DNA from: Owenia fusiformis
Lineage: Eukaryota > Annelida > Polychaeta > Sabellida > Oweniidae
NCBI GenBank assembly: GCA_903813345.2
Contig: CAIIXF020000004.1
Span: 23,933,985-23,997,984, forward strand
Direction: 5' to 3'
DNA: 64,000 nt
This document shows positions 1 to 64,000 of the stretch, one piece after another. Made by a program: the position numbers and the translations under genes. The notes below the pieces were generated by a model, which saw nothing but the letters and a program-made list of their open reading frames with translations, was not told the origin of the DNA and searched no databases. Position 1 is the stretch's first letter. Each line of letters starts with the position of its first letter.

Positions 1-632
1 ACCACAATTTAGAGATGATTGTTTAGATTCATAATTGTTAATGGTGACATATTGTTTGCGGTCTTTTAAATAACTTTCAAACCAGGACTTAGCTATTCCT
101 CTGATGCCATAATATTCAAGTTTTTGTATCAAAATGTCATGATTAATTGTGTCAAAGGCCTTGGAAAAATCTAATGTTATGCAATGCTCGTTTTCCCAAA
201 TCAGTTGATTTTCGAATTTGTTCAATGAAATATAAAATGGCCATGTAGGTAGAGTTGAATTTCTGAAATCCAAATTGATAAGTAAAAATAATTTCAAAAC
301 GTTCTGAAAAAACAGTGAGTTTGGCGTGCATGAGCTTTTCTAACAATTTAGAAAATACCGATAAAACTGAAATTGGTCTATAGTTCGAAGGATTTGTAGT
401 GACTCCTTTTTTAAATACAGGTGTTACTTTGGCCAATTTGAGGGCGTCTGGGAAAATACCAGATTTAAAAGATAAGTTAAATATATACAAGAGTGGATCA
501 ATTAAAAACTGTCTTACAGACTTAATAAGTGATGGTAGAATCCCATCAGGTCCAGGCGAGGAAGATTTTAGAAGACATATTTCTAATTCAAGCTCAGTTT
601 TTGAGGTCTTTTTGAGATAAATAGATGATTGA
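1..632 (-). pseudogene. LINE reverse transcriptase fragment, runs off left edge
   Basis: Reading the minus strand from about 632 downwards gives the fingers and palm of a non-LTR retrotransposon reverse transcriptase. A SPGPDG motif (about 555-540) is followed by VTPVFKKG, the classic NYRPISVLSVFSKLLEK block (near 385-340), and QFGFQ. The frame breaks near 195. After a one-base shift the strand reads LDFSKAFDTINHDIL, the first catalytic aspartate region, and continues to the window edge (SWFESYL). The YADD region would lie outside the window. The protein would copy element RNA at a nicked chromosomal target. The frameshift shows it is a dead copy. The block spacing fits Jockey/CR1-type LINEs; the clade is inferred. 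Confidence 0.85.
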
Positions 633-2377
633 ACTTTTTGAGCTCTTACTAGGTATTCATAAACAATCGTTTTGCTGAATTAATAAAAAAAAATTCACTT
701 TTTTGGAAGCGGGAAGATACGCCCCGAAGCGGGAGATATGGAGGTTCTTGATATGGAAACCTCAAAATCAGGATACAGCATAACATTTGAATCACGTTGA
801 CATCATTGCAAAATTAGGCTAAATATGCTAAGTCAAGACGTTAATTAGCCCACGAAAGTTCATGGGTAACTTGAGAACTGCAAAATACAACCAAATACTT
901 TTCGAACGTACAATTGCAATATTTCTCACCCAACGTCTTCATAGTTTTAGGAACGTATTTTAAACGCATGATAGCCAAATATATCAAGATACTATATCTG
1001 CCTAAAGGAAGTTATCTAGTGTTGACAAAGTTTTGAAATATATTTTATCCAGATCCATCAGAAATTAACTTATCCAATTACATTTGTTCATAAGAATTCT
1101 TTAATTCTACCTCGTTCCCTATACGTCCTCAGACAGACAAGAAATTGAAGTCACACCCGTTTGTTTGCGTGGCATATTTATACGTATATGCACTTTCTCT
1201 GATTATTGTCAAACAAATACATTTCAGGAGAAGAACATAAAAAACAAATGCCTGAAACGAATGCCGAAACATAAATCCCAAGTGATTAAGTTTAGAATGT
1301 TTTATTCTTTTACGATTTGATAAGAGACTGAGACTAAGAAATTAAATGCGACGAAATATTTTGACAACGTAATTTGTATACTGTTTTATTCTTAAAGTTC
1401 TATGCGATAACTTATTTTATCTGTTTCAAAATATTTCATTTTATTTTGCCTATATAAAAGAGATTGAAGAAGGTAAGATAAACTGTTCCGTAATATATAT
1501 TGTGTTTTAATAACCTTTTTTAGAATCACAATGTAAAATAAATCTCCCGTTCCTGCCATTCTGGTAACGCCATGCAATGGATGTAATTCAAAGTGAGAGA
1601 GAGATCTATGAATATCAGAATGCGTCCATGCCATTAATTTGGCCAAATACATGGCATGAAACTGACGTAAGCTTAAGTAAGCTACGCCCCCCCCCCTTTC
1701 TCTGGTAAATTATGACTTTATTTTTCGGAGTAATGGGTTTCGGACAACTGGGTTTCGGGGAATTGGGTTTCGGACAACTGGGTTTCGGACAACTGGGGTG
1801 TCAATATATACGAATCGAATGTATTCTCGTGTGCATTACAATATCCCCATTGAAACATTTTTTGGCCTGCAATGGACGTATAATGAATTAGAATATGAGG
1901 CCGTGTTATCATTCTAATGTAAAGTCATGGTATTTACTGTGGTATTGGGTTGCAAGTTAATATCAGATTCAATGCAAATTAATCATCTAATATCAGATGC
2001 GCGATCAGTCCAATAATCTAATTTCAGGTCATCAGTTCGATATCTAGCACTTGTTCTAACGACACGGTATTACTAGACTATCATATTATAAATACACACA
2101 CATATAAAAAAATCAAACTGGTACACGATATAAGCACGACTGCTCTTTCAATTGAGTATAAATGTTGATAAACTTACCCGGAAGCCAAGACATACACGTT
2201 TAGACGATGCTATTTTCAGTTCAGTGTAAGAGTAAATGCCCGGATATCGAGGCTTTTTCGTGTAAAGTTTTAACCAAGCATCTAAAATCGGGTTATATTG
2301 CGTGTAGAATTTATCGATATCAGGGCCGCTACATGCCAGTGAATTTTGTATATAGTGAATTCCCAGTGATTGATTTC
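633..2377. other. No gene seen; short repeats only
   Basis: No convincing coding or RNA gene. Positions 705-790 are an inverted match to 16005-16105 (both hold a GCGGGAGATATGG core), so this is a dispersed repeat. Positions 1735-1800 hold about four imperfect copies of a 13-15 bp unit built on gggtttcggacaact. The rest is AT-rich unique-looking sequence. Confidence 0.5.
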
Positions 2378-2730
2378 AGTACAGTAAAACTGTCATAGTG
2401 AACACCTCTTTAGTGAAGATCTGTGCCCAGTGACATGCCTCTACTCTATTGAACACCTGTGTATATTATAGTGAACACCGATTCCGTCCCAGCCAGTGAG
2501 TTCAGTACAGTAAAAATATCCTAATGAACACCTCTTTAGCGAAGATCTGTGCCCAGTGAAAACATGCGTCTACTCTATTGAACACCTGTGTATAGTGAAC
2601 ACCAATTCCCAGTACAGTAAAACTGTCATAATGAACATCTCTTTAGTGAAATACTGTGCCCAGCGAACATATGAGTATACTCTATTGAACACCTGTGTGT
2701 AAGCGAACACCAATTCCCAGCCAGTGATTT
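2378..2730. repeat. Three-copy tandem repeat, about 107-128 bp unit
   Basis: Copies begin near 2378, 2506 and 2613. Each starts with cagtacagtaaaa and runs through gaacacctctttag, ctgtgcccag and ctctattgaacacctgtg. The first bases of each unit (tacagtaaaa) match the terminal inverted repeat of the neighbouring MITE at 2759, so the array probably derives from a relative of that element's end. Confidence 0.7.
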
Positions 2731-2758
2731 CAGTAACTTTTAGAGGGGATTGTACCTA

Positions 2759-3214
2759 CAGTAAAATCTGTCTAATCCAAGGGACCAGCTCAGAGCATTC
2801 GGATTAGGAGGTGTTCACATTTTGAGGTTTTGCATTTGCAAGATTTGGGTTTTTGAAGAAATAGAAACAAATTCTCAATAAATATTATAGTTCTTTTGAC
2901 TACTTAGCTTTGGCATTAGAGTGACATGAAAATCTGATTCAAATGAATTTAGTCATCCTAGAAAGCCCCACCATGAGTGAGATCGTTCAAGTTTTTTTCA
3001 AATATTTGATCAATTTATGGAACATGTGATATTTTATGTGTTCAGATTAGATGGGTTAATTTTCAAACATGACTGTTCACTGTCAAAATTGGGAGATGTT
3101 CATATTTCAAGTTTTTTAAACATTTGAGTCAGTGGGAGAAAAAACGGGACCAAAAAATGTTCAAATTGGGAGGTGTTCGGATTAGCCAAGTGTTCAGATA
3201 TACAGGTTTTACTG
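2759..3214. mobile_element. TA-flanked MITE with pogo/Tigger-like ends
   Basis: The left end reads TA|CAGTAAAATCTG and the right end CAGGTTTTACTG|TA, giving imperfect terminal inverted repeats bounded by TA on both sides, as expected for Tc1/mariner/pogo superfamily transposition. Subterminal copies of ggaggtgttc occur at both sides in opposite settings (2808 and 3168). No transposase reading frame is present, so the 456 bp element is non-autonomous. The pogo assignment rests only on the CAGT terminus and the TA. Confidence 0.6.
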
Positions 3215-6200
3215 TACTACAATTGTTTTCAATCTTTTGGAGGAAAGTGTACATCATTCCAGAGAAATGACAGATGCACTGTATATACAGTGATCGCCTA
3301 CTATTAAAAGTGCGTGATCAAAGACTCGACAAGATGCGCAAAATTCAAATATTTTGTAACGGTTACTTTTAAAAGATTTATTTGTGTTTATATTACAGGC
3401 TACTGGTGATTCAATTAGGTTTTGTAGGCACAAGAACACCCATATGCTTTGAGAAATATATATTAGTTTATATTTTTCGTATATGTTATTGATTTTACAA
3501 TTTAAAGATATAAATGCGATACAATATGTGTTATTTTATTTAAAAAGCTTGAAAATATCAAAAACAATAGAACATTTTTACTCTCTTTAATTTTTTATAC
3601 TTAGGTAGGGTCTTGGACTTCCATTTGACCATGATGAAATTCACGTTTCCCCTTCAATAACATGGAATAAATATTTTAACACAGAAACGAATGGATCAGC
3701 CAATAGCGTGAGTTTCAGCAAACCATACACCCATATCTATATGCTTTTCAAGAGAAGAAAGTGGGGATCTCGCAAAATGTATGTCCAAACTGATTCAGTC
3801 AATTAAATGGTCACTGTGTGTGTGTTCATTTTGTTTTTCTGCCTAGATTTGAATACATTACCATTAAATGATATATACACTGAACCTCTAGAACCTGCTA
3901 AGTGAAACACCTCTTGAAGCGTAACACCTTACAAGTGGAACCGTTTTTTAAGTTCCATTTTAGTCCATTTATATTACGCCTCTGATCCCAAGGTATGAGA
4001 ACTATACACCTTGGCATCCAAGATGATTGTCGAATTGTAATTGTAATTGAAATAAAATATAAAATCTGAATTGTACATTATCTATTTCATTGGGGAGTTA
4101 AATCATTCTTTTGCAGCAAGGTATCAATAAGTAATGTAATGACGTAATAACCTTCAGTAGATGCCAGTAGTCAGTTCCCAGTTTCACCACGAGGTGGCTA
4201 ACTTGGGTCATATATAAATGACAGGTATAAGGGAAAACTCCTCTAAGGTATTCAATATTCAGTAGATTTATTGATCAATTTTCAACTAAGGTCTATAAGT
4301 GATTAGCTTGAGAATTTTAGAATTGTATGTAATCGAATGCAAAATAAACGACCAGTGAGCGTTTTTAGAGAAACTCTACAAAATGTGAAATAAATACCAT
4401 GCTATTATCTCTAATGACAGAGTTATGTGGATCGATGGGACCGAGTAAAAGTTCCAGTTTAGGCTTTGCTCAGAGGGGTATCATCTTAGATTAACTGGTG
4501 GACACTATTGGAGAATGAGAGTCTATTGTAATTTCAGAATCATTTATTGTCATTTCATTACTAATTGATATTCTCGTTCTATTGCAATTTCATTGGTAAT
4601 TTTATTTGATTCTGTAGCAGTTGTTGAATCAGAGATTCTGGATGATTTCATTCGATTATTGTCAATCACTGAAATTGTCATGAATTCATCACTTTCTACA
4701 AGTATGTGTTTATTTATTGATTTCACTTCATTTGGTATTATTCCAGAGAAATTTCTTGTTATCATTCTAGATTTGCCTCTATTTTCAGTAATCTTTCTCA
4801 TCTTCATCTCTTCTTCTTCATGATGTTCTACACGGTGGTTTATAATGATTTGAAATTTAGGAGTTCGTAATGAAGGACAGTAAAATCATGTAAACCCAAC
4901 CACTCTGAAATGCAAAGAACATATCATTAGAATCCACATGGTAAAATCACCCACTTGGCTGATCATAAATTGTTTTCATAACATCCTTCTTACTCGATAC
5001 TGAAGGGGAGTTGGAACGTCTGATATGCATGTAATGTTAAGTATTATGTATATTAACCATAAGCATGTTGGTTTTGTGGTTTTGGTAATCTGAAAACAGA
5101 AAATTTGGTGAAATATACATTTTCATTCGGCGGGTTTTTTGATTTTGCTTCATTTATTAACTCAGTTCAGGTATTTCGGTTGAACCAATCACCGAATCCT
5201 GTTACCAAATGAATCTTGAGTCTCTTATACAGCATATGGAATACCATCTGTAGGTAAAATGTCATTAAGGTGGTAAAGAAAAGAGAAACAAACATACCTT
5301 TCCTCCGACATGATCGAATTTTCCGCATCTTGTCGAGTCTTTGATCACGCACTTGTAATAGTAGGCGATCACTGTACATACAGTGAGGTGACACACTGTT
5401 ATGGGAACTGGTCATATCAGATGTTCCCACGCTTTTCGTCCAGAAGAGGTCATTTCCCAGGATTATAGATGAACCCTTGGCCAATCAATGATATAGTTTA
5501 CATAAGAGAAGCATGACTGTATGAATTCTGGGATATTCCTGTTTTGTTGAGACAGGTGAGAATAAAATTAACCCTTTGCAAATTTGATCAATACTGCCTC
5601 CAATCATCCAATACTTGGCTCAGTTAAAATAGTTGATTTATATTTGAATTCGAACATTTAAAAATTAAATGTGTAGTAGTAATAATTTAGTACCTCTTAT
5701 TAATTAATGTATAATATTACAACATACATAATGATGTAGGCAATTTGTTTCATAAAAATCTAAAAGTAAAATTCATAATTTAAATTTACCCTCTGGGAGC
5801 CCCAAAATTTTAGAAAATGCATTTTCTTGGTGATGTATTTTCTAAACTACCCCCCTAGGCAGAATATACCAAGGTATGCTTATGTATATTATCTGTCATA
5901 TATCATTTTCAACTTATCCAAAGTTACATTGATGTTATATAACACATACTATGGAGACATTGGTATATGTCTGCCTTTTCCTTTTCTTCAAAGGCCACTT
6001 TTGGGGCCTAAAGGCCTTTAGTGGCCCAACATTTTTTTAAGGCCCAATTTATTTTCTGGGCCCAACCAGGGGGGGAAGTCAGCAGCCACCCCCCCCCCCC
6101 CAGATCCGCCAGTGGAGTCACTGGCATGCCTGTATGGCTGGATGCTATGTCAATCGGTGCTTGCAAAATCAATGCGTGCATGCAATGTAAATATGATGGT

Positions 6201-7242
6201 AGGCAGTCTTTCCTCTTACCAAGACCCCCTCTACGCAGTACGAGATAAAGAAAGTCCATTAATTTAATGTGCAAATTAGTAATTTCGTTTCCAACTCCGA
6301 TTCCAATTTTATTTTGGAGGCAATGATTCCGTTTTATATTTATGTTTTAGTGATGCGTCAATCGTTCCGCCACATTTTCTCTTTCAAGAACAATTTCTTT
6401 GTACAAACTACTCTACGATGTAAATGTAAGTGTTTGCAGCCCATTCGTCAATCCATATACTGGCAGTCATGGAGGATGATGATGTAAGAACACGCAAGCT
6501 TCGTTAGAGGTAAATCTTCATCATCTTCAAAGTTGAATTTTTATCAATTTATGTAAGACTAGATCTATCACAGTCAGCACTATCAATGGTATAGTATTCT
6601 AAAAATATAGGGAATAGTATATAGAGACTAAAAGTCCAAAAGGCTTTTGTGACAATATTTCCCGGAAGTGTTATATTTCCATTTATCCTTCAAACTGTGA
6701 CATTTATGCTAATAACTCGACATGTAGATCTATATGATTCTTACATACCCAATACGATCAAGAACGTTACTAACATACCAAATGAAAGGTGATTTCCTGG
6801 TCAAACTTGCAAAAGTTTGTCCAAATTCGCACTTGAACCGAATATTTACCGGAAGTGTTTATATTTCCATTTAGGTGTCACTACGGTAAATCATTGAAAA
6901 ATATTGAAAAAATCACAAAATTCAAGTTTGGGATACATATCGCCATTTTCGAACGAATTAGCCCATACAATAACTATATTTCTGCGTTCCCCTATACATA
7001 ACCTTCATCTTGACCATACATTTAACATAGGGTTTGCGTCTCGATTTTTTAATATCACTACGCCAACATAGAGACTCATTTTTAGTTAAAATCCCTGCTT
7101 CACCGATGAAAATTAACAAATAAAGTAGTTCCAGTTTACGGCACTATATTTTGGCGATTTCTTTCTAAAATGGCACATTTAGAAAGTAATTGGCCTCAGT
7201 GCAGCTTTACATACATACCTCAAATGGCCACAATGCACATAC
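3215..7242. other. No gene supported; dispersed repeat fragments
   Basis: Short frames here (for example 4550-4807 and 5167-5484 minus) match no family I recognise. Positions 3285-3350 and 5318-5390 are an inverted pair sharing the tgatcgcctact and gcgtgatcaaagactcgac blocks, so the frames across them are repeat-derived. Positions 5990-6125 hold a G/C-tract repeat fragment (long C run at 6090-6103). The stretch 6650-7130 has repeated cggaagtg...atatttccattt segments around 6662 and 6843. Otherwise AT-rich sequence. Confidence 0.4.
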
Positions 7243-8003
7243 TTAAGGTGCCATGGAAGTTAACAGGAAATGACAAAACAGGAATTGACAATTTTTTGGG
7301 TATTTTTAGACATTTTTTGAACAAAGATAACAGAGTTCTGTTTTGACCTCCAGTCAATTCAACTAGTTCCAAATACCATTTACAGGTCCAGGATCACAAT
7401 GTTCATGGTCAGAATGACCCTAAACATGATGAAGTAACCTTTTCCGCCCTATGAAAATGTGACTGAAAAATAGCTAAAAGTAGGTGCTCAGGAAAGGTCA
7501 ATGAACAGAATCTTGTGATTTTTCCAGTAAATGTGTCCAATGTATTGCTCTAATGATACAATCTTTGAAAATTTGATATCATTCATAGAAAAAGAAAAAA
7601 ATTGAAAAAAACTGATTTGAAAAGCAATCTATTTTCCTTTTTATGACCGCCATTTTTGTTTAAGAAAATTTTCTAAAATTTCAAAGATTGTATCAGTTAG
7701 AGCAATATATTAGGCACGTTTTCTGAAAAATTCAAAAGATTCTGTTCAGTGACCTTCCCTAGCTCCTACTTTTAGCTTTTTTTCAGTCACACTTTCAAAG
7801 GGCTAAAAAGGTTATTTCATCATGTTTAGGGTCATTCTGACCATGCACATTGTGATCCTGGTCATGTAAATGATATGTGGAAATAGTTAAATTGACTGGA
7901 GGTCAAACCAGAACTTATATCTTTGTTCAAAAAATGTCTAAAAATGCAAAAAAAAGTTCACTTCCTGTTTCGTCATTTCCTGTTAACTTCCATGGCACCT
8001 TAA
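7243..8003. mobile_element. Foldback element with about 345 bp arms
   Basis: The two halves are near-complete inverse copies. The left end, TTAAGGTGCCATGGAAGTTA, is mirrored at the right end by TAACTTCCATGGCACCTTAA. Internal blocks also mirror: the gtcagaatgaccctaaac block at 7409 against gtttagggtcattctgac at 7824, and ctaatgatacaatctttga at 7551 against tcaaagattgtatcagtta at 7681. The arms meet around a short centre near 7600-7675. TTAA sits at both tips, which fits either a TTAA target (piggyBac/Kolobok type) or simply the end of the arms. No coding capacity. Confidence 0.8.
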
Positions 8004-9030
8004 ACCTACTATGCACACCATTGAAGTTGGCATGGCTTCGTTTTTAAGTATTAAAAAACACTGTCCTACCCGGAAGTGGTATTTACCGTAGTAACACCTT
8101 AATATCCAAAAATGGAAAAATTTTACCATATGCTCATTCAGCATTTTTTCAAACAATTGAGTTATTTCATGCTCAAAACAGCTGGATTTTCAAACTTTTA
8201 ACACATTTTCTACAAAATCTAGTCATATTTGGGGAAATAGGTGAGGGCTGAGGCTCTAAAAACTTGCCAAAATGACCTAAAATTGGGTCATCAACTTCAG
8301 ACATCTCATGCAAAAAATTTAGATGCAAAATCCCCGAGATTATCTCATTTTGTAAATCATGATAGCAATGCCTTTCAAGTATTACACAGAATGTACTGAA
8401 ATGTATGTTGCTAAATGCAAATATTTTGTGGAAAATAAAAATGTGGAAAATCTGCCCTTTTTCTCCCCTTTACGGCAGTTAGGCCCCAGTGTATTGTGAC
8501 ATCATACTCATACCATTGCTACAATGTAGCATTTTACAAATTAATCATGATTACTCTTCCTGTGATACACAGTTGAACACTGTTTTTGCATCGTGATATT
8601 CCCCAGTGTGTTGATTGATTACACGCCAGCTTACTTAGTTACTTACTAAGTACGCAATAACCACTATCAAAGACCTGCCGGCTTCTATTTATTTTCGGGT
8701 TGGTAATGGAATTTTACAAGGGCAATACGAGAAGAATTCAATTTTTCAGAATTTCATGAAAATTATGGTAGATTTTACGGTAGTTTGAACAAGAATACTT
8801 TAAATTCCAGCAGAAATATTGTAGTTCTCAAATATTTACGGTATATTTTTAGGCTGTTCTTATAGAAAAAATCGAATTATAATAAAATATTGTACGGTAG
8901 ATTTTGGTAAAATTACAGTAGATTTTTTACGGTCGTTTTTACAGGAAAAAACAGTAATTTTTACGGTATTTGTGTTTTTTTACCGAAAAACGAATATTTT
9001 ATGGTAGATGCCGGTAAAAATACGGTAGGT
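8004..9030. repeat. Unassigned region with TACGGTAGATTTT-rich stretch
   Basis: No gene. From about 8750 to 9030 the sequence is built of irregular copies of tacggta(g)attttt, more than a dozen in 280 bp, on the plus strand. The match at 8085-8100 (ttaccgtagtaacacc) mirrors 6873-6890, so a larger inverted pair may surround the 7243-8003 foldback. Confidence 0.45.
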
Positions 9031-9425
9031 TGGCAGGTATGAGTTACCATGGCAACCGTGGAAATGGGTAAAAATGAGAGCAAAAAATACCCAGACCCGC
9101 CATAATGGCACTTATTTTCAAAATATTTCGAGACATACAAATTTTCTTAAACTTTGATATCATCTGGAACACTTCTAGACAACAAAAATATCAAAAATTG
9201 GGGGAAGGTTTATCACTTCAATTTTTTGCAAGCCTTGGTCAAAGTAAAGCTACGAAAAAAGCACTCATTTTCTATTTAGAATCACCTATTATCGCCCAAA
9301 TGGCTATATGTTGTCCAGGTCGCCATGTTAAAAGTAGAATTAGAATGCTCTTCAGACAATGTTAGATAGCTTTCCTTTATCACGGAACAAAGATCTTTGC
9401 ACTGGTATGCCCATTTCCATGAGAT
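9031..9425. repeat. Dispersed repeat copy 1 (inverse to copies at 11.6 and 13.3 kb)
   Basis: This stretch contains gttaccatggcaaccgtgg, the acaacaaaaatatcaaaaat segment, gcccaaatggctatatg and ctttgcactggtatgccc. The same blocks occur in reverse orientation at 11600-12245 and 13300-13700. The 86 aa frame across it is repeat sequence, not a gene. Confidence 0.7.
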
Positions 9426-9429
9426 AATG

Positions 9430-10237
9430 CACGTGACCCACCATGGTTTGGGACCATTATTTTTTAAACATTGGATTGAAAATGATGTAATTTATATAAA
9501 TGATATTGTTAAAGATGGAATGTTATGTTCATATAATGTCATAGTTCAAAAAGTACAGCGCAATTGACAAACCATGCTGCAGTATAATATTTTAAAAGCA
9601 TGTGTTAAACAAGAGTTAATTACAAAGTATGGAGATGAAGAGAATAATAACAACTTGAAATTTGTAAATAGAGAATTATGTAAATCAGATTCAAAGTATA
9701 TACGATCAGAGTTAGTCTTGGCAAGAAAATGTGATATTAAATATGATAATACATTGATAAGTAAGGATGTGTGGAACACACTTTTTAATTGTACAAAAGA
9801 TAATAAGCTCAAAATTATCCAATGGAAGATTATCCATAAAATTTATCCAAGTGGCAAATATCTAAAACAGTGTAAAATACAAGATTCAGATAAATGTAAA
9901 TATTGTGATAATGAAATTGATGATGATATGCACTATTTCATGTATTTTCTGAAGTGTAAAGAAGTTTTAAATATTTGGAACACCTGTGATTGTAATTGTC
10001 TCAGTGATAAACAAAAACTTGGTATTTAAAATTTCGCACAAGAAACATATTTTAAAAGTGTGATTATAAAAATAGCTATCCATATGTTTAAATGTGATCT
10101 GCTGAATGTGCAGGAAACTTTGAAAATGATAGATAATAGGGAAAAATCATTTTACAACATGTAACCTTTATATGTAAATGTATTAATTGTACTGTATATA
10201 TGTTTTTGATTTGAAATATAGTTTTTTAATAAAAAAA
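9430..10237 (+). pseudogene. L1-like LINE 3' end with zf-RVT-type C-terminus
   Basis: The plus strand encodes the C-terminal tail of an L1/Tx1-type second reading frame. The part before 9560 reads HWIENDVIYINDIV, then a stop. The 9574-10029 frame contains WNTLFNCTKDNKLKIIQWK followed by a C..C...H zinc-binding-like segment (KCKYCDNEIDDDMHYF), the zf-RVT arrangement seen after the RT domain. An A-rich tail (aataaaaaaaatgg) ends at about 10237. The catalytic RT core is absent, so this is a 5'-truncated dead insertion. It sits between two parts of the dispersed repeat. Confidence 0.75.
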
Positions 10238-10440
10238 ATGGTGGGTTTGGGTGCTTTTTTGCTCCCATTTTTACCCCATTTCTACGGTTGCCATGGCAAC
10301 TATTAGGCTTTGGTAACCATGCCAACTTGATTTTTGAAGGACATCCACCTGATAGTAGTTGGGCCAGGTTTGATGGAAAATGGGCCTGGTTTGATATGCT
10401 GGCAGTGAGGCTGATTGTGGCAAGTAGTGAAACGGCAAAA
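10238..10440. repeat. Dispersed repeat copy 2 (part)
   Basis: The run ggtgggtttgggtgcttttt, the gttgccatggcaactattag block and cacctgatagtagttgggcc recur at 12545-12660 and 13685-13815. Confidence 0.7.
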
Positions 10441-11599
10441 CAATAGTGGAGTCTTGTACTATAATTTTAAATTAGAGCTCTCCAAGAGAAATATTATCAT
10501 GTAATGCAACAGGTAACTTATGTAAACAAATTTTTAAATTTATGTAATCTTTTTTGAATTATCTGAAATAAAAAAAAATTTAAATATAAAAAAAGGAATG
10601 CAATACAAAGAGAGAATTGTATAATAATCACAAACTTTTAATAAATACATGCTGGTATAAAGTAAAAAAAACAAAACAAAAAAAAAAAAAGGTGGAGTTA
10701 TACCATACCGCAGTTGTGAAACAAAATGGCAAAAAGCTTTTGAACTTTTAGGATTATATCTAAAGGTAGAGTATACCATTGATAGTGCTGACTTTGAAGA
10801 CTATAGCCTAGCCTACTTAAGATTTTCGACATCTAAAAAGTCACTCGTATTTTTTGCAAAAAAACTTCCAAAAGGTAACAGTCGCATGAATTCACATTGT
10901 CGTACTTACAAAATGATCCACCGCCTAACTCATGCACCATCGAACTCGGTAATATTGTACACGTTACTATTAATTACGCAAAGTCAGCACTATCAATGGT
11001 ATACTCTACCTTTATATAGATAGACAAAAGTTCAAAAGCTGTTTGCCATATTGTTTTACAACTGCGTCCTCTCGCTAAATCTCATTTGCAATCGGTCAGT
11101 GTAAATCGTATCCTCAAGCCCAAATCCCGGGAAAGTATTCGTTTTATGACGCATGCGCATTAAACCCAGTGATTAAACCCAGTGTTGAAGTTATCATGAC
11201 GCAGGCGCGATCAATAACTTTATAGGAACATTTAATTTGGGATAGATGTCACTTACATTCATTATTTAACAGCAAATCCTACCTATAATGCACCATATAT
11301 TGCGGAAATATTTTTGTTTAGTGTCAAAACAAAAAGTATACACCCAAAACAAATGTAATGGTATAATGTCTACCTGCCCTGGATTCGTGGACGTCTGTTG
11401 TATAAACTTAACCAAACCAATGGAAGAAAAGCACTTTGAATTATGGGAATAATGTACTTCCCTTAATGAAAACCCGAACCAAGTAAAAACCGAATCTCGT
11501 TCAGATTGCCCCGACTCACTGTTTAGTAGTGTTTACACCAACAACCAATCAGATGGTATTATTACACCAAAAGTAGTGCAAAAAAGTTGTGATGACATT
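10441..11599. other. No gene seen
   Basis: AT-rich sequence with A-tracts near 10661-10691. The phrase gtcagcactatcaatggtat occurs at 10982 and also at 6573, and is mirrored at 10763-10790, marking short dispersed copies. No coding family recognised. Confidence 0.4.
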
Positions 11600-12245
11600 T
11601 AAAGACATAGTTCCTCTTTCACGTGTATTATCTCATGGAAATGGGCATACCAGCGCAAAGATCTTTGTTTCGTGGTAAAGAAAAGCTATCAAACATTGTC
11701 TGAAGAGCAGATTTAGCTCTGTAATTCTACTTTTAACATGGCGACCCATGCCTGTAGCCAGCTTTTTGTAAGGGGGGGGGGGGGGGGGGGGCTCGACCCC
11801 CCCTAACAACCACCCCATCCCCCAAAAAAAAATTCACCATGCTAAACCGAGACCCTTTGTATTGTAATGGACATTGGCGGATCTGGAAGATAACAAGGGG
11901 GGACCCACACTTCAAGTCAGGAAAAAATATCCGCGCTTGGGCGGAAAAACTTTTGAGGGCCCTAAAACCAAAATTTGGACAAAAAATTAGAAAATCTGTG
12001 GCACATTTTTGGCTTAAAATCAGACCTTGACAACATATGGCCATTTGGGCGATAATATGTGATTTTAAAGTAAAAATGAGTGCTTTTTTCGTAGTTTTAC
12101 TTTGACCAAGGCTTGCAAAAAATGAAGTGATAAACCTACTCCCAATTTTTGATATTTTTGTTGTCTAAAAGTATTGTAGACGATATCAAAGTTTTGAATA
12201 TTAGTGCCATTATGGCGGCTTTGTATAAAAAACCTCCTACCTCAT
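11600..12245. repeat. Dispersed repeat copy 3 with poly-G tract
   Basis: This copy matches positions 9100-9425 in inverse orientation (ctcatggaaatgggcatacc, then tggccatttgggcgataata and acttttagacaacaa-type blocks). A G-tract of more than 20 bases near 11767-11791 and a ttggcggatctgg fragment at 11873 interrupt it. The frames on both strands across the G tract are artefacts of the repeat. Confidence 0.6.
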
Positions 12246-12504
12246 GCCCACCTACCCACGTACGTTGGACAATTTCTTTATCTTGCTGGTTGGACCTATG
12301 CTCGCGGTCATAAGTCAATTATTCCCCTGGGGCGCCCTCGGGTCATTACACATTACCATGCACCCATATGCCTATATTTATGGATAGTTATCCATCTAGT
12401 CATAAAATAAAGCCGGAATTGTAGAACTCATAATAAGAGCTATTTTGATATTTCAAAATCTTTAAAATTAAACCCTTCAATGACTGTATCATGTCCCAAG
12501 AAGG

Positions 12505-12690
12505 TGGGTAGGTGGGTATCAGGTAGGAGGTTTTCTATACAAAGCCCATTATGGCGGGTTTAGGTGTTTTTTTGCTCTCATTTTTCATCCCATTTCCACG
12601 GTTGCCATGGTAACTATTAGGCTTTGGTAACCATGACAACTTGATTGAGAAGGAAATCGGCAAAACAATGGGGGAGTAATACCAGATATG
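12505..12690. repeat. Dispersed repeat copy 4 (part)
   Basis: Holds aggtgggtaggtgggtatca, ggcgggtttaggtgttttttt and gttgccatggtaactattag, matching copies 2 and 5. The intervening 12246-12504 and 12691-13299 stretches show no gene. Confidence 0.55.
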
Positions 12691-13299
12691 GAATTATTAC
12701 ACCAAAAGTAGTGCGAAAATGGCATTTTCACAGTTTTGATGACATTTAAAGGGTTCCGATAAGCATCCCGTATAAAAACAATATGGCGGCTCCAGGCGAA
12801 TCAACTGGATCAGTCCATTTTTAAGAAATAAGGGGAGTTCTGTAAAATCCAGTTTATTGAAATTGTCTTTGAGATAAAGTAATCCGTTTATACTGATTTT
12901 GAAAACGTTATCCCTGGAGTGATTGCGTTCAAACAGTACATGTACAACAGCCAATATAAATCCCTGTATTAGAACTGCTTTGTTTCATTTGTAGGATATT
13001 TCATATGCCAAGCTGTGTGCTATTACGTTATGGGGAAATTTAGATGCCAATTTTTCCTTATTATACACAAATAGAAGATCCTGAAACTTCACCCATAAAT
13101 TTGGAATTGATTTGTCAAAATAAAAATCACCCTTTTATAAATGTGTGACGATCTAAAATATACCTATGCTATATAACAGTTAGAGGTGTTGACACAACGA
13201 CATCGAACCTGTGAACCCTTGAGTATTATTCCCGGATCGGGCCTTTTATACTAAACGGTGAGCAACACCAGAAACGAGCGTTCGATTTGCTAAACGATA

Positions 13300-13925
13300 T
13301 GCGTCACCCTTTAAAGACATAGTTCCTCTTTCACTTATATTATCTCATGGAAATGGGCATACCAGCGCAAAGATCTTTGTACCGTGGTAAAGAAAAGCTA
13401 TCAAACATTGTCTGAAGAGCAGATTTATCTTCATAGTTATACTTTTAGCATGGCGACTTTGACCTTGAAACAATATAGCCATTTGGGCGATAATAGGTGA
13501 TTCAAAAAAGAAAATGAGTGCTTTTTTGTAGTTTTACTTTGACCAAGCCTAGAAAAAATTGAGGTGGAAAACTAACCCCAAATTTTTGACATTTTTGTTG
13601 TCTAGAAGTGTCCTAGATGATATCAAAGTTTAAGAAAATTTATACGTCCATAGAAATATTTTATTTATAAATTAGTGCCAATATGGTGGGTTTGGGTGCT
13701 TTTTTGCTCTCATTTTTACCCCATTTCTAAGGTTGCCATGGCAACTATTAGGCTTTGGTAACTACACCAACTTGATTTTTGAAGGACACCCACCTGATAG
13801 TAGTTGGGCCAAGTTGGAAAATCTGCCTGGCTTGATATGCTTGCAGTGAGGTTGATTGTGGCAAGTAGTAAAACGGCGAAACAATGGTGGAGTCATAACA
13901 TATGCTTTACAGTATATGCCAATTG
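13300..13925. repeat. Dispersed repeat copy 5, most complete
   Basis: This copy runs without large interruption from ctttaaagacatagttcctc through ctcatggaaatgggcatacc and tatggtgggtttgggtgc to gttgattgtggcaagtagt. It is therefore the best reference for the family. Copy 1 plus copy 2 would be the same unit split by the L1-like insertion. Confidence 0.65.
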
Positions 13926-14589
13926 GTATACATTCAGTCTAAACATATAGGTATACTTTCAGTCAACTTTCAGTATACTTTCATATCTACTAGCCTGACA
14001 AATATAATAATTAATAATAAGAAACAATTCTTGTTTTCAGCTATTTAAAATATATATTAAAATAGAGAGTCATCAAACATGTTAACAAAATATATGTTGG
14101 TCATTCACCTTTATCAAGACCAATAACTAAACTATATATGCTATAATACCAGTCCATGAAGAATGGTCATGTGGACATGGAAATATTTACTACAATAAAC
14201 AGCGCTTGCATTAGGTTAGAAAATATGTGAGTCCCAAGGACGCAATTTTTTTTTTAAAAGTGTGTCCTTTGAAATAAAAGTGTGTCCCCTATTTCTAGCC
14301 TGTTTTGAGGTATAACTTTATTTTAAAAGCATTTTTACTAAAACACCTTTCAGTTTTTGATTTCTTGCCGCGAATTTAAAACGGAAGTAAACGTTAAGTA
14401 CGGACTGAATAAATGCATGTTCGTTCATTCGACAATGAATACATTTTATTTCATGAATAACCTAATATTTGTTTCTGAATAGGAAAAACTGTGGCGTGTC
14501 ATGGTTTCAAATCTAAAAATAAACAAAGTCGAAACATTTGAGAGAATCATGATTATTTGTAAATATTCAACATGTTGAGCCTTATTTAC
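13926..14589. other. No gene; short CAGTATAC-type repeats
   Basis: Positions 13910-13985 contain several atactttcagt/cagtatac words like the arrays at 22.9 and 62.4 kb. Positions 14140-14215 match the end of the 275 bp tandem unit at 15.4-16.9 kb (ataccagtcYatgWagaMtg, gtggaaatatttact). No coding sequence seen. Confidence 0.4.
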
Positions 14590-15358
14590 GATTCAAATTT
14601 TTTTTTTTTTTTATAGTATAAACTTTATTGAGGTAAAGTCAATACATTTTCGGCCACCAATCGCCATATTGGCATTATAGGTTGGCCATCACTTACATGT
14701 AAAAAATTAAGTATAATATCTAGCTGTTTGAGGACGACTGTGCATCGAAGGGTATCCCAGGGACCAGAGGGGTTTGTGCCAAGTAGATGTGTAAAAAACA
14801 AAATAAATATATTATGAGTTCTCCAGGGCTTAGATGAGACCTCTTTGCTATGTCTTGTTGTCATGGAGAAAGTTGCTGACGATGATAAGAAGTTTACTTA
14901 ATTCTGCTAAGGATAATGCCTCGTCACCATATAAGAGAAAATTAAGTTTATCATCCATGTTTGTTAGTTGGCTGATCTTATTATAGAAGTTATTGTTGAC
15001 CTCTTCCATCAGGGCATGCCTATTAATTTGGCATAGAAGACACTTGAAAAATAAATGTTTTAGTGTTTCAGGTTTGCCGCAAGAACAATTAGCCGAGTCT
15101 ATAAATGTAAATTGGTGTGCAAAAAGTCTTGCTTTCAAAAATAAGTCTACACGAGCTCTGTTGAGAGTGATTTCTTGAGACCTTGTTAAATTAATCAGGG
15201 ACGTTGAACTGATTATTCTCTTGGGCAGAAAGTGTTTATTACTTTCTTTTTTGAACGATGGTAGGGAAAATTTTAAGGCATATTCTAAAAGAGGTTTAGG
15301 TAATTTGTTCCACAGTGATATTGCATTAGGAAAAATTTGCGTCCAAAAAACGGAAATA
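14590..15358 (-). pseudogene. LINE 3' end (C-terminal region and tail)
   Basis: The minus strand is open from about 15355 to 14848. It reads the typical C-terminus of a Jockey/CR1-type LINE polyprotein: SLWNKLPKPLLE, then SFKKESNKHFLPK, RARVDLFLKARLFAHQF and a cysteine-rich CSCGKPETLKHLFFKC motif. The RT catalytic core is missing. The tail is marked by a T run at 14598-14612 (poly-A on the minus strand). The same domain order (WN.LP, then C.CG....KH....C) occurs in the intact LINE at 24.7-26.6 kb. It is a 5'-truncated, inactive insertion. Confidence 0.8.
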
Positions 15359-15419
15359 TTTTTTCGTCCTCCAAATTATTTTTGAGTCCTTAACATGTAC
15401 GGGACGCCGTTAATGCAAG

Positions 15420-16930
15420 CCCTGAATATAACTTTATTCATTTCATGAACACCTTGTCAAATATGGCTATAAAATATGACTCTGTTTTCTTATATACATT
15501 GACTAGTCTAATACTAACTTCTGGTATGATTGTTGCTGGAAACAATAAAATCTAGTGACTACAAGTAATACTGGTTTGCAGAGAACAAATTTGTTTATAG
15601 CAAGCTAAATAATGTTCTCAATTAATTGCAATACCACATAACTGAACTAATACCAGTCTATGTAGACTGAACGTGGAAATATTTACTAAAATATAACTTC
15701 TTTATACATTTCATGAACACCTTGTCAAATATGGCTATAAGATATGACTCTGTTTTCTTATACACATTGACTAGTCTAATACTAAGTTCTGGTATGATTG
15801 TTACTGGAAACAATAAAATCTAGTGACTACAAGTAATACCGGTTTACAGAGAACAAATTTGTTTATAGCAAGCTAAATAATGTTCTCAATTAATTGCAAT
15901 ACCACATAACTGAACTAATACCAGTCTATGTAGACTGTACATGGAAATATTTACTACAATATAACTTTTTATCCTATGCCAAGTAGAGTTTTAGGGAGAT
16001 AAGTTGGTAAGATATATCCTGTATCCTGATTTTGATGTTTCCATATCCAGAACCTCTGTATCTCCCGCCATATCTCCCGCTTCGGTGCATATCTTCCCGC
16101 TTCCGGTAAGTAGTGGAAATGCAATAAAATGACTTTGCATATGAATGATTTGTTTATTTTTACACCTTGTACTATTGAAATGACTATATGCCCCTGAAAA
16201 CTCTACTTGGTATAGGATAAAGATATGCACATCTACCTGCGGTCCCTACAGTCCCTCAGGTAGATATGCATATCACCCTCTGGATAAACCCCATATCCAA
16301 AACCTCCCAGTACATAACCCTTATATACATTTTATGAACACCTTGTCAAATATGGCTATAAAATATGACTCTGTTTTCTTATATACATTGACTAGTCTAA
16401 TACTAACTTCATGATTGTTACTGGAAACAATAAAATCTAGTGACTACAAGTAATACTGGTTTGCAGAGAACATATTTGTTTTTGATGAGCTAAATAATGT
16501 TCTCAATTGATTGCAATACCACATAACTGAACTAATACCAGTCTATGTAGACTGTACGTGGAAATATTTACTAAAATATAACTTTCTGCATTTCATGAGC
16601 ACCTTGTCAAATATGGCTATAAAATATGACTCTGTTTCTAATATACATTGACTAGTCTATTACAACCTGGAAGTAAAAATCTAGTGACTACAAGTAATAT
16701 TGCTTTGCTCAATTAATTACAATACCACATAACTTAACTGATACCAGTCTATGTAGAATGTACATAAAAATATTTCCTAAAATGTTACTTTATACATTTC
16801 ATAAGCACCTTGTCAAATGATCATAACATTGTTGAATATGGCTATAAAATATGACTCTGTTTTCTAATATACATTGACTAGTCTAATACTACCTTCTGGT
16901 ATGATTGTTAGTGGAAACTATACAAATCTA
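15420..16930. repeat. Tandem repeat, about 275 bp unit, 4-5 copies
   Basis: Copies start near 15422, 15697, 16316, 16576 and 16790. Each carries catttcatgaacaccttgtc, aatatggctataaaatatga, ttgactagtctaatac, aaatctagtgactacaagta and ataccagtctatgtagac. Later copies are shortened. A MITE (15968-16221) separates copies 2 and 3, and a foldback element (16934-17444) splits the last copy. Confidence 0.8.
15968..16221. mobile_element. Small MITE inside the 275 bp array
   Basis: The left end, tttatcctatgccaagtaga, is answered at the right end by tctacttggtataggataaa, with the match running further inward (gttttaggg against ccctgaaaac). The 254 bp element contains the GCGGGAGATA repeat block that also occurs at 705-790. 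A target duplication was not clear. The minus-strand 79 aa frame across it has no recognisable relative. Confidence 0.65.
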
Positions 16931-16933
16931 GTG

Positions 16934-17444
16934 CACTGGTGATCCGGTCGATTAAGCTGGTTACCGAAACGAACCGTTTCGGTAACAAAATGTTGGAACC
17001 TCGAATGTATGATTTTCCCCTTTTCCTTATTACACGCGTAGTAGGCAGAATTCCCACAACATTTTTATCACAAACGTGTGTCAGTATCATATGTTCAAGG
17101 AAATGTACATGTTTGCGAATATATAGTTCAGAAGACAGAATCGTCGATTTAGTACCTCGCTTTAGTTACGTAAACGGTACTTCAAAAATGGTTAAGATTT
17201 GCACTTTTGACCTGTTCCATTTACATAACTGAAGCGAGGCACTAAATCGACGATTCTGTTGTCTTCTGAACTATCTGTTAGCAACCGAGTACTTTTTCTC
17301 AAACATATGATACTGACACACGTTTGTGATTAAAATGTCCTGGGAATACAGTCTACAACATGTGAAATAAGGAAAAAAGAAAAATCGTACCTTTGAGGTT
17401 CCGACATTGTGTGGTAACCAGCATAATCGGCCGGATCACCAGTG
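16934..17444. mobile_element. Foldback MITE, CAC...GTG ends, 5 bp target duplication
   Basis: The termini are CACTGGTGATCC and GGATCACCAGTG, flanked by TAGTG on both sides (16929-16933 and 17445-17449). Other copies of the tandem unit show the empty site as aaatctagtgactac, which proves the 5 bp duplication. Subterminally, GTTACCGAAACG and CGTTTCGGTAAC form a perfect 12 bp hairpin with a 3-base loop at the left end only. The central half also folds back (cagaatcgtcgatttagtac near 17137 mirrors 17236-17257). No transposase. A second copy lies at 35153-35688. Confidence 0.85.
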
Positions 17445-17517
17445 TAGTGACTACGAGATTGAAAATCTCCTTCGGCATAAGTTCATTCATTTTGTAAAGT
17501 CAATCTCCAACTGATTA

Positions 17518-18154
17518 TTACAACACTGGTTGATTAGTTTCTGAAGTTTTCTTTGCATACTGTACGCCCGGTATTATTCGCGTGCGATTAACTTTCGCGC
17601 TTTTCGCGATGGTGTTAAATTCGCGAAAAATTATCGTCGCGAAATTGCCAAATAAATCCCCGGGAATTTGTTATTACCCGGGGCTCTGGTGCATTTCATT
17701 TTGTGTAAACGTTTCGTCTAGTGTTATTGGGCGATAATTGGATCTTCAGGACTTCAGTAATGTTCATTTTACGTTGGCTGATTCGGCCCAGTACCTCCAG
17801 TAGGCCCAATAATGATATCGATGACATCATTGCAAATGAAGTGCAAATTGCAAAAGATAACATGATAAAGATCCCAGTTATTGTAAATCTGATCCAACTA
17901 TGACATCAGGTACCGAGTGCAATTACTGTACATCTACTAGTAATTTAACTTGAGAATTCTGAGAATAATGAATTTCAAACTTGTGAAATTCGCGAAATTT
18001 AATAGCCGCGAAACCGTGTTTTCGCAAAATTCGCGAAATTAAAGCTTGCGAATAATACCGGGCGTACAGTAGTCCCTTAAACTGGTACATTTATTGTTTA
18101 ATGCTTGCCTGAGTTTGCCTCGTGTCGTCTTTGAATCTTGCATCATGGCATAGT
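17518..18154 (-). pseudogene. BEN gene exon 4, split by TA MITE
   Basis: The acceptor is TATTTTCAG|AC (ctg at 18155-18157 on plus). Coding text begins with the two bases that complete the split codon from exon 3, then YAMMQDSKTTRGKLRQALNN, and reaches TA at 18070. There the 17560-18069 MITE intervenes. Past it, from the second TA at 17559, the same frame resumes as AKKTSETNQPVL and stops at TAA (17520-17518). The seamless frame on both sides is strong evidence for both the exon and the insertion borders. Confidence 0.8.
17560..18069. mobile_element. TA-flanked MITE rich in TTCGCGAA
   Basis: The ends are TA|CTGTACGCCCGGTATTATTC and its mirror GAATAATACCGGGCGTACAG|TA. The body is unusually CpG-rich near both ends, with repeated palindromic ttcgcgaa words (17610-17640 and 17990-18040). 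At 510 bp it has no transposase. The TA duplication fits a Tc1/mariner-type source. It sits inside the last exon of the BEN gene. Confidence 0.85.
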
Positions 18155-18601
18155 CTGAAAATACCACCATATGTTTTTGGGCCATGTCATGCAAATACAT
18201 GTCTATAAGTTTAAAAAAAGCTCTGTGATGCCAGGTTTAAGAGGAACACATTTTATGTCTAACTTATGCAGTATATTATCTAACAAAGACAAGCCAAGCA
18301 ATATAATATTGAGTAGAATATCAACCAAGGCATTAACAAGACAAAATGTCAACACTGTAAGTTGTTTAATCTAAGCCATATAGGTGGCCTCTGTTTGAAG
18401 TTGAGGTCAACGTGAGAATGATTTCCACATCTCACCACTACTGAGTATTGATACAATTATGTAGTTTGATGTTTATAGGGATTACAGTTGTATTTTCACA
18501 TCATAGAACATTCTATGATTTGTGAACATTTGCCCAAAAGCACAGATGTAGGGAATCTTTTTTAAAAAGACCACCTTTTAATTACTAAAGCAGACACATA
18601 C

Positions 18602-18802
18602 CTAAGATAACTTTGCAAAGTCCAGGGTGCAGCTGGACAAAGTTTTTTTCGCTTCCTGGACTCATTGTCCCTTGGAGGAGTTGTTTTTTATAAATAGCTT
18701 GCCTGCAAGCATGCGTACAATATAGGCACCGTCTTTGCCATCCATCCTCCTCTTCGTTACAGGGGAGACATATACCCCTGACTGAGACAGTAGCTCAATA
18801 TA
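18602..18802 (-). pseudogene. BEN gene exon 3 (BEN domain core)
   Basis: The exon starts with TATTGAG directly after the inserted mariner and ends at G|GTATGT (donor at 18601-18596). It encodes IELLSQSGVYVSPVTKRRM, then GKDGAYIVRMLAGKLF, and after a one-base shift in the A run at 18684-18689 QLLQGTMSPGSEKNF and VQLHPGLCKVIL. That is the usual BEN order: a helix, then LF.KE.LL.G, then the C-terminal strand. Its original acceptor, TTCATTTCAG, is now at 19898-19896 on the other side of the mariner. Confidence 0.8.
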
Positions 18803-19893
18803 CGAGGGGTGATTCAAAAGTAATGGACAAAATTTTATAGGCACGCTTACCTTTACCAGATTTGAATGAAACTGTGTACAAATAAAGATTAATCAATTAT
18901 CTATTAGATGTTAAAATTTGATCAACTAAATGCAAATACATTTTGAGATAGAGCACTTCTCTTGGATCATGGTGCATACACCCGGAATCCATTTTTAAGG
19001 CTATTTTCATCATAATAACAAATGGATTTTCAATTTCGACACGTTGTTGCTTTTGTTCTTCGGTAAGAAGCTTAGGACTCCACTTGGCACACATCCTTTT
19101 GATATTTAGGTCGCATTTTACAATCCTTTGTACTGTAGAGTAGGACACATCTGTAATGGAACTTATTTCTCTCAGTGTCAATCTCCTGTCTGCATTTAGG
19201 ATGGACTCTACATGGTGAATAGTGTTATCAGTGCGGCCAGTCTTGGGCCTTCCAGATCACTTTAGATCTAAGACTCTCGTATCCCCTTCACTAAAATGTT
19301 TGTACCATCGCTCAATGGCTTGCCTTGACAAGGCCTTGTCTCCATGTGTCTTTTTTATTTTCTTGACAACTGCCTGCCTTGTCTCTCCAGTAGCTACCAA
19401 ATATTCAATAACAATGCTTTGCTTAACTTTGATTTGTTGTAAAGTAGACATTTCTTGGATGTGTGTGAGTCTAAGAGTCTGATCTACTTTCTGACTCACT
19501 GTGACTCATCATTCTTAGAAATATCATTGTGATGTCATAGTACAATTGGTTGCTGAATTTAGAACTCAACAGCAAACACATGGGCATGTGAGTCTTGCTT
19601 GACGATTGCATTACCATGCTTGTTAGACATATCATGTGTGGTAATTGAGTCATTAAAACGAAATCAAGCAAAAATGACAAAAACATTCAATTATCATTAA
19701 AAAACCAATTCCACCCATGCTTACCCTTGTTACCATGGTTACGCATAGCTGAAACAATTTCAAATGCATTTAAATGAGAATTCGACACAAAGTAGAGAAT
19801 TGATTGATCTATTCACTGTGAAAAAATTAGACTGATTGGGTGAAATTTAGTATGCCTATAAAATTGTGTCCATTACTTTTGAATCACCCCTCG
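18803..19893 (-). mobile_element. Decayed mariner transposon
   Basis: Terminal inverted repeats begin cgaggggtgattcaaaagta at 18803 and mirror at 19893, with TA on both sides. The minus strand encodes the N-terminal DNA-binding half of a mariner transposase. One helix-turn-helix part reads RQAIERWYKHFSEGDTRV (about 19330-19260) and a second reads LREISSITDVSYSTVQRIV (about 19178-19120), followed by RMCAKWSPKLLTEEQK. The normal DDE catalytic core is missing: only a short tail after HHDPREVLYLK remains before the end. A full mariner is about 1.3 kb with a roughly 345-residue enzyme; this 1.09 kb copy has lost the catalytic centre and is non-autonomous. Confidence 0.9.
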
Positions 19894-19898
19894 TACTG

Positions 19899-20705
19899 AA
19901 ATGAACAAATATTTCTATATTCTATAAAAAATATATATCATATTTTGATTTTTATTTACCTTTTTAGTACAGTACTCAGTACTGACCTCGACTTAATTAA
20001 GATTATAATTTGCAAGTTTTACTCCTGCTTGAAAGTATTTGCAGTACGAAGTGTGAAAACTGCAATCAGACTCTGAATAACTGACTCTTATTGGTTAGAA
20101 TTTGTTATTATATAGCCAATTAATTATAGCAACAATAGGAGTCTGGTTGCAGTTTACATGGACCCTTTGCAGTATACCAATAACAAGCCAATTCATGCAG
20201 ATGTAGAGGTTATTTGTGATGGAGTCATCACTGTACAGTTACTGTACTTCTACTGAATTTGGCGCCCATTTTCATTTGGCAAATCCGCCAAGTTGTTTAA
20301 GTATGCCTAATTCCCCAGTGATTTTAGTACCATTAGTGCATTGTAATATTGCAATTCTGCCAAATTAAGTAGCTGCTAAAGTGTGCACCCACCAACTTTT
20401 AAACCATTACTCCCAATCTTAATGATTTATATATATATATATATTAACAAATATCTCTTCAATTTATTGAAAAAAATCTGCTGTTATTGTCATGATTAGG
20501 ATGACTCATGCTATGATAGGACGACTACACATATCTTAAAGTCTAAGGGATCTCAGTGTGAGCGTTCAAGATTGAGAAATGTCAAACATGACTTAATTTT
20601 AGAAGAAATCTTCCATGTCATACCCTCAAAGAAAGTGAAGTTAAGACTATCATATTTGAAATTGTCAGTAGTTTTGACAGTTGGTCATTCATTAGATCTA
20701 TGTCT
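19899..20705. other. BEN gene intron 2
   Basis: No coding signal apart from the exon 3 acceptor at its end. It contains a short (TA)n run at 20428-20444. AT-rich and otherwise unremarkable. Confidence 0.5.
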
Positions 20706-20711
20706 ACTTAC

Positions 20712-20861
20712 CAGGGTTGGTCTTGGCTGTACTCTTTCTTCTTGGTGACCTTGTCTGTTGTTGGTGTTGGTAGGGGTGCCTCACAGCCCAGCACAGCGGC
20801 TATGCCTTTTTTTCGATTACAGAGCAGAGACTTGGCAATCTTTGGTTCAACTGAACACGCT
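20712..20861 (-). pseudogene. BEN gene exon 2 (charged linker)
   Basis: The exon is bordered by TCTTTCTTCAG (acceptor) and a perfect GTAAGT donor (20711-20706). It is 150 bp long and open in one frame: CSVEPKIAKSLLCNRKKGIA, then VLGCEAPLPTPTTDK and VTKKKEYSQDQP. It ends with two bases that complete a cysteine codon with the first base of exon 3. For joining to exon 1 in phase, an acceptor two bases further in (CAGAG|CG) fits better than CAG|AG; this is unresolved. Confidence 0.65.
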
Positions 20862-21258
20862 CTGAAGAAAGATGATACACTAATGAATATATATGCTGCA
20901 ATAGGCAGTTAATCTCACATTAAGTCCCGAGTCGAAATTCTAGTGAGAACTTTGAATTTAAAGAATAAGCAATTGAACCGCCATATTATTATTGCAACAG
21001 GAACAGTATATGAAAAAATAGAAACATATAAAACTTTTTATGTCTCTGACAAGGCATAACTTTTGTATATTTCAGATAAGCTTAGACTAGTTATAGACTA
21101 GAGCAAAGCTGTGGTCTTTTTAGGGAGTTTCAGCAAGTTAATTTTCTGTAGGAATTTTGACTAAATTTACTAAACCTTATCGGAGGATGAGGAGTCGTAA
21201 TTTTTACAGATATTCAGAAAAGCTCGATAAATAGAATAAATTCGTATATACCACATAC

Positions 21259-21426
21259 CTCCTATCAGAACAATTTGAGCATTATAAAGTCCCGCATGGC
21301 CAGTAAATTTTGCCTGGACTTTAAGATAAGATAACTTTCCAACTCTTTCCTCGGCGATTTGATGGCTTGAAGGGAAGCTACGCTAACCTTGCCTTCATCT
21401 AGCCAGAGCAATATACAGTGTGACAT
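21259..21426 (-). pseudogene. BEN gene exon 1
   Basis: ATG at 21426-21424 starts MSHCILLWLDEGKVS. The frame must shift by one base near 21345 to continue as GKLSYLKVQAKFTGHAG and LYNAQIVLIG, ending at the donor G|GTATGT. The pattern WLDEGK.SV....IK, then a VG...VK..G.YNA.V..IG block, resembles the N-terminal beta-strand module of invertebrate BEN-containing proteins. The start is chosen because upstream in-frame sequence holds stops. Confidence 0.6.
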
Positions 21427-21740
21427 TGCAGAATGTTGTTTTGAACGCTGATATGAGGTTATATCATCAAAAAGATAACAAGATTAGTTGAAAATTAACT
21501 TTTATCGCTAGTCAAATGGCGGATTTGTTGGCGCTTTAAATTGACCAATCAGATTTTCTGTTTTCGTTCGTTAATTTCCAGTAAAAAAACGAAGTCAAAT
21601 TTGACTATTTGTACGTTTTTTTTATTCAATTTAAACTGAATAAAAGGGTCCAACGGATTAGCCTATCGATGATATCTCAGACGTTTTCGGTGATCAAATG
21701 TGCAGAAAAATAAGTAGGTCACTCCCATAATTCCTCCAAA
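21427..21740. promoter_or_regulatory. Candidate bidirectional promoter spacer
   Basis: This 314 bp spacer separates the minus-strand BEN gene start from a plus-strand ATG. It contains a CCAAT box (gaccaatcag, 21543), an aaatggcggattt block and local CpG enrichment, with no coding sequence. Divergent starts over a short CCAAT-bearing spacer are typical of bidirectional promoters. No TATA box is placed convincingly for either side. Function is inferred. Confidence 0.4.
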
Positions 21741-22096
21741 ATGGCCGAACAACCCGGTTTCGGTCAGAAAGACAAAATTGTAAAGAAACGGGGCGCATAT
21801 GATAAAGTTCACGAACATCTAAGTGGAGAAAGAAAACTAGATCTGGAGAAATGGATTTGGATGCAAATTCAAGTCAAATGAATGCCTCGTCAGGCTCAGA
21901 GGACGTTCAAAACTTACCGGAAGTAGAAAAGAATTTCCTAAAACAAAATGAAAATTTACTCGCACCAAATCCAACCAGTGATATACCACCTGAAGATCAT
22001 CTGATTGGTGATGATTTAGAAGAATGCATTCGAATCGAGGTATTCGATTCGAATTTTGATTTTAAGTCCATGGACCACACCATCTATATTTTTTAA
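21741..22096 (+). CDS. Unrecognised reading frame divergent from the BEN gene
   Basis: An ATG with a good context (ccaaaATGG) starts MAEQPGFGQKDKIVKKRGAY and stops after 46 codons. In another frame the sequence is open from 21851 (gagaaATGG) as MDLDANSSQMNASSGSEDVQ, followed by an acidic, serine- and asparagine-rich stretch ending near 22096. The second part looks protein-like in composition but matches no family I know. A possible donor (CGAG|GTATTC, 22041) could end a first exon. Either two alternative starts or one frame broken by an indel around 21810-21850 is possible. Confidence 0.4.
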
Positions 22097-22959
22097 TATA
22101 TAAGGATGAAGTCAGGTTTAGGGAAAGTAAAGATGAAAATGTTTTGAAGTAGTTTGAATGGTAGGGCGAAGGTGTGTAACGTCGATACCATTTTTGGGTA
22201 AATCGACATGTGGGGTAACCTCGACACCTTTTTGTTTATTTGCTCTAATTTCCGATCTATCGGGAAGCCTTTTTCTCGCATGGATCGAGATCTCACAAGA
22301 TTTTAATTTTTCCAGAAATCAAACATGGCAAAAAACGAAAATTCTACTTCAAGTTTGTAAGTGTCGAAGTTACCCCACTTCTTTTGTTGACATTACCTTA
22401 CACGTCGATGTTACAGCCCTAGACCTAGTCTAAATATTCTATAAGGAAATGATGTGATATTAAGTTGTTTCTACTTATATTACCATGCAGTATGTTCTAT
22501 ATCCTCCCTAGGTTACATTGTGAAAACATTTTTTCTCGATTTTCAGAATTGTAAGTGATACGTGACTGGCAAAATGGACGATCTAAAATTCACCAAATGC
22601 TATTAAGATTTATCTATCGTTATGATGCTACCTAACTGCACTGTTTGGCCGAATTTCATTAGGTAACCTAAGGCAATGGAGGTCATAGAACATTCTGGTT
22701 AGTAGGATACCAATAACTGGTTAATATAATATCGGTTGCTTAATTTTGAACTTCAAAGTACTTCTAAACATTTTAAAAAATGATTAAGATTTTTCTCATG
22801 CCATGGGTTTTGCTATTATTGGAATATGTTTATTCAACTTTCATATGTTTGCATGAGAATTACAGTTTCCCCATGTTTTGTTTCGGCTAAAATAAAACCT
22901 TGCTAAATTTTGATCAAATTGAGAAAAAATATTACATGTACTTTAAAAATCTGATGTTT
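22097..22959. other. No gene seen
   Basis: The 22158-22433 plus-strand frame has no recognisable features. The stretch repeats gtcgayg words (22178, 22219, 22398) but shows no clear element borders. Confidence 0.4.
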
Positions 22960-23262
22960 AAGGTACAGCTGGAAAGTAACATTTGGTAAAAATGCTATAC
23001 CTAAGTAAAACAGGTATAGTTTCAGTATATTCATTATTTATCAGAGTTTGTTTGGTATGCTTTCAGTATACTATTGAAAATCATAAGTAAAACAGGTAAA
23101 CTTTCAGTATATTCAGTATCTTCATACCTATTTACAGATCTATATTCAGTATATATACCTATTAATTGGTATGGTATCAGTCTGGTATCAGTATAGACCT
23201 ATCAACAAGGTATATTTTTAGTATACTTTTATTATATACTGACTAGACCTGGCAATAGGTTG
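22960..23262. repeat. CAGTATA-rich repeat truncating the Crypton gene
   Basis: The block from aaatcataagtaaaacaggt through ctatattcagtatatatacc to cctggcaataggttggg is nearly identical to 63370-63590. It is built of cagtata/tatactg words. It begins exactly where the Crypton-type recombinase homology stops (after NHCIRATCITT), so it has replaced or displaced the 3' end of that gene. Confidence 0.75.
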
Positions 23263-23806
23263 GGTTGTAATACATGTAGCTCTTATACAATGATTTGTGT
23301 ATGTTTTACTTAACTTTCCCATTGCAGATATTTCTTTCATTTTCTTGCTCAGTGATTTCATCCCAAGAGGGGAATTGCAGTACCAGATATCATCCTCAAC
23401 AAATGAGTTGAGTGGTCTTTGCCACAGCCACTCACAATCTGGATTGAGTTTCGACACATATTTCTTGTATGAAGCTATAGGACAGTGTGTACGGTACATG
23501 TTTCATATATACATCCCTGTGAATTTTCATCAGAAGACTTGCGATGATTTTTGTCCATTTCATCCTTGTATTGATAGATATAGTCACGTCCAGACCCATC
23601 TTTTGCAATTTTAAATGTATCTTTTGTCATCTCTCGTAGATTTTCTCTGCCGCGGCGACAGAAATACAGCATGATTTCGAAAAATACCTTATTCTGAAAA
23701 CCAACCGGTGCTAGAGTGTCAAATACATAAGTCGTGCCTCCATATAACTTCTGAATATCTTCTTCCTCAATTGGCTCCTTGTGATCTGTGGAACCTGAAA
23801 ATAAAG
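23263..23806 (-). pseudogene. Crypton-type (DUF3504-like) recombinase, downstream exon
   Basis: The acceptor TTTATTTTCAG|GT at 23807 opens the exon. In one frame: KEPIEEEDIQKLYGG, then NKVFFEIMLYFCRRGRENLR and EMTKDTFKIAKDGSGRDYIY. A one-base loss near 23490 moves to the next frame: CPIASYKKYVSKLNPDCEWL, WQRPLNSF, PLGMKSLSKKM and TYTNHCIRATCITT. This is the catalytic half of the KIAA1958/QRICH1/ZMYM-related, Crypton-derived tyrosine recombinase domain. R in CRRGRENLR and the NH.IRAT block correspond to conserved catalytic-type positions. The final tyrosine segment is missing, cut off by the repeat at 23262. It pairs with the exon at 29461-29839. Confidence 0.85.
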
Positions 23807-23977
23807 GAATCGGACACATCAACAAAAATGAAATTAGCCTAGCTTTGACAAAAGTATAAAAGGAGTTGAGAAATGAAATGGGAATAATTTTTTCAAGTGG
23901 GACTCTGATATAATTTCATGATATTTTCAATCTCATTCTAACCCTTAGATGAAGGTTAATTTTTTTACCATGTATCA

Positions 23978-24225
23978 ATGAGGTTAGATATCTAACCCTT
24001 GTGCGATGCACAGGGGTTAGATATCTAACCCTTGTGCCCTTGTTCAGGTTAAGGCAGGTTAGATATCTAACCCTCTGCATCGCACAGGGGTTAGATATCT
24101 AACCCTTATGTGTAACACACAGGGGTTAGATATCTAACCCTTATGTGTAACACACAGGGGTTAGATATCTAAGATGCACAAGGGTTAGATATCTAACCCT
24201 TGTTCAGGTTAAGGCAGGTTATGCA
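23978..24225. repeat. Left palindromic minisatellite array
   Basis: Seven TTAGATATCTAA cores, mostly within the 18 bp palindrome GGGTTAGATATCTAACCC. They are separated by short spacers that are themselves palindromic, such as gtgcgatgcac and tgtgtaacaca, or by the longer ttgttcaggttaaggcagg. The period is about 30-45 bp. Confidence 0.9.
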
Positions 24226-24369
24226 TACGTGTAGTTTATAGTTATTTAGAAACTAAGACCATTTGGTAATGAAATCTATGACCATGAGATGCAATGTAAT
24301 GACTACCCTTTGCATTCGTTTGACTTCACTTCTTAAAAGAGAGCTTCGTCTTCACTCTTTCAAACTAAA

Positions 24370-24640
24370 ATAAACCTGTGAACTCACCGCGCCAATCAGT
24401 GTTCGTCGGCCAAAATTGACCGACGTTTTATATATGGTCATTCCTTCTCACGTCATCGTTGAGCCTGGAATTGACCAATGACATGCGCATATTTAATTAA
24501 AACGCATTTGGCGTGTGTTTCTTCAAGCTCGCTGATTGGTGGAAGAAAGGTCAGCGCGTAGGTCAAAAGCTATTTATTACGCAAACTGTCACCGGTACCC
24601 GTCGTGGGGGCGGGGCTACTAAACTGTAATATGGTCTCTA
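24370..24640. promoter_or_regulatory. GC-richer CCAAT/CRE-like block inside the element
   Basis: Within AT-rich DNA this block holds gcgccaatcag, ttgaccaatgac and gctgattggtgg (three CCAAT boxes in both orientations), cacgtcatcg (CRE-like) and tatatatgg. It lies just upstream of the LINE insertion and may be the original promoter of a gene in the host element. No reading frame of that gene was recognised. Confidence 0.3.
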
Positions 24641-24737
24641 CTAGGCAGAGTGTAGTTTAACTAGACTCTGCACGCAGGGTATGTAATGACATCAAAATTG
24701 ATAGGGCTTAGTCTTCATGATCCCTGAAGAATACAAT

Positions 24738-26898
24738 TAAATTAATAAAATCATTCAGTCTCTTGAACGTGACAAAGCTTGTGGGCTAGATGGAATCAAT
24801 AACAGAATGGTGAAAATGGCATCAACCACTCTGTCAAACCAACTTTCATCACTTTTCAATTTTATTTTTCAAAAAGCTGAATTTCCTGACTGTTGGAAAT
24901 TAGGAAATATTATTCCTATTTACAAGAAATCTGATCGGTCTTATGTTGAAAACTATAGGCCAATCACTTTATTAAGCACATTTTCCAAAATTTTTGAAAA
25001 AGTAGTGCATGCTAGAATTATGAAACACCTTTCTGAAAATGACCTGTTATACAAGTTTCAGTCAGGGTTCCTTCCTGGCCATAACACTGAACTTCAACTT
25101 TTAGCAATTACGGATTATATTTATAAACAAATGGAACTAGGAAATTGTATTAACTCAGTGTATCTTGATATTTCGGCTGCGTTTGATACCGTCCCGCACT
25201 CACTTCTGATTCACAAAATGAAATCCTATGGAATAAATGGTAAAACAGCTGATCTTTGTAATTCTTACTTGAGAAATAGAAAAGTTTGCGTTTCAATCGA
25301 TGATCACAAGTCAAAATTCTCTAACGACGATTTCATAAACTCTGGTGTTCCTCAGGGATCTGTAATAGGCCCCCTTATGTTCCTAATCTATATAAATGAT
25401 CTTCCTGACAATCTAGACTCAGAAACCTATATCTATGCTGACGATACATCTTTATATTCATTTTTTCACCCATCTAACGACCAAGTTGGCCAAATTCAAA
25501 ATGATCTAAATAAAATTAGCTCATGGTCAAAGAAATGGTTTCTAAAATTTAAACCGTCCAAAAGTGCACAAGTGATATTCCATTCAAACCGGATCAAAAA
25601 TCTTCAAAAAACACCGCTCTATTTTGACGGGGTAGTTATTCCATGTAAAACCTCCCATAAACATCTGGGATTTATTTTAGATGAAAATTTGACCTTTGAA
25701 GACCACATCAATTATCTTTCCCAAAAAGTTCAAAAATTGCTCAATCCACTAAAGTACTTATCAAACAGTGTTAAATCAAATCACCTCGAAACAATGTATA
25801 ACTCCTATGTAGCGTCAAACTTTGACTATTGCAGTGCAATTTATGGGTCAGCCTCGTTAGCTTTGCTAGCTAAACTTGATAAACTACACTATCAAGCAGG
25901 TGTTATATGTGCTGGAGTCCTCCATGGGTCTAACACATCCAAAGTTTTCCAGTGCCTAAACTGGAAGACCCTGAGTGAAAGAAGAAAAGAAAAAAATCTT
26001 CGAATAATGTTCAAAATAAATAGAAAAATGGTAGCTAAATACATTTCTGATATTTTTGATATATATAAAAACCCCGCCACTAGGACAACAAGACACTCTT
26101 TACCATTTAAATTACCCACTCAAGTTACAACTAGATTTCTCAATGCACCAGTCCTAAACCTTATAAAGCAATGGAACAACCTAAGCCAACCTGTAAGAGA
26201 TTTACCAACTATTTCTAGTTTCAAAAATGCTGTTCGTTCATTAATACTTCCTAATATGAATTTTATCCCAACAACCAAGCTCAAACTTTCAAGGAATAAG
26301 GAGAAAATCATCAATAGACTAAGGGTTGATTTCATGTTAAAAGATCATTTTTTCTCTCACAATTTTACAGGAGTTAATGATAACAAATGTCCTTGTGGAT
26401 CCCCTGAAAGTACAAAACACTTTCTCCTATCTTGCCCACGCCATATAAATGAAAGAATTGATATGATGGCTGCACTGAGACAAAATAACCTACTTTATGA
26501 TACAAATACATGTACAAATCAAAATTACCAATTAGAATATCTTATTTTTGAAAACACCCTCTGTCGAGATTCTCAAAATACCCTCATTGACATAGTAACT
26601 GACTTTGTTGGAACGTGTTATATACACCCAACTAGAATTTAAAGTTAAAACTTTGACTCATATAGCATCTCTCAACCTCCTGGACCCAAATAAAATAAAA
26701 TAAAAACTTATATTGTTTATCTATTTTATTTACAATATTTTACTTACTTTATGTTTTGTGATATCTAAAGCCACATGAAAACTATGTTTAATTTACTTAA
26801 AGCAACCTGTAATGCCACATGGCGATTGGTATGCTTTTATATGTAATTGTTTATATTGTTTTCAATAAGTGAAATAAAATCATTAATAATAATAATAA
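24738..26898 (+). mobile_element. Recent 5'-truncated LINE insertion with target duplication
   Basis: The direct repeat aagaatacaat lies at 24727-24737 and 26899-26909. Between them are a truncated LINE open reading frame, a 3' UTR and a short (aat)n tail (26882-26898) instead of a pure poly-A. Microsatellite-like tails are known for several LINE clades. The intact reading frame and exact duplication point to a young insertion. Confidence 0.9.
24741..26642 (+). CDS. LINE reverse transcriptase, intact C-terminal two-thirds
   Basis: The frame is open from the insertion point, with ATG at 24807 giving 611 residues. The RT motifs are in order: DKACGLDGINNRM before the ATG, then NYRPITLLSTFSKIFEKV, LYKFQSGFLPGHNTELQ, VYLDISAAFDTVPHSLL (first catalytic Asp), SGVPQGSVIGPLMFLIYIND, and the YADD catalytic pair (near 25437). 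Then come LKFKPSKSAQVIF, GFILDENLTFEDHI, the thumb region ending in FDYCSAIYGS, WNNLSQPVRDLP and a C-terminal cysteine motif, CPCGSPESTKHFLLSC. The N-terminal endonuclease is absent because the copy is 5'-truncated. The clade looks Jockey/CR1-like, by motif style only. It would need a host promoter and endonuclease to be active, so it is probably immobile. Confidence 0.92.
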   Translation: MNKIIQSLERDKACGLDGINNRMVKMASTTLSNQLSSLFNFIFQKAEFPDCWKLGNIIPIYKKSDRSYVENYRPITLLSTFSKIFEKVVHARIMKHLSENDLLYKFQSGFLPGHNTELQLLAITDYIYKQMELGNCINSVYLDISAAFDTVPHSLLIHKMKSYGINGKTADLCNSYLRNRKVCVSIDDHKSKFSNDDFINSGVPQGSVIGPLMFLIYINDLPDNLDSETYIYADDTSLYSFFHPSNDQVGQIQNDLNKISSWSKKWFLKFKPSKSAQVIFHSNRIKNLQKTPLYFDGVVIPCKTSHKHLGFILDENLTFEDHINYLSQKVQKLLNPLKYLSNSVKSNHLETMYNSYVASNFDYCSAIYGSASLALLAKLDKLHYQAGVICAGVLHGSNTSKVFQCLNWKTLSERRKEKNLRIMFKINRKMVAKYISDIFDIYKNPATRTTRHSLPFKLPTQVTTRFLNAPVLNLIKQWNNLSQPVRDLPTISSFKNAVRSLILPNMNFIPTTKLKLSRNKEKIINRLRVDFMLKDHFFSHNFTGVNDNKCPCGSPESTKHFLLSCPRHINERIDMMAALRQNNLLYDTNTCTNQNYQLEYLIFENTLCRDSQNTLIDIVTDFVGTCYIHPTRI

Positions 26899-26909
26899 AA
26901 GAATACAAT

Positions 26910-28003
26910 ATTGTGCCCATTTACCTTAGTGATACAATTGAGCATATACACACATTTGAATATCTGTTTGTGTGACTTGTTTTAGTAAAGTGAAAGATTC
27001 TATGATGGCTAATGATGAAATGGCTGATATAGAAATATAGCACTCACTTGAAATGTCCTTGGGTTATACAAGGAACAAGGAACAAATGTTCCTTATATAT
27101 GTATTATCCACAATGAGAACCTCTTTAATGGTCTCACATTTGAAGAGTTGGCATTCTATCATGGTGCTGAAAGGGAATTAACAATACATTTAATTTTGTA
27201 TCATTTATGCCTCCTCCCACATGCATATTTGAATACTCGATTTAGGAATAACTCTTGGAAGTTATATTACTTTCACTTACACTTTATTTTCAAAATTGAT
27301 TTTTAATTCATAGCATTTTTTCAGAAATTAGGGGGAATTCTTTTACATTCTGACAAGACACATATTTGCCATTTTATAATAATTTAAAAATAGAAAAAAT
27401 CCTAGTCATCATCAAGACAATTAATAAACTTGTAAAATCCAGCTAGAAGCAATATTATGTACTTAATTCTTACTTTCCATCCTTGTCCCTCATTGCTTCC
27501 AAAAGTTCATTCCCCCTATTGCATAATAGACAGGGGCCTGTCTGTAGTCCCCCTTGTATGTAGTTGGGAGCATTATGGAAATAAAGGCAATCTGCCCCAC
27601 ACATTCTATAACCTGACTGCCTGTCGCTCTGGCGAGGTACTCCTCAGGTGCGTGTTTTATTTTGTCAATACAGTCAATTTTTATCAATATTATTCAATGT
27701 CGGAAAGCTTACTTTTAAGGCTAATGACCCCCTCCCCATAACTGTTCAATTTTCCAACATTTATAGTGCTCATTTAGACAAGCACAAGTATATACTGAAT
27801 GAATAACACTAAGAGTAAATTAGATTAAAAATGTTCTGTATTGTTTACTATATACAATATACTGAATTTAAATTTCATTATAAGAATAATTAAAGCATAA
27901 ATAAATTAAATACATTCAAACTTATGTTTTGTTTATAGAATGTTACACAGCAAAGAGGAAGAAAAGAAAAGAAAGGGAAATATAAGTTGTGCAAGATTTA
28001 GTA
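26910..28003. other. Interior of the inverted-repeat element; no gene recognised
   Basis: Two overlapping frames at 27457-27741 (plus) and 27490-27687 (minus) look like neither known domain nor splice-bordered exon. The rest is AT-rich. Confidence 0.35.
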
Positions 28004-28253
28004 CCAGAGTTTCTCGCAAATAGACCCACGGGCATTTATTTTGCCAGGGCATTTATTTGAAAGAAATTTTACCTTACATACTACTTTGTTTTTAAGCAAT
28101 TTCAATTGTTTTCTCGATTGTTTCACCCATAGGGCGTTTATTTGAAGGAATTTTTAATAAACATAAATGGGCCTTTATAAAGAGGGAAAAAACCTTCACA
28201 AACACCCCTCTTTCAAATAAACGTCCCATGGGCCTATTCGTGAGAAACTCCGG
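28004..28253. mobile_element. TA-flanked 250 bp MITE
   Basis: The left end, TA|CCAGAGTTTCTCGCAAATAG, is mirrored by CTATTCGTGAGAAACTCCGG|TA, with a few mismatches. Internal blocks also mirror (catttatttgaaa against tttcaaataaacg). No coding capacity. It is nested in the 23861-29404 element. Confidence 0.75.
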
Positions 28254-28682
28254 TAGTAGTGAGTCATAAAAATAACATTATAACTACATTCATTTAAACC
28301 ACTGTGCAGAACTGCAGAATGTAAAATGTTATTCTTCCTGCATAGATTACAGCTGAAGTATTAGGATATGTCCATAAGCCACAACAACAAGCATATTAGG
28401 GTGTAGAATCTAATATCTAACATCTATAAGGCTATTAGCTAAGTCTACATCATACTACATGGGGTGAAGCAGGGTGAGACAGGTAGAGAAATGTGAGGCA
28501 CCTGGAAATACACAAAGCATGTATAAAGTTTTGATCTAAAACATGCATATCAAGTTTTACTACAGTGCATTAGGTGGTTGGCAATACATGAACATCACTC
28601 GGCACAAAAATATGATTTTCAAATAGCTTATACAGCTTTTCTGAAGTGTAAAGAAATTCCACTTCCACAAAAAAACTTTTCC

Positions 28683-28910
28683 CATCTAACCCCTGTGCGA
28701 CGCACAAGGGTTAGATATCTAACCTGCCTTAACCTGAACAAGGGTTAGATATCTAACCCCTGTGTGTTACACATAAGGGTTAGATATCTAACCCCTGTGC
28801 GACGCACAAGGGTTAGATATCTAACCTGCCTGAACCTGAAAAAGGGCACAAGGGTTAGATATCTAACCCCTGTACATCGCACAAGGGTTAGATATCTAAC
28901 CTCATTGATA
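28683..28910. repeat. Right palindromic minisatellite array
   Basis: Six TTAGATATCTAA cores with spacers such as tgtgcgacgcaca, tgtgtgttacacat and tgtacatcgcaca. Unit order and spacer types differ from the left array, so the two arms have evolved separately. A 88 aa frame reading RVRYLT repeatedly is a product of the repeat. Confidence 0.9.
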
Positions 28911-28949
28911 CATGGTAAAAAAATTAACCTTCATCTAAGGGCTAGAATG

Positions 28950-29324
28950 CACCCTTGGTATACGCAGCTAACGAGAATTGACAGGTACGGGTCAAAAGCT
29001 GGACCGGTACGGGTTAACAGTTTTATTTGAATTTAAAACAGCCATAACTTGCTCAATATTGACTTCCTCGTGTCTAATTTGAAATATATGATGCCTCCTG
29101 ATGCTTTTAAGTACCCCAATTTTTTACAGATTTTTAAACGGACCAAAACTCTCTAAATGTGCATTTATGCTCTTTTCTCTCGAGAACGACTGTCTCATTT
29201 TCACGATATCTTTTATTTAGTACTTCTAACATATAAGATCTATTTTTCCCCTCACTCACAAGATGTAAATAGCATGTCATTTACATCATACCTCAATTTT
29301 CGTTAGCTGCGTATACCAAGGGTG
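28950..29324. mobile_element. 375 bp MITE, CAC...GTG ends, GAATG duplication
   Basis: The ends CACCCTTGGTATACGCAGCT and AGCTGCGTATACCAAGGGTG are perfect inverses for at least 24 bp. GAATG lies on both sides (28945-28949 and 29325-29329). The opposite arm of the host element keeps the empty site (aatctcattctaaccc, 23929-23944), confirming a 5 bp duplication. The interior shows no transposase. Confidence 0.9.
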
Positions 29325-29460
29325 GAATGAGATTAAAAATATCATGAAATTATATCAGAGTCCCACTTGAAAAAATTATTCCCATTTCATTTCTCAACTC
29401 CTTAATTAAATTATATGTACACCTATTCAATATTCTCATGTAACATAAGACTTCACTTAC

Positions 29461-29839
29461 CATATCCATCCTTCTTGTTTTGACACAGTAAAGCATCAAA
29501 AATTTGTCGAAATCGAAGGAATGCTGCATCGTTCTTTAGGTCAATATCTGAATTTGCTGCTAAATACTTTGTTATGCCATACTTGAATGATACCAGGGTG
29601 TTTGTTTTGTATTTCTCATCACCCTTTCTGATACCACTGAAGAACTTAATCAAATTTTCACATATGTCTTCCCTCTCTAAATTTTCGAAATCTTCTCTTA
29701 CATTGTTTTGACTCAGAAAGTCCTTAAATGCTCTTTCGGCTTTAGCAATCTGTTTCTTTGTCTTTGCAGATTCCCTTGAATCTAAAATAACTTGTATTTC
29801 ATCCTCATTTACAGGCTTAAACTGTCGATTAGTTGACAT
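29461..29839 (-). pseudogene. Crypton-type recombinase, first coding exon
   Basis: ATG at 29839 begins MSTNRQFKPVNEDEIQVILD. The exon continues with TKKQIAKAERAFKDFL and DICENLIKFFSGIRKGDEKY, then TNTLVSFKYGITKYLA, and ends in KKDGYG with a perfect GTAAGT donor (29460-29455). This is the N-terminal, core-binding-like half of the DUF3504/KIAA1958-type domain. The split glycine codon (G at the exon end plus GT at the next exon start) joins in frame to the exon at 23806. The exon itself has no lesion. Confidence 0.85.
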
Positions 29840-30744
29840 TATTTTGACATTTATTTATTTTTTCTTTCAAAACTCAGACAACTTCTGGCCAGTTTATTCT
29901 CTACACTGGACGAAAATATTTGCCCCGGGAATTAAATTTTTATTTATTCAAGACGTTCTTGCAGAATTATATGTAACTTTTGAATGATAAGGGTAATTGT
30001 GATTGATTAAGTGCATTTTTTTCTTCTATTTTCCGCCAGTTTCAGATGTAAGCTTTAAGTAGTACTCCAGTTATTAAGAAATAAAATTCTGAAGTGGGAA
30101 TGTTGCAAAAACATTGAAAAAAATATCCGACCCTTTTTCTCGAAAGGGTCAGATATTTAAAAAATATCCGGCAGTATCCGGCAGTTTTCAGAAAAGAGCA
30201 GAGTATTGCCAAATTACAAGCAACTAAGAACCAATTAGATTTGAGTATTTTAATGAGGTGCATAATAATATTATTTACCTTGTGACTTTATGATTCAATT
30301 AATACTCAGATTCTATTCCTACTCCAAATTTTTTTTTAAATTCTGCGACCAGACCATTCGCGCATGCGCAAAGAATGATGCTTCATTCCCATCAAGATAT
30401 TTTTCTAAAGGCTACCTAGCCTTCGAAACAATGTTTTTTTTACACCTCTGGATGTTAATTTAATTGAAAATGACAGTGCTCATGCATTTTCCGAATCACG
30501 AATGCCTCGAAAATGTTGTTTGATATCCGAATTGCTAAATGATCTTTTAGATCGTTGTTCTCTTGATTTTCCGGTAGGTCAAACATTATTAGGTTTCTTT
30601 TCTTGTTGATAATATCGAGCTCTATGTCTCTGATAAATAACTCTCTTACGAAACGTAGTTCTGCTAGAGTCTGAATTCTGGCTGTTTATTGCCGTTTTCC
30701 TCATTTATTTGGCATAATACGCACCTCCATCAAACTTCCGTCTC
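29840..30744. other. No gene seen; 5' flank of Crypton-type gene
   Basis: The 30042-30263 minus frame is not recognisable. Positions 30122-30185 contain an aaatatccg(g/a)c repeat. A gcgcatgcgc palindrome lies at 30359-30368. Could include the 5' UTR or promoter of the recombinase gene. Confidence 0.3.
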
Positions 30745-31110
30745 CCTCTACTCTCTCTCTCCATGGCAACGAGTGTACATTTCTGTATACAAAACTACTG
30801 CCCCCTCCTCATTTAGTACTTTTGGTAAGGCCAAGACCATTTTTTCTAATAAAACAATAGAAATGGGTTGTCTGACATCAACCACCCCCTGGTTTTGTTA
30901 AGCCTTTTAGCCCTTCTTGTATGAAAAAGACTTTTGTTTGGTCTTTAAGTCCTTCCATTTTATGCATGTATGCTATCGCCGATACAAAAGTATGAATTGA
31001 GGAAGGAGCATAATGTAATCGATGCATTTCCGGTATAAATAAACTAAGCTGTACATCTGATAAGGGAAAAATTGAACAGTTCATTTTTTTGGCCAAAACG
31101 TACTAATTTT
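30745..31110 (-). pseudogene. Second tyrosine recombinase remnant (XerD/DIRS-like)
   Basis: The minus strand reads MNCSIFPLSDVQLSLFIPEM, then LHYAPSSIHTFVSAIAYMHK and MEGLKDQTKVFFIQEGLKGL. This is the SAM-like core-binding domain common in DIRS/Ngaro-type and other invertebrate tyrosine recombinases. After a frameshift near 30890 the next frame gives VDVRQPISIVLLEKMVLALP, where catalytic domains of this group start, and then decays near 30760. The catalytic R-H-R-Y half is not preserved. It is distinct in type from the Crypton-like gene next door. Confidence 0.65.
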
Positions 31111-31256
31111 GTCCAGGTCCGCCGATATAAGTCCCTGGTTCCCCGTGCCTGAGCTCTTGAAACTAGCTGATGGAAGAAACTTAAGTTACAGTTATTCTAT
31201 ATTTCAGGGGTATTTTTGGTTTGGGGACCCCTATCTAGATACGGGCATGATTTTGC

Positions 31257-32568
31257 AGTGATCTCCCCAGGATTTTTTCTCAGGTGGGTGCATTTTTTTA
31301 TGGCAAATATTTGCCACTCGCTTCGCTCGCAGTTATAAAAATCATGAAAATATTCGCCGCTCGCAGTTAAAAAATCATGAAAATATTTGCCGCTCGCTTC
31401 GCTCCCAGACACGATCAACCCGACATTATCAATTATCTCTATATATGTCAAAATAGCTGCTCACTCACATTCTCTCTCACATTTTATACAACAACACAGA
31501 TTATTCTGATGTGTACTGTGATAGTCTTATATTTAAAGCTGCACATGTTTACAACATAATATCAAATTTATCAAGTTATAATGGAGCCTGTCTGCCTCTT
31601 GTGTCAGCACATCTCCTTGGTTTTTGCTCAAACCAACGTCCCCATGCACTGTTAAAGTCAAACTCTTCCTCCTTTGGCCAGAATTGAAAGTTTGAGTTAT
31701 GATAGTGTAATTCACTTCAATCTTCATTGATAGTTCATTGGATTTATCACTGCAATTCGAAGAAATACAAATTAAATGCCATATGCCAGTATTCTAAAAT
31801 TAACACAGTGCATGGATATATTGAATATGGTGATCTCCCGGTCCCCCATCCCTACCCCTATCCAAGTGTGATCACAAGAAATCGCAGGCTAGTTCTGACA
31901 TTTTGAGTCGAATAACATAGCGAAATAAATACTATGTTTACTACGTCTCATTAATAATATCATTGTCACGTGACCCTTAATCTATATTTGGCGAGAATGG
32001 GCTGGTACTTGTGTGGATGATTGACAAGGCATTAGAAATACGAATTTAATTATTTATATTCTAGCTTTACACAAACAAACATTTTATATATATTTGCAGA
32101 CTGTACGATAAACGGGACTACTTACAATTGATGTCTTCGAACCGCCCAATGTCTTCTTTCGGCATAATTGTGGAATATAATATTTTTAATTTTTAATATT
32201 CGCGCTGACTCAGTATCAGTACATGCCTTTTCCGTCTGTGTGTCTGCGGACGAAACAGCGAGATATGGTTTTTGCGCAAATGTTTTAATAATGCCTTAGC
32301 TTGATTAGCATGCTAAAAGCACTCCCGGGGTTTTGCGCAGCTGGTTTACTATACTTGTTTCGCGCGGTTTATATCAAGGAAGATGGCTGTCAAAAGTTTG
32401 TAAACATTATGATTTTTCTGTCGTTCTTTCAAGACTTTGGTGAGTATTGAGTGAAGTAGGCGCAAAAACAGTTTGAGGATGGCGCAAACTTTGAGGTAGG
32501 CGCATGCTAGGCGCAGTTTTAAGTTGAAGTGGGCGCTGCGCCACGAAAGAAGATGCTGGGGAGATCAT
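31257..32568. mobile_element. Possible element with TGATCTCCCCAG ends
   Basis: tgatctccccaggattttttctc (31258) is mirrored by agatgctggggagatca (32551). A third copy of the end word (gtgatctcccaagcatt) lies at 36485. The interior has ttcgctcgcagttataaaaatcatgaaaatatt-type short repeats at 31318-31405 and ggcgca words near 32455-32535. No transposase. Only the short ends support this call. A tiny minus-strand candidate first exon (MPKEDIGRFEDIN then GTAAGT, 32166-32124) lies inside. Confidence 0.35.
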
Positions 32569-32939
32569 AGTTTTGACCACATTAACTTTGGCCTCTTGTT
32601 TTTATTGCAGCATGCCCAAAACATATAGTGGTACTTTTTGTTATGATGAGGTAATGATGATGTAGATTATCAACTTCAGTTAGTCATTCTGAGTGAAGTG
32701 GTTTTCTTTGAAATTCTCTTATATTGCGGGTGTTTGGGGATTCATTTATGTCCGAATACAATTGTAGTTCTATTAATTTGCATGGCGAAACTTTTGGAAT
32801 CAAAATTCAGCTTAGTTAAGTTGAAATAGGAAGTTTATCGAAAACGAAAGAATCCCTGGAACCATTTTGAATGAAGCTAATTGCAGTTAGAATCATCCCG
32901 ATGTGGAACAGTGTAAAGGTATATAAGTTTTCACTGAAT

Positions 32940-33905
32940 CTACATGATGATTTTGACATTACCATTCTGTAGGTCTGTAGCCAGGTCATAAACATATAGT
33001 GCATCATCTCCTTCATATTTCACAGTGTACCATCTGCTAAATCCTGGTACAGCTGCAATTACTGTTCTGGAGTATTTCAGATCTTTAAGCGTATGGATGA
33101 TTTTCTTCTCAACTAAAAGTTGTTTTCAATGTTTGCTTTCCCAATCGTTATCCTCCCTTTGTAGAGTCTGTGCTTAACTGAGTAAAATCATTAATTTCTT
33201 TTTAGTTCTGTTGATGAAAAGTCTATAAATTTACCCTAGGAAGATTTGAATTGAAAGGCTATAGTTTTTTGCGTCATTTTTTGTTTGTTTAAGAACACTT
33301 TTTCTTGTGTTGAGTTGTGTTATTAACACTTTGATTTTTTCTTTATCAGATACATATATATCACTGAAGCCTTCCTCCACCTTGGCTTCATCTTGCCAAA
33401 GCCCCAAGTCACATATATTTTGTGTTAATTTTTCCTCTCTTTGAATTCTTGCATTTTCTAGTTCTAGTTATTCATCTTAGTGAACTATTCTTGTTCATTT
33501 TCAGTGAGTTCATTCCAATTATCAATAGCCTGCGGTAAAATCTGACCCTGGTATTCCTCCAATAGTCTGGTAAATGCCTTTTCAGTTGCTGCTCGGTGAC
33601 TCATGGTATTACCTATATTAGCTAGTAACTGATATCCTGGATTTTGTGTGCATCCATTCATTTCCTTAGTTTCATAAATATTATTAATATCTTCTACAAT
33701 TTCTTTAAACATGCTCAAAACAGATTGGGAACTTTTATCACTCATTTCACAAAGCCCCAAAACATATGTATTATCATCTTTGTCACTGATGCCATACACT
33801 TTAAATGCTCTCCCGTGCTTTGAAGTTTCATCTGAGTTAAGAGTTGTATCTGACTTTGCAGCTATGTCAGAAGGCAAGCTGATGCTGACACAGTGTTTAC
33901 CTGTA
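32940..33905 (-). pseudogene. Transposon-type protein remnant with C-terminal WY.V.Y domain
   Basis: Three coding blocks lie in order on the minus strand. Block 1 (33905-33488) follows an AG (TATACAG|GT) and reads LNSDETSKHGRAFKVYGI, YVLGLCEMSDKSSQSVL, TMSHRAATEKAFTRLLEEY and IDNWNELTENEQE, then a stop. Block 2 (about 33471-33237) reads RIQREEKLTQNICDLGLWQ and SDKEKIKVLITQLNTRKSVL. Block 3 (about 33117-32947) reads VPGFSRWYTVKYEGDDALYV then YDLATDLQNGNVKI, a small barrel-like domain resembling the C-terminal module of a group of uncharacterised invertebrate proteins. SDETSK could be an RNase H-like first aspartate; that is inference. Stops and frame changes show decay. Confidence 0.5.
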
Positions 33906-35152
33906 TATTAGAGTTTTGTAATATGTTACTTTGAAAAAAAATCTATAATCAATTTTCTATGTGTGACTCGTTGTTTAATAAAGGTCATTGTTACTAAATT
34001 TCATAGAAAATAGAATGTTCTTCAATGGGAACACTCACATTACATGTGATTAAGTGAAAACTTGCTTAGAGCTTACAGGACAAACTAAAAGTTTAAATCC
34101 AGCGTAAGCTTCAGAACATTTCCCGTAATTATAAATTTCAATACAATATGTTACTTCATACATATGTCTCTTTGGGACAGAATTATATTTGAACGGCTTA
34201 GCTTCTACTACTTATACGTTTTTTGATGAAATGCGATTTATAATAATATATAGTTGATAAGAATAATTTCTAAATTGGCTCATAGCAATTGATTGTCGTA
34301 GAACTTGGCATAACAGGAAAATGAAAACGACACTGGTTTTGCGGCTCAGTTAAGGCAATGAGTATTGTTATGAGTAAGGTGAATCTTGCCAACTAATGAA
34401 AGTAAGCATAAAAAATGAATGGATACAATTCAACCAACCAAGGTAAAATTGTTAAAATACATGACTGGTGATGTGCTGATGTGATTTGTGATGTGATTGG
34501 TGATGTGCCTATATTTGACAAGTTTGTATACCCTGCTTGTTGTGTAAATGAGGAATATGAGTTAGTAGCTCAGAATAACTCTCACGGGAGACAAAAAAGT
34601 GAGTCCTTGGTAACAGAATACCTCAACCAGGGATTTTCTGTAACCAAATAGTTGAGAAAGATCTTGGATTTCCATAAATCTTCCCTATTGGGAAATTGAA
34701 CCCTTGGCCTGGTGAATTGAAATTAAGTAAAATAGACCTCCTCCTTCACCATGGCCCCAGCCCGCTGTCCCGATGTTCATGTATCTTGCCATCTTAAATT
34801 TTTGTAGTTTATGAAAAGATAACTTAAGAACAAGAAGTGAAATTGTTGTTATATAACCAGTAAGGACAAATTTTCTTAGCATGGTAATAGTGAAATTTTG
34901 TAAAACACCCATATTCTATGGTGCATGAGCATCAATTGAACCTGAATATAGACATGGTCTTCCTAAATATTATGTTTGTAAACATTCAAAAGGGAAAATA
35001 TAAAAATTATTCATATTGGTCCCCCCATTAGGTGCTCTTGGGACATGTATTGGTGTGTAATGACCCGCTGTAGGCAGGTGTAAGGGGTTGGATTGATTGA
35101 AGTGTATGGAGAAAGTTAATTATCAGGAAATGATTTTGGAAAGTAATAAGGG
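33906..35152. other. No gene seen
   Basis: AT-rich sequence. A gtgatgtg(a/c) cluster lies at 34468-34508. The minus-strand frame at 34685-34912 has no recognisable features. Confidence 0.4.
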
Positions 35153-35688
35153 CACTGGTGATCCACTCGATTACGCTGGTTACCAAAACGAACCGTTTTG
35201 GTAACAAAATGTCTGAATGTCGAAGGCACGATTTTTCTTTTTTTCTTATTTCACGCGTTGTAGACAGAATCCCCACGACGTTTTTTCTCACAACGTGCAT
35301 CAGTATCATATGTTTTAGAAAATGTACATGTTTGCGAAAAAATATCTCAGAGGACAACAGAATCGTCGATTTACTTCCTCACTTAAGTTACATAAACGGT
35401 TTTTCGAAAAACAGTTAAGATCTGCACTTTTAACCCAAACCGTTTATGTAACTTAAGTGAGGAAGTAAATCGACGATTCTGTTGTCTTCTGAACTATTTG
35501 TTCGCAAATATGTACACTTTCTTAAACATATGATACTGATACACGTTTGTGTTAAAAAATGTCGTGGGAATTCTGCCTACAACGTTGTAAATAAAGAAAC
35601 GAGAAAATCATACCTTCCGGATGTTCCGACATTTTGTTACCAAAACGAACCGTTTTGGTAACCAGCGTAATCGAGTGGATCACCAGTG
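35153..35688. mobile_element. Foldback MITE, second copy of the CACTGGTGATCC family
   Basis: The ends CACTGGTGATCC and GGATCACCAGTG are flanked by AAGGG on both sides (35148-35152 and 35689-35693). Both subterminal hairpins are intact: GTTACCAAAACG with CGTTTTGGTAAC around an AAC loop at about 35177 and again at 35636. The central arms fold (gaatcgtcgatttacttcct at 35362 against aggaagtaaatcgacgattc at 35460). At 536 bp it is the more complete copy. The frames on both strands are products of the inverted repeat. Confidence 0.9.
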
Positions 35689-35693
35689 AAGGG

Positions 35694-36929
35694 GAGTTTG
35701 ATCCCTGGGGTTCACTGTAAAGAAAATTCAGCATGGGTCATAGGCTGAACCCTCCGATATCAATATGTTCCAATACCAATCTGTCAATAGAATAAAATAA
35801 CATAATGAACTTCAAAATCTCAATGAAAAGTCACTTGATATCAGAAATTATAACCTGAAAGGAAGTGTTAGTGTACACATGCCCAGTGGGATACTTTTCC
35901 AGCATACATTAGGGGTCAAGGCCATCACTATAGAAACAAGTCATTTGTAGCTGGGGGGTTTAATTGGTCCAAACTATGTAAGACCCATTGTGCCTAGGGC
36001 CTATGTATTGTTTAACTGCTGACACCAGCCTAGAAGACTAAGAGAATATTTTATACGAATCTGTAAAATTGTTGAAAATTTGTATTGTCCACTTGTTCAA
36101 ACATTTTGTTTGGACATGCGTGACTATTGCATTCATTCCAAAAGAGCAATGTAACAGCGAAACGACAGCATCATATTACCATCTATCCTTGAGAAACACT
36201 CTTCTCTTTAACCTAATTAATTCATAATCCTCATGAACTTTTCATGCCTCTGGATTGTCACACTTCCTGCAGTCATGGGGAGTAATCCAATTTTCCTTGA
36301 GTCTGCTATGTCTCCTACCATGGCTCCAAATTGTATCTCAATTTCAGAGATAAAATTCTCCAATTTTTTAGAAATTCGACTGTCAAAATTTAGTGTCCTT
36401 AGACAAGAAATACTATTTATTGAACTGGCCATAGTCTATATATACACCAAACTGTTGATGATAATCTAATTTACACAGATTACAGTGATCTCCCAAGCAT
36501 TAAAGCAACTTGAGATTTGAACAGTAGAGTAATGCCCATATTTTTTTGGCTGTTAGCTGTGTTTATGGACTGTTTTTGACCAGCCACCATCAAAAATGAC
36601 TGTCACTACATGAACAACTTCATCAAATTCATCTAGAGTGTAACATATACAGAAACTCATACAAAAATACTAAAGAACCACTGTAGGAAACAAATTCAAC
36701 ATAAGAACATTATCACAAATGAACTCTGAAAATAGTCCATGATCCTTCATTGAACTCTTGAGATGTTCCCTAAGTATTGGAGTTTTCTCACTGTAATTTT
36801 ACACACAATAGTGAGTTTTACACCTTGATTTACATGTTAATTACTCCCTCAGCCTTTTAATAAGAATCTGTTACATGTACCTTTTATAAAAGTCCACTTA
36901 CTTTCTCCTCATTGATACAAAAATGATTT
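35694..36929. other. No gene supported; one unexplained minus frame
   Basis: The minus frame 36432-36217 starts at an ATG and reads MASSINSISCLRTLNFDSRI and later MVGDIADSRKIGLLP. It has protein-like composition but no known relative and no flanking splice signals that I can support. The gtgatctcccaagcatt word at 36485 resembles the end of the 31257 element. Confidence 0.3.
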
Positions 36930-37365
36930 GTTGTAGGGAACAGTCACAATGTGAATCCCTTTGTTTAAATAAATCACAAGGTCACAGGCAGCATGTTTTG
37001 CACATCCAAGTGCCCCTTGTATCTGATAGTAATAGGCACTTATCTCCTTCAGGCTTCACACATTATTGTTTACAACACACCCTCTCTCTACAGCTGCCTG
37101 TTTTGGAGTCATATTCCTACACTTGTAGGGACATTTGATTTCAATGAGTTTCTTGCCATGAAACTTACATGATACGATACCATCAGTTGACCCTCCAGGC
37201 AACGTTTTTGTCAATGATTAGGTCCTGGCTCAGTCACCTTTACATTAATGTGTGTATGTCTATGTACCCTAGTGTACAGCTTTTTCACCCTTGATTCATT
37301 TTTCTCCCATGCGATAGCTGATGGTGGCTCATCAGAGTTTATTGCATTCCCATCCATTTGAGACT
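36930..37365 (-). pseudogene. YqaJ-type exonuclease remnant
   Basis: The minus strand reads PPSAIAWEKNESRVKKLYTR near 37340, breaks near 37215, and then in another frame GGSTDGIVSCKFHGKKLIEI, KCPYKCRNMTPKQAA, an in-frame TGA, and KEISAYYYQIQGALGCAK with DLVIYLNKGIHIVTVPY. DG, E.K (EIK) and YYYQ.QG are the conserved metal- and DNA-binding positions of the YqaJ family, lambda-exonuclease-like nucleases of the PD-(D/E)XK fold. Such genes are common in transposons and as domesticated copies in invertebrates. The stop and frameshift show that it is dead. It could have belonged to the same element as the 33 kb remnant, but nothing proves it. Confidence 0.75.
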
Positions 37366-39039
37366 TAGTTCTGGATATCCTTATATCTCAATTAAGTGTG
37401 TTGAAATGCGTACAGACACGTTTGAAGTTTCGATGATGTTAACCCCTTGCGTGCCTCCCTCCAGTAAGGGTTTAGACTTTGTCCTCTTGTCTCCTGTTCT
37501 ACTCTGGCTATTTTTTCTTGCGACAATTTAACATGTAGCCAGGAAGCACCTGGGAGGTCTACCTGGCTATTCAAATGGTCTACATATTGTAACGACCCGC
37601 AGGTGTAAGGGGTTGGACTTATTAAAGTGTGCTGGAAAAAGTTGATCGTCTTGAAATGAATTTTGAAGGTAATTAAGAGAGTTTGACTCAAATATGATCG
37701 AATAAAATAACAAAATAAATATATCAGATTATATAAATCAAAGTCTTAATCGATACTTAAACTATTTAATACAACAATGTGTTTACAAACTTACAATTAC
37801 ACAATACCAGTCATTTAATACACATGTACTCAGCTCCCTACAATACCTTCTGATGCAACATGGGAATATCAGAACATATAAACAATATAACAATGAATCA
37901 ATGCAATTAAAAACAATCAATTAATAACTCACCCAAACTCCTGTGCTTTAACGTGCTCTACATATATCCTAAATGTACTCTCTATATATCCTAAACTATC
38001 CTATCCTATGAGTCCGCTGATAAGCAAGAGAGAAGTGGAAACGCGAAAACCAGCGGGCGCAAGACTTACTTTTCTGAGGGTGGGGAAACTCATACTCCCT
38101 GGCTACTAAAAGAGGAGCATGGAAACTCCCAAAACCAACTGGCTGTCACAATATAATTTACAACCTAAAAGACTGAGGGTGGTGTCCATAGCAATTGAGC
38201 ATTACAAATTAAACATACATGATTGGGTGTACAATGAAAATATAAGTGTGCCATTGACTAAAAGCCATCGGTCTCTGTAAGAATCAAGATTGAGATTTGA
38301 TATAGATAGCTGATTGGTTGACAATACAATACTCTGATACTTGATCAAAATAAATAGGATATGGAATTTGCTACCAAGTCTGTCACACCATATATACGCA
38401 ATACACAGTATTCACATTGATTAAATGAAACATTTGGGTACTAAATTGTTAAATTGATATTGCACTGGTTATAAGCATAATAAAGCCCTCTTATTGACTA
38501 AAACAACAGCGTCATTTTATTCTTACTGTCCTTGAAAAGCCAATTCTTTTTTCACCTGTAGTCTTCCAATCTCTACAATAAGTGGAAAATTAAGTAATCA
38601 ACTACTCCAAATGTGGGTCATATTATCCATTTTCTGGCCCTTGTAGTATCTCTAAGCATTTGAAATGAATGGAATATCAATTTGCTCACTTTTTTTTGGG
38701 CCTCACCATATATGGAGGATCTTGCATTAAATATACTTATAGACGACCTCCATTGTCAAATACTTGCCACCATTTACCATAACGATCATACTTAGAACCC
38801 CAATTTGATATCCCGCCGCGTGTCAGCTTATGTGACATCTGAACAAATCTTGGTTGACAGGAGATATTGCTCTTCATGCAAGGCTAATTTTAAGTTACAT
38901 GAAAGTTTAAATGTCCCTCTGTGCAGTTTTCATGCCAATTGCATTAGTATAAGCAGCATGAAAAGTCAAACCTCTCTTTGTTATGAATTGCCACACTTTG
39001 TAAGCCAAAAACAAAGTAGTCCTAAAGTGCCTCTTGTAA
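37366..39039. other. No gene firmly supported
   Basis: Positions 37590-37640 and 35045-35115 share cgacccgcaggtgtaaggggttggac-type sequence, so this is a dispersed repeat end. A plus-strand segment at 38863-39032, between a TTGACAG and a TTGTAAG, reads RYCSSCKANFKLHESLNVPL then CSFHANC. This cysteine/histidine-rich stretch could be a zinc-binding exon, but I cannot assign it. Confidence 0.3.
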
Positions 39040-39365
39040 GAATTCACCAAAGGAGCAGGGAAACTATCGCAACAGACTTTTGATAATTTTGACAGTTGAT
39101 AATTTTTTTGTGAGTAGTTTCTGGCTGTAAAAAGTAAATGCTTGGGAAAGGCGAATCAATAATCTTCAAGAAAAGTTCAAAGAATAGTTTCCAGATCAAT
39201 TGGATTATCTTATAATCCATGTTTAATCCACCCATCAACAAGCTTTTTCAAAATACATTCGTCATTTTCACCATCGTCCCTCATTTTTTTTACAATTTTT
39301 CATGCAAAGTTACATTGTACTTGAACACATGTTTCATCAAGTAAAATATGTAAGGAACTCCATGA
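39040..39365. repeat. Inverted duplication, arm 1
   Basis: Matches 41855-42170 in reverse: aaactatcgcaacaga, ccacccatcaacaagctttt, attttcaccatcgtccctca, gcaaagttacattgtacttg and aacacatgtttcatcaagt all recur mirrored. The overall arm length is about 320 bp. Confidence 0.8.
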
Positions 39366-41854
39366 AGTTTGTTTTTGAGTTTTTTTTGAAAAAATGAACC
39401 TCTTAAAATGCATGTTTACAAAAATAATTTAGGAGTGATGTAAAAGATGGCAATGTTTTTCAATAATAACATGCATAGGTGGGTGAATTACTCATGTGTG
39501 TTGTGTTTTAATCCTGCATTCACTGACTGAGTTAGCCTATTGAAAAATCATAGAGATTAATAATACAAACAGTAATACTATGAATACTTCTACTTCAACC
39601 TCAAATAGCGCTTTCAGGGTCCTGTGTTGAAATACTAGATCACCTTATGTGCATGAATTTTCAAGAGAAACCATCAGTGCAAGCAATTAAATGAAGCATC
39701 ATCCGAACATCACTTGAAAAGTACTAAAGTGGTGAAAAATTGCAGGATGTTGACAGAAAATGTGCCTAGGGGAGAGGGTCGTCTCTCAACCCCCCTCCTC
39801 CCCCTCCCTGGTCATGGGACTAATACATGTGATATGGCAAAGTCCAATTCATAGATTAAGTTTCCCTTGCAGTCTTGTTGGCATTTTTATTAGAGTTCAT
39901 GTTTTGTTTATGTTAATGGGTGAGTGGAAGACCCTTGTGTGGGAATCAAATATAAAATGTTTTCTAAAATATATATTTGAAATACTTTGTGTATGTACAG
40001 TCACAAACTCTAGGCAACATTAACTAGTAATGGGGCAACACCCCAACTCAACTGAGTGAATGTGTAAACCATATAAGGAACAAAAAACATTACATAAAAC
40101 AAACTCAGCATGCAAACATGTAAAACTGGCATGGCAAAACAATAGATTGTGAAACTGAATAATAAAAGCACATACGACTAGAAAACAAGGGATTGAGGAC
40201 CTGTTAAAATGACATGAATGGGGATTGGTCAATATGAATAGTAAAAATATGAAAAATGTGAAAATTTTACATTTAGTATTGATCATGAACATTAGAGAGG
40301 TTAAGTACACAGGCTCGTAGGCAGGTAGAGGGGGAGAGATAAAGGGAGCTGCTGCTCCCCCAAGAGATTCTTTCAAAATGATGCAGTTTCTCACCAATCT
40401 GAGCACTTCGCATGATTTTTTAGCCAAAACTGTCAAAAAGTTCATCCCTAGGCAAAAGCTTTGCCCTTGGTAAAACTGCTCCTATCCCTTGGTAAAAGCT
40501 GGCTACAGACTGTGTAAAACACGTGTGAGAACTTGAACATGAACGAGTACTGTTATGACCCCCAGTAATGTTGTCCATCTCTCAACTGGTTTAACTGGGG
40601 ACCATTACATCAATTGGCATTATATCAATCAGGCAAAAAGAGGCCAGTGATGTGAAAAAAGTCAATAGCACGGTGTTATAGCTAATATTGCCTACAAGCG
40701 AGAAAGAGGACATGCTGCCTTTCCCATCCGCCATTTTTTGTTATCGTTACCGCAAAATTTTGCAAATCGCCTTGACGTAACCATCATGCTATAACACCGT
40801 GAATAGGGGACCATAAGTTTACACATTCCATGTGTACGTTCATCAAAATAGTGCGATCTTAACCTCCCTAATAACTGAAATTGTTGACTCAACCAATAGA
40901 ATCATTCTATGTTTGTTTATATTTGTTCACATTAATATGGAAGAAAATCTGACATTTTGCTAAAAAGATGTTATTGTAAATCTTAGAAATAATGATAAAG
41001 GTAGTATACACCACACACTCAATGGTATTGATTGTGGTTTTCAGAGACTCTCAATAGGGACTTTAAGCTTGCAATGTTTTTCACAACCTAAATGTGAATG
41101 GAAAATATTTAGCGATGCATTTGTATGGGCGATTGGTCATAGGTTGGCGTTTCGATTTTATATGCAAGCTTAATCTCCCTAATGTTAACATTAAGGTAAG
41201 AGTGTATGTTACTCATAACATTTTCTTAGGATAACATTTCTTGAATTGATGAATATGCAAAAAATTATTCTTAGCATATCATCCTTCATTTCATTATTTG
41301 AATAATCAATCTGGAGATAAACTAAAATAAGGAAGTGTGTTATAACACATCATCATATAGAAACATGTTCAATGTTTTTTCAGAAGCTGGATCAAAATAT
41401 TTGTCTTACTAAAATTATTGGCAAAAGTATGATGTACTAAATTCTTGTACTGTATTTATGATTTTAATAGCACTGTACCTCGTGAATCATTACTGATAAA
41501 CAAGATACAGAAAACCTGTTCAAAGTAAATGCTATAATAAGGCATCATAGAAATTATCATAAAGAGAGGTATTTAGAATTTCTTAGCAACTTACACACAC
41601 ACACAGGTTTAACTGCACTCAAACATTAAACAGTCAACTTGACAGGTATTCAGAATTTTTGGGGAAATGCTGCGGTTATGCTCCATTGATTAAACAGGGG
41701 ATCAAACAGCAGGGGATCAAACAAGTCCAACCATTCATTTATGAAAACATTTTGAACTAACTTTATGGCACACTAATGACATCTTATATGAGTGTGCTGT
41801 ACTAAAAGCATAGCCCCATTGGATCCCCTTATATTGGATTATCATAATCCTAAT
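39366..41854. other. Spacer between inverted arms; no gene
   Basis: Only AT-rich sequence and the 40669-40801 MITE were found. The 141 aa minus frame at 40020-40445 and the 87 aa plus frame at 39760 have no recognisable domain. Confidence 0.4.
40669..40801. mobile_element. 133 bp MITE, CAC...GTG ends, AATAG duplication
   Basis: The ends CACGGTGTTATAGC and GCTATAACACCGTG are perfect 14 bp inverses, flanked by AATAG on both sides (40664-40668 and 40802-40806). The interior includes an atccgccattttttg block. Too short to encode anything. Confidence 0.85.
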
Positions 41855-42170
41855 CCACGAGGAGTTCCTTATATATTTTAAGTGATGAAACATGTGTTCA
41901 AGTACAATGTAACTTTGCATGAAAATTGTTAAAAAAAATGAGGGACGATGGTGAAAATGACGATTGTATTTTGAAAAAAAAGCTTGTTGATGGGTGGATT
42001 AAACATGGCTTATGAGATAATCAAATTGATCTTGAAACCATTCTTTGAATTTTTCTTAAAGATTATACATTGGCCTTTCATATGCATTCATTTTTGTACA
42101 GCCAGAAACTACTAGAAAAAAATTATTTACTGTCAAAAATCTGTTGCGATACTTTCCCTCGCTCTTTGTA
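41855..42170. repeat. Inverted duplication, arm 2
   Basis: Mirror of 39040-39365. Its right edge overlaps the last residues of the gag-like remnant on the minus strand, so the duplicated piece includes a scrap of that element. Confidence 0.8.
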
Positions 42171-42562
42171 AGTCTTGGATAAATTTTCCAACACAACTGC
42201 AAATTCACTCACTGATTCATTCTTCAGCTCGTCCTGTAAACGAAACTTTAATCTTCCCGCTATTATCAGAGGGGTTGGTTTATAGTAACATTTAGAACGG
42301 TGCTTAGAGAATCCAACTGCTTAACATCAGGATTGACTGGATGACATAAAACCGCAAAAGGCTTGGGGCCCATTGATGTCACTAGAGATACTTTTATATT
42401 TACACTGCTCAGAAATTTGGTACAGCTCATTTTGAATATAGATATAATACTCTCTGCAAAAAGCAATGGCATATTTGGTAAAAGCCTCTGATAAAATGTA
42501 TCTATATCTACATGTTTTTCATTTAATAATACATCTTTGCAATAATTCCAACAAACAAACAA
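42125..42562 (-). pseudogene. Gypsy-like gag (capsid) remnant
   Basis: The minus strand carries a capsid-type stretch of a Ty3/gypsy LTR retrotransposon. A segment around 42380-42290 contains MGPKPFAVL and a leucine-rich spacer. After a one-base frame break near 42268 there is an AGRLKFR motif and an ESVSEFAVVLENLSK motif, matching the conserved region where these capsids have an aromatic/arginine helix followed by E(S/T)V.E(F/Y). Gag would package element RNA. Protease, RT, integrase and LTRs were not found nearby. The break and missing ends mark it as dead. Confidence 0.55.
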
Positions 42563-43472
42563 ATTAGCATATTGCCCCAGTTGGATATGTGATAAAATTA
42601 TTGTTCACTTTTGAAATAATAATCAAGGCTTGCAAACAAAAATAGACTGAGAAATTAAACATCACATATTGTTTTTTTTCCTGTCCTCAATATGTTTCAA
42701 AGGCTGTATGTTTGTTTTTCCATTCAACTCAATTTATTTCATAATTCTTATTTTATTTTAAAAGACTGTAAGTCTATTTGACAATCAATTGATAAATGAC
42801 CTATGATATAACTATTATATATACATATACATGTACACATTTTTTATCAGAATGGAAAATCTAATGACCGACATGTAAAAAATCCTAGTTGTGGATTCCA
42901 AACTTAGAAGCAGATTTCCAGACAATTTCAAATCAATCTATGAAATTAAAAATTGTCTTGAAACACAATAGACTAACTTTGCAGAAGTGATTTAGATTAG
43001 AAAATCCCCTTAGTAGCCTTAATTTCAGGTTGAATAATAATTTCAAGAATAAGAATGTAATAAGTACAAGTATGATGACCTTGTAATACTGCTGTAGAAG
43101 CTGTCCATTTCTCCATTTCTCCATAGGTTAGGAGAACAGTCCCTCCATTACAAGTTAAATGTGCAATAAGTCCTTGCTTCGTCCAGTGGCTTTGGACAAC
43201 TCTTTTTTTATATCCTTAACATCAGAGGCCATGCATCCTTCGACACTCAGCGCAAATGCATTGGATTTACCTGAAAGAATAATATATGATGTATGACTGT
43301 CACTACTTTCACTGTAATACACTAATATGAATGAACAGGGTGTCAAATAAACATGTTCTCCCCCGTAACACATCTACATAATGTTGCATGAGCATATTAG
43401 TATGATGTCATTACCAGGGCCTAAGATAATCCTTATTCTGTTTAAGACATAAATGTACAATTTTGTACTTAC

Positions 43473-43655
43473 CTTGAAATGGCGCTGTAGAAACTGTCCA
43501 TTTCTCCAAAGGTTAGAAGAACAGCCCCTCCATTACAAGTTAAATGTGCAATAAGTCCTTGCTTCGTCCAGTGGCTTTGGACAACTCTTTTTTTATATCC
43601 TTAACATCAGAGGCCATGCATCCTTCGACACTCAGCGCAAATGCATTGGATTTAC
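43473..43655 (-). other. Exon-like cassette in array (copy 1 of 3 complete)
   Basis: The minus strand has TTCTTTCAG before 43655 and AAG|GTAAGT after 43473, enclosing 183 bp, a multiple of three. One frame starts KSNAFALSVEGCMASDVKDI and stops at LLHI; the other two frames also hold stops. With eight instead of seven A residues in the homopolymer the reading would run to the donor (CNGGTVLLTYGEMDSFYSAI). The protein is not recognised. It may be a repeated, now non-coding exon. Confidence 0.55.
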
Positions 43656-43857
43656 CTGAAAGAATAATATATGATGTATGACTGTCACTACTTTCACTGT
43701 AATACACTAATATGAATGAACAGGGTGTCAAATAAACATGTTCTCCCCCGTAACACATCTACATAATGTTGCATGAGCATATTAGTATGATGTCATTACC
43801 AGGGCCTAAGATAATCCTTATTCTGTTTAAGACATAAATGTACAATTTTGTACTTAC

Positions 43858-44040
43858 CTTGAAATGGCGCTGTAGAAACTGTCCATTTCTCCATAGGTTA
43901 GGAGAACAGTCCCTCCATTACAAGTTAAATGAGCAATAAGTCCTTGCTTCGTCCAGTGGCTTTGGACAACTCTTTTTTTATATCCTTAACATCAGAGGCC
44001 ATGCATCCTTCGACACTCAGCGCAAATGCATTGGATTTAC
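43858..44040 (-). other. Exon-like cassette in array (copy 2)
   Basis: Same 183 bp cassette, acceptor and donor as at 43473-43655. The upstream frame continues further, but its start lies in intron-like sequence. Confidence 0.55.
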
Positions 44041-46192
44041 CTGAAAGAATAATATATGATGTATGACTGTCACTACTTTCACTGTAATACACTAATATGA
44101 ATGAACAGGGTGTCAAATAAACATGTTCTCCCCCGTAACACATCTTCATAATGTTGCATGAGCATATTAGTATGATGTCATTACCAGGGCCTAAGATAAT
44201 CTTTATTATGTTTAAGACATAAATGTACAATTTTGTACTTACCTTGAAATGGCGCTGTAGAAACTGTCCATTTCTCCATAGGTTAGGAGAACAGTTCCTC
44301 CATTACAAGTTAAATGTGCAATAAGTCCTTGCTTCGTCCAGTCCCTTCGGACAACTCAGTTTTTGTTGGCATTCTATGTTTTGTTACTACATATCTTTTT
44401 TTAAACAAATAATATTCCCGGTTATACTTTAATAAGAAGCCAATTCATCAGCTTATCTATCTAATAAATTGTGTAATTATCAATATTTTATGACAGAAAG
44501 CTTTATTTTTATAATTTTGAGAAATAGTTATTTTTATAATTTTTCTTATTTTAAAAGACTTTAAGTCTATTTGACAATCAGTTGTTAAATCACCTATGAA
44601 ATAACTATTACATATACATGTACACATTTTTATCAGAATGGAAAATCTTATGACTGACATGTAAAAAATCCTAGTTGTGGATTCCAAACCTAGAAGCAGA
44701 TTTCCAGACAATTTCAAATCAATCTATGAAATTAAAAATTGTCTTGAAACACAATAGACTAACTTTGCAGAAGTGATTTAGATTAGAAAATCCCCTTAGT
44801 AGCTTTAATTTCAGGTTGAATAATAATTTCAAGAATAAGTATGTAATAAGTATAAGTATGATGACCTTGTAATGCTGCTGTAAAAGCTGTCCATTTCTCC
44901 ATAGGTTAGGAGAACAGTCCCTCCATTACAAGTTAAATGTGCAATAAGTCCTTGCTTCGTCCAGTCCCTTCGGACAACTCAGTTTTTGTTGGCATTCTAT
45001 GTTTTGTTACTACATATCTTTTTTTAAACAAATAATATTCCCAGGTTATACTTTAATAAGAAGCCAATTCATCAGCTTATCTATCTAATAAATTATGTAA
45101 TTATCAATATTTTATGACAGAAAACTTTATTTTTATAATTTTGAGAAATAGTTATTTTTATAATTTTTCTTATTTTAAAAGACTTTAAGTCTATTTGACA
45201 ATCAGTTGTTAAATGACCTATGAAATAACTATTACATATACATGTACACATTTTTTATCAGAATGGAAAATCTTATGACCGACATGTAAAAAATCCTAGT
45301 TGTGGATTCCAAACCTAGAAGCAGATTTCCAGACAATTTCAAATCAATCTATGAAATTAAAAATTGTCTTGAAACACAATAGACTAACTTTGCAGAAGTG
45401 ATTTAGATTAGAAAATCCCCTTAGTATCCTTAATTTCAGGTTGAATAATAATTTCAAGAATAAGTATGTAATAAGTATAAGTATGATGACCTTGTAATGC
45501 TGCTGTAAAAGCTGTCCATTTCTCCAAAGGTTAGAAGAACAGTCCCTCCATTACAAGTTAAATGTGCAAAAAGTCCTTGCTTCGTCCAGTCCCTTCGGAA
45601 CAACTCAGTTTTTGTTGGCATTCTGTTTTGTGACTACATATCTTTTTTTCAATTTCAAATCAATCTATGAAATTAAAAATTGTCTTGAAACACAATAGAC
45701 TAACTTTGCAGAAGTGATTTAGATTAGAAAATCCCCTTAGTAGCCTTAATTTCAGGTTGAATAATAATTTCAAGAATAAGAATGTAATAAGTACAAGTAT
45801 GATGACCTTGTAATACTGCTGTAGAAGCTGTCCATTTCTCCATAGGTTAGGAGAACAGTCCCTCCATTACAAGTTCAATGAGCAATAAGTCCTTGCTTCT
45901 TCCAGTGGCTTTGGACAACTCTTTTTTTTATATCCTTAACATCAGAGGCCATGCATCCTTCGACACTCAGCGCAAATGCATTGGATTTACCTGAAAGAAT
46001 AATATATGATGTATGACTGTCACTACTTTCACTGTGATACACTAATATGAATGAACAGGGTGTCAAATAAACATGTTCTCCCCCGTAACACATCTACATA
46101 ATGTTGCATGAGCATATTAGTATGATGTCATTACCAGGGCCTAAGATAATCCTTATTCTGTTTAAGACATAAATGTACAATTTTGTACTTAC

Positions 46193-46375
46193 CTTGAAAT
46201 GGCGCTGTAGAAACTGTTCATTTCTCCATAGGTTAGGAGAACAGTCCCTCCATTACAAGTTAAATGTGCAATAAGTCCTTGCTTCGTCCAGTGGCTTTGG
46301 ACAACTCTTTTTTTATATCCTTAACATCAGAGGCCATGCATCCTTCGACACTCAGCGCAAATGCATTGGATTTAC
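46193..46375 (-). other. Exon-like cassette in array (copy 3)
   Basis: Same length and borders as the other complete cassettes. The cassettes of A units at 43270, 45998 and 47389 instead run into a B-type end (ATTACAAG|GTCATC). Confidence 0.55.
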
Positions 46376-48468
46376 CTGAAAGAATAATATATGATGTATG
46401 ACTGTCACTACTTTCACTGTAATACACTAATATGAATGAACAGGGTGTCAAATAAACATGTTCTCCCCCGTAACACATCTACATAATGTTGCATGAGCAT
46501 ATTAGTATGATGTCATTACCAGGGCCTAAGATAATCCTTATTCTGTTTAAGACATAAATGTACAATTTTGTACTTACCTTGAAATGGCGCTGTAGAAACT
46601 CTCCATTTCTCCATAGGTTAGGAGAACAGTCCCTCCATTACAAGTTAAATGTGCAATAAGTCCTTGCTTCGTCCAGTCCCTTCGGCCAACTCAGTTTTTG
46701 TTGGCATTCTTTGTTTTGTGACAACATATCTTTTTTTAAACAAATAATATTCCAGGTTATACTTTAATAAGAAGCCAATTCATCAGCTTATCTATCTCAT
46801 AAATTATGTAATTATCAATACTTTATGACAGAAAACTTTATTTTAATAATTTTGAGAAATATATATTTTTATAATTTTTTTTATTTTAAAAGACTTTAAG
46901 TCTATTTGACAATCAGTTGTTAAATGACCTATGAAATAACTATTACATATACATGTTCACATTTTTATCAGAATGGAAAATCTTATGACCGACATGTAAA
47001 AAATCCTAGTTGTGGATTCCAAACCTAGAAGCAGATTTCCAGACAATTTCAAATCAATCTATGAAATTAAAAGATGTCTTGAAACACAATAGACTAACTT
47101 TGCAGAAGTGATTTAGATTAGAAAATCCCCTTAATAGCCTTAATTTCAGGTTGAATAATAATTTCAAGAATAAGTATATAATATATAATAAGTATAAGTA
47201 TGATGACCTTGTAATGCTGCTGTAGAAGCTGTCCATTTCTCTATAGGTTAGGAGAACAGTCCCTCCATTACAAGTTAAATGAGCAATAAGCCCTTGCTTT
47301 GTCCAGTGGCTTTGGACAACTCTTTTTTATATCTTCAACATCAGAGGCCATGCATCCTTCGACACTCAGTGCAAATGCATCGTATTTACCTGAAAGAATA
47401 ATATATGATGTATGACTGTCACTACTTTCACTGTAATACACTAATATGAATGAACAGGGTGTCAAATAAACATGTTCTCCCCCGTAACACATCTACATAA
47501 TGTTGCATGAGCATATTAGTATGATGTCATTACCAGGGCCTAAGATAATCCTTATTCTGTTTAAGACATAAATGTACAATTTTGTACTTACCTTGAAATG
47601 GCGCTGTAGAAACTGTTCATTTCTTTATAGGTTAGGAGAACAGTCCCTCCATTACAAGTTAAATGTGCAATAAGTCCTTGCTTCGTCCAGTCCCTTCGGA
47701 CAACTCAGTTTTTGTTGGCATTCTATGTTTTGTGACTACATATCTTTTTTTAAACAAATAATATTCCCGGTTATACTTTAATAAGAAGCCAATTCATCAG
47801 CTTATCTATCTAAGAAATTATGTAATTATCAATATTTTATGAGAGAAAATTTTATTTTTATAATTTTGAGAAATAGTTATTTTTATAATTTTTCTTTTTT
47901 TAAAAGACTTTAAGTCTATTTGACAATTAGTTGTTAAATGACCCATGAAATAACTATTACATATACATGTACACATTTTTTATCAGAATGGAAAATCTTA
48001 TGACCGACATGTAAAAAATCCTAGTTGTGGATTCCAAACCTAGAAGCAGATTTCCAGACAATTTCAAATCAATCTACGAAATTAAAAATTGTCTTGAAAC
48101 ACAATAGACTAACTTTGAAGAAGTGATTTTGATTAGAAAATCCCCTTAGTAGCCTTAATTTCAGGTTGAATAATAATTTCAAGAATAAGTATGTAATAAG
48201 TATAAGTATGATGACCTTGTAATGCTGCTGTAGAAGCTGTCCATTTCTATATAGGTTAGGAGAACAGTCCCTCCATTACAAGTTAAATGTGCAATAAGTC
48301 CTTGCTTCGTCCAGTCCCTTCGGACAACTCAGTTTTTGTTGGCATTCTATGTTTTGTGACTACATTTTTTAAATCTATCTATCTTATCTATCTAATAAAT
48401 TATGTAATTAGACTCCAGATTGAAAATCTGGAGTCTATTGTTTTTGCCTGTTTTCTTTATTATTATTA

Positions 48469-49962
48469 GACTCCAGATGAAATCTGGAGTCTATTGTTTT
48501 CGTCAGTTTTCTTATTCTTATTATTCTTATTATTATTATTATTCTAACCCAGTTTTCTCAATAACCATAAGGTTTTTAGTAAAGTCAGTCATTTGGTCAA
48601 TTTAGGTTCAGAATCTAGTTCCTGGGAAATCGGGTCAAATTTTTATCTAGGTCAAAGGTCAAGAACTAGGTCAAATCCAGTACTTTGTCACTTTTTTCGA
48701 TTTTCTCGGTCGTCCTTCAATATTTTCGATCCGGTTTTGTTTCATTGTGTTCCTTATAAAAAAGTAGGAAACCTAGGTTCGATTTAGTTTTTTGATATCT
48801 CAAACCAATTTCGAGATATCAGTGTCCGAAAACGAGGTCCAAAAAAAAGTTCTCCGAATCAAATGTCCAGGATATTGATGTTATAGGAGATTTTCTCAGG
48901 ATTCCGAATCTGAAAACGAAATTTCGATCCGACTTCCGGTTCGGAAGTTATGGCGTTTTGAAAACTCAAAAATCGCTAAATGTTGTGCCCATGTTAAGTC
49001 AATGGGAAAAAATATTTTTTTGAAGTGAAAAATACGGAAAAAAGACTGAGTTCAGCTTCATATAATCAAAGCCTTTGAAAGAAGGGGACCTCAAAAGCCA
49101 CCTAGCTTTAAAATTTGGACACCGAAATGCCTAGGTCAAAATCTAGGTCAAATTCATAGGTTTTCCTTATTTTTTCGATTCTGACACTACACTCTAATTA
49201 TATTCTTCGAAATTGTGTATACATGTAGCCAAGAATATGCTAATAGTGTTAGCCTTTTGCCGTCAGAAAGTATTTTGACCCACTTTTGAGATATGGTGTC
49301 CGAAAAGTAGGTCGAAATAAAAAGTTCTCCAAATTTAATATATGAGTTATGAATTAAGGGTAGAATTCTGTCAGGAATCCGAATCTGCAAACCAAATTTC
49401 GATCCGACTTCCGGTTCGGAAGTTATGGCGTGTCCGAAAAGTAGGTCAAAATAAAAAAGCTCCAAATTTAACGTATGAGTTATGAATTAGGGGTAGAATT
49501 TTGTCAGGAATCCGAATCTTTCAATCGAATGTCGATCCGACTTCCGGTTCGGAAGTTATGGCGTTTTGAAATTTCGGAAAATCGATCTGATGGTATCCTG
49601 ATAGAAAGTCAAGAGTAGAGAAGAAAATGTTGAAAAATTCATCCATCCTTCCTATCTGATCTTATCCTATCCTTCCTTTCTATCCTTTCTTCGTATCTTT
49701 TCTATCCTTTCTTCGTATCTTTTCCTTCCTATCCTTCCTATCCTATCCTTTCTTCCTATTCTATTCTATCCTATCCTTCTTTCTTATTCTATCCTATCGT
49801 TCTTTCCTATTCTATCCTATCCTACCTTCCTATTTTATCTATCCATCTCTTTGTAGATGACTCAGCTTATTCTGGATGACTCGGCTTATTCTGGATGACT
49901 CGGCTAAAAAAAGTCTAGATCTGGAGTCTGAAATTGAACTTCGTTCAATTTCCAAAATCTAG
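48469..49962. mobile_element. Nested second copy of the same element
   Basis: It starts GACTCCAGAT and ends with GAAATTGAAC/GTTCAATTTC (10 bp stem, 3-base loop) and ccaaaatCTAG. It is inserted in the tta microsatellite near the left end of the outer copy, which resumes as ttattattatttttctttc at 49963. It carries a long ctatccttcc microsatellite (49640-49860) and atgactcggcttattctgg triplicates (49857-49905). Confidence 0.65.
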
Positions 49963-51790
49963 TTATTATTATTTTTCTTTCTTTTTTCTTCCTCCTCACC
50001 AAATTTCTCGTCAACTATAACAGCTTACTTAATCCAACTTACATGGTTAACTAAAGACTGAAACCGGCTTTCTGGGAAATGAGGTCAAATTTTTATCTAG
50101 GTCAAAGGTCAAGAACTAGGTCAAATCTTACATTTTCAACATTCTTCATCATATCTTCGTCAATATTCTTCGTAACTCCTTCATCTTTTTTTCATTGTGT
50201 AGCTTAGAAAAAGCCGAATCAAAGATATGACATCAGAATTTTGATTACTCTTACCGATTTTGAGATATGGCGTCCGAAATGTAGGTCACGCCTAAACATG
50301 CTCCAAATCGAATGTGTGAGCTATGAAAAAGATGTAGAATTTTCTCAGGAATCCAAATCTGCAAACCAAATTTGGATCGGACTTCCGGTTCGGAAGTTAT
50401 GGCGTTTTGAAAGCTCAAAAATCGCTAAATTTGGTGCCTATGTTAAGTCAATGGGAAAAAGGACTTTTTCGAAGTGTAAAATACAGGATATAGACTGAGT
50501 ACAGCTTAACATAATGAATGCTTATAAAAGAAGGAGACCTCAAAAGCTACATAGCTTCAAAATTTGGACACCAAAATGCCTAGGTCAAAATCTAGGTCAA
50601 ATTCATAGTGTTTCCTTATTTTTACGATTCTGACACTACACTTTAATAATTTACTTCCAAATTTTGTATACAGGTAGCAAAGAGTGTGCTAATAGTGTTA
50701 GCCTTTTGCCGTCAGAAAGTATTTTGACCCACTTTTGAGATATGGTGTCCGAAAAGTAGGTCAAAATAAAAAGTTCTCCAGATCCAACGTATGAGTTATG
50801 AATTAAAGGTAGAATTTTCTCAGGAATCCGAATCTGCAAACCGAATTTCGATCCGACTTCCGGTTCGGAAGTTATGGCGTGTCCAAAAAGTAGGTCAAAA
50901 TAAAAAAATTCCAAATTTAACGTATGAGTTATGAATTAGGGGTAGAATTTTGTCAGAAATCCGAATCTGCAAACCAAATTTCGATCTGACTTCCGGTTCG
51001 AAAGCTATGGCGTTTTGAAAGCTCAAAAATCGCTAAATTTGGTGCCCCATGTTATGTCAATGAGAAAAAGGATTTTTTGAAGTGTAAAATACCAGATATA
51101 GACTGAGTACAGCTTAATATTCTGAAAGCCTATAAAAGGAGGGGACCTCGAAGGCTATCTAGCTTTAAAATTTGGACGCAAAAATGCCTTGGTCAAAATC
51201 TAGGTCAAATTTATAGTTTTAACTTATTTTTGCGATTCTGACACTACACTTTAATTATTTGCTTCAAAATTTTGTATACAGGTAGCAAAGAGTGTGCTTA
51301 TAGTGTTAGCCTTTTGCCGTCAGAAAGTATTTTGACCCAATTTTGAGATATAGTGTCCGAAAAGTAGGTCAACATGAAAGTTTCTCCAAATTTAACGTAT
51401 GAGTTATGAATTAAGGGTAGAATTTTCTCAGGAATCCGAATCTGCAAATCAAATTTCAATCCGACACCCGGTTTGGAAGTAATGGTGTTTTGAAAAATTA
51501 AAAAATTGGTATTTTGATATCCAATTTTATGTCAATTATCTTTGTCACTATTTGTCGTTATTCCTTTATCTTTTTTTCATCATGTAGCTTAAAGACAGTC
51601 CTTTCATTATTGTAACTGTCTTTTTTGATTACTCTTACCGATTTTGAGGAATGGCGTCCGGAAAGTAGGTCAACATAAAAAGTTCTCAAAATTTAATGTA
51701 TGAGTTATGACACAAACATAGAATTTTCTCAGAAATTCGAATCTGCAAACCAAATTTCGACCCAAATTCTGGTTAGATAGTTATAGCTGT
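48840..51790. repeat. Internal repeats with TTCCGGTTCGGAAGTTATGG core
   Basis: At least eight blocks repeat the series gag(a)tatggtgtccgaaaag, taggtcaaaataaaaagttc, gtatgagttatgaatta, tcaggaatccgaatctgcaa and cttccggttcggaagttatgg. They lie near 48835-48960, 49280-49430, 49436-49565, 50255-50405, 50730-50880, 50885-51010, 51340-51490 and 51640-51790. The core gacttccggttcggaagt is itself nearly palindromic. Small frames in the blocks are repeat products. Confidence 0.8.
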
Positions 51791-52070
51791 TTGAAGTCTC
51801 GAAAAGTCGATATTATGATATCCCCATGTTAAGCCAATGTAGACGAAGATAAGCTACTTAAGAGTTGTCTAAATGTCTGTATTCTAGATGACTCAGCTTA
51901 TTCTGAATGGCTCAGCTTACAGTATTTTGGATGACTCAGCTTACAAAAAGTTTTTAATCTGGAGTCTTAAATTGAACTTGTTCAATTTACATGTCTAGTT
52001 ATCAATACTTTATGACAGAAAACTTTATTTTTATAATTTTGAGAAATAGTTGATTATGCTTTACACTCAC

Positions 52071-52445
52071 CCAAAAGAATGAACTTCCTGTCAACACAAC
52101 TTGCCAAAACCTCATCTTGTAGTGCTTCTGGGTAGTCTTCAATATCTGGACATATGTACATACGCTAGAATGCATAGAATGATGGATTTCCAACATATGG
52201 AGCATTCATGAAGTTGAACATCTTGAATGTTTTGGCATAATTGTTTCCAGAAAATGCAATGGCTGAAGATATCAGCAGATCACCTATCCCAACCCCATGA
52301 ACAAATTGTTGGCAATACCATCTATTGACATACATCAAGGCAACACAAATTTCCATCATTATAATACTCTGTAGACGGAAGAGCCTATAGGCAATTGCCC
52401 AAAAAAGGTTATTTCCATCATCCACAAAAGGCACTCTGGATATAC
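52071..52445 (-). pseudogene. Transposase-like family, exon 2
   Basis: The minus strand reads VNRWYCQQFVHGVGIGDLLI, then SSAIAFSGNNYAKTFKMFNF and MNAPYVGNPSFYAF, an in-frame TAG at 52165-52167, and RMYICPDIEDY, ALQDEVLASCVDRKFILL, ending at G|GTGAGT. The block order W..Q, G.G.LL.S.AI.FSG..Y.K....F.FMN, F.RMY matches a widespread uncharacterised metazoan transposase-like family in which this exon is followed by a G.G..DSPGH catalytic-type motif. That family knowledge is from memory. No such following exon was found: the intron enters the tandem array directly. The stop makes it a pseudogene. Confidence 0.55.
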
Positions 52446-52974
52446 AATATTTGTGGCAGATATACAATTTGCTTTTGCATGACCTTCGTGATAAATACGG
52501 CGTTGGAGAAATTATGTGGTTGGAATAGGTTTGAAAATGGCGCCGTTTTAACTTGGTTAAAAAACAAATGCTAACAATGTGGTGCGATATGCGAATGGTA
52601 CAAAATTGCACGCAACTGTATTGAGAGTAGGCTACTTAAAGTACTCCATAAGTGTACATGAAATTATATCTCGATAAAATGAACAGAACACACGTTGTTA
52701 TTTAATGGTACATTTTCAATAAAAATATGGTCATTTTAATGATTTTGTATTCGAACATTATTTTTCAAAGGCTGTAAAAAGCGACGTGACAGCTGCCTCA
52801 TTTGCCTCAACTAGCTTGAGCTTGCGTTATTGACAACTGATACTTGATAGCAGTCTGGAAGGTATTTTTTTTATTTATTTAATTTTATAGCATCCACGTT
52901 ACGCATTGTTGCAAATTGTTGGATATTATTCCCACTTATTGCAGGAATTCTTAGTTATACATGTAATTAGATAT
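52446..52974. other. Spacer between transposase-like exons
   Basis: The open frame extends upward to 52611 on minus but loses protein-like character above about 52445, where TATATCCAG|AG could be an acceptor. No other feature seen. Confidence 0.35.
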
Positions 52975-53163
52975 CACTTGTCGCATACTGACTTTGGAGC
53001 ATGGAATCCTGAATCCGCCACTCCTTGCAGAATATACTGTATAAGTGTAAGTGGATAGGATGTGATTGCAACAGGTACATCATCTTCGCCATCACTTTCA
53101 GAATCAAAAGCTATATCTAAGTCTGGAGATTGGAAAGGTGGTTGTTCTTGTTTATTCGTTCAT
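52975..53163 (-). pseudogene. Acidic exon upstream of the transposase-like exon
   Basis: The minus strand is open and acidic: NKQEQPPFQSPDLDIAFDS, ESDGEDDVPVAITSYPL, TLIQYILQGVADSGFHAPK, then a stop (TGA) after SVCDK. The composition and position, before the conserved block at 52445-52071, fit the acidic segment seen N-terminal in that family. The assignment is inference. No start codon lies in it. Confidence 0.4.
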
Positions 53164-54149
53164 CACGGATACAAAGTCGAGCTACATTTTTAGTGTTTGT
53201 GATTTGTTTGCCATTTTCCCTCACCAGTTTTGAATTAACTAAACAATTCACTATTCAGTTTTATTGTAACTTCTTATGTGGAAATTATTACTACTTCCAC
53301 AATGAATGTCCTTTTGGGCTAATATACTTACTGTTTCTGATATTTCGTATGTGCATCTTAGTGAAACATTGTCATTGTATCTCCCGGTTTCTAAGTTAGT
53401 AATGGTAACAATATCCCCATTCCCAAAACGAGTTAATTTCGTGGCCTAGATTAGTTAACTCATACATTTACCAGTGCACATATCAACACACCATTGCATC
53501 AAATATGTCAAAATAGTTTTTCTCTCTTTGTTTTGATATGCCTCATCTTAAAGTTATTAAGTTCTGTCAGAGTGAATTTCTTTGCCCAGAGAATACCAAT
53601 GTTGAGTTCAAAGTTCCAGTAGAATATCAAATCAAGATAAGTATATCTGCCAACAAGCTTTAAAAATCCAATGAATCCTTCAATAGATGTAAGGAACAGG
53701 ATTTTTTTCATTTAAAGTTCAGATCATTGTATATGTTGACAAAATATTGTAAAATTATAAGTCCATAAGAATAAGAATAATTTCTCAAGGGTTCAGAATA
53801 AACACTGATAAAATACTAATTAGGTTATCTAATTATCTACCTTCACATTAGTCCTTGCCTCTCGTACTCTCTGGAGTGTCTATGTCCGTCCCTGTTGTTC
53901 AGTACTATTTGTCTTTTTCTTCTGTGTACTGCCCATGTCTTAATGTCTTGTCTCCTGTTCAACTGTATCATCTGTCTGTCCCTGTTCGCCTTTATCATCT
54001 GTCTGTCCCTGTATCATCTGTCTGTCCCTGTTTGAGTGTCATCTCTCTAGCTGTTCCTGTTTTGTCTGGTGCTGTTTTGATGTCTGCCCTGGCTTTTATT
54101 GAACCAGGCTTCACATTTTCCAATAAAAAAATTTGTATCATACTGAAAT
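53164..54149. other. No gene; short CTGTCTGTCCCTG repeats
   Basis: Positions 53950-54030 hold three atcatctgtctgtccctg units. The 113 aa plus frame is a product of these. The 53508-53711 minus frame is not recognised. Confidence 0.4.
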
Positions 54150-54540
54150 TTAAAATTAAAATAATCTGTATAGAATTCTCTCAAATCTTTCCATAGACGT
54201 TCAGTGCTTTGGTTATGAACAGAGGCCAAGTGCCACATCCTCGTCCCCTAAGCTGTATCATAGCCTGACCAACTAACTCTTCTCTGTTCTGACAATTGAA
54301 GGCCAGTGAACTTCCTTTACTGCCTTCTCAAATAACTTGAACACAGTCTCTGCCAATTGTACTCTCTAATGAATGTCTTGAGTAGCAATCTTTTCCTCCA
54401 TGAAGGACTATTCAACTGTAATCAGTCTAGTCAAATTAAAATTTGATCCAATTCAGACACTTATTTATTTAATTTAATTCCTTTGAAAATAATTTCAAAG
54501 GTAAACCTACAGTATAATATTTGCCGAAATAAGACCGTAT
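54150..54540 (-). pseudogene. Integrase-core remnant, copy 1 of a direct duplication
   Basis: The minus strand at about 54230-54140 reads LASVHNQSTERLWKDLREFY and TDYFNFKF, matching the S.HNQ.IERLWRD......YY..F block of rve/integrase-core proteins that are widespread in metazoan genomes. Only this block survives. The surrounding 390 bp is repeated at 55034-56010. Confidence 0.6.
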
Positions 54541-54814
54541 GCTAAAGGTTAATCTTGCTGTACAATTTTAGTGAAATCAATACAATATTTGTATGTTAAG
54601 TCGAAAGTGGCATTGTGACAGTTAAAATTAGCACATTCCATTTTGATTTTTTGCAATATTTTTTATTCATAAGTTCTTATTATAAGTACATAATTAGCCA
54701 TGCATGTATGCAGTAGAGATGATAACTTGCATAAAGATGTTTGTTTTGATTTTCAACCATAAGGAGAGAATATTTCTTCCCTAATGTGATGGTTATTAAT
54801 CATGAATGTCCTGA

Positions 54815-55155
54815 TTACAGTGTGGTCACATGTTCAATATATTCTGAACAAAAATGCCCATTTGGTGTCTTGTCCTCTTCCATTCTTATTTTATGTTTGT
54901 TCAAGGCATTCATGAAGTCATTGATGCTGCTGGGAATGACGAAAGGAAAACATTGAGACAGAAAAAGTCTTTCGTCGTCGATATAAAATTAGCAGCGCTC
55001 TTCCAATGACTGTAAAAGACATAAAAAGTTCTAGTAGTCTCTACAAAATTCTCTTAGATCCTTCCATAGACGTTCAATACATTGGTTATGAACAGAGGCA
55101 CTTTCAGCCAAGTGCCACATCCTTCTCCCCTAAACTGTATTATAGCATTACCGAC
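54815..55155 (-). pseudogene. Integrase-core remnant, copy 2 with C-terminal part
   Basis: SVHNQCIERLWKDLREFCRD near 55095 is followed by a stop, NFLCLLQSLEERC, and then FYIDDERLFLSQCFPFVIPS with INDFMNALNKHKIRMEEDK and TPNGHF. In this family the block after IERLWRD continues as a helical F..LE..G.LD, a CLH.VF.PRI region and a final WN.H..RTE..SP. The residues here follow that order. These proteins have an RNase H-fold DDE integrase domain; the catalytic first and second acidic positions lie upstream and are not present. In-frame stops make it a dead copy. Confidence 0.6.
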
Positions 55156-55344
55156 TAATGTGTTTTCACAATTCTCTTGTCTGTTCTGACTATTGAAGGC
55201 CATTATGAACTTCCTTTACTGCCCTGTTAAATTATTTGTACTCGTACCAGTGAATGTCATAAGTTTTCAGTAGCAATCTATTCCTCAAGTCGGATATTTT
55301 TTGTACAATGAACATTAGCAAAAGCGCTATTAACCGACATATAG

Positions 55345-55830
55345 GCATAGAAATCTTTAAAATAAAATTTTAAAACATGTAACAGCGTTAACAAGATAAA
55401 TACTAAAATATCATATGTCATGTTAAAATACTTTTACATAGTGACATAGAGAATCTGAAAGGTTTACATTTACATATTGCACATTTGCAGTTTTCACCGT
55501 TCCATGATTTAATAAGTTTTTTGAACTCTGTTAGAGAAACACAATTTCTGAGATCATTGGGTAGATTGTTCCATATAAAGCATCCATCAACTCTAAAAGA
55601 GGGTCTGCCATGTGTTACTGTATTGAAAGATGGAACATTTAGAGTATTTTTGTGACGTAAATTGTAACTAGATGTACGCTCCTGTAGTATGTCGTTAAGG
55701 TAACTAGAAGACTGATTATTTATGATTTTAAAAGTTTCTATTGCTATCTGCCTTTGTCTACCTACAGTTAAGGTGGGTAGGCCTGATTTGTCTAAAAGAG
55801 TATCATAATCAGACTCATAGTCCTTGTAAA
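55345..55830 (-). pseudogene. LINE 3' end inserted in integrase duplication
   Basis: The minus strand is open without ATG from about 55828 to 55430. It reads YDTLLDKSGLPTLTVGRQRQ, IAIETFKIINNQSSSYLNDI, NLRHKNTLNVPSF, VDGCFIWNNLPNDLRN, SLTEFKKLIKSWNGENC, and a closing cysteine cluster CKCAICKCK. This is the extreme C-terminus of a CR1/Jockey-like LINE. It splits the second copy of the duplicated integrase region, whose sequence resumes at about 55860. No RT core. Confidence 0.8.
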
Positions 55831-56009
55831 CAAATCAGAGACATCATTCTTGGAGCTTTTCCAATTTTAGAGCATTTGTCTGAATGAATGACTACTCTCC
55901 TTGTAATCAGACTAGTCAAATTAAGCTTTGATCCGATTCAGACAGTAATGCCCTTAGATATTATTTTGAAGCCTGTGTGAGGTAAACCTACGATGTTAGT
56001 TTGTGATTG

Positions 56010-57904
56010 TCAGTGATGTGCCGTACACTCCCTGGACCTTAAAAATGATTTTATTAGACAATTATATTAAAGTTTAGCAACAATATTTACCCCAAATCCT
56101 TGATATTGGATGCAATATTTTATCATCTGTGTTATACTTGAAATTATGTCAATGTGAATTTCCAACAAGATGTTTTCCAAATGAACGTTATGCAGATAGT
56201 TCAATTACAAAGGGAGAGTTTTGCCATTAGATATTGTTTGAACCATCTTAAAGCATGCGCTTGTTGTTTCACTTGTAACACCAGCTGACATTTTAATTTT
56301 TTCAAAGATTGCTTCTGGATTTCCCAGAAGTATTTGATTGCAAACATCCAATTTAGAAAATTGATGAATATAATTTTGTCTTCAAACTGACAATATCATT
56401 TAAGCTAATTGTCCATTTCTTGCTTGTAAAAACTGTTAGATTTGAAAAATGGACATCAGGTATAGATATATTTGCCAAGTACAACTGACAATACAACATG
56501 TAGGAATAAAGCATGTATATAAACATTTGGTCAGATTTTACATCTGTGTTTTGACTCCTCAAAAAACTTTCCATCCATACTGTGAATCAACAATTGCTCC
56601 AAAACGCTGGCTCTTAAACAACCAACTAATCCAGACATTATATCATATTCTAACTGCCTCGTGAAGTTGCCTGTGTCGCACTTAAACCTTTAAGATGAAT
56701 TAAACAACATTGTTGAGTCAATTTTCTACATCCATGGTTTGACTCCTTCAAAGACCTCCCTTCCATACTGCATTTCTCTTTATTTCTTATTTCTTTCTTC
56801 AAAGACCTCCCTTCCATACTGCATTTCTCTTTATTTCTTAAAAATCATAAATAAATTTACATATTAATCACGGCGTAATCACCCAGAAAGGGCATTTCTA
56901 CTGCCGCTTAAAGTGAATTTAAATTACAATATAATTACATTTAGTCATAGTTAGTATTAGAAAGATGAAGATTTGAACTATAATTTTTACATGATTATGG
57001 AGGCCTCAGGCTATTAACATTATCTTGGGATAAAAAATGTAAGACCGATGCAGGGTCAACTGAATCATACCCCCCAATTGTTGATAATTAATGGGTTTTC
57101 TCCTGTTCAGCTCTTTAGATAGTATTTTTGATATTTTCTTTGATTCTGTCTTTCAACAAATTGACTTGTGTCTTTCTTATCAACATCTGTTTGAATCAAT
57201 GAATGGAGAGTGGGTAAGATTGTACAGAGATCTCTTTTAAATGTTGTTGACAAAGTGTGAATAGGAATATAGCGTGTTGATAGCAACAAGATAAAATATG
57301 TTGTTAAAGTGATGTTACTTTAGACAGCACAACATCCTCTGATATTCAATGTATATATTTTTTTCGCAAATATTGTTGGCTCCATATCTTCAAGCCTTTA
57401 AAGGGATGTGACATTTTTTTCGATAGGTGACATGCTTTGAGTACTAAATAAGTTTTGTACCCAAGCACATTGTCATCACAGTCATTTGCATTTTTAGACA
57501 GCCATGACAACCATCACTCATTATTGTAGTTCCACCTTGAATATTCATAGGTACAATCCAATTTCAAGATGAACCGTCTCCTCCATTGATTCCTTATGGA
57601 GGTTATTGATAACCTGTAGATGAGTTTATTTTGAAACCAGTCTAAATGAAGCTGTGACAGACACATTCCAGCACACTCTGTTAATCTTTTGTACTGAGAG
57701 GGAAGAGTCCCTGATGTGAAGAATCCACGAAAAAAATCACCAATAATTTTTTATTTGAAAGATATGCAGATGATTTCCACTAGAACTTGTAATTTGGTTC
57801 TCTTTTACATTTCAGTCAAGTCTGTGCAGCATTTTCGTACTCTGCCCATGCATCTGATTTTTGAGTGACTGTTTTTCTGTTTTCTATGCAGTTGATTTGA
57901 CACC
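56010..57904. other. No gene recognised
   Basis: Positions 56744-56788 and 56799-56843 are a direct repeat (tcaaagacctcccttccata, ctgcatttctctttatttct). The small frames on both strands match nothing I know. Confidence 0.4.
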
Positions 57905-58645
57905 ATTCTGATAGCTATTTTCATAGTTACCATTACCATTTATAATTCACTTATATTATCACAATTGAACTATTGTAACATCATATGGGGTAATGCATGT
58001 AAAACCTTTTTGAATAAATTGCTTTTGTTACAAAAACATGCAGTGAGAATAATCACAAATTCTGACTTTTTAGCACATAGCCCACCTCTTTTTAAACAAC
58101 TCAATTTTCTAGATATTTTTGACATACATAAGCTTGAAGTTGCAAAATTTCTTTATCAATACACAACAAAACCCGATGGCTTTCCTTTTGACATATTTGA
58201 AAATTATTTTACTCCAAATTTGATATTTCACGAACATGAGACAAGATTCCAAAATTGCCTTCACATGAAAAAATTTAGAACAATTATAGGTCAAAACTCA
58301 ATAAAATATTCAGGTGCTCAGCTTTGAAATAATCTGCCAACTTCTTTGAAAACATTACCTTCCATTAACTGTTTTAAAAAGAATTTTTAAAATTCATATG
58401 ACATCAACCTATTCTGAACTGAATTACTGACAAACATATATGTAGATTTTATATATTGTTATCAATTTTATTCTCATTTAACTGAGTAAATATTTTTAAA
58501 TTGTTCTATTTTTCTCATTTCCATTTGACTCAGGTTATATTTAAATGTTTTCACGCTGATACACTTATTAAAAGTGTCAAGTGTTATTATGTATTTGATT
58601 TTAATTTTAGAGAATAAATATTTTTAATAAAAAAATAAAAAAAAG
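57905..58645 (+). pseudogene. LINE 3' end with stop at the conserved WN.LP site
   Basis: The plus strand reads YNSLILSQLNYCNIIWGNAC, LLLLQKHAVRIITNSDFLAH, SPPLFKQLNFLDIFDIHKLE and FRTIIGQNSIKYSGAQL. Then TGA (58325-58327) stands where a tryptophan is expected before NNLPTSLKTLPSINCFKKNF and a final stop. This is the thumb/C-terminal part of a CR1/L2-like LINE ORF2. A-rich tail at 58610-58645. 5'-truncated and dead. Confidence 0.85.
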
Positions 58646-59834
58646 TTTCATTTATCTGACTTTGTGGATCAATAATGTATTTACCATACTCTAACAAAGT
58701 TAGGTTATAATCAGACCATTTTGGAAACAATTCTAACTTTTATATGTGTACATCATTCTTGGAAATTACTATAATGAAAGTAGACTATTGGTATGCACTA
58801 TACAAGTATGTGTACAGTGTACATGGTAACTGAAGAAATTGGCAAGATATGGTTATACAATTTCTCATGTACAGACCTCCCCCCGATGCCCTCACTCTAG
58901 GACAAAGTTTGTGGCTTTATTTAATGTAGTTTTTCCAGGAAAGGGTGTTAAATAATCATGAATCCTCTGATGCATCTGTTTTATAGGACACATTTATATG
59001 AGACTCCATTAATCATTCCAACAGTACATACACCTTTTTACTAGGACATGCATGGTATACTTTATAACATCATACATTATAGATAATGTTGAAAAACAAA
59101 ACATTTATTCATTTTCACTCTTTTATATACTATTTAATGCAGTTAATTCTATATATTCCTTTCGCCTTGTTTATATTGTATCATATGTCTTTTAATTTGT
59201 TTAATTTTGAAGGTGAATGGACAGTGTTCCATGATCTCCATCCGACAAACAATGCATTTTTGGAAACATACGCAACATCTCTTGATTTCTGCCAATCATA
59301 TCTAGTGTTACATCTTGGCCACCTATAAAGAAATGTAAATTTGTTGTGGTTCAATGTTCCTCATTGGGGCATGTACATGGGCACACAACCCGACCAATGT
59401 AAACTCCTTCGTGGAAGCCTACCCCATAATTATTCCATCTTGAAGGATTTTCTTTCTTGTTATTTTTGGGCCCAAAATCTGTTTTCTCCACATGAATTGG
59501 GCAATATAGATTCCAAAATGGCATTAGTGGGGATTTTTCAAAATTTTGGGCGTTATTTTTTTTAAAAGTGTTGGCAGTGGGGTTCAAGATCACCCCCCCT
59601 ACCACCCCCCTACTACTTCTCATATGAGAAGAACTCATATGATAAACTTAAGGAATAAAGACTGAGACCGAGGTTTTTTGGGAGTCCTTTTGATATCATA
59701 CAAGGGCCGATCAAAAAGTTTCTTACCGTTGGCTCTCAATTTTATAATAAATAAAATAAATAATTTTATGGTTAGTTTGCTTGAAACTGTACGAGTTTTA
59801 TATACATTGGTTCATTGGTAGTGACACAGAGTCA
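58646..59834. other. No gene; lone mariner-like end
   Basis: At 59698-59740, tacaagggccgatcaaaaag resembles a mariner terminal repeat but no partner end was found. Positions 59595-59616 are C/A-rich. Other frames are not recognised. Confidence 0.35.
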
Positions 59835-60190
59835 ATTCTCATCATCTGGGGCTAAGATATTCAGTTTCCTGGTAAACACAATAAACCAATGCAATATGGT
59901 TGCCTGTTTAACTTGGGTCATGTGAGAAGGCTGGAACCTCCAACTGAAATTGTCAAATCACATTGAAATCTCCTCTTGCAGTTTGAGTAGTAGTGTCCTA
60001 TGGTGCTGATGTGTTTAATCTCCTTGGCTTTTACTGGGTTAGATATGGTCGCTGCTGCATTCTTACTGACAATTTTGTAATCACTCAAGTTTAAAGAGTC
60101 ATAATGCGTAGTCATTTTGAACTTATAACATTTTGAGTCAGTCACTATGCATGATGTGTTGGCACTGTTTCTTGTTACAGCAGACATATG
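59835..60190. repeat. Direct duplication, copy 1
   Basis: About 350 bp closely similar to 61085-61425 in the same orientation, sharing catctggggctaagatattc, gtcaaatcacattgaaatct and cttttactgggttagatatg. On the minus strand it is open as MSAVTRNSANTSCIVTDSKC and onward for 89 residues. No domain recognised. Confidence 0.8.
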
Positions 60191-60832
60191 AAAAATATGG
60201 CCGAATTGCTACGACTAGATGTAGTAGAATGGAGTGGGTTGGTTGGAATATCTTGATAGATTACCACAAATACACATGAAATTGAGATAAAATCTTTAAA
60301 AGTTTATTATATCAAAAATATATTCAATATCAATATCAAAATACTCAAATTATGAATCTGAATAAAACAATTCAGATATAAATACCAAAACTGAATCTGA
60401 ATAAAATAGTTCAGATATGAATATCAAATAATTATATAACCTTTACTGACATAAACCAAATCGAGACTCAAATCACATTGGAAATCACATTTGGGAGTCT
60501 AGAATGAAATAATGAAAATATTTTCGATGCAATAGTGCTTGGATCTACATACCGTATGACAATTTAATGACGTACAATAATCTATAAAATATATTCAGAC
60601 AAAATATCACAGTTTTATATAAAATTAAGGCTCAATTCATGTTAAATTAACTCACAACAGTAATGTATTTAAAGTGAGATTCAACTATGATTGTAATAAT
60701 ATTTATTTATCACAGTATTAATAAAATTCACTCTTGGAAATCTCATAAAAGTAAGTTTGAACTTGTTATTAAGAATTAATTCGTTTACTGCATAATATAA
60801 TATTGCACATTTTTTCATACTCACTATTTCGA
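60191..60832. other. AT-rich spacer, no gene
   Basis: Contains repeated tcagatat(a/g)aatacc and gaatctgaataaaa words at 60352-60430. No coding sequence seen. Confidence 0.45.
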
Positions 60833-61425
60833 TTATCTTGTTTTGAAGGTTTTATCTATCAGTTTTAGGATTGAGTAATCTGTTTTTGTGTTAGCTTCTA
60901 ACTGGTTTGTGTGGTATATCTGGTTAGGAATAGTACCCTTGGAATTTTCTAAGAAAGGAAGGTATTGTACAAGCAGCTTTAACAAATGGTAATCATAGTT
61001 GTCTATTGTTCTTAGCACTCTTGTGCTGATCGCAGAAAAACTGTTGCTGACTGTTCTTTTGTCCTCTCGTGGCATTATTGCATTCACATCATCTGGGGCT
61101 AAGATATTCAGTTTCCTGTTAAGCAAGATAAACCAATACAACATGGTTGCCTGTTGAACTTGAGTCATATGAGAAGGCTGGATACTCCAAATGAAATCGT
61201 CAAATCACATTGAAATCTCCTCAGTGCCTCATGGTGCTAATGTATAATCTCCATGGCTTTTACTGGGTTAGATATGGTCATTGCTGCCTTCTTACTGACA
61301 ATTTCGTAATGACTCAAGTTTATAAAGTGATTAACGAGTGGTACTTTTTGAATTTATTTTATAGCATTTTGATTCAGTCACTTTGCATGATGTTTGGGCA
61401 CTGTTTCTTGCTACAGGAGACATAA
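60833..61425 (-). CDS. Unrecognised coding remnant overlapping duplication copy 2
   Basis: The minus strand has an opening block from 61425 (MSPVARNSAQTSCKVTESKC), broken by a stop near 61333, and a second open block from 61168 to 60833 reading MTQVQQATMLYWFILLNRKL, REDKRTVSNSFSAISTRVLR, DYHLLKLLVQYLPFLENSK and LKLIDKTFKT. Composition is protein-like with charged and leucine-rich helices. The first block is duplicated at 59835-60190, the second is not. I recognise no family. It may be a decayed transposon protein. Confidence 0.35.
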
Positions 61426-62384
61426 CTGGAGAATTGAGACGCATAATATCACTACCTCTCACTGGACAGAAAGAAGCCCACTATACATAATGGACAAAGA
61501 TTGTAAAGGAATGGGAGTAAAATCCTGATAAATAGCATAATCATCTACACAAGCCATTCTATGAGCCAAACATACTGTAATGCCAAATAGTGGAACATTC
61601 TTCTTTTGTTATAGGGAAATACAAATACCTCTTCTCACCTTCAAGGATTTCACAGTATAGCTTGTCTAATATTGTGGATAGGGTAGCCCTCTGGTAATCT
61701 GTCTTTACATGACACATTCTATGAATTTTTGCTTGAGTATATTCCTAGAGCATAAAGCATATTTATAACAGGGGCGTAGTCAATGTATTATTTACAGCTT
61801 CAATTATATGCATATACCAAGGTTTCAAATGGCAAAATACATGTCCAATGACAACTGTCTGTACGTCCATACCAAAAATCAAATAGTTAGTAAAACTAAA
61901 TGTGGCTGTTACTTGACATCAAGGTAATTTCGACCTAATTGAAGAAAAACCATCGTAGGCTTGAAATCATTAACCGCTCGGTTAAATAAAAAAAAATCTT
62001 TTCCTGATACTTCTTGTCAATCTTCACATACGATTAAAATTTTCTGCCTCTAATTCCCACATGATTTATTTTAAATTTGCAGGAATTAAGTTCCAAATTG
62101 TTCATATGTGCCTTTTGGAAGTCATCTAGCCAATGTACCAAAGAATGGCCGAAAATTAGGAGAATTAAGTTAATAAGTTCTGTGTGTCTCCATTTGTTAT
62201 CTTCATCTGAGTCAGTGACCAGAAGTGTTACTCAGGATAAGCATTCATAAAGCATACATATTCGCAATGGAAAAAAACTTATTCCCTGAAAGGAAAATAA
62301 AATCCCAAAATATGAATAATTATTGAAAATGAAAATTAACCATAATTCACTGAAATCAACCAATTCTGATGATCACCCAGCCCA
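61426..62384. other. No gene seen
   Basis: AT-rich sequence without recognisable coding or repeat structure. Confidence 0.4.
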
Positions 62385-62745
62385 TTGCCAGGTATGGTCA
62401 GTATATACTGACAGGTATACTTTCAGTCTATACTGACAGGTCAACTTTTAGTCTAGTTTCAGTATACTTTCAGTATATGTCCCATGTTATGATTCCATTG
62501 ACAGGTATGTTTCAATTATGGTAATTAGACCTACCAGTATGGTTTCAGTATACTTTCAGTATAAACCAATGGGTATGCATTCAGTATACTTTCAGTATAT
62601 ACATACCAGTATGGTTTCAGTATAATTTCAGTATATACCAACGAGTATACATTCAGTATATACATTTAGGTATACTTTCAGTATGGTATCAGTATATACC
62701 TATAGGTCGACATTTAGTCTATACTGACAGTCTTAACATGTCAGT
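62385..62745. repeat. Degenerate array of GGTATACTTTCAGTATATAC words
   Basis: About fifteen irregular copies of (g)gtat(a/g)ctttcagtatat(ac) in 360 bp, with ccaayrggtat linkers. Same word family as 13910-13985, 22960-23262 and 63240-63592. Confidence 0.8.
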
Positions 62746-63239
62746 CTGTAGACTGATATGGATGAATATTACTCTACTAATGAGATACCTTAAATTTAGA
62801 TCATTCTGCAGATGAGAAAAATTAGTACATGTAATTTGGATAGCAGTCTTATTTTCTAGCATTACATTATCTAATTAATTAGATGCAGGATTATGAAGAC
62901 TTCTAAAAGACAGACCACAAATAAATTAATATTCTTATATTAACTATATTCAAGTTTTGTTCATGATGTATTTTTGATGCAAAGTTTTAATTTTCAAATT
63001 TTAACTGTATTTCTTTTTTAAATTTTACTATGACTGTATCTTTCATATCTTTCTCTCATTTTTTGTGTTTTCAATGTATAAAACATTCAATGTAATTATG
63101 AGCAGGAATGCTCCCCTGCCACCTAGTCTGGTAGGACAGGTTGTGGAAACAAATGGTCATAAAATAGAACTTACATATGAATAATTGTTGACTTATAGTT
63201 TTATCATGAATTTTGCATTTGCCGTTTATATTATAAAAT
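62746..63239. other. No gene seen
   Basis: AT-rich spacer between two arrays of the same word family. Confidence 0.4.
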
Positions 63240-63592
63240 GATAAAGTAAAACTGGTATACGTTCAGTCTAATCATTATTTATCAGAGTTTATTTGGTATG
63301 CTTTCAGTATACTATTGAAAATCATAGGTAAAACTGGTATGCTTTCAGTATATTCAGTATTTATCAGAGTTTGTTTGGTATGCTTTCAGTATACTATTGA
63401 AAATCATAAGTAAAACAGGTATACTTTCAGTATATTCAGTATCTTCATACCTATTTACAGATCTATATTCAGTATATATACCTATTAATTGGTATGGTAT
63501 CAGTCTTGTATCAGTATAGACCTATCAACAAGGTATACTTTTAGTATACTTTTGGTATAGACTGACTATACCTGGCAATAGGCTGGGCATGA
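63240..63592. repeat. CAGTATA repeat, intact relative of 22960-23262
   Basis: Contains tcagagtttgtttggtatgc twice (63286 and 63365), then matches 23090-23258 almost base for base through cctggcaataggctggg. It gives the normal right border of this repeat unit. Confidence 0.8.
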
Positions 63593-64000
63593 TGGAACAA
63601 TCTCATATTACTTAAGTTCTTTTGGAAAACTGACATTGTTCTCCCTAATTGTTCCACATACATGTCTCCTGATTAAACAGATCTTTTGTAAGCTGTTTTC
63701 CACTATACCAACTATCGTAATAGACGTTATAACCCTGGTCTTGCGGTCGAGAAAGGAGTTTTAGGACTGCTTCGTATGCAAGACTAACATGTTTAAGAAT
63801 CCATCGACAGGTTAACCATGAAGCTCACCCGGTTGACCAGGAAGCTCACCCGGTTGACCAGGAAGCTCACCCGGTTGACAATACATACATAGCCTGGACA
63901 GAATTGTTCAATGGTCACTTTTTCTTTAATAACTTTTTAGTTTTCAGTATTATCAAAATCAGATTACATATTTGAAAACAGAGTGAAATTCTGACATACA
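63593..64000. repeat. Right edge with 21 bp minisatellite
   Basis: At 63824-63880 the unit aagctcacccggttgaccagg is repeated three times (period 21). The rest shows no gene. Confidence 0.6.

Follow-up and report, generated by a model that had tools for sequence, protein, structure and literature searches.

The window analysed here, a stretch of 64,000 nucleotides (G000:C4:23933985-23997984) in a 498 Mb eukaryotic assembly that was also the genome searched, very probably holds a decayed BEN-domain gene on the minus strand, a pseudogene broken in several places (Table 1). Two insertions, their TA duplications, conserved exon boundaries and a frame change are present at the locus, and these lesions suggest that the gene has lost its function. 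In the reconstruction that we propose, the BEN domain would formerly have been split over two exons (exons 3 and 4 in Table 1) with a phase-1 intron between them, which is the layout of relatives elsewhere in the genome. A non-autonomous mariner would have landed in the TA with which the first BEN exon opens, and a MITE in a TA within the last exon, both elements being of abundant, TA-targeting kinds. Besides these two elements, the frame of the first BEN exon appears to have shifted mid-domain, so that at least one frame change would have accumulated.

Table 1 Features of the BEN locus, in positions of the window.
Feature	Position	Strand	Evidence and remarks
Candidate exon 1	21259-21426	(-)	ATG frame closes with two stops just before the donor; membership of the gene unproven
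Candidate exon 2	20712-20861	(-)	One open frame, good donor; no relative found; membership of the gene unproven
TA target-site duplication, other side of mariner	19894-19895	.	Adjoins the exon 3 acceptor CATTTCAG (AG at 19896-19897)
Mariner, non-autonomous	18803-19893 (1,091 bp)	.	Inverted repeats; dispersed family copies
TA target-site duplication, side one of mariner	18801-18802	.	Also the first bases of exon 3
Exon 3, first half of BEN-like domain	18602-18802	(-)	Starts YIELL in the phase of the paralogues; donor G/GTATGT at 18602/18601
ORF matching the paralogue-only profile	18892-18665	minus	E = 2.1e-8
ORF matching the paralogue-only profile, other frame	18794-18588	minus	E = 6.5e-4
A-run in exon 3 near the BEN frame change	18684-18689	(-)	Translation and profile matches in two frames
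Exon 4, interrupted by the MITE	17518-18154; parts 18154-18070 and 17557-17518 with one TA kept	(-)	Encodes DYAMMQDSKTTRGKLRQALNNKCTSLRDYAKKTSETNQPVL and a stop
ORF matching the paralogue-only profile (exon 4)	18236-18042	minus	E = 2.5e-6
MITE, Tc1/mariner type	17560-18069 (510 bp)	.	Inverted repeat CTGTACGCCCGGTATTATTCGC; TA duplications at 17558-17559 and 18070-18071

The BEN identity of the locus was established through three relatives in the genome: L038 (contig C1), with two exons, L039 (C5), with one exon that reads on beyond the exon 3/4 intron position without an intron, and L078 (C2), with a BEN exon and two similar candidate last exons. Against the Pfam BEN family (PF10523, cut-off 23.2 bits), L078 with its exons joined at the splice sites scored 25.5 bits with one last exon and 22.2 bits with the other. 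The initial annotation had proposed that the joined exon translations be compared with the BEN family profile; exons 3 and 4 of the window, alone or joined, gave no Pfam BEN match, and the support for the assignment is thus indirect. A profile built from the paralogues only, without the window, was used to scan the 2,106 window ORFs of at least 20 residues. Three ORFs exceeded the threshold, all at the BEN locus and in domain order. The joined window pieces matched this profile with E = 2.4e-27; in 2,000 shuffles no value fell below 0.5. When a profile of the window and the three paralogues was compared with the PDB, six of the seven matches under E = 1 were BEN structures (Bsg25A, BEND3 and Insensitive/RE55538p), all of them weak (E = 0.04-0.83); profile comparison with the genome's other BEN proteins gave a weak match (probability 10%). 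Exons 3 and 4 are thus clearly homologous to a protein that passes the Pfam cut-off, and their prediction as a BEN domain holds through these relatives, because L078 exceeds the cut-off, the PDB profile matches are to BEN structures and the paralogue-only profile finds the window pieces. The tail of exons 3 and 4 also matched a Stork_head winged helix, at E about 0.002-0.005 and short of that family's cut-off; since this segment falls within the BEN domain in the paralogues, the match was discarded.

The two candidate last exons of L078 (L078:40-210 and L078:437-607, minus strand) carry NKCTSERDY and SKCTAERTY, and would allow alternative BEN tails. Separately, a BEN protein with one score (43.6 bits) and one open frame length (148 residues) was found at nine places on several chromosomes (L012-L020), seemingly many near-identical copies, perhaps borne by a mobile element.

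The paralogues also fix the boundaries of the two BEN exons. In L038, L039 and L078 the BEN exon begins in phase 0 right behind the acceptor, reading CAG/MVEL, CAG/FTEL and CAG/MIEL, respectively, versus CAG/YIEL in the window. The window, L038 and L078 all have the exon 3/4 intron in phase 1, and in exon 4 both the window and L038 have RDYA at the matching place. A search for an intact paralogue free of both insertions returned relatives, but none of them close: over the aligned part they are 33-46% identical, and no close intact paralogue was found in the assembly.

At the exon 3 acceptor, the mariner is bordered by TA on each side, as is the norm for insertions of the Tc1/mariner superfamily, and over their first 41 bases its inverted repeats have a single mismatch. 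Copies of the family are present on all 12 large contigs, the full-length ones 93-98% identical, together with many shorter derivatives. Searched with 100-base flanks, the mariner did not have its flanks in common with other copies, and nearly all matches ended at the TA or a few bases from it, with a few running up to about 20 bases further. Its minus strand holds a transposase remnant with a Mos1-type helix-turn-helix (HTH_48, E = 8.3e-7) and a stop between two ORFs; no catalytic domain was recognised in this remnant in the domain-family search. After the acceptor CATTTCAG, with one TA kept, the bases read TAT ATT GAG CTA (YIEL), and therefore the mariner occupies the first two bases of exon 3. 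The initial placement of the mariner at the TA directly behind this acceptor was thereby borne out, the exon resuming beyond the element in the phase of the paralogues. If the old acceptor were used today, the frame of the paralogues would enter the mariner end as Tyr-Glu-Gly-stop. Another copy of the family (L071, C9:5317000-5318800) has about 0.5 kb more near one end and an open transposase frame of 205 residues, in which only helix-turn-helix domains, and no catalytic domain, were recognised.

The insertion in the last exon has the features of a Tc1/mariner-type MITE: it is short, has perfect 22-bp terminal inverted repeats with a TA on each side, and shows no evident coding capacity. Its family is dispersed, with 566 candidate places genome-wide, 40 of which were scored; among these 40 matches the nearest copy was 98% identical over the whole length and other full-length copies 76-90%. 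On their left side, the other copies show unrelated sequence as far as the TA and become near-identical at the first base of the element. Across the empty site exon 4 reads RDY-AKK, compared with RDYAAR in a paralogue, and over the same site NKCTSLRDYA stands against NKCTGVRDYA in a relative. Exon 4 of L038 is NKCTGVRDYAARP and that of the window, with the MITE site joined, is NKCTSLRDYAKKT. Because exon 4 read over the site matches L038, the MITE interrupts a formerly coding exon, a result independent of the argument first made for it, and the claim that the coding frame continues over the excised element is confirmed. TA duplications at both elements, the exon starts of the paralogues and the read-through of exon 4 agree on two TA insertions with base-exact empty sites. 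Both look like non-autonomous elements of Tc1/mariner type because of their TA and inverted repeats, their many copies and, in the mariner, the helix-turn-helix with no recognised catalytic domain.

Just downstream of the BEN gene, at window positions 16985-17412, lies a long hairpin with arms of 153 bases (82% complementary) and a nested 51-base pair, probably another foldback or MITE-type element.

Upstream of the mariner the gene model is less certain. The initial annotation had joined four exons by phase, and this part was not upheld. Joined exactly as proposed, the exons have 10, 8 and 5 stops, depending on the frame. The open frame of exon 1 other than its ATG frame fails to enter the open frame of exon 2 at the junction, and the latter reaches its donor in phase 2, at odds with exon 3, which is in phase 0 in the paralogues. 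The reading frame does not certify the four-exon gene as a whole: it is continuous only at the exon 3/4 junction and over the MITE site, and is broken inside exon 3. Exons 1 and 2 had no protein relatives in the genome and no Pfam match, and in a DNA-level search of their region only stretches of the neighbouring introns recurred in the genome. With neither phase nor homology linking them to exon 3, their tie to it failed as well. In L039 and L078 the BEN exon is preceded by a short exon of linker or coiled-coil type that ends in phase 0; an exon of this type was sought between 19896 and 20711 (from exon 2 to the mariner) and not found. Because of the missing relatives and family matches and the missing linker or coiled-coil exon, the four-exon model is a proposal in its N-terminal half, where exons 1 and 2 may represent the 5' part of the BEN gene. 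There is a somewhat less than even chance, on the same misfit of phases, lack of relatives and absent linker exon, that 20712-21426 is instead a separate remnant or a set of chance open frames and the BEN piece a two-exon fragment, which would be a variant of the pseudogene and not exclusive of it. Against this separation, the order and strand of exons 1 and 2 are correct, their donor sites are good, and the start of exon 1 may resemble the N-terminal region of some invertebrate BEN proteins.

It is unlikely that exon dispersal, in which the BEN exon pair travelled as a mobile or duplicated fragment, produced the locus rather than decay of a whole gene in place. Consistent with such movement, a stretch of intron 3, together with the final 10 bases of exon 3, recurs as an 84% copy on another contig (L040:4651-4858; C10:32890650-32890857), where the copy adjoins a tandem array and the rest of the BEN gene is absent; L039, which has no exon 3/4 intron, lies amid transposon-like pieces; and a dispersed repeat family holds a peptide like that of exon 4. 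Yet at the window locus both BEN exons survive, with the intron between them at the conserved position, and a DNA-level search found no second copy of the pair. The repeat family occurs at L074-L077 and about 15 further places (for example L075:1501-1647, minus strand), and also at L079 (C12:381494). Its peptide SIGQLRTIIVNKCTCVRIYASK resembles the last BEN exon of L038, PVGQLRTAICNKCTGVRDYAAR, and matches the paralogue profile with E = 4e-6; the copies carry stops upstream of this BEN-tail-like peptide, which is possibly a captured BEN exon. Because this family carries a peptide like the BEN C-terminus and partial gene copies lie elsewhere, one could picture the BEN exons of this group spreading with transposable elements and the window locus as a single step in recurrent capture and loss of exons, but we regard this picture as quite improbable.

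The decay of the gene, the preferred reading, is further marked by the frame change inside exon 3. LFIKN lies in the start frame, and KQLLQGTMSPGSEKNFVQLHPGLCKVIL in the frame that runs on into exon 4; KQLLQGTMSP likewise lies in a frame other than that of LFIKN. The paralogue-only profile follows the same change, its positions 2-46 matching in one frame (E = 2.1e-8) and 39-70 in another (E = 6.5e-4). With this change and the two insertions, an intact reading frame through the BEN domain was not found. When splice sites were left free within 40 bases, 192 joins were open through exon 3; the best of these ignore the conserved acceptor in favour of one 25 bases inside exon 3, and they also read the BEN exon start out of frame, so that such joins were rejected. 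An assembly error could underlie the frame change, because a six-base homopolymer is nearby. That the gene is functional, with an assembly error at this homopolymer and either transcripts that avoid both elements or an intact allele absent from the assembly, would suit the intact acceptor, donor and exon 4 frame but is very unlikely, since it needs a bypass of two insertions in or at the edge of BEN exons as well as of the frame change and the inconsistent upstream phases, and the four-exon join has stops in all frames.

The locus had been described as an unusually clean record of decay. Its insertion sites are indeed cleanly legible; for a dead gene in a transposon-rich genome, a pair of Tc1/mariner-type insertions is nonetheless ordinary, neat rather than surprising, and every component of the locus is of a known kind. 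The parts of the literature that our search covered offered background on BEN domains and MITEs and nothing specific to such a locus. Although the locus alone answers no open question, it is a well-marked example in which the exon boundaries of paralogues independently certify the points of transposon insertion to the base. For annotation, gene finders should not merge these exons into a working BEN gene.

Compared with known BEN-domain proteins (PF10523; Bsg25A/Elba and Insensitive of Drosophila, BEND3 and BEND6 of vertebrates), the locus has the motif order R.L...LF.k..L..g...LdP......lr.ai..Kc in common. The window copy differs from them in that it is sub-threshold alone and, carrying a frame change and two insertions, cannot encode the domain in its present state. 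The two inserted elements are like Tc1/mariner elements and Stowaway-like MITEs in their TA duplications, terminal inverted repeats and occurrence as multicopy deletion derivatives or MITEs, and the mariner remnant is also like Tc1/mariner elements in its Mos1-type helix-turn-helix. Nothing unusual for these groups was seen in the two elements, and both appear to be non-autonomous.
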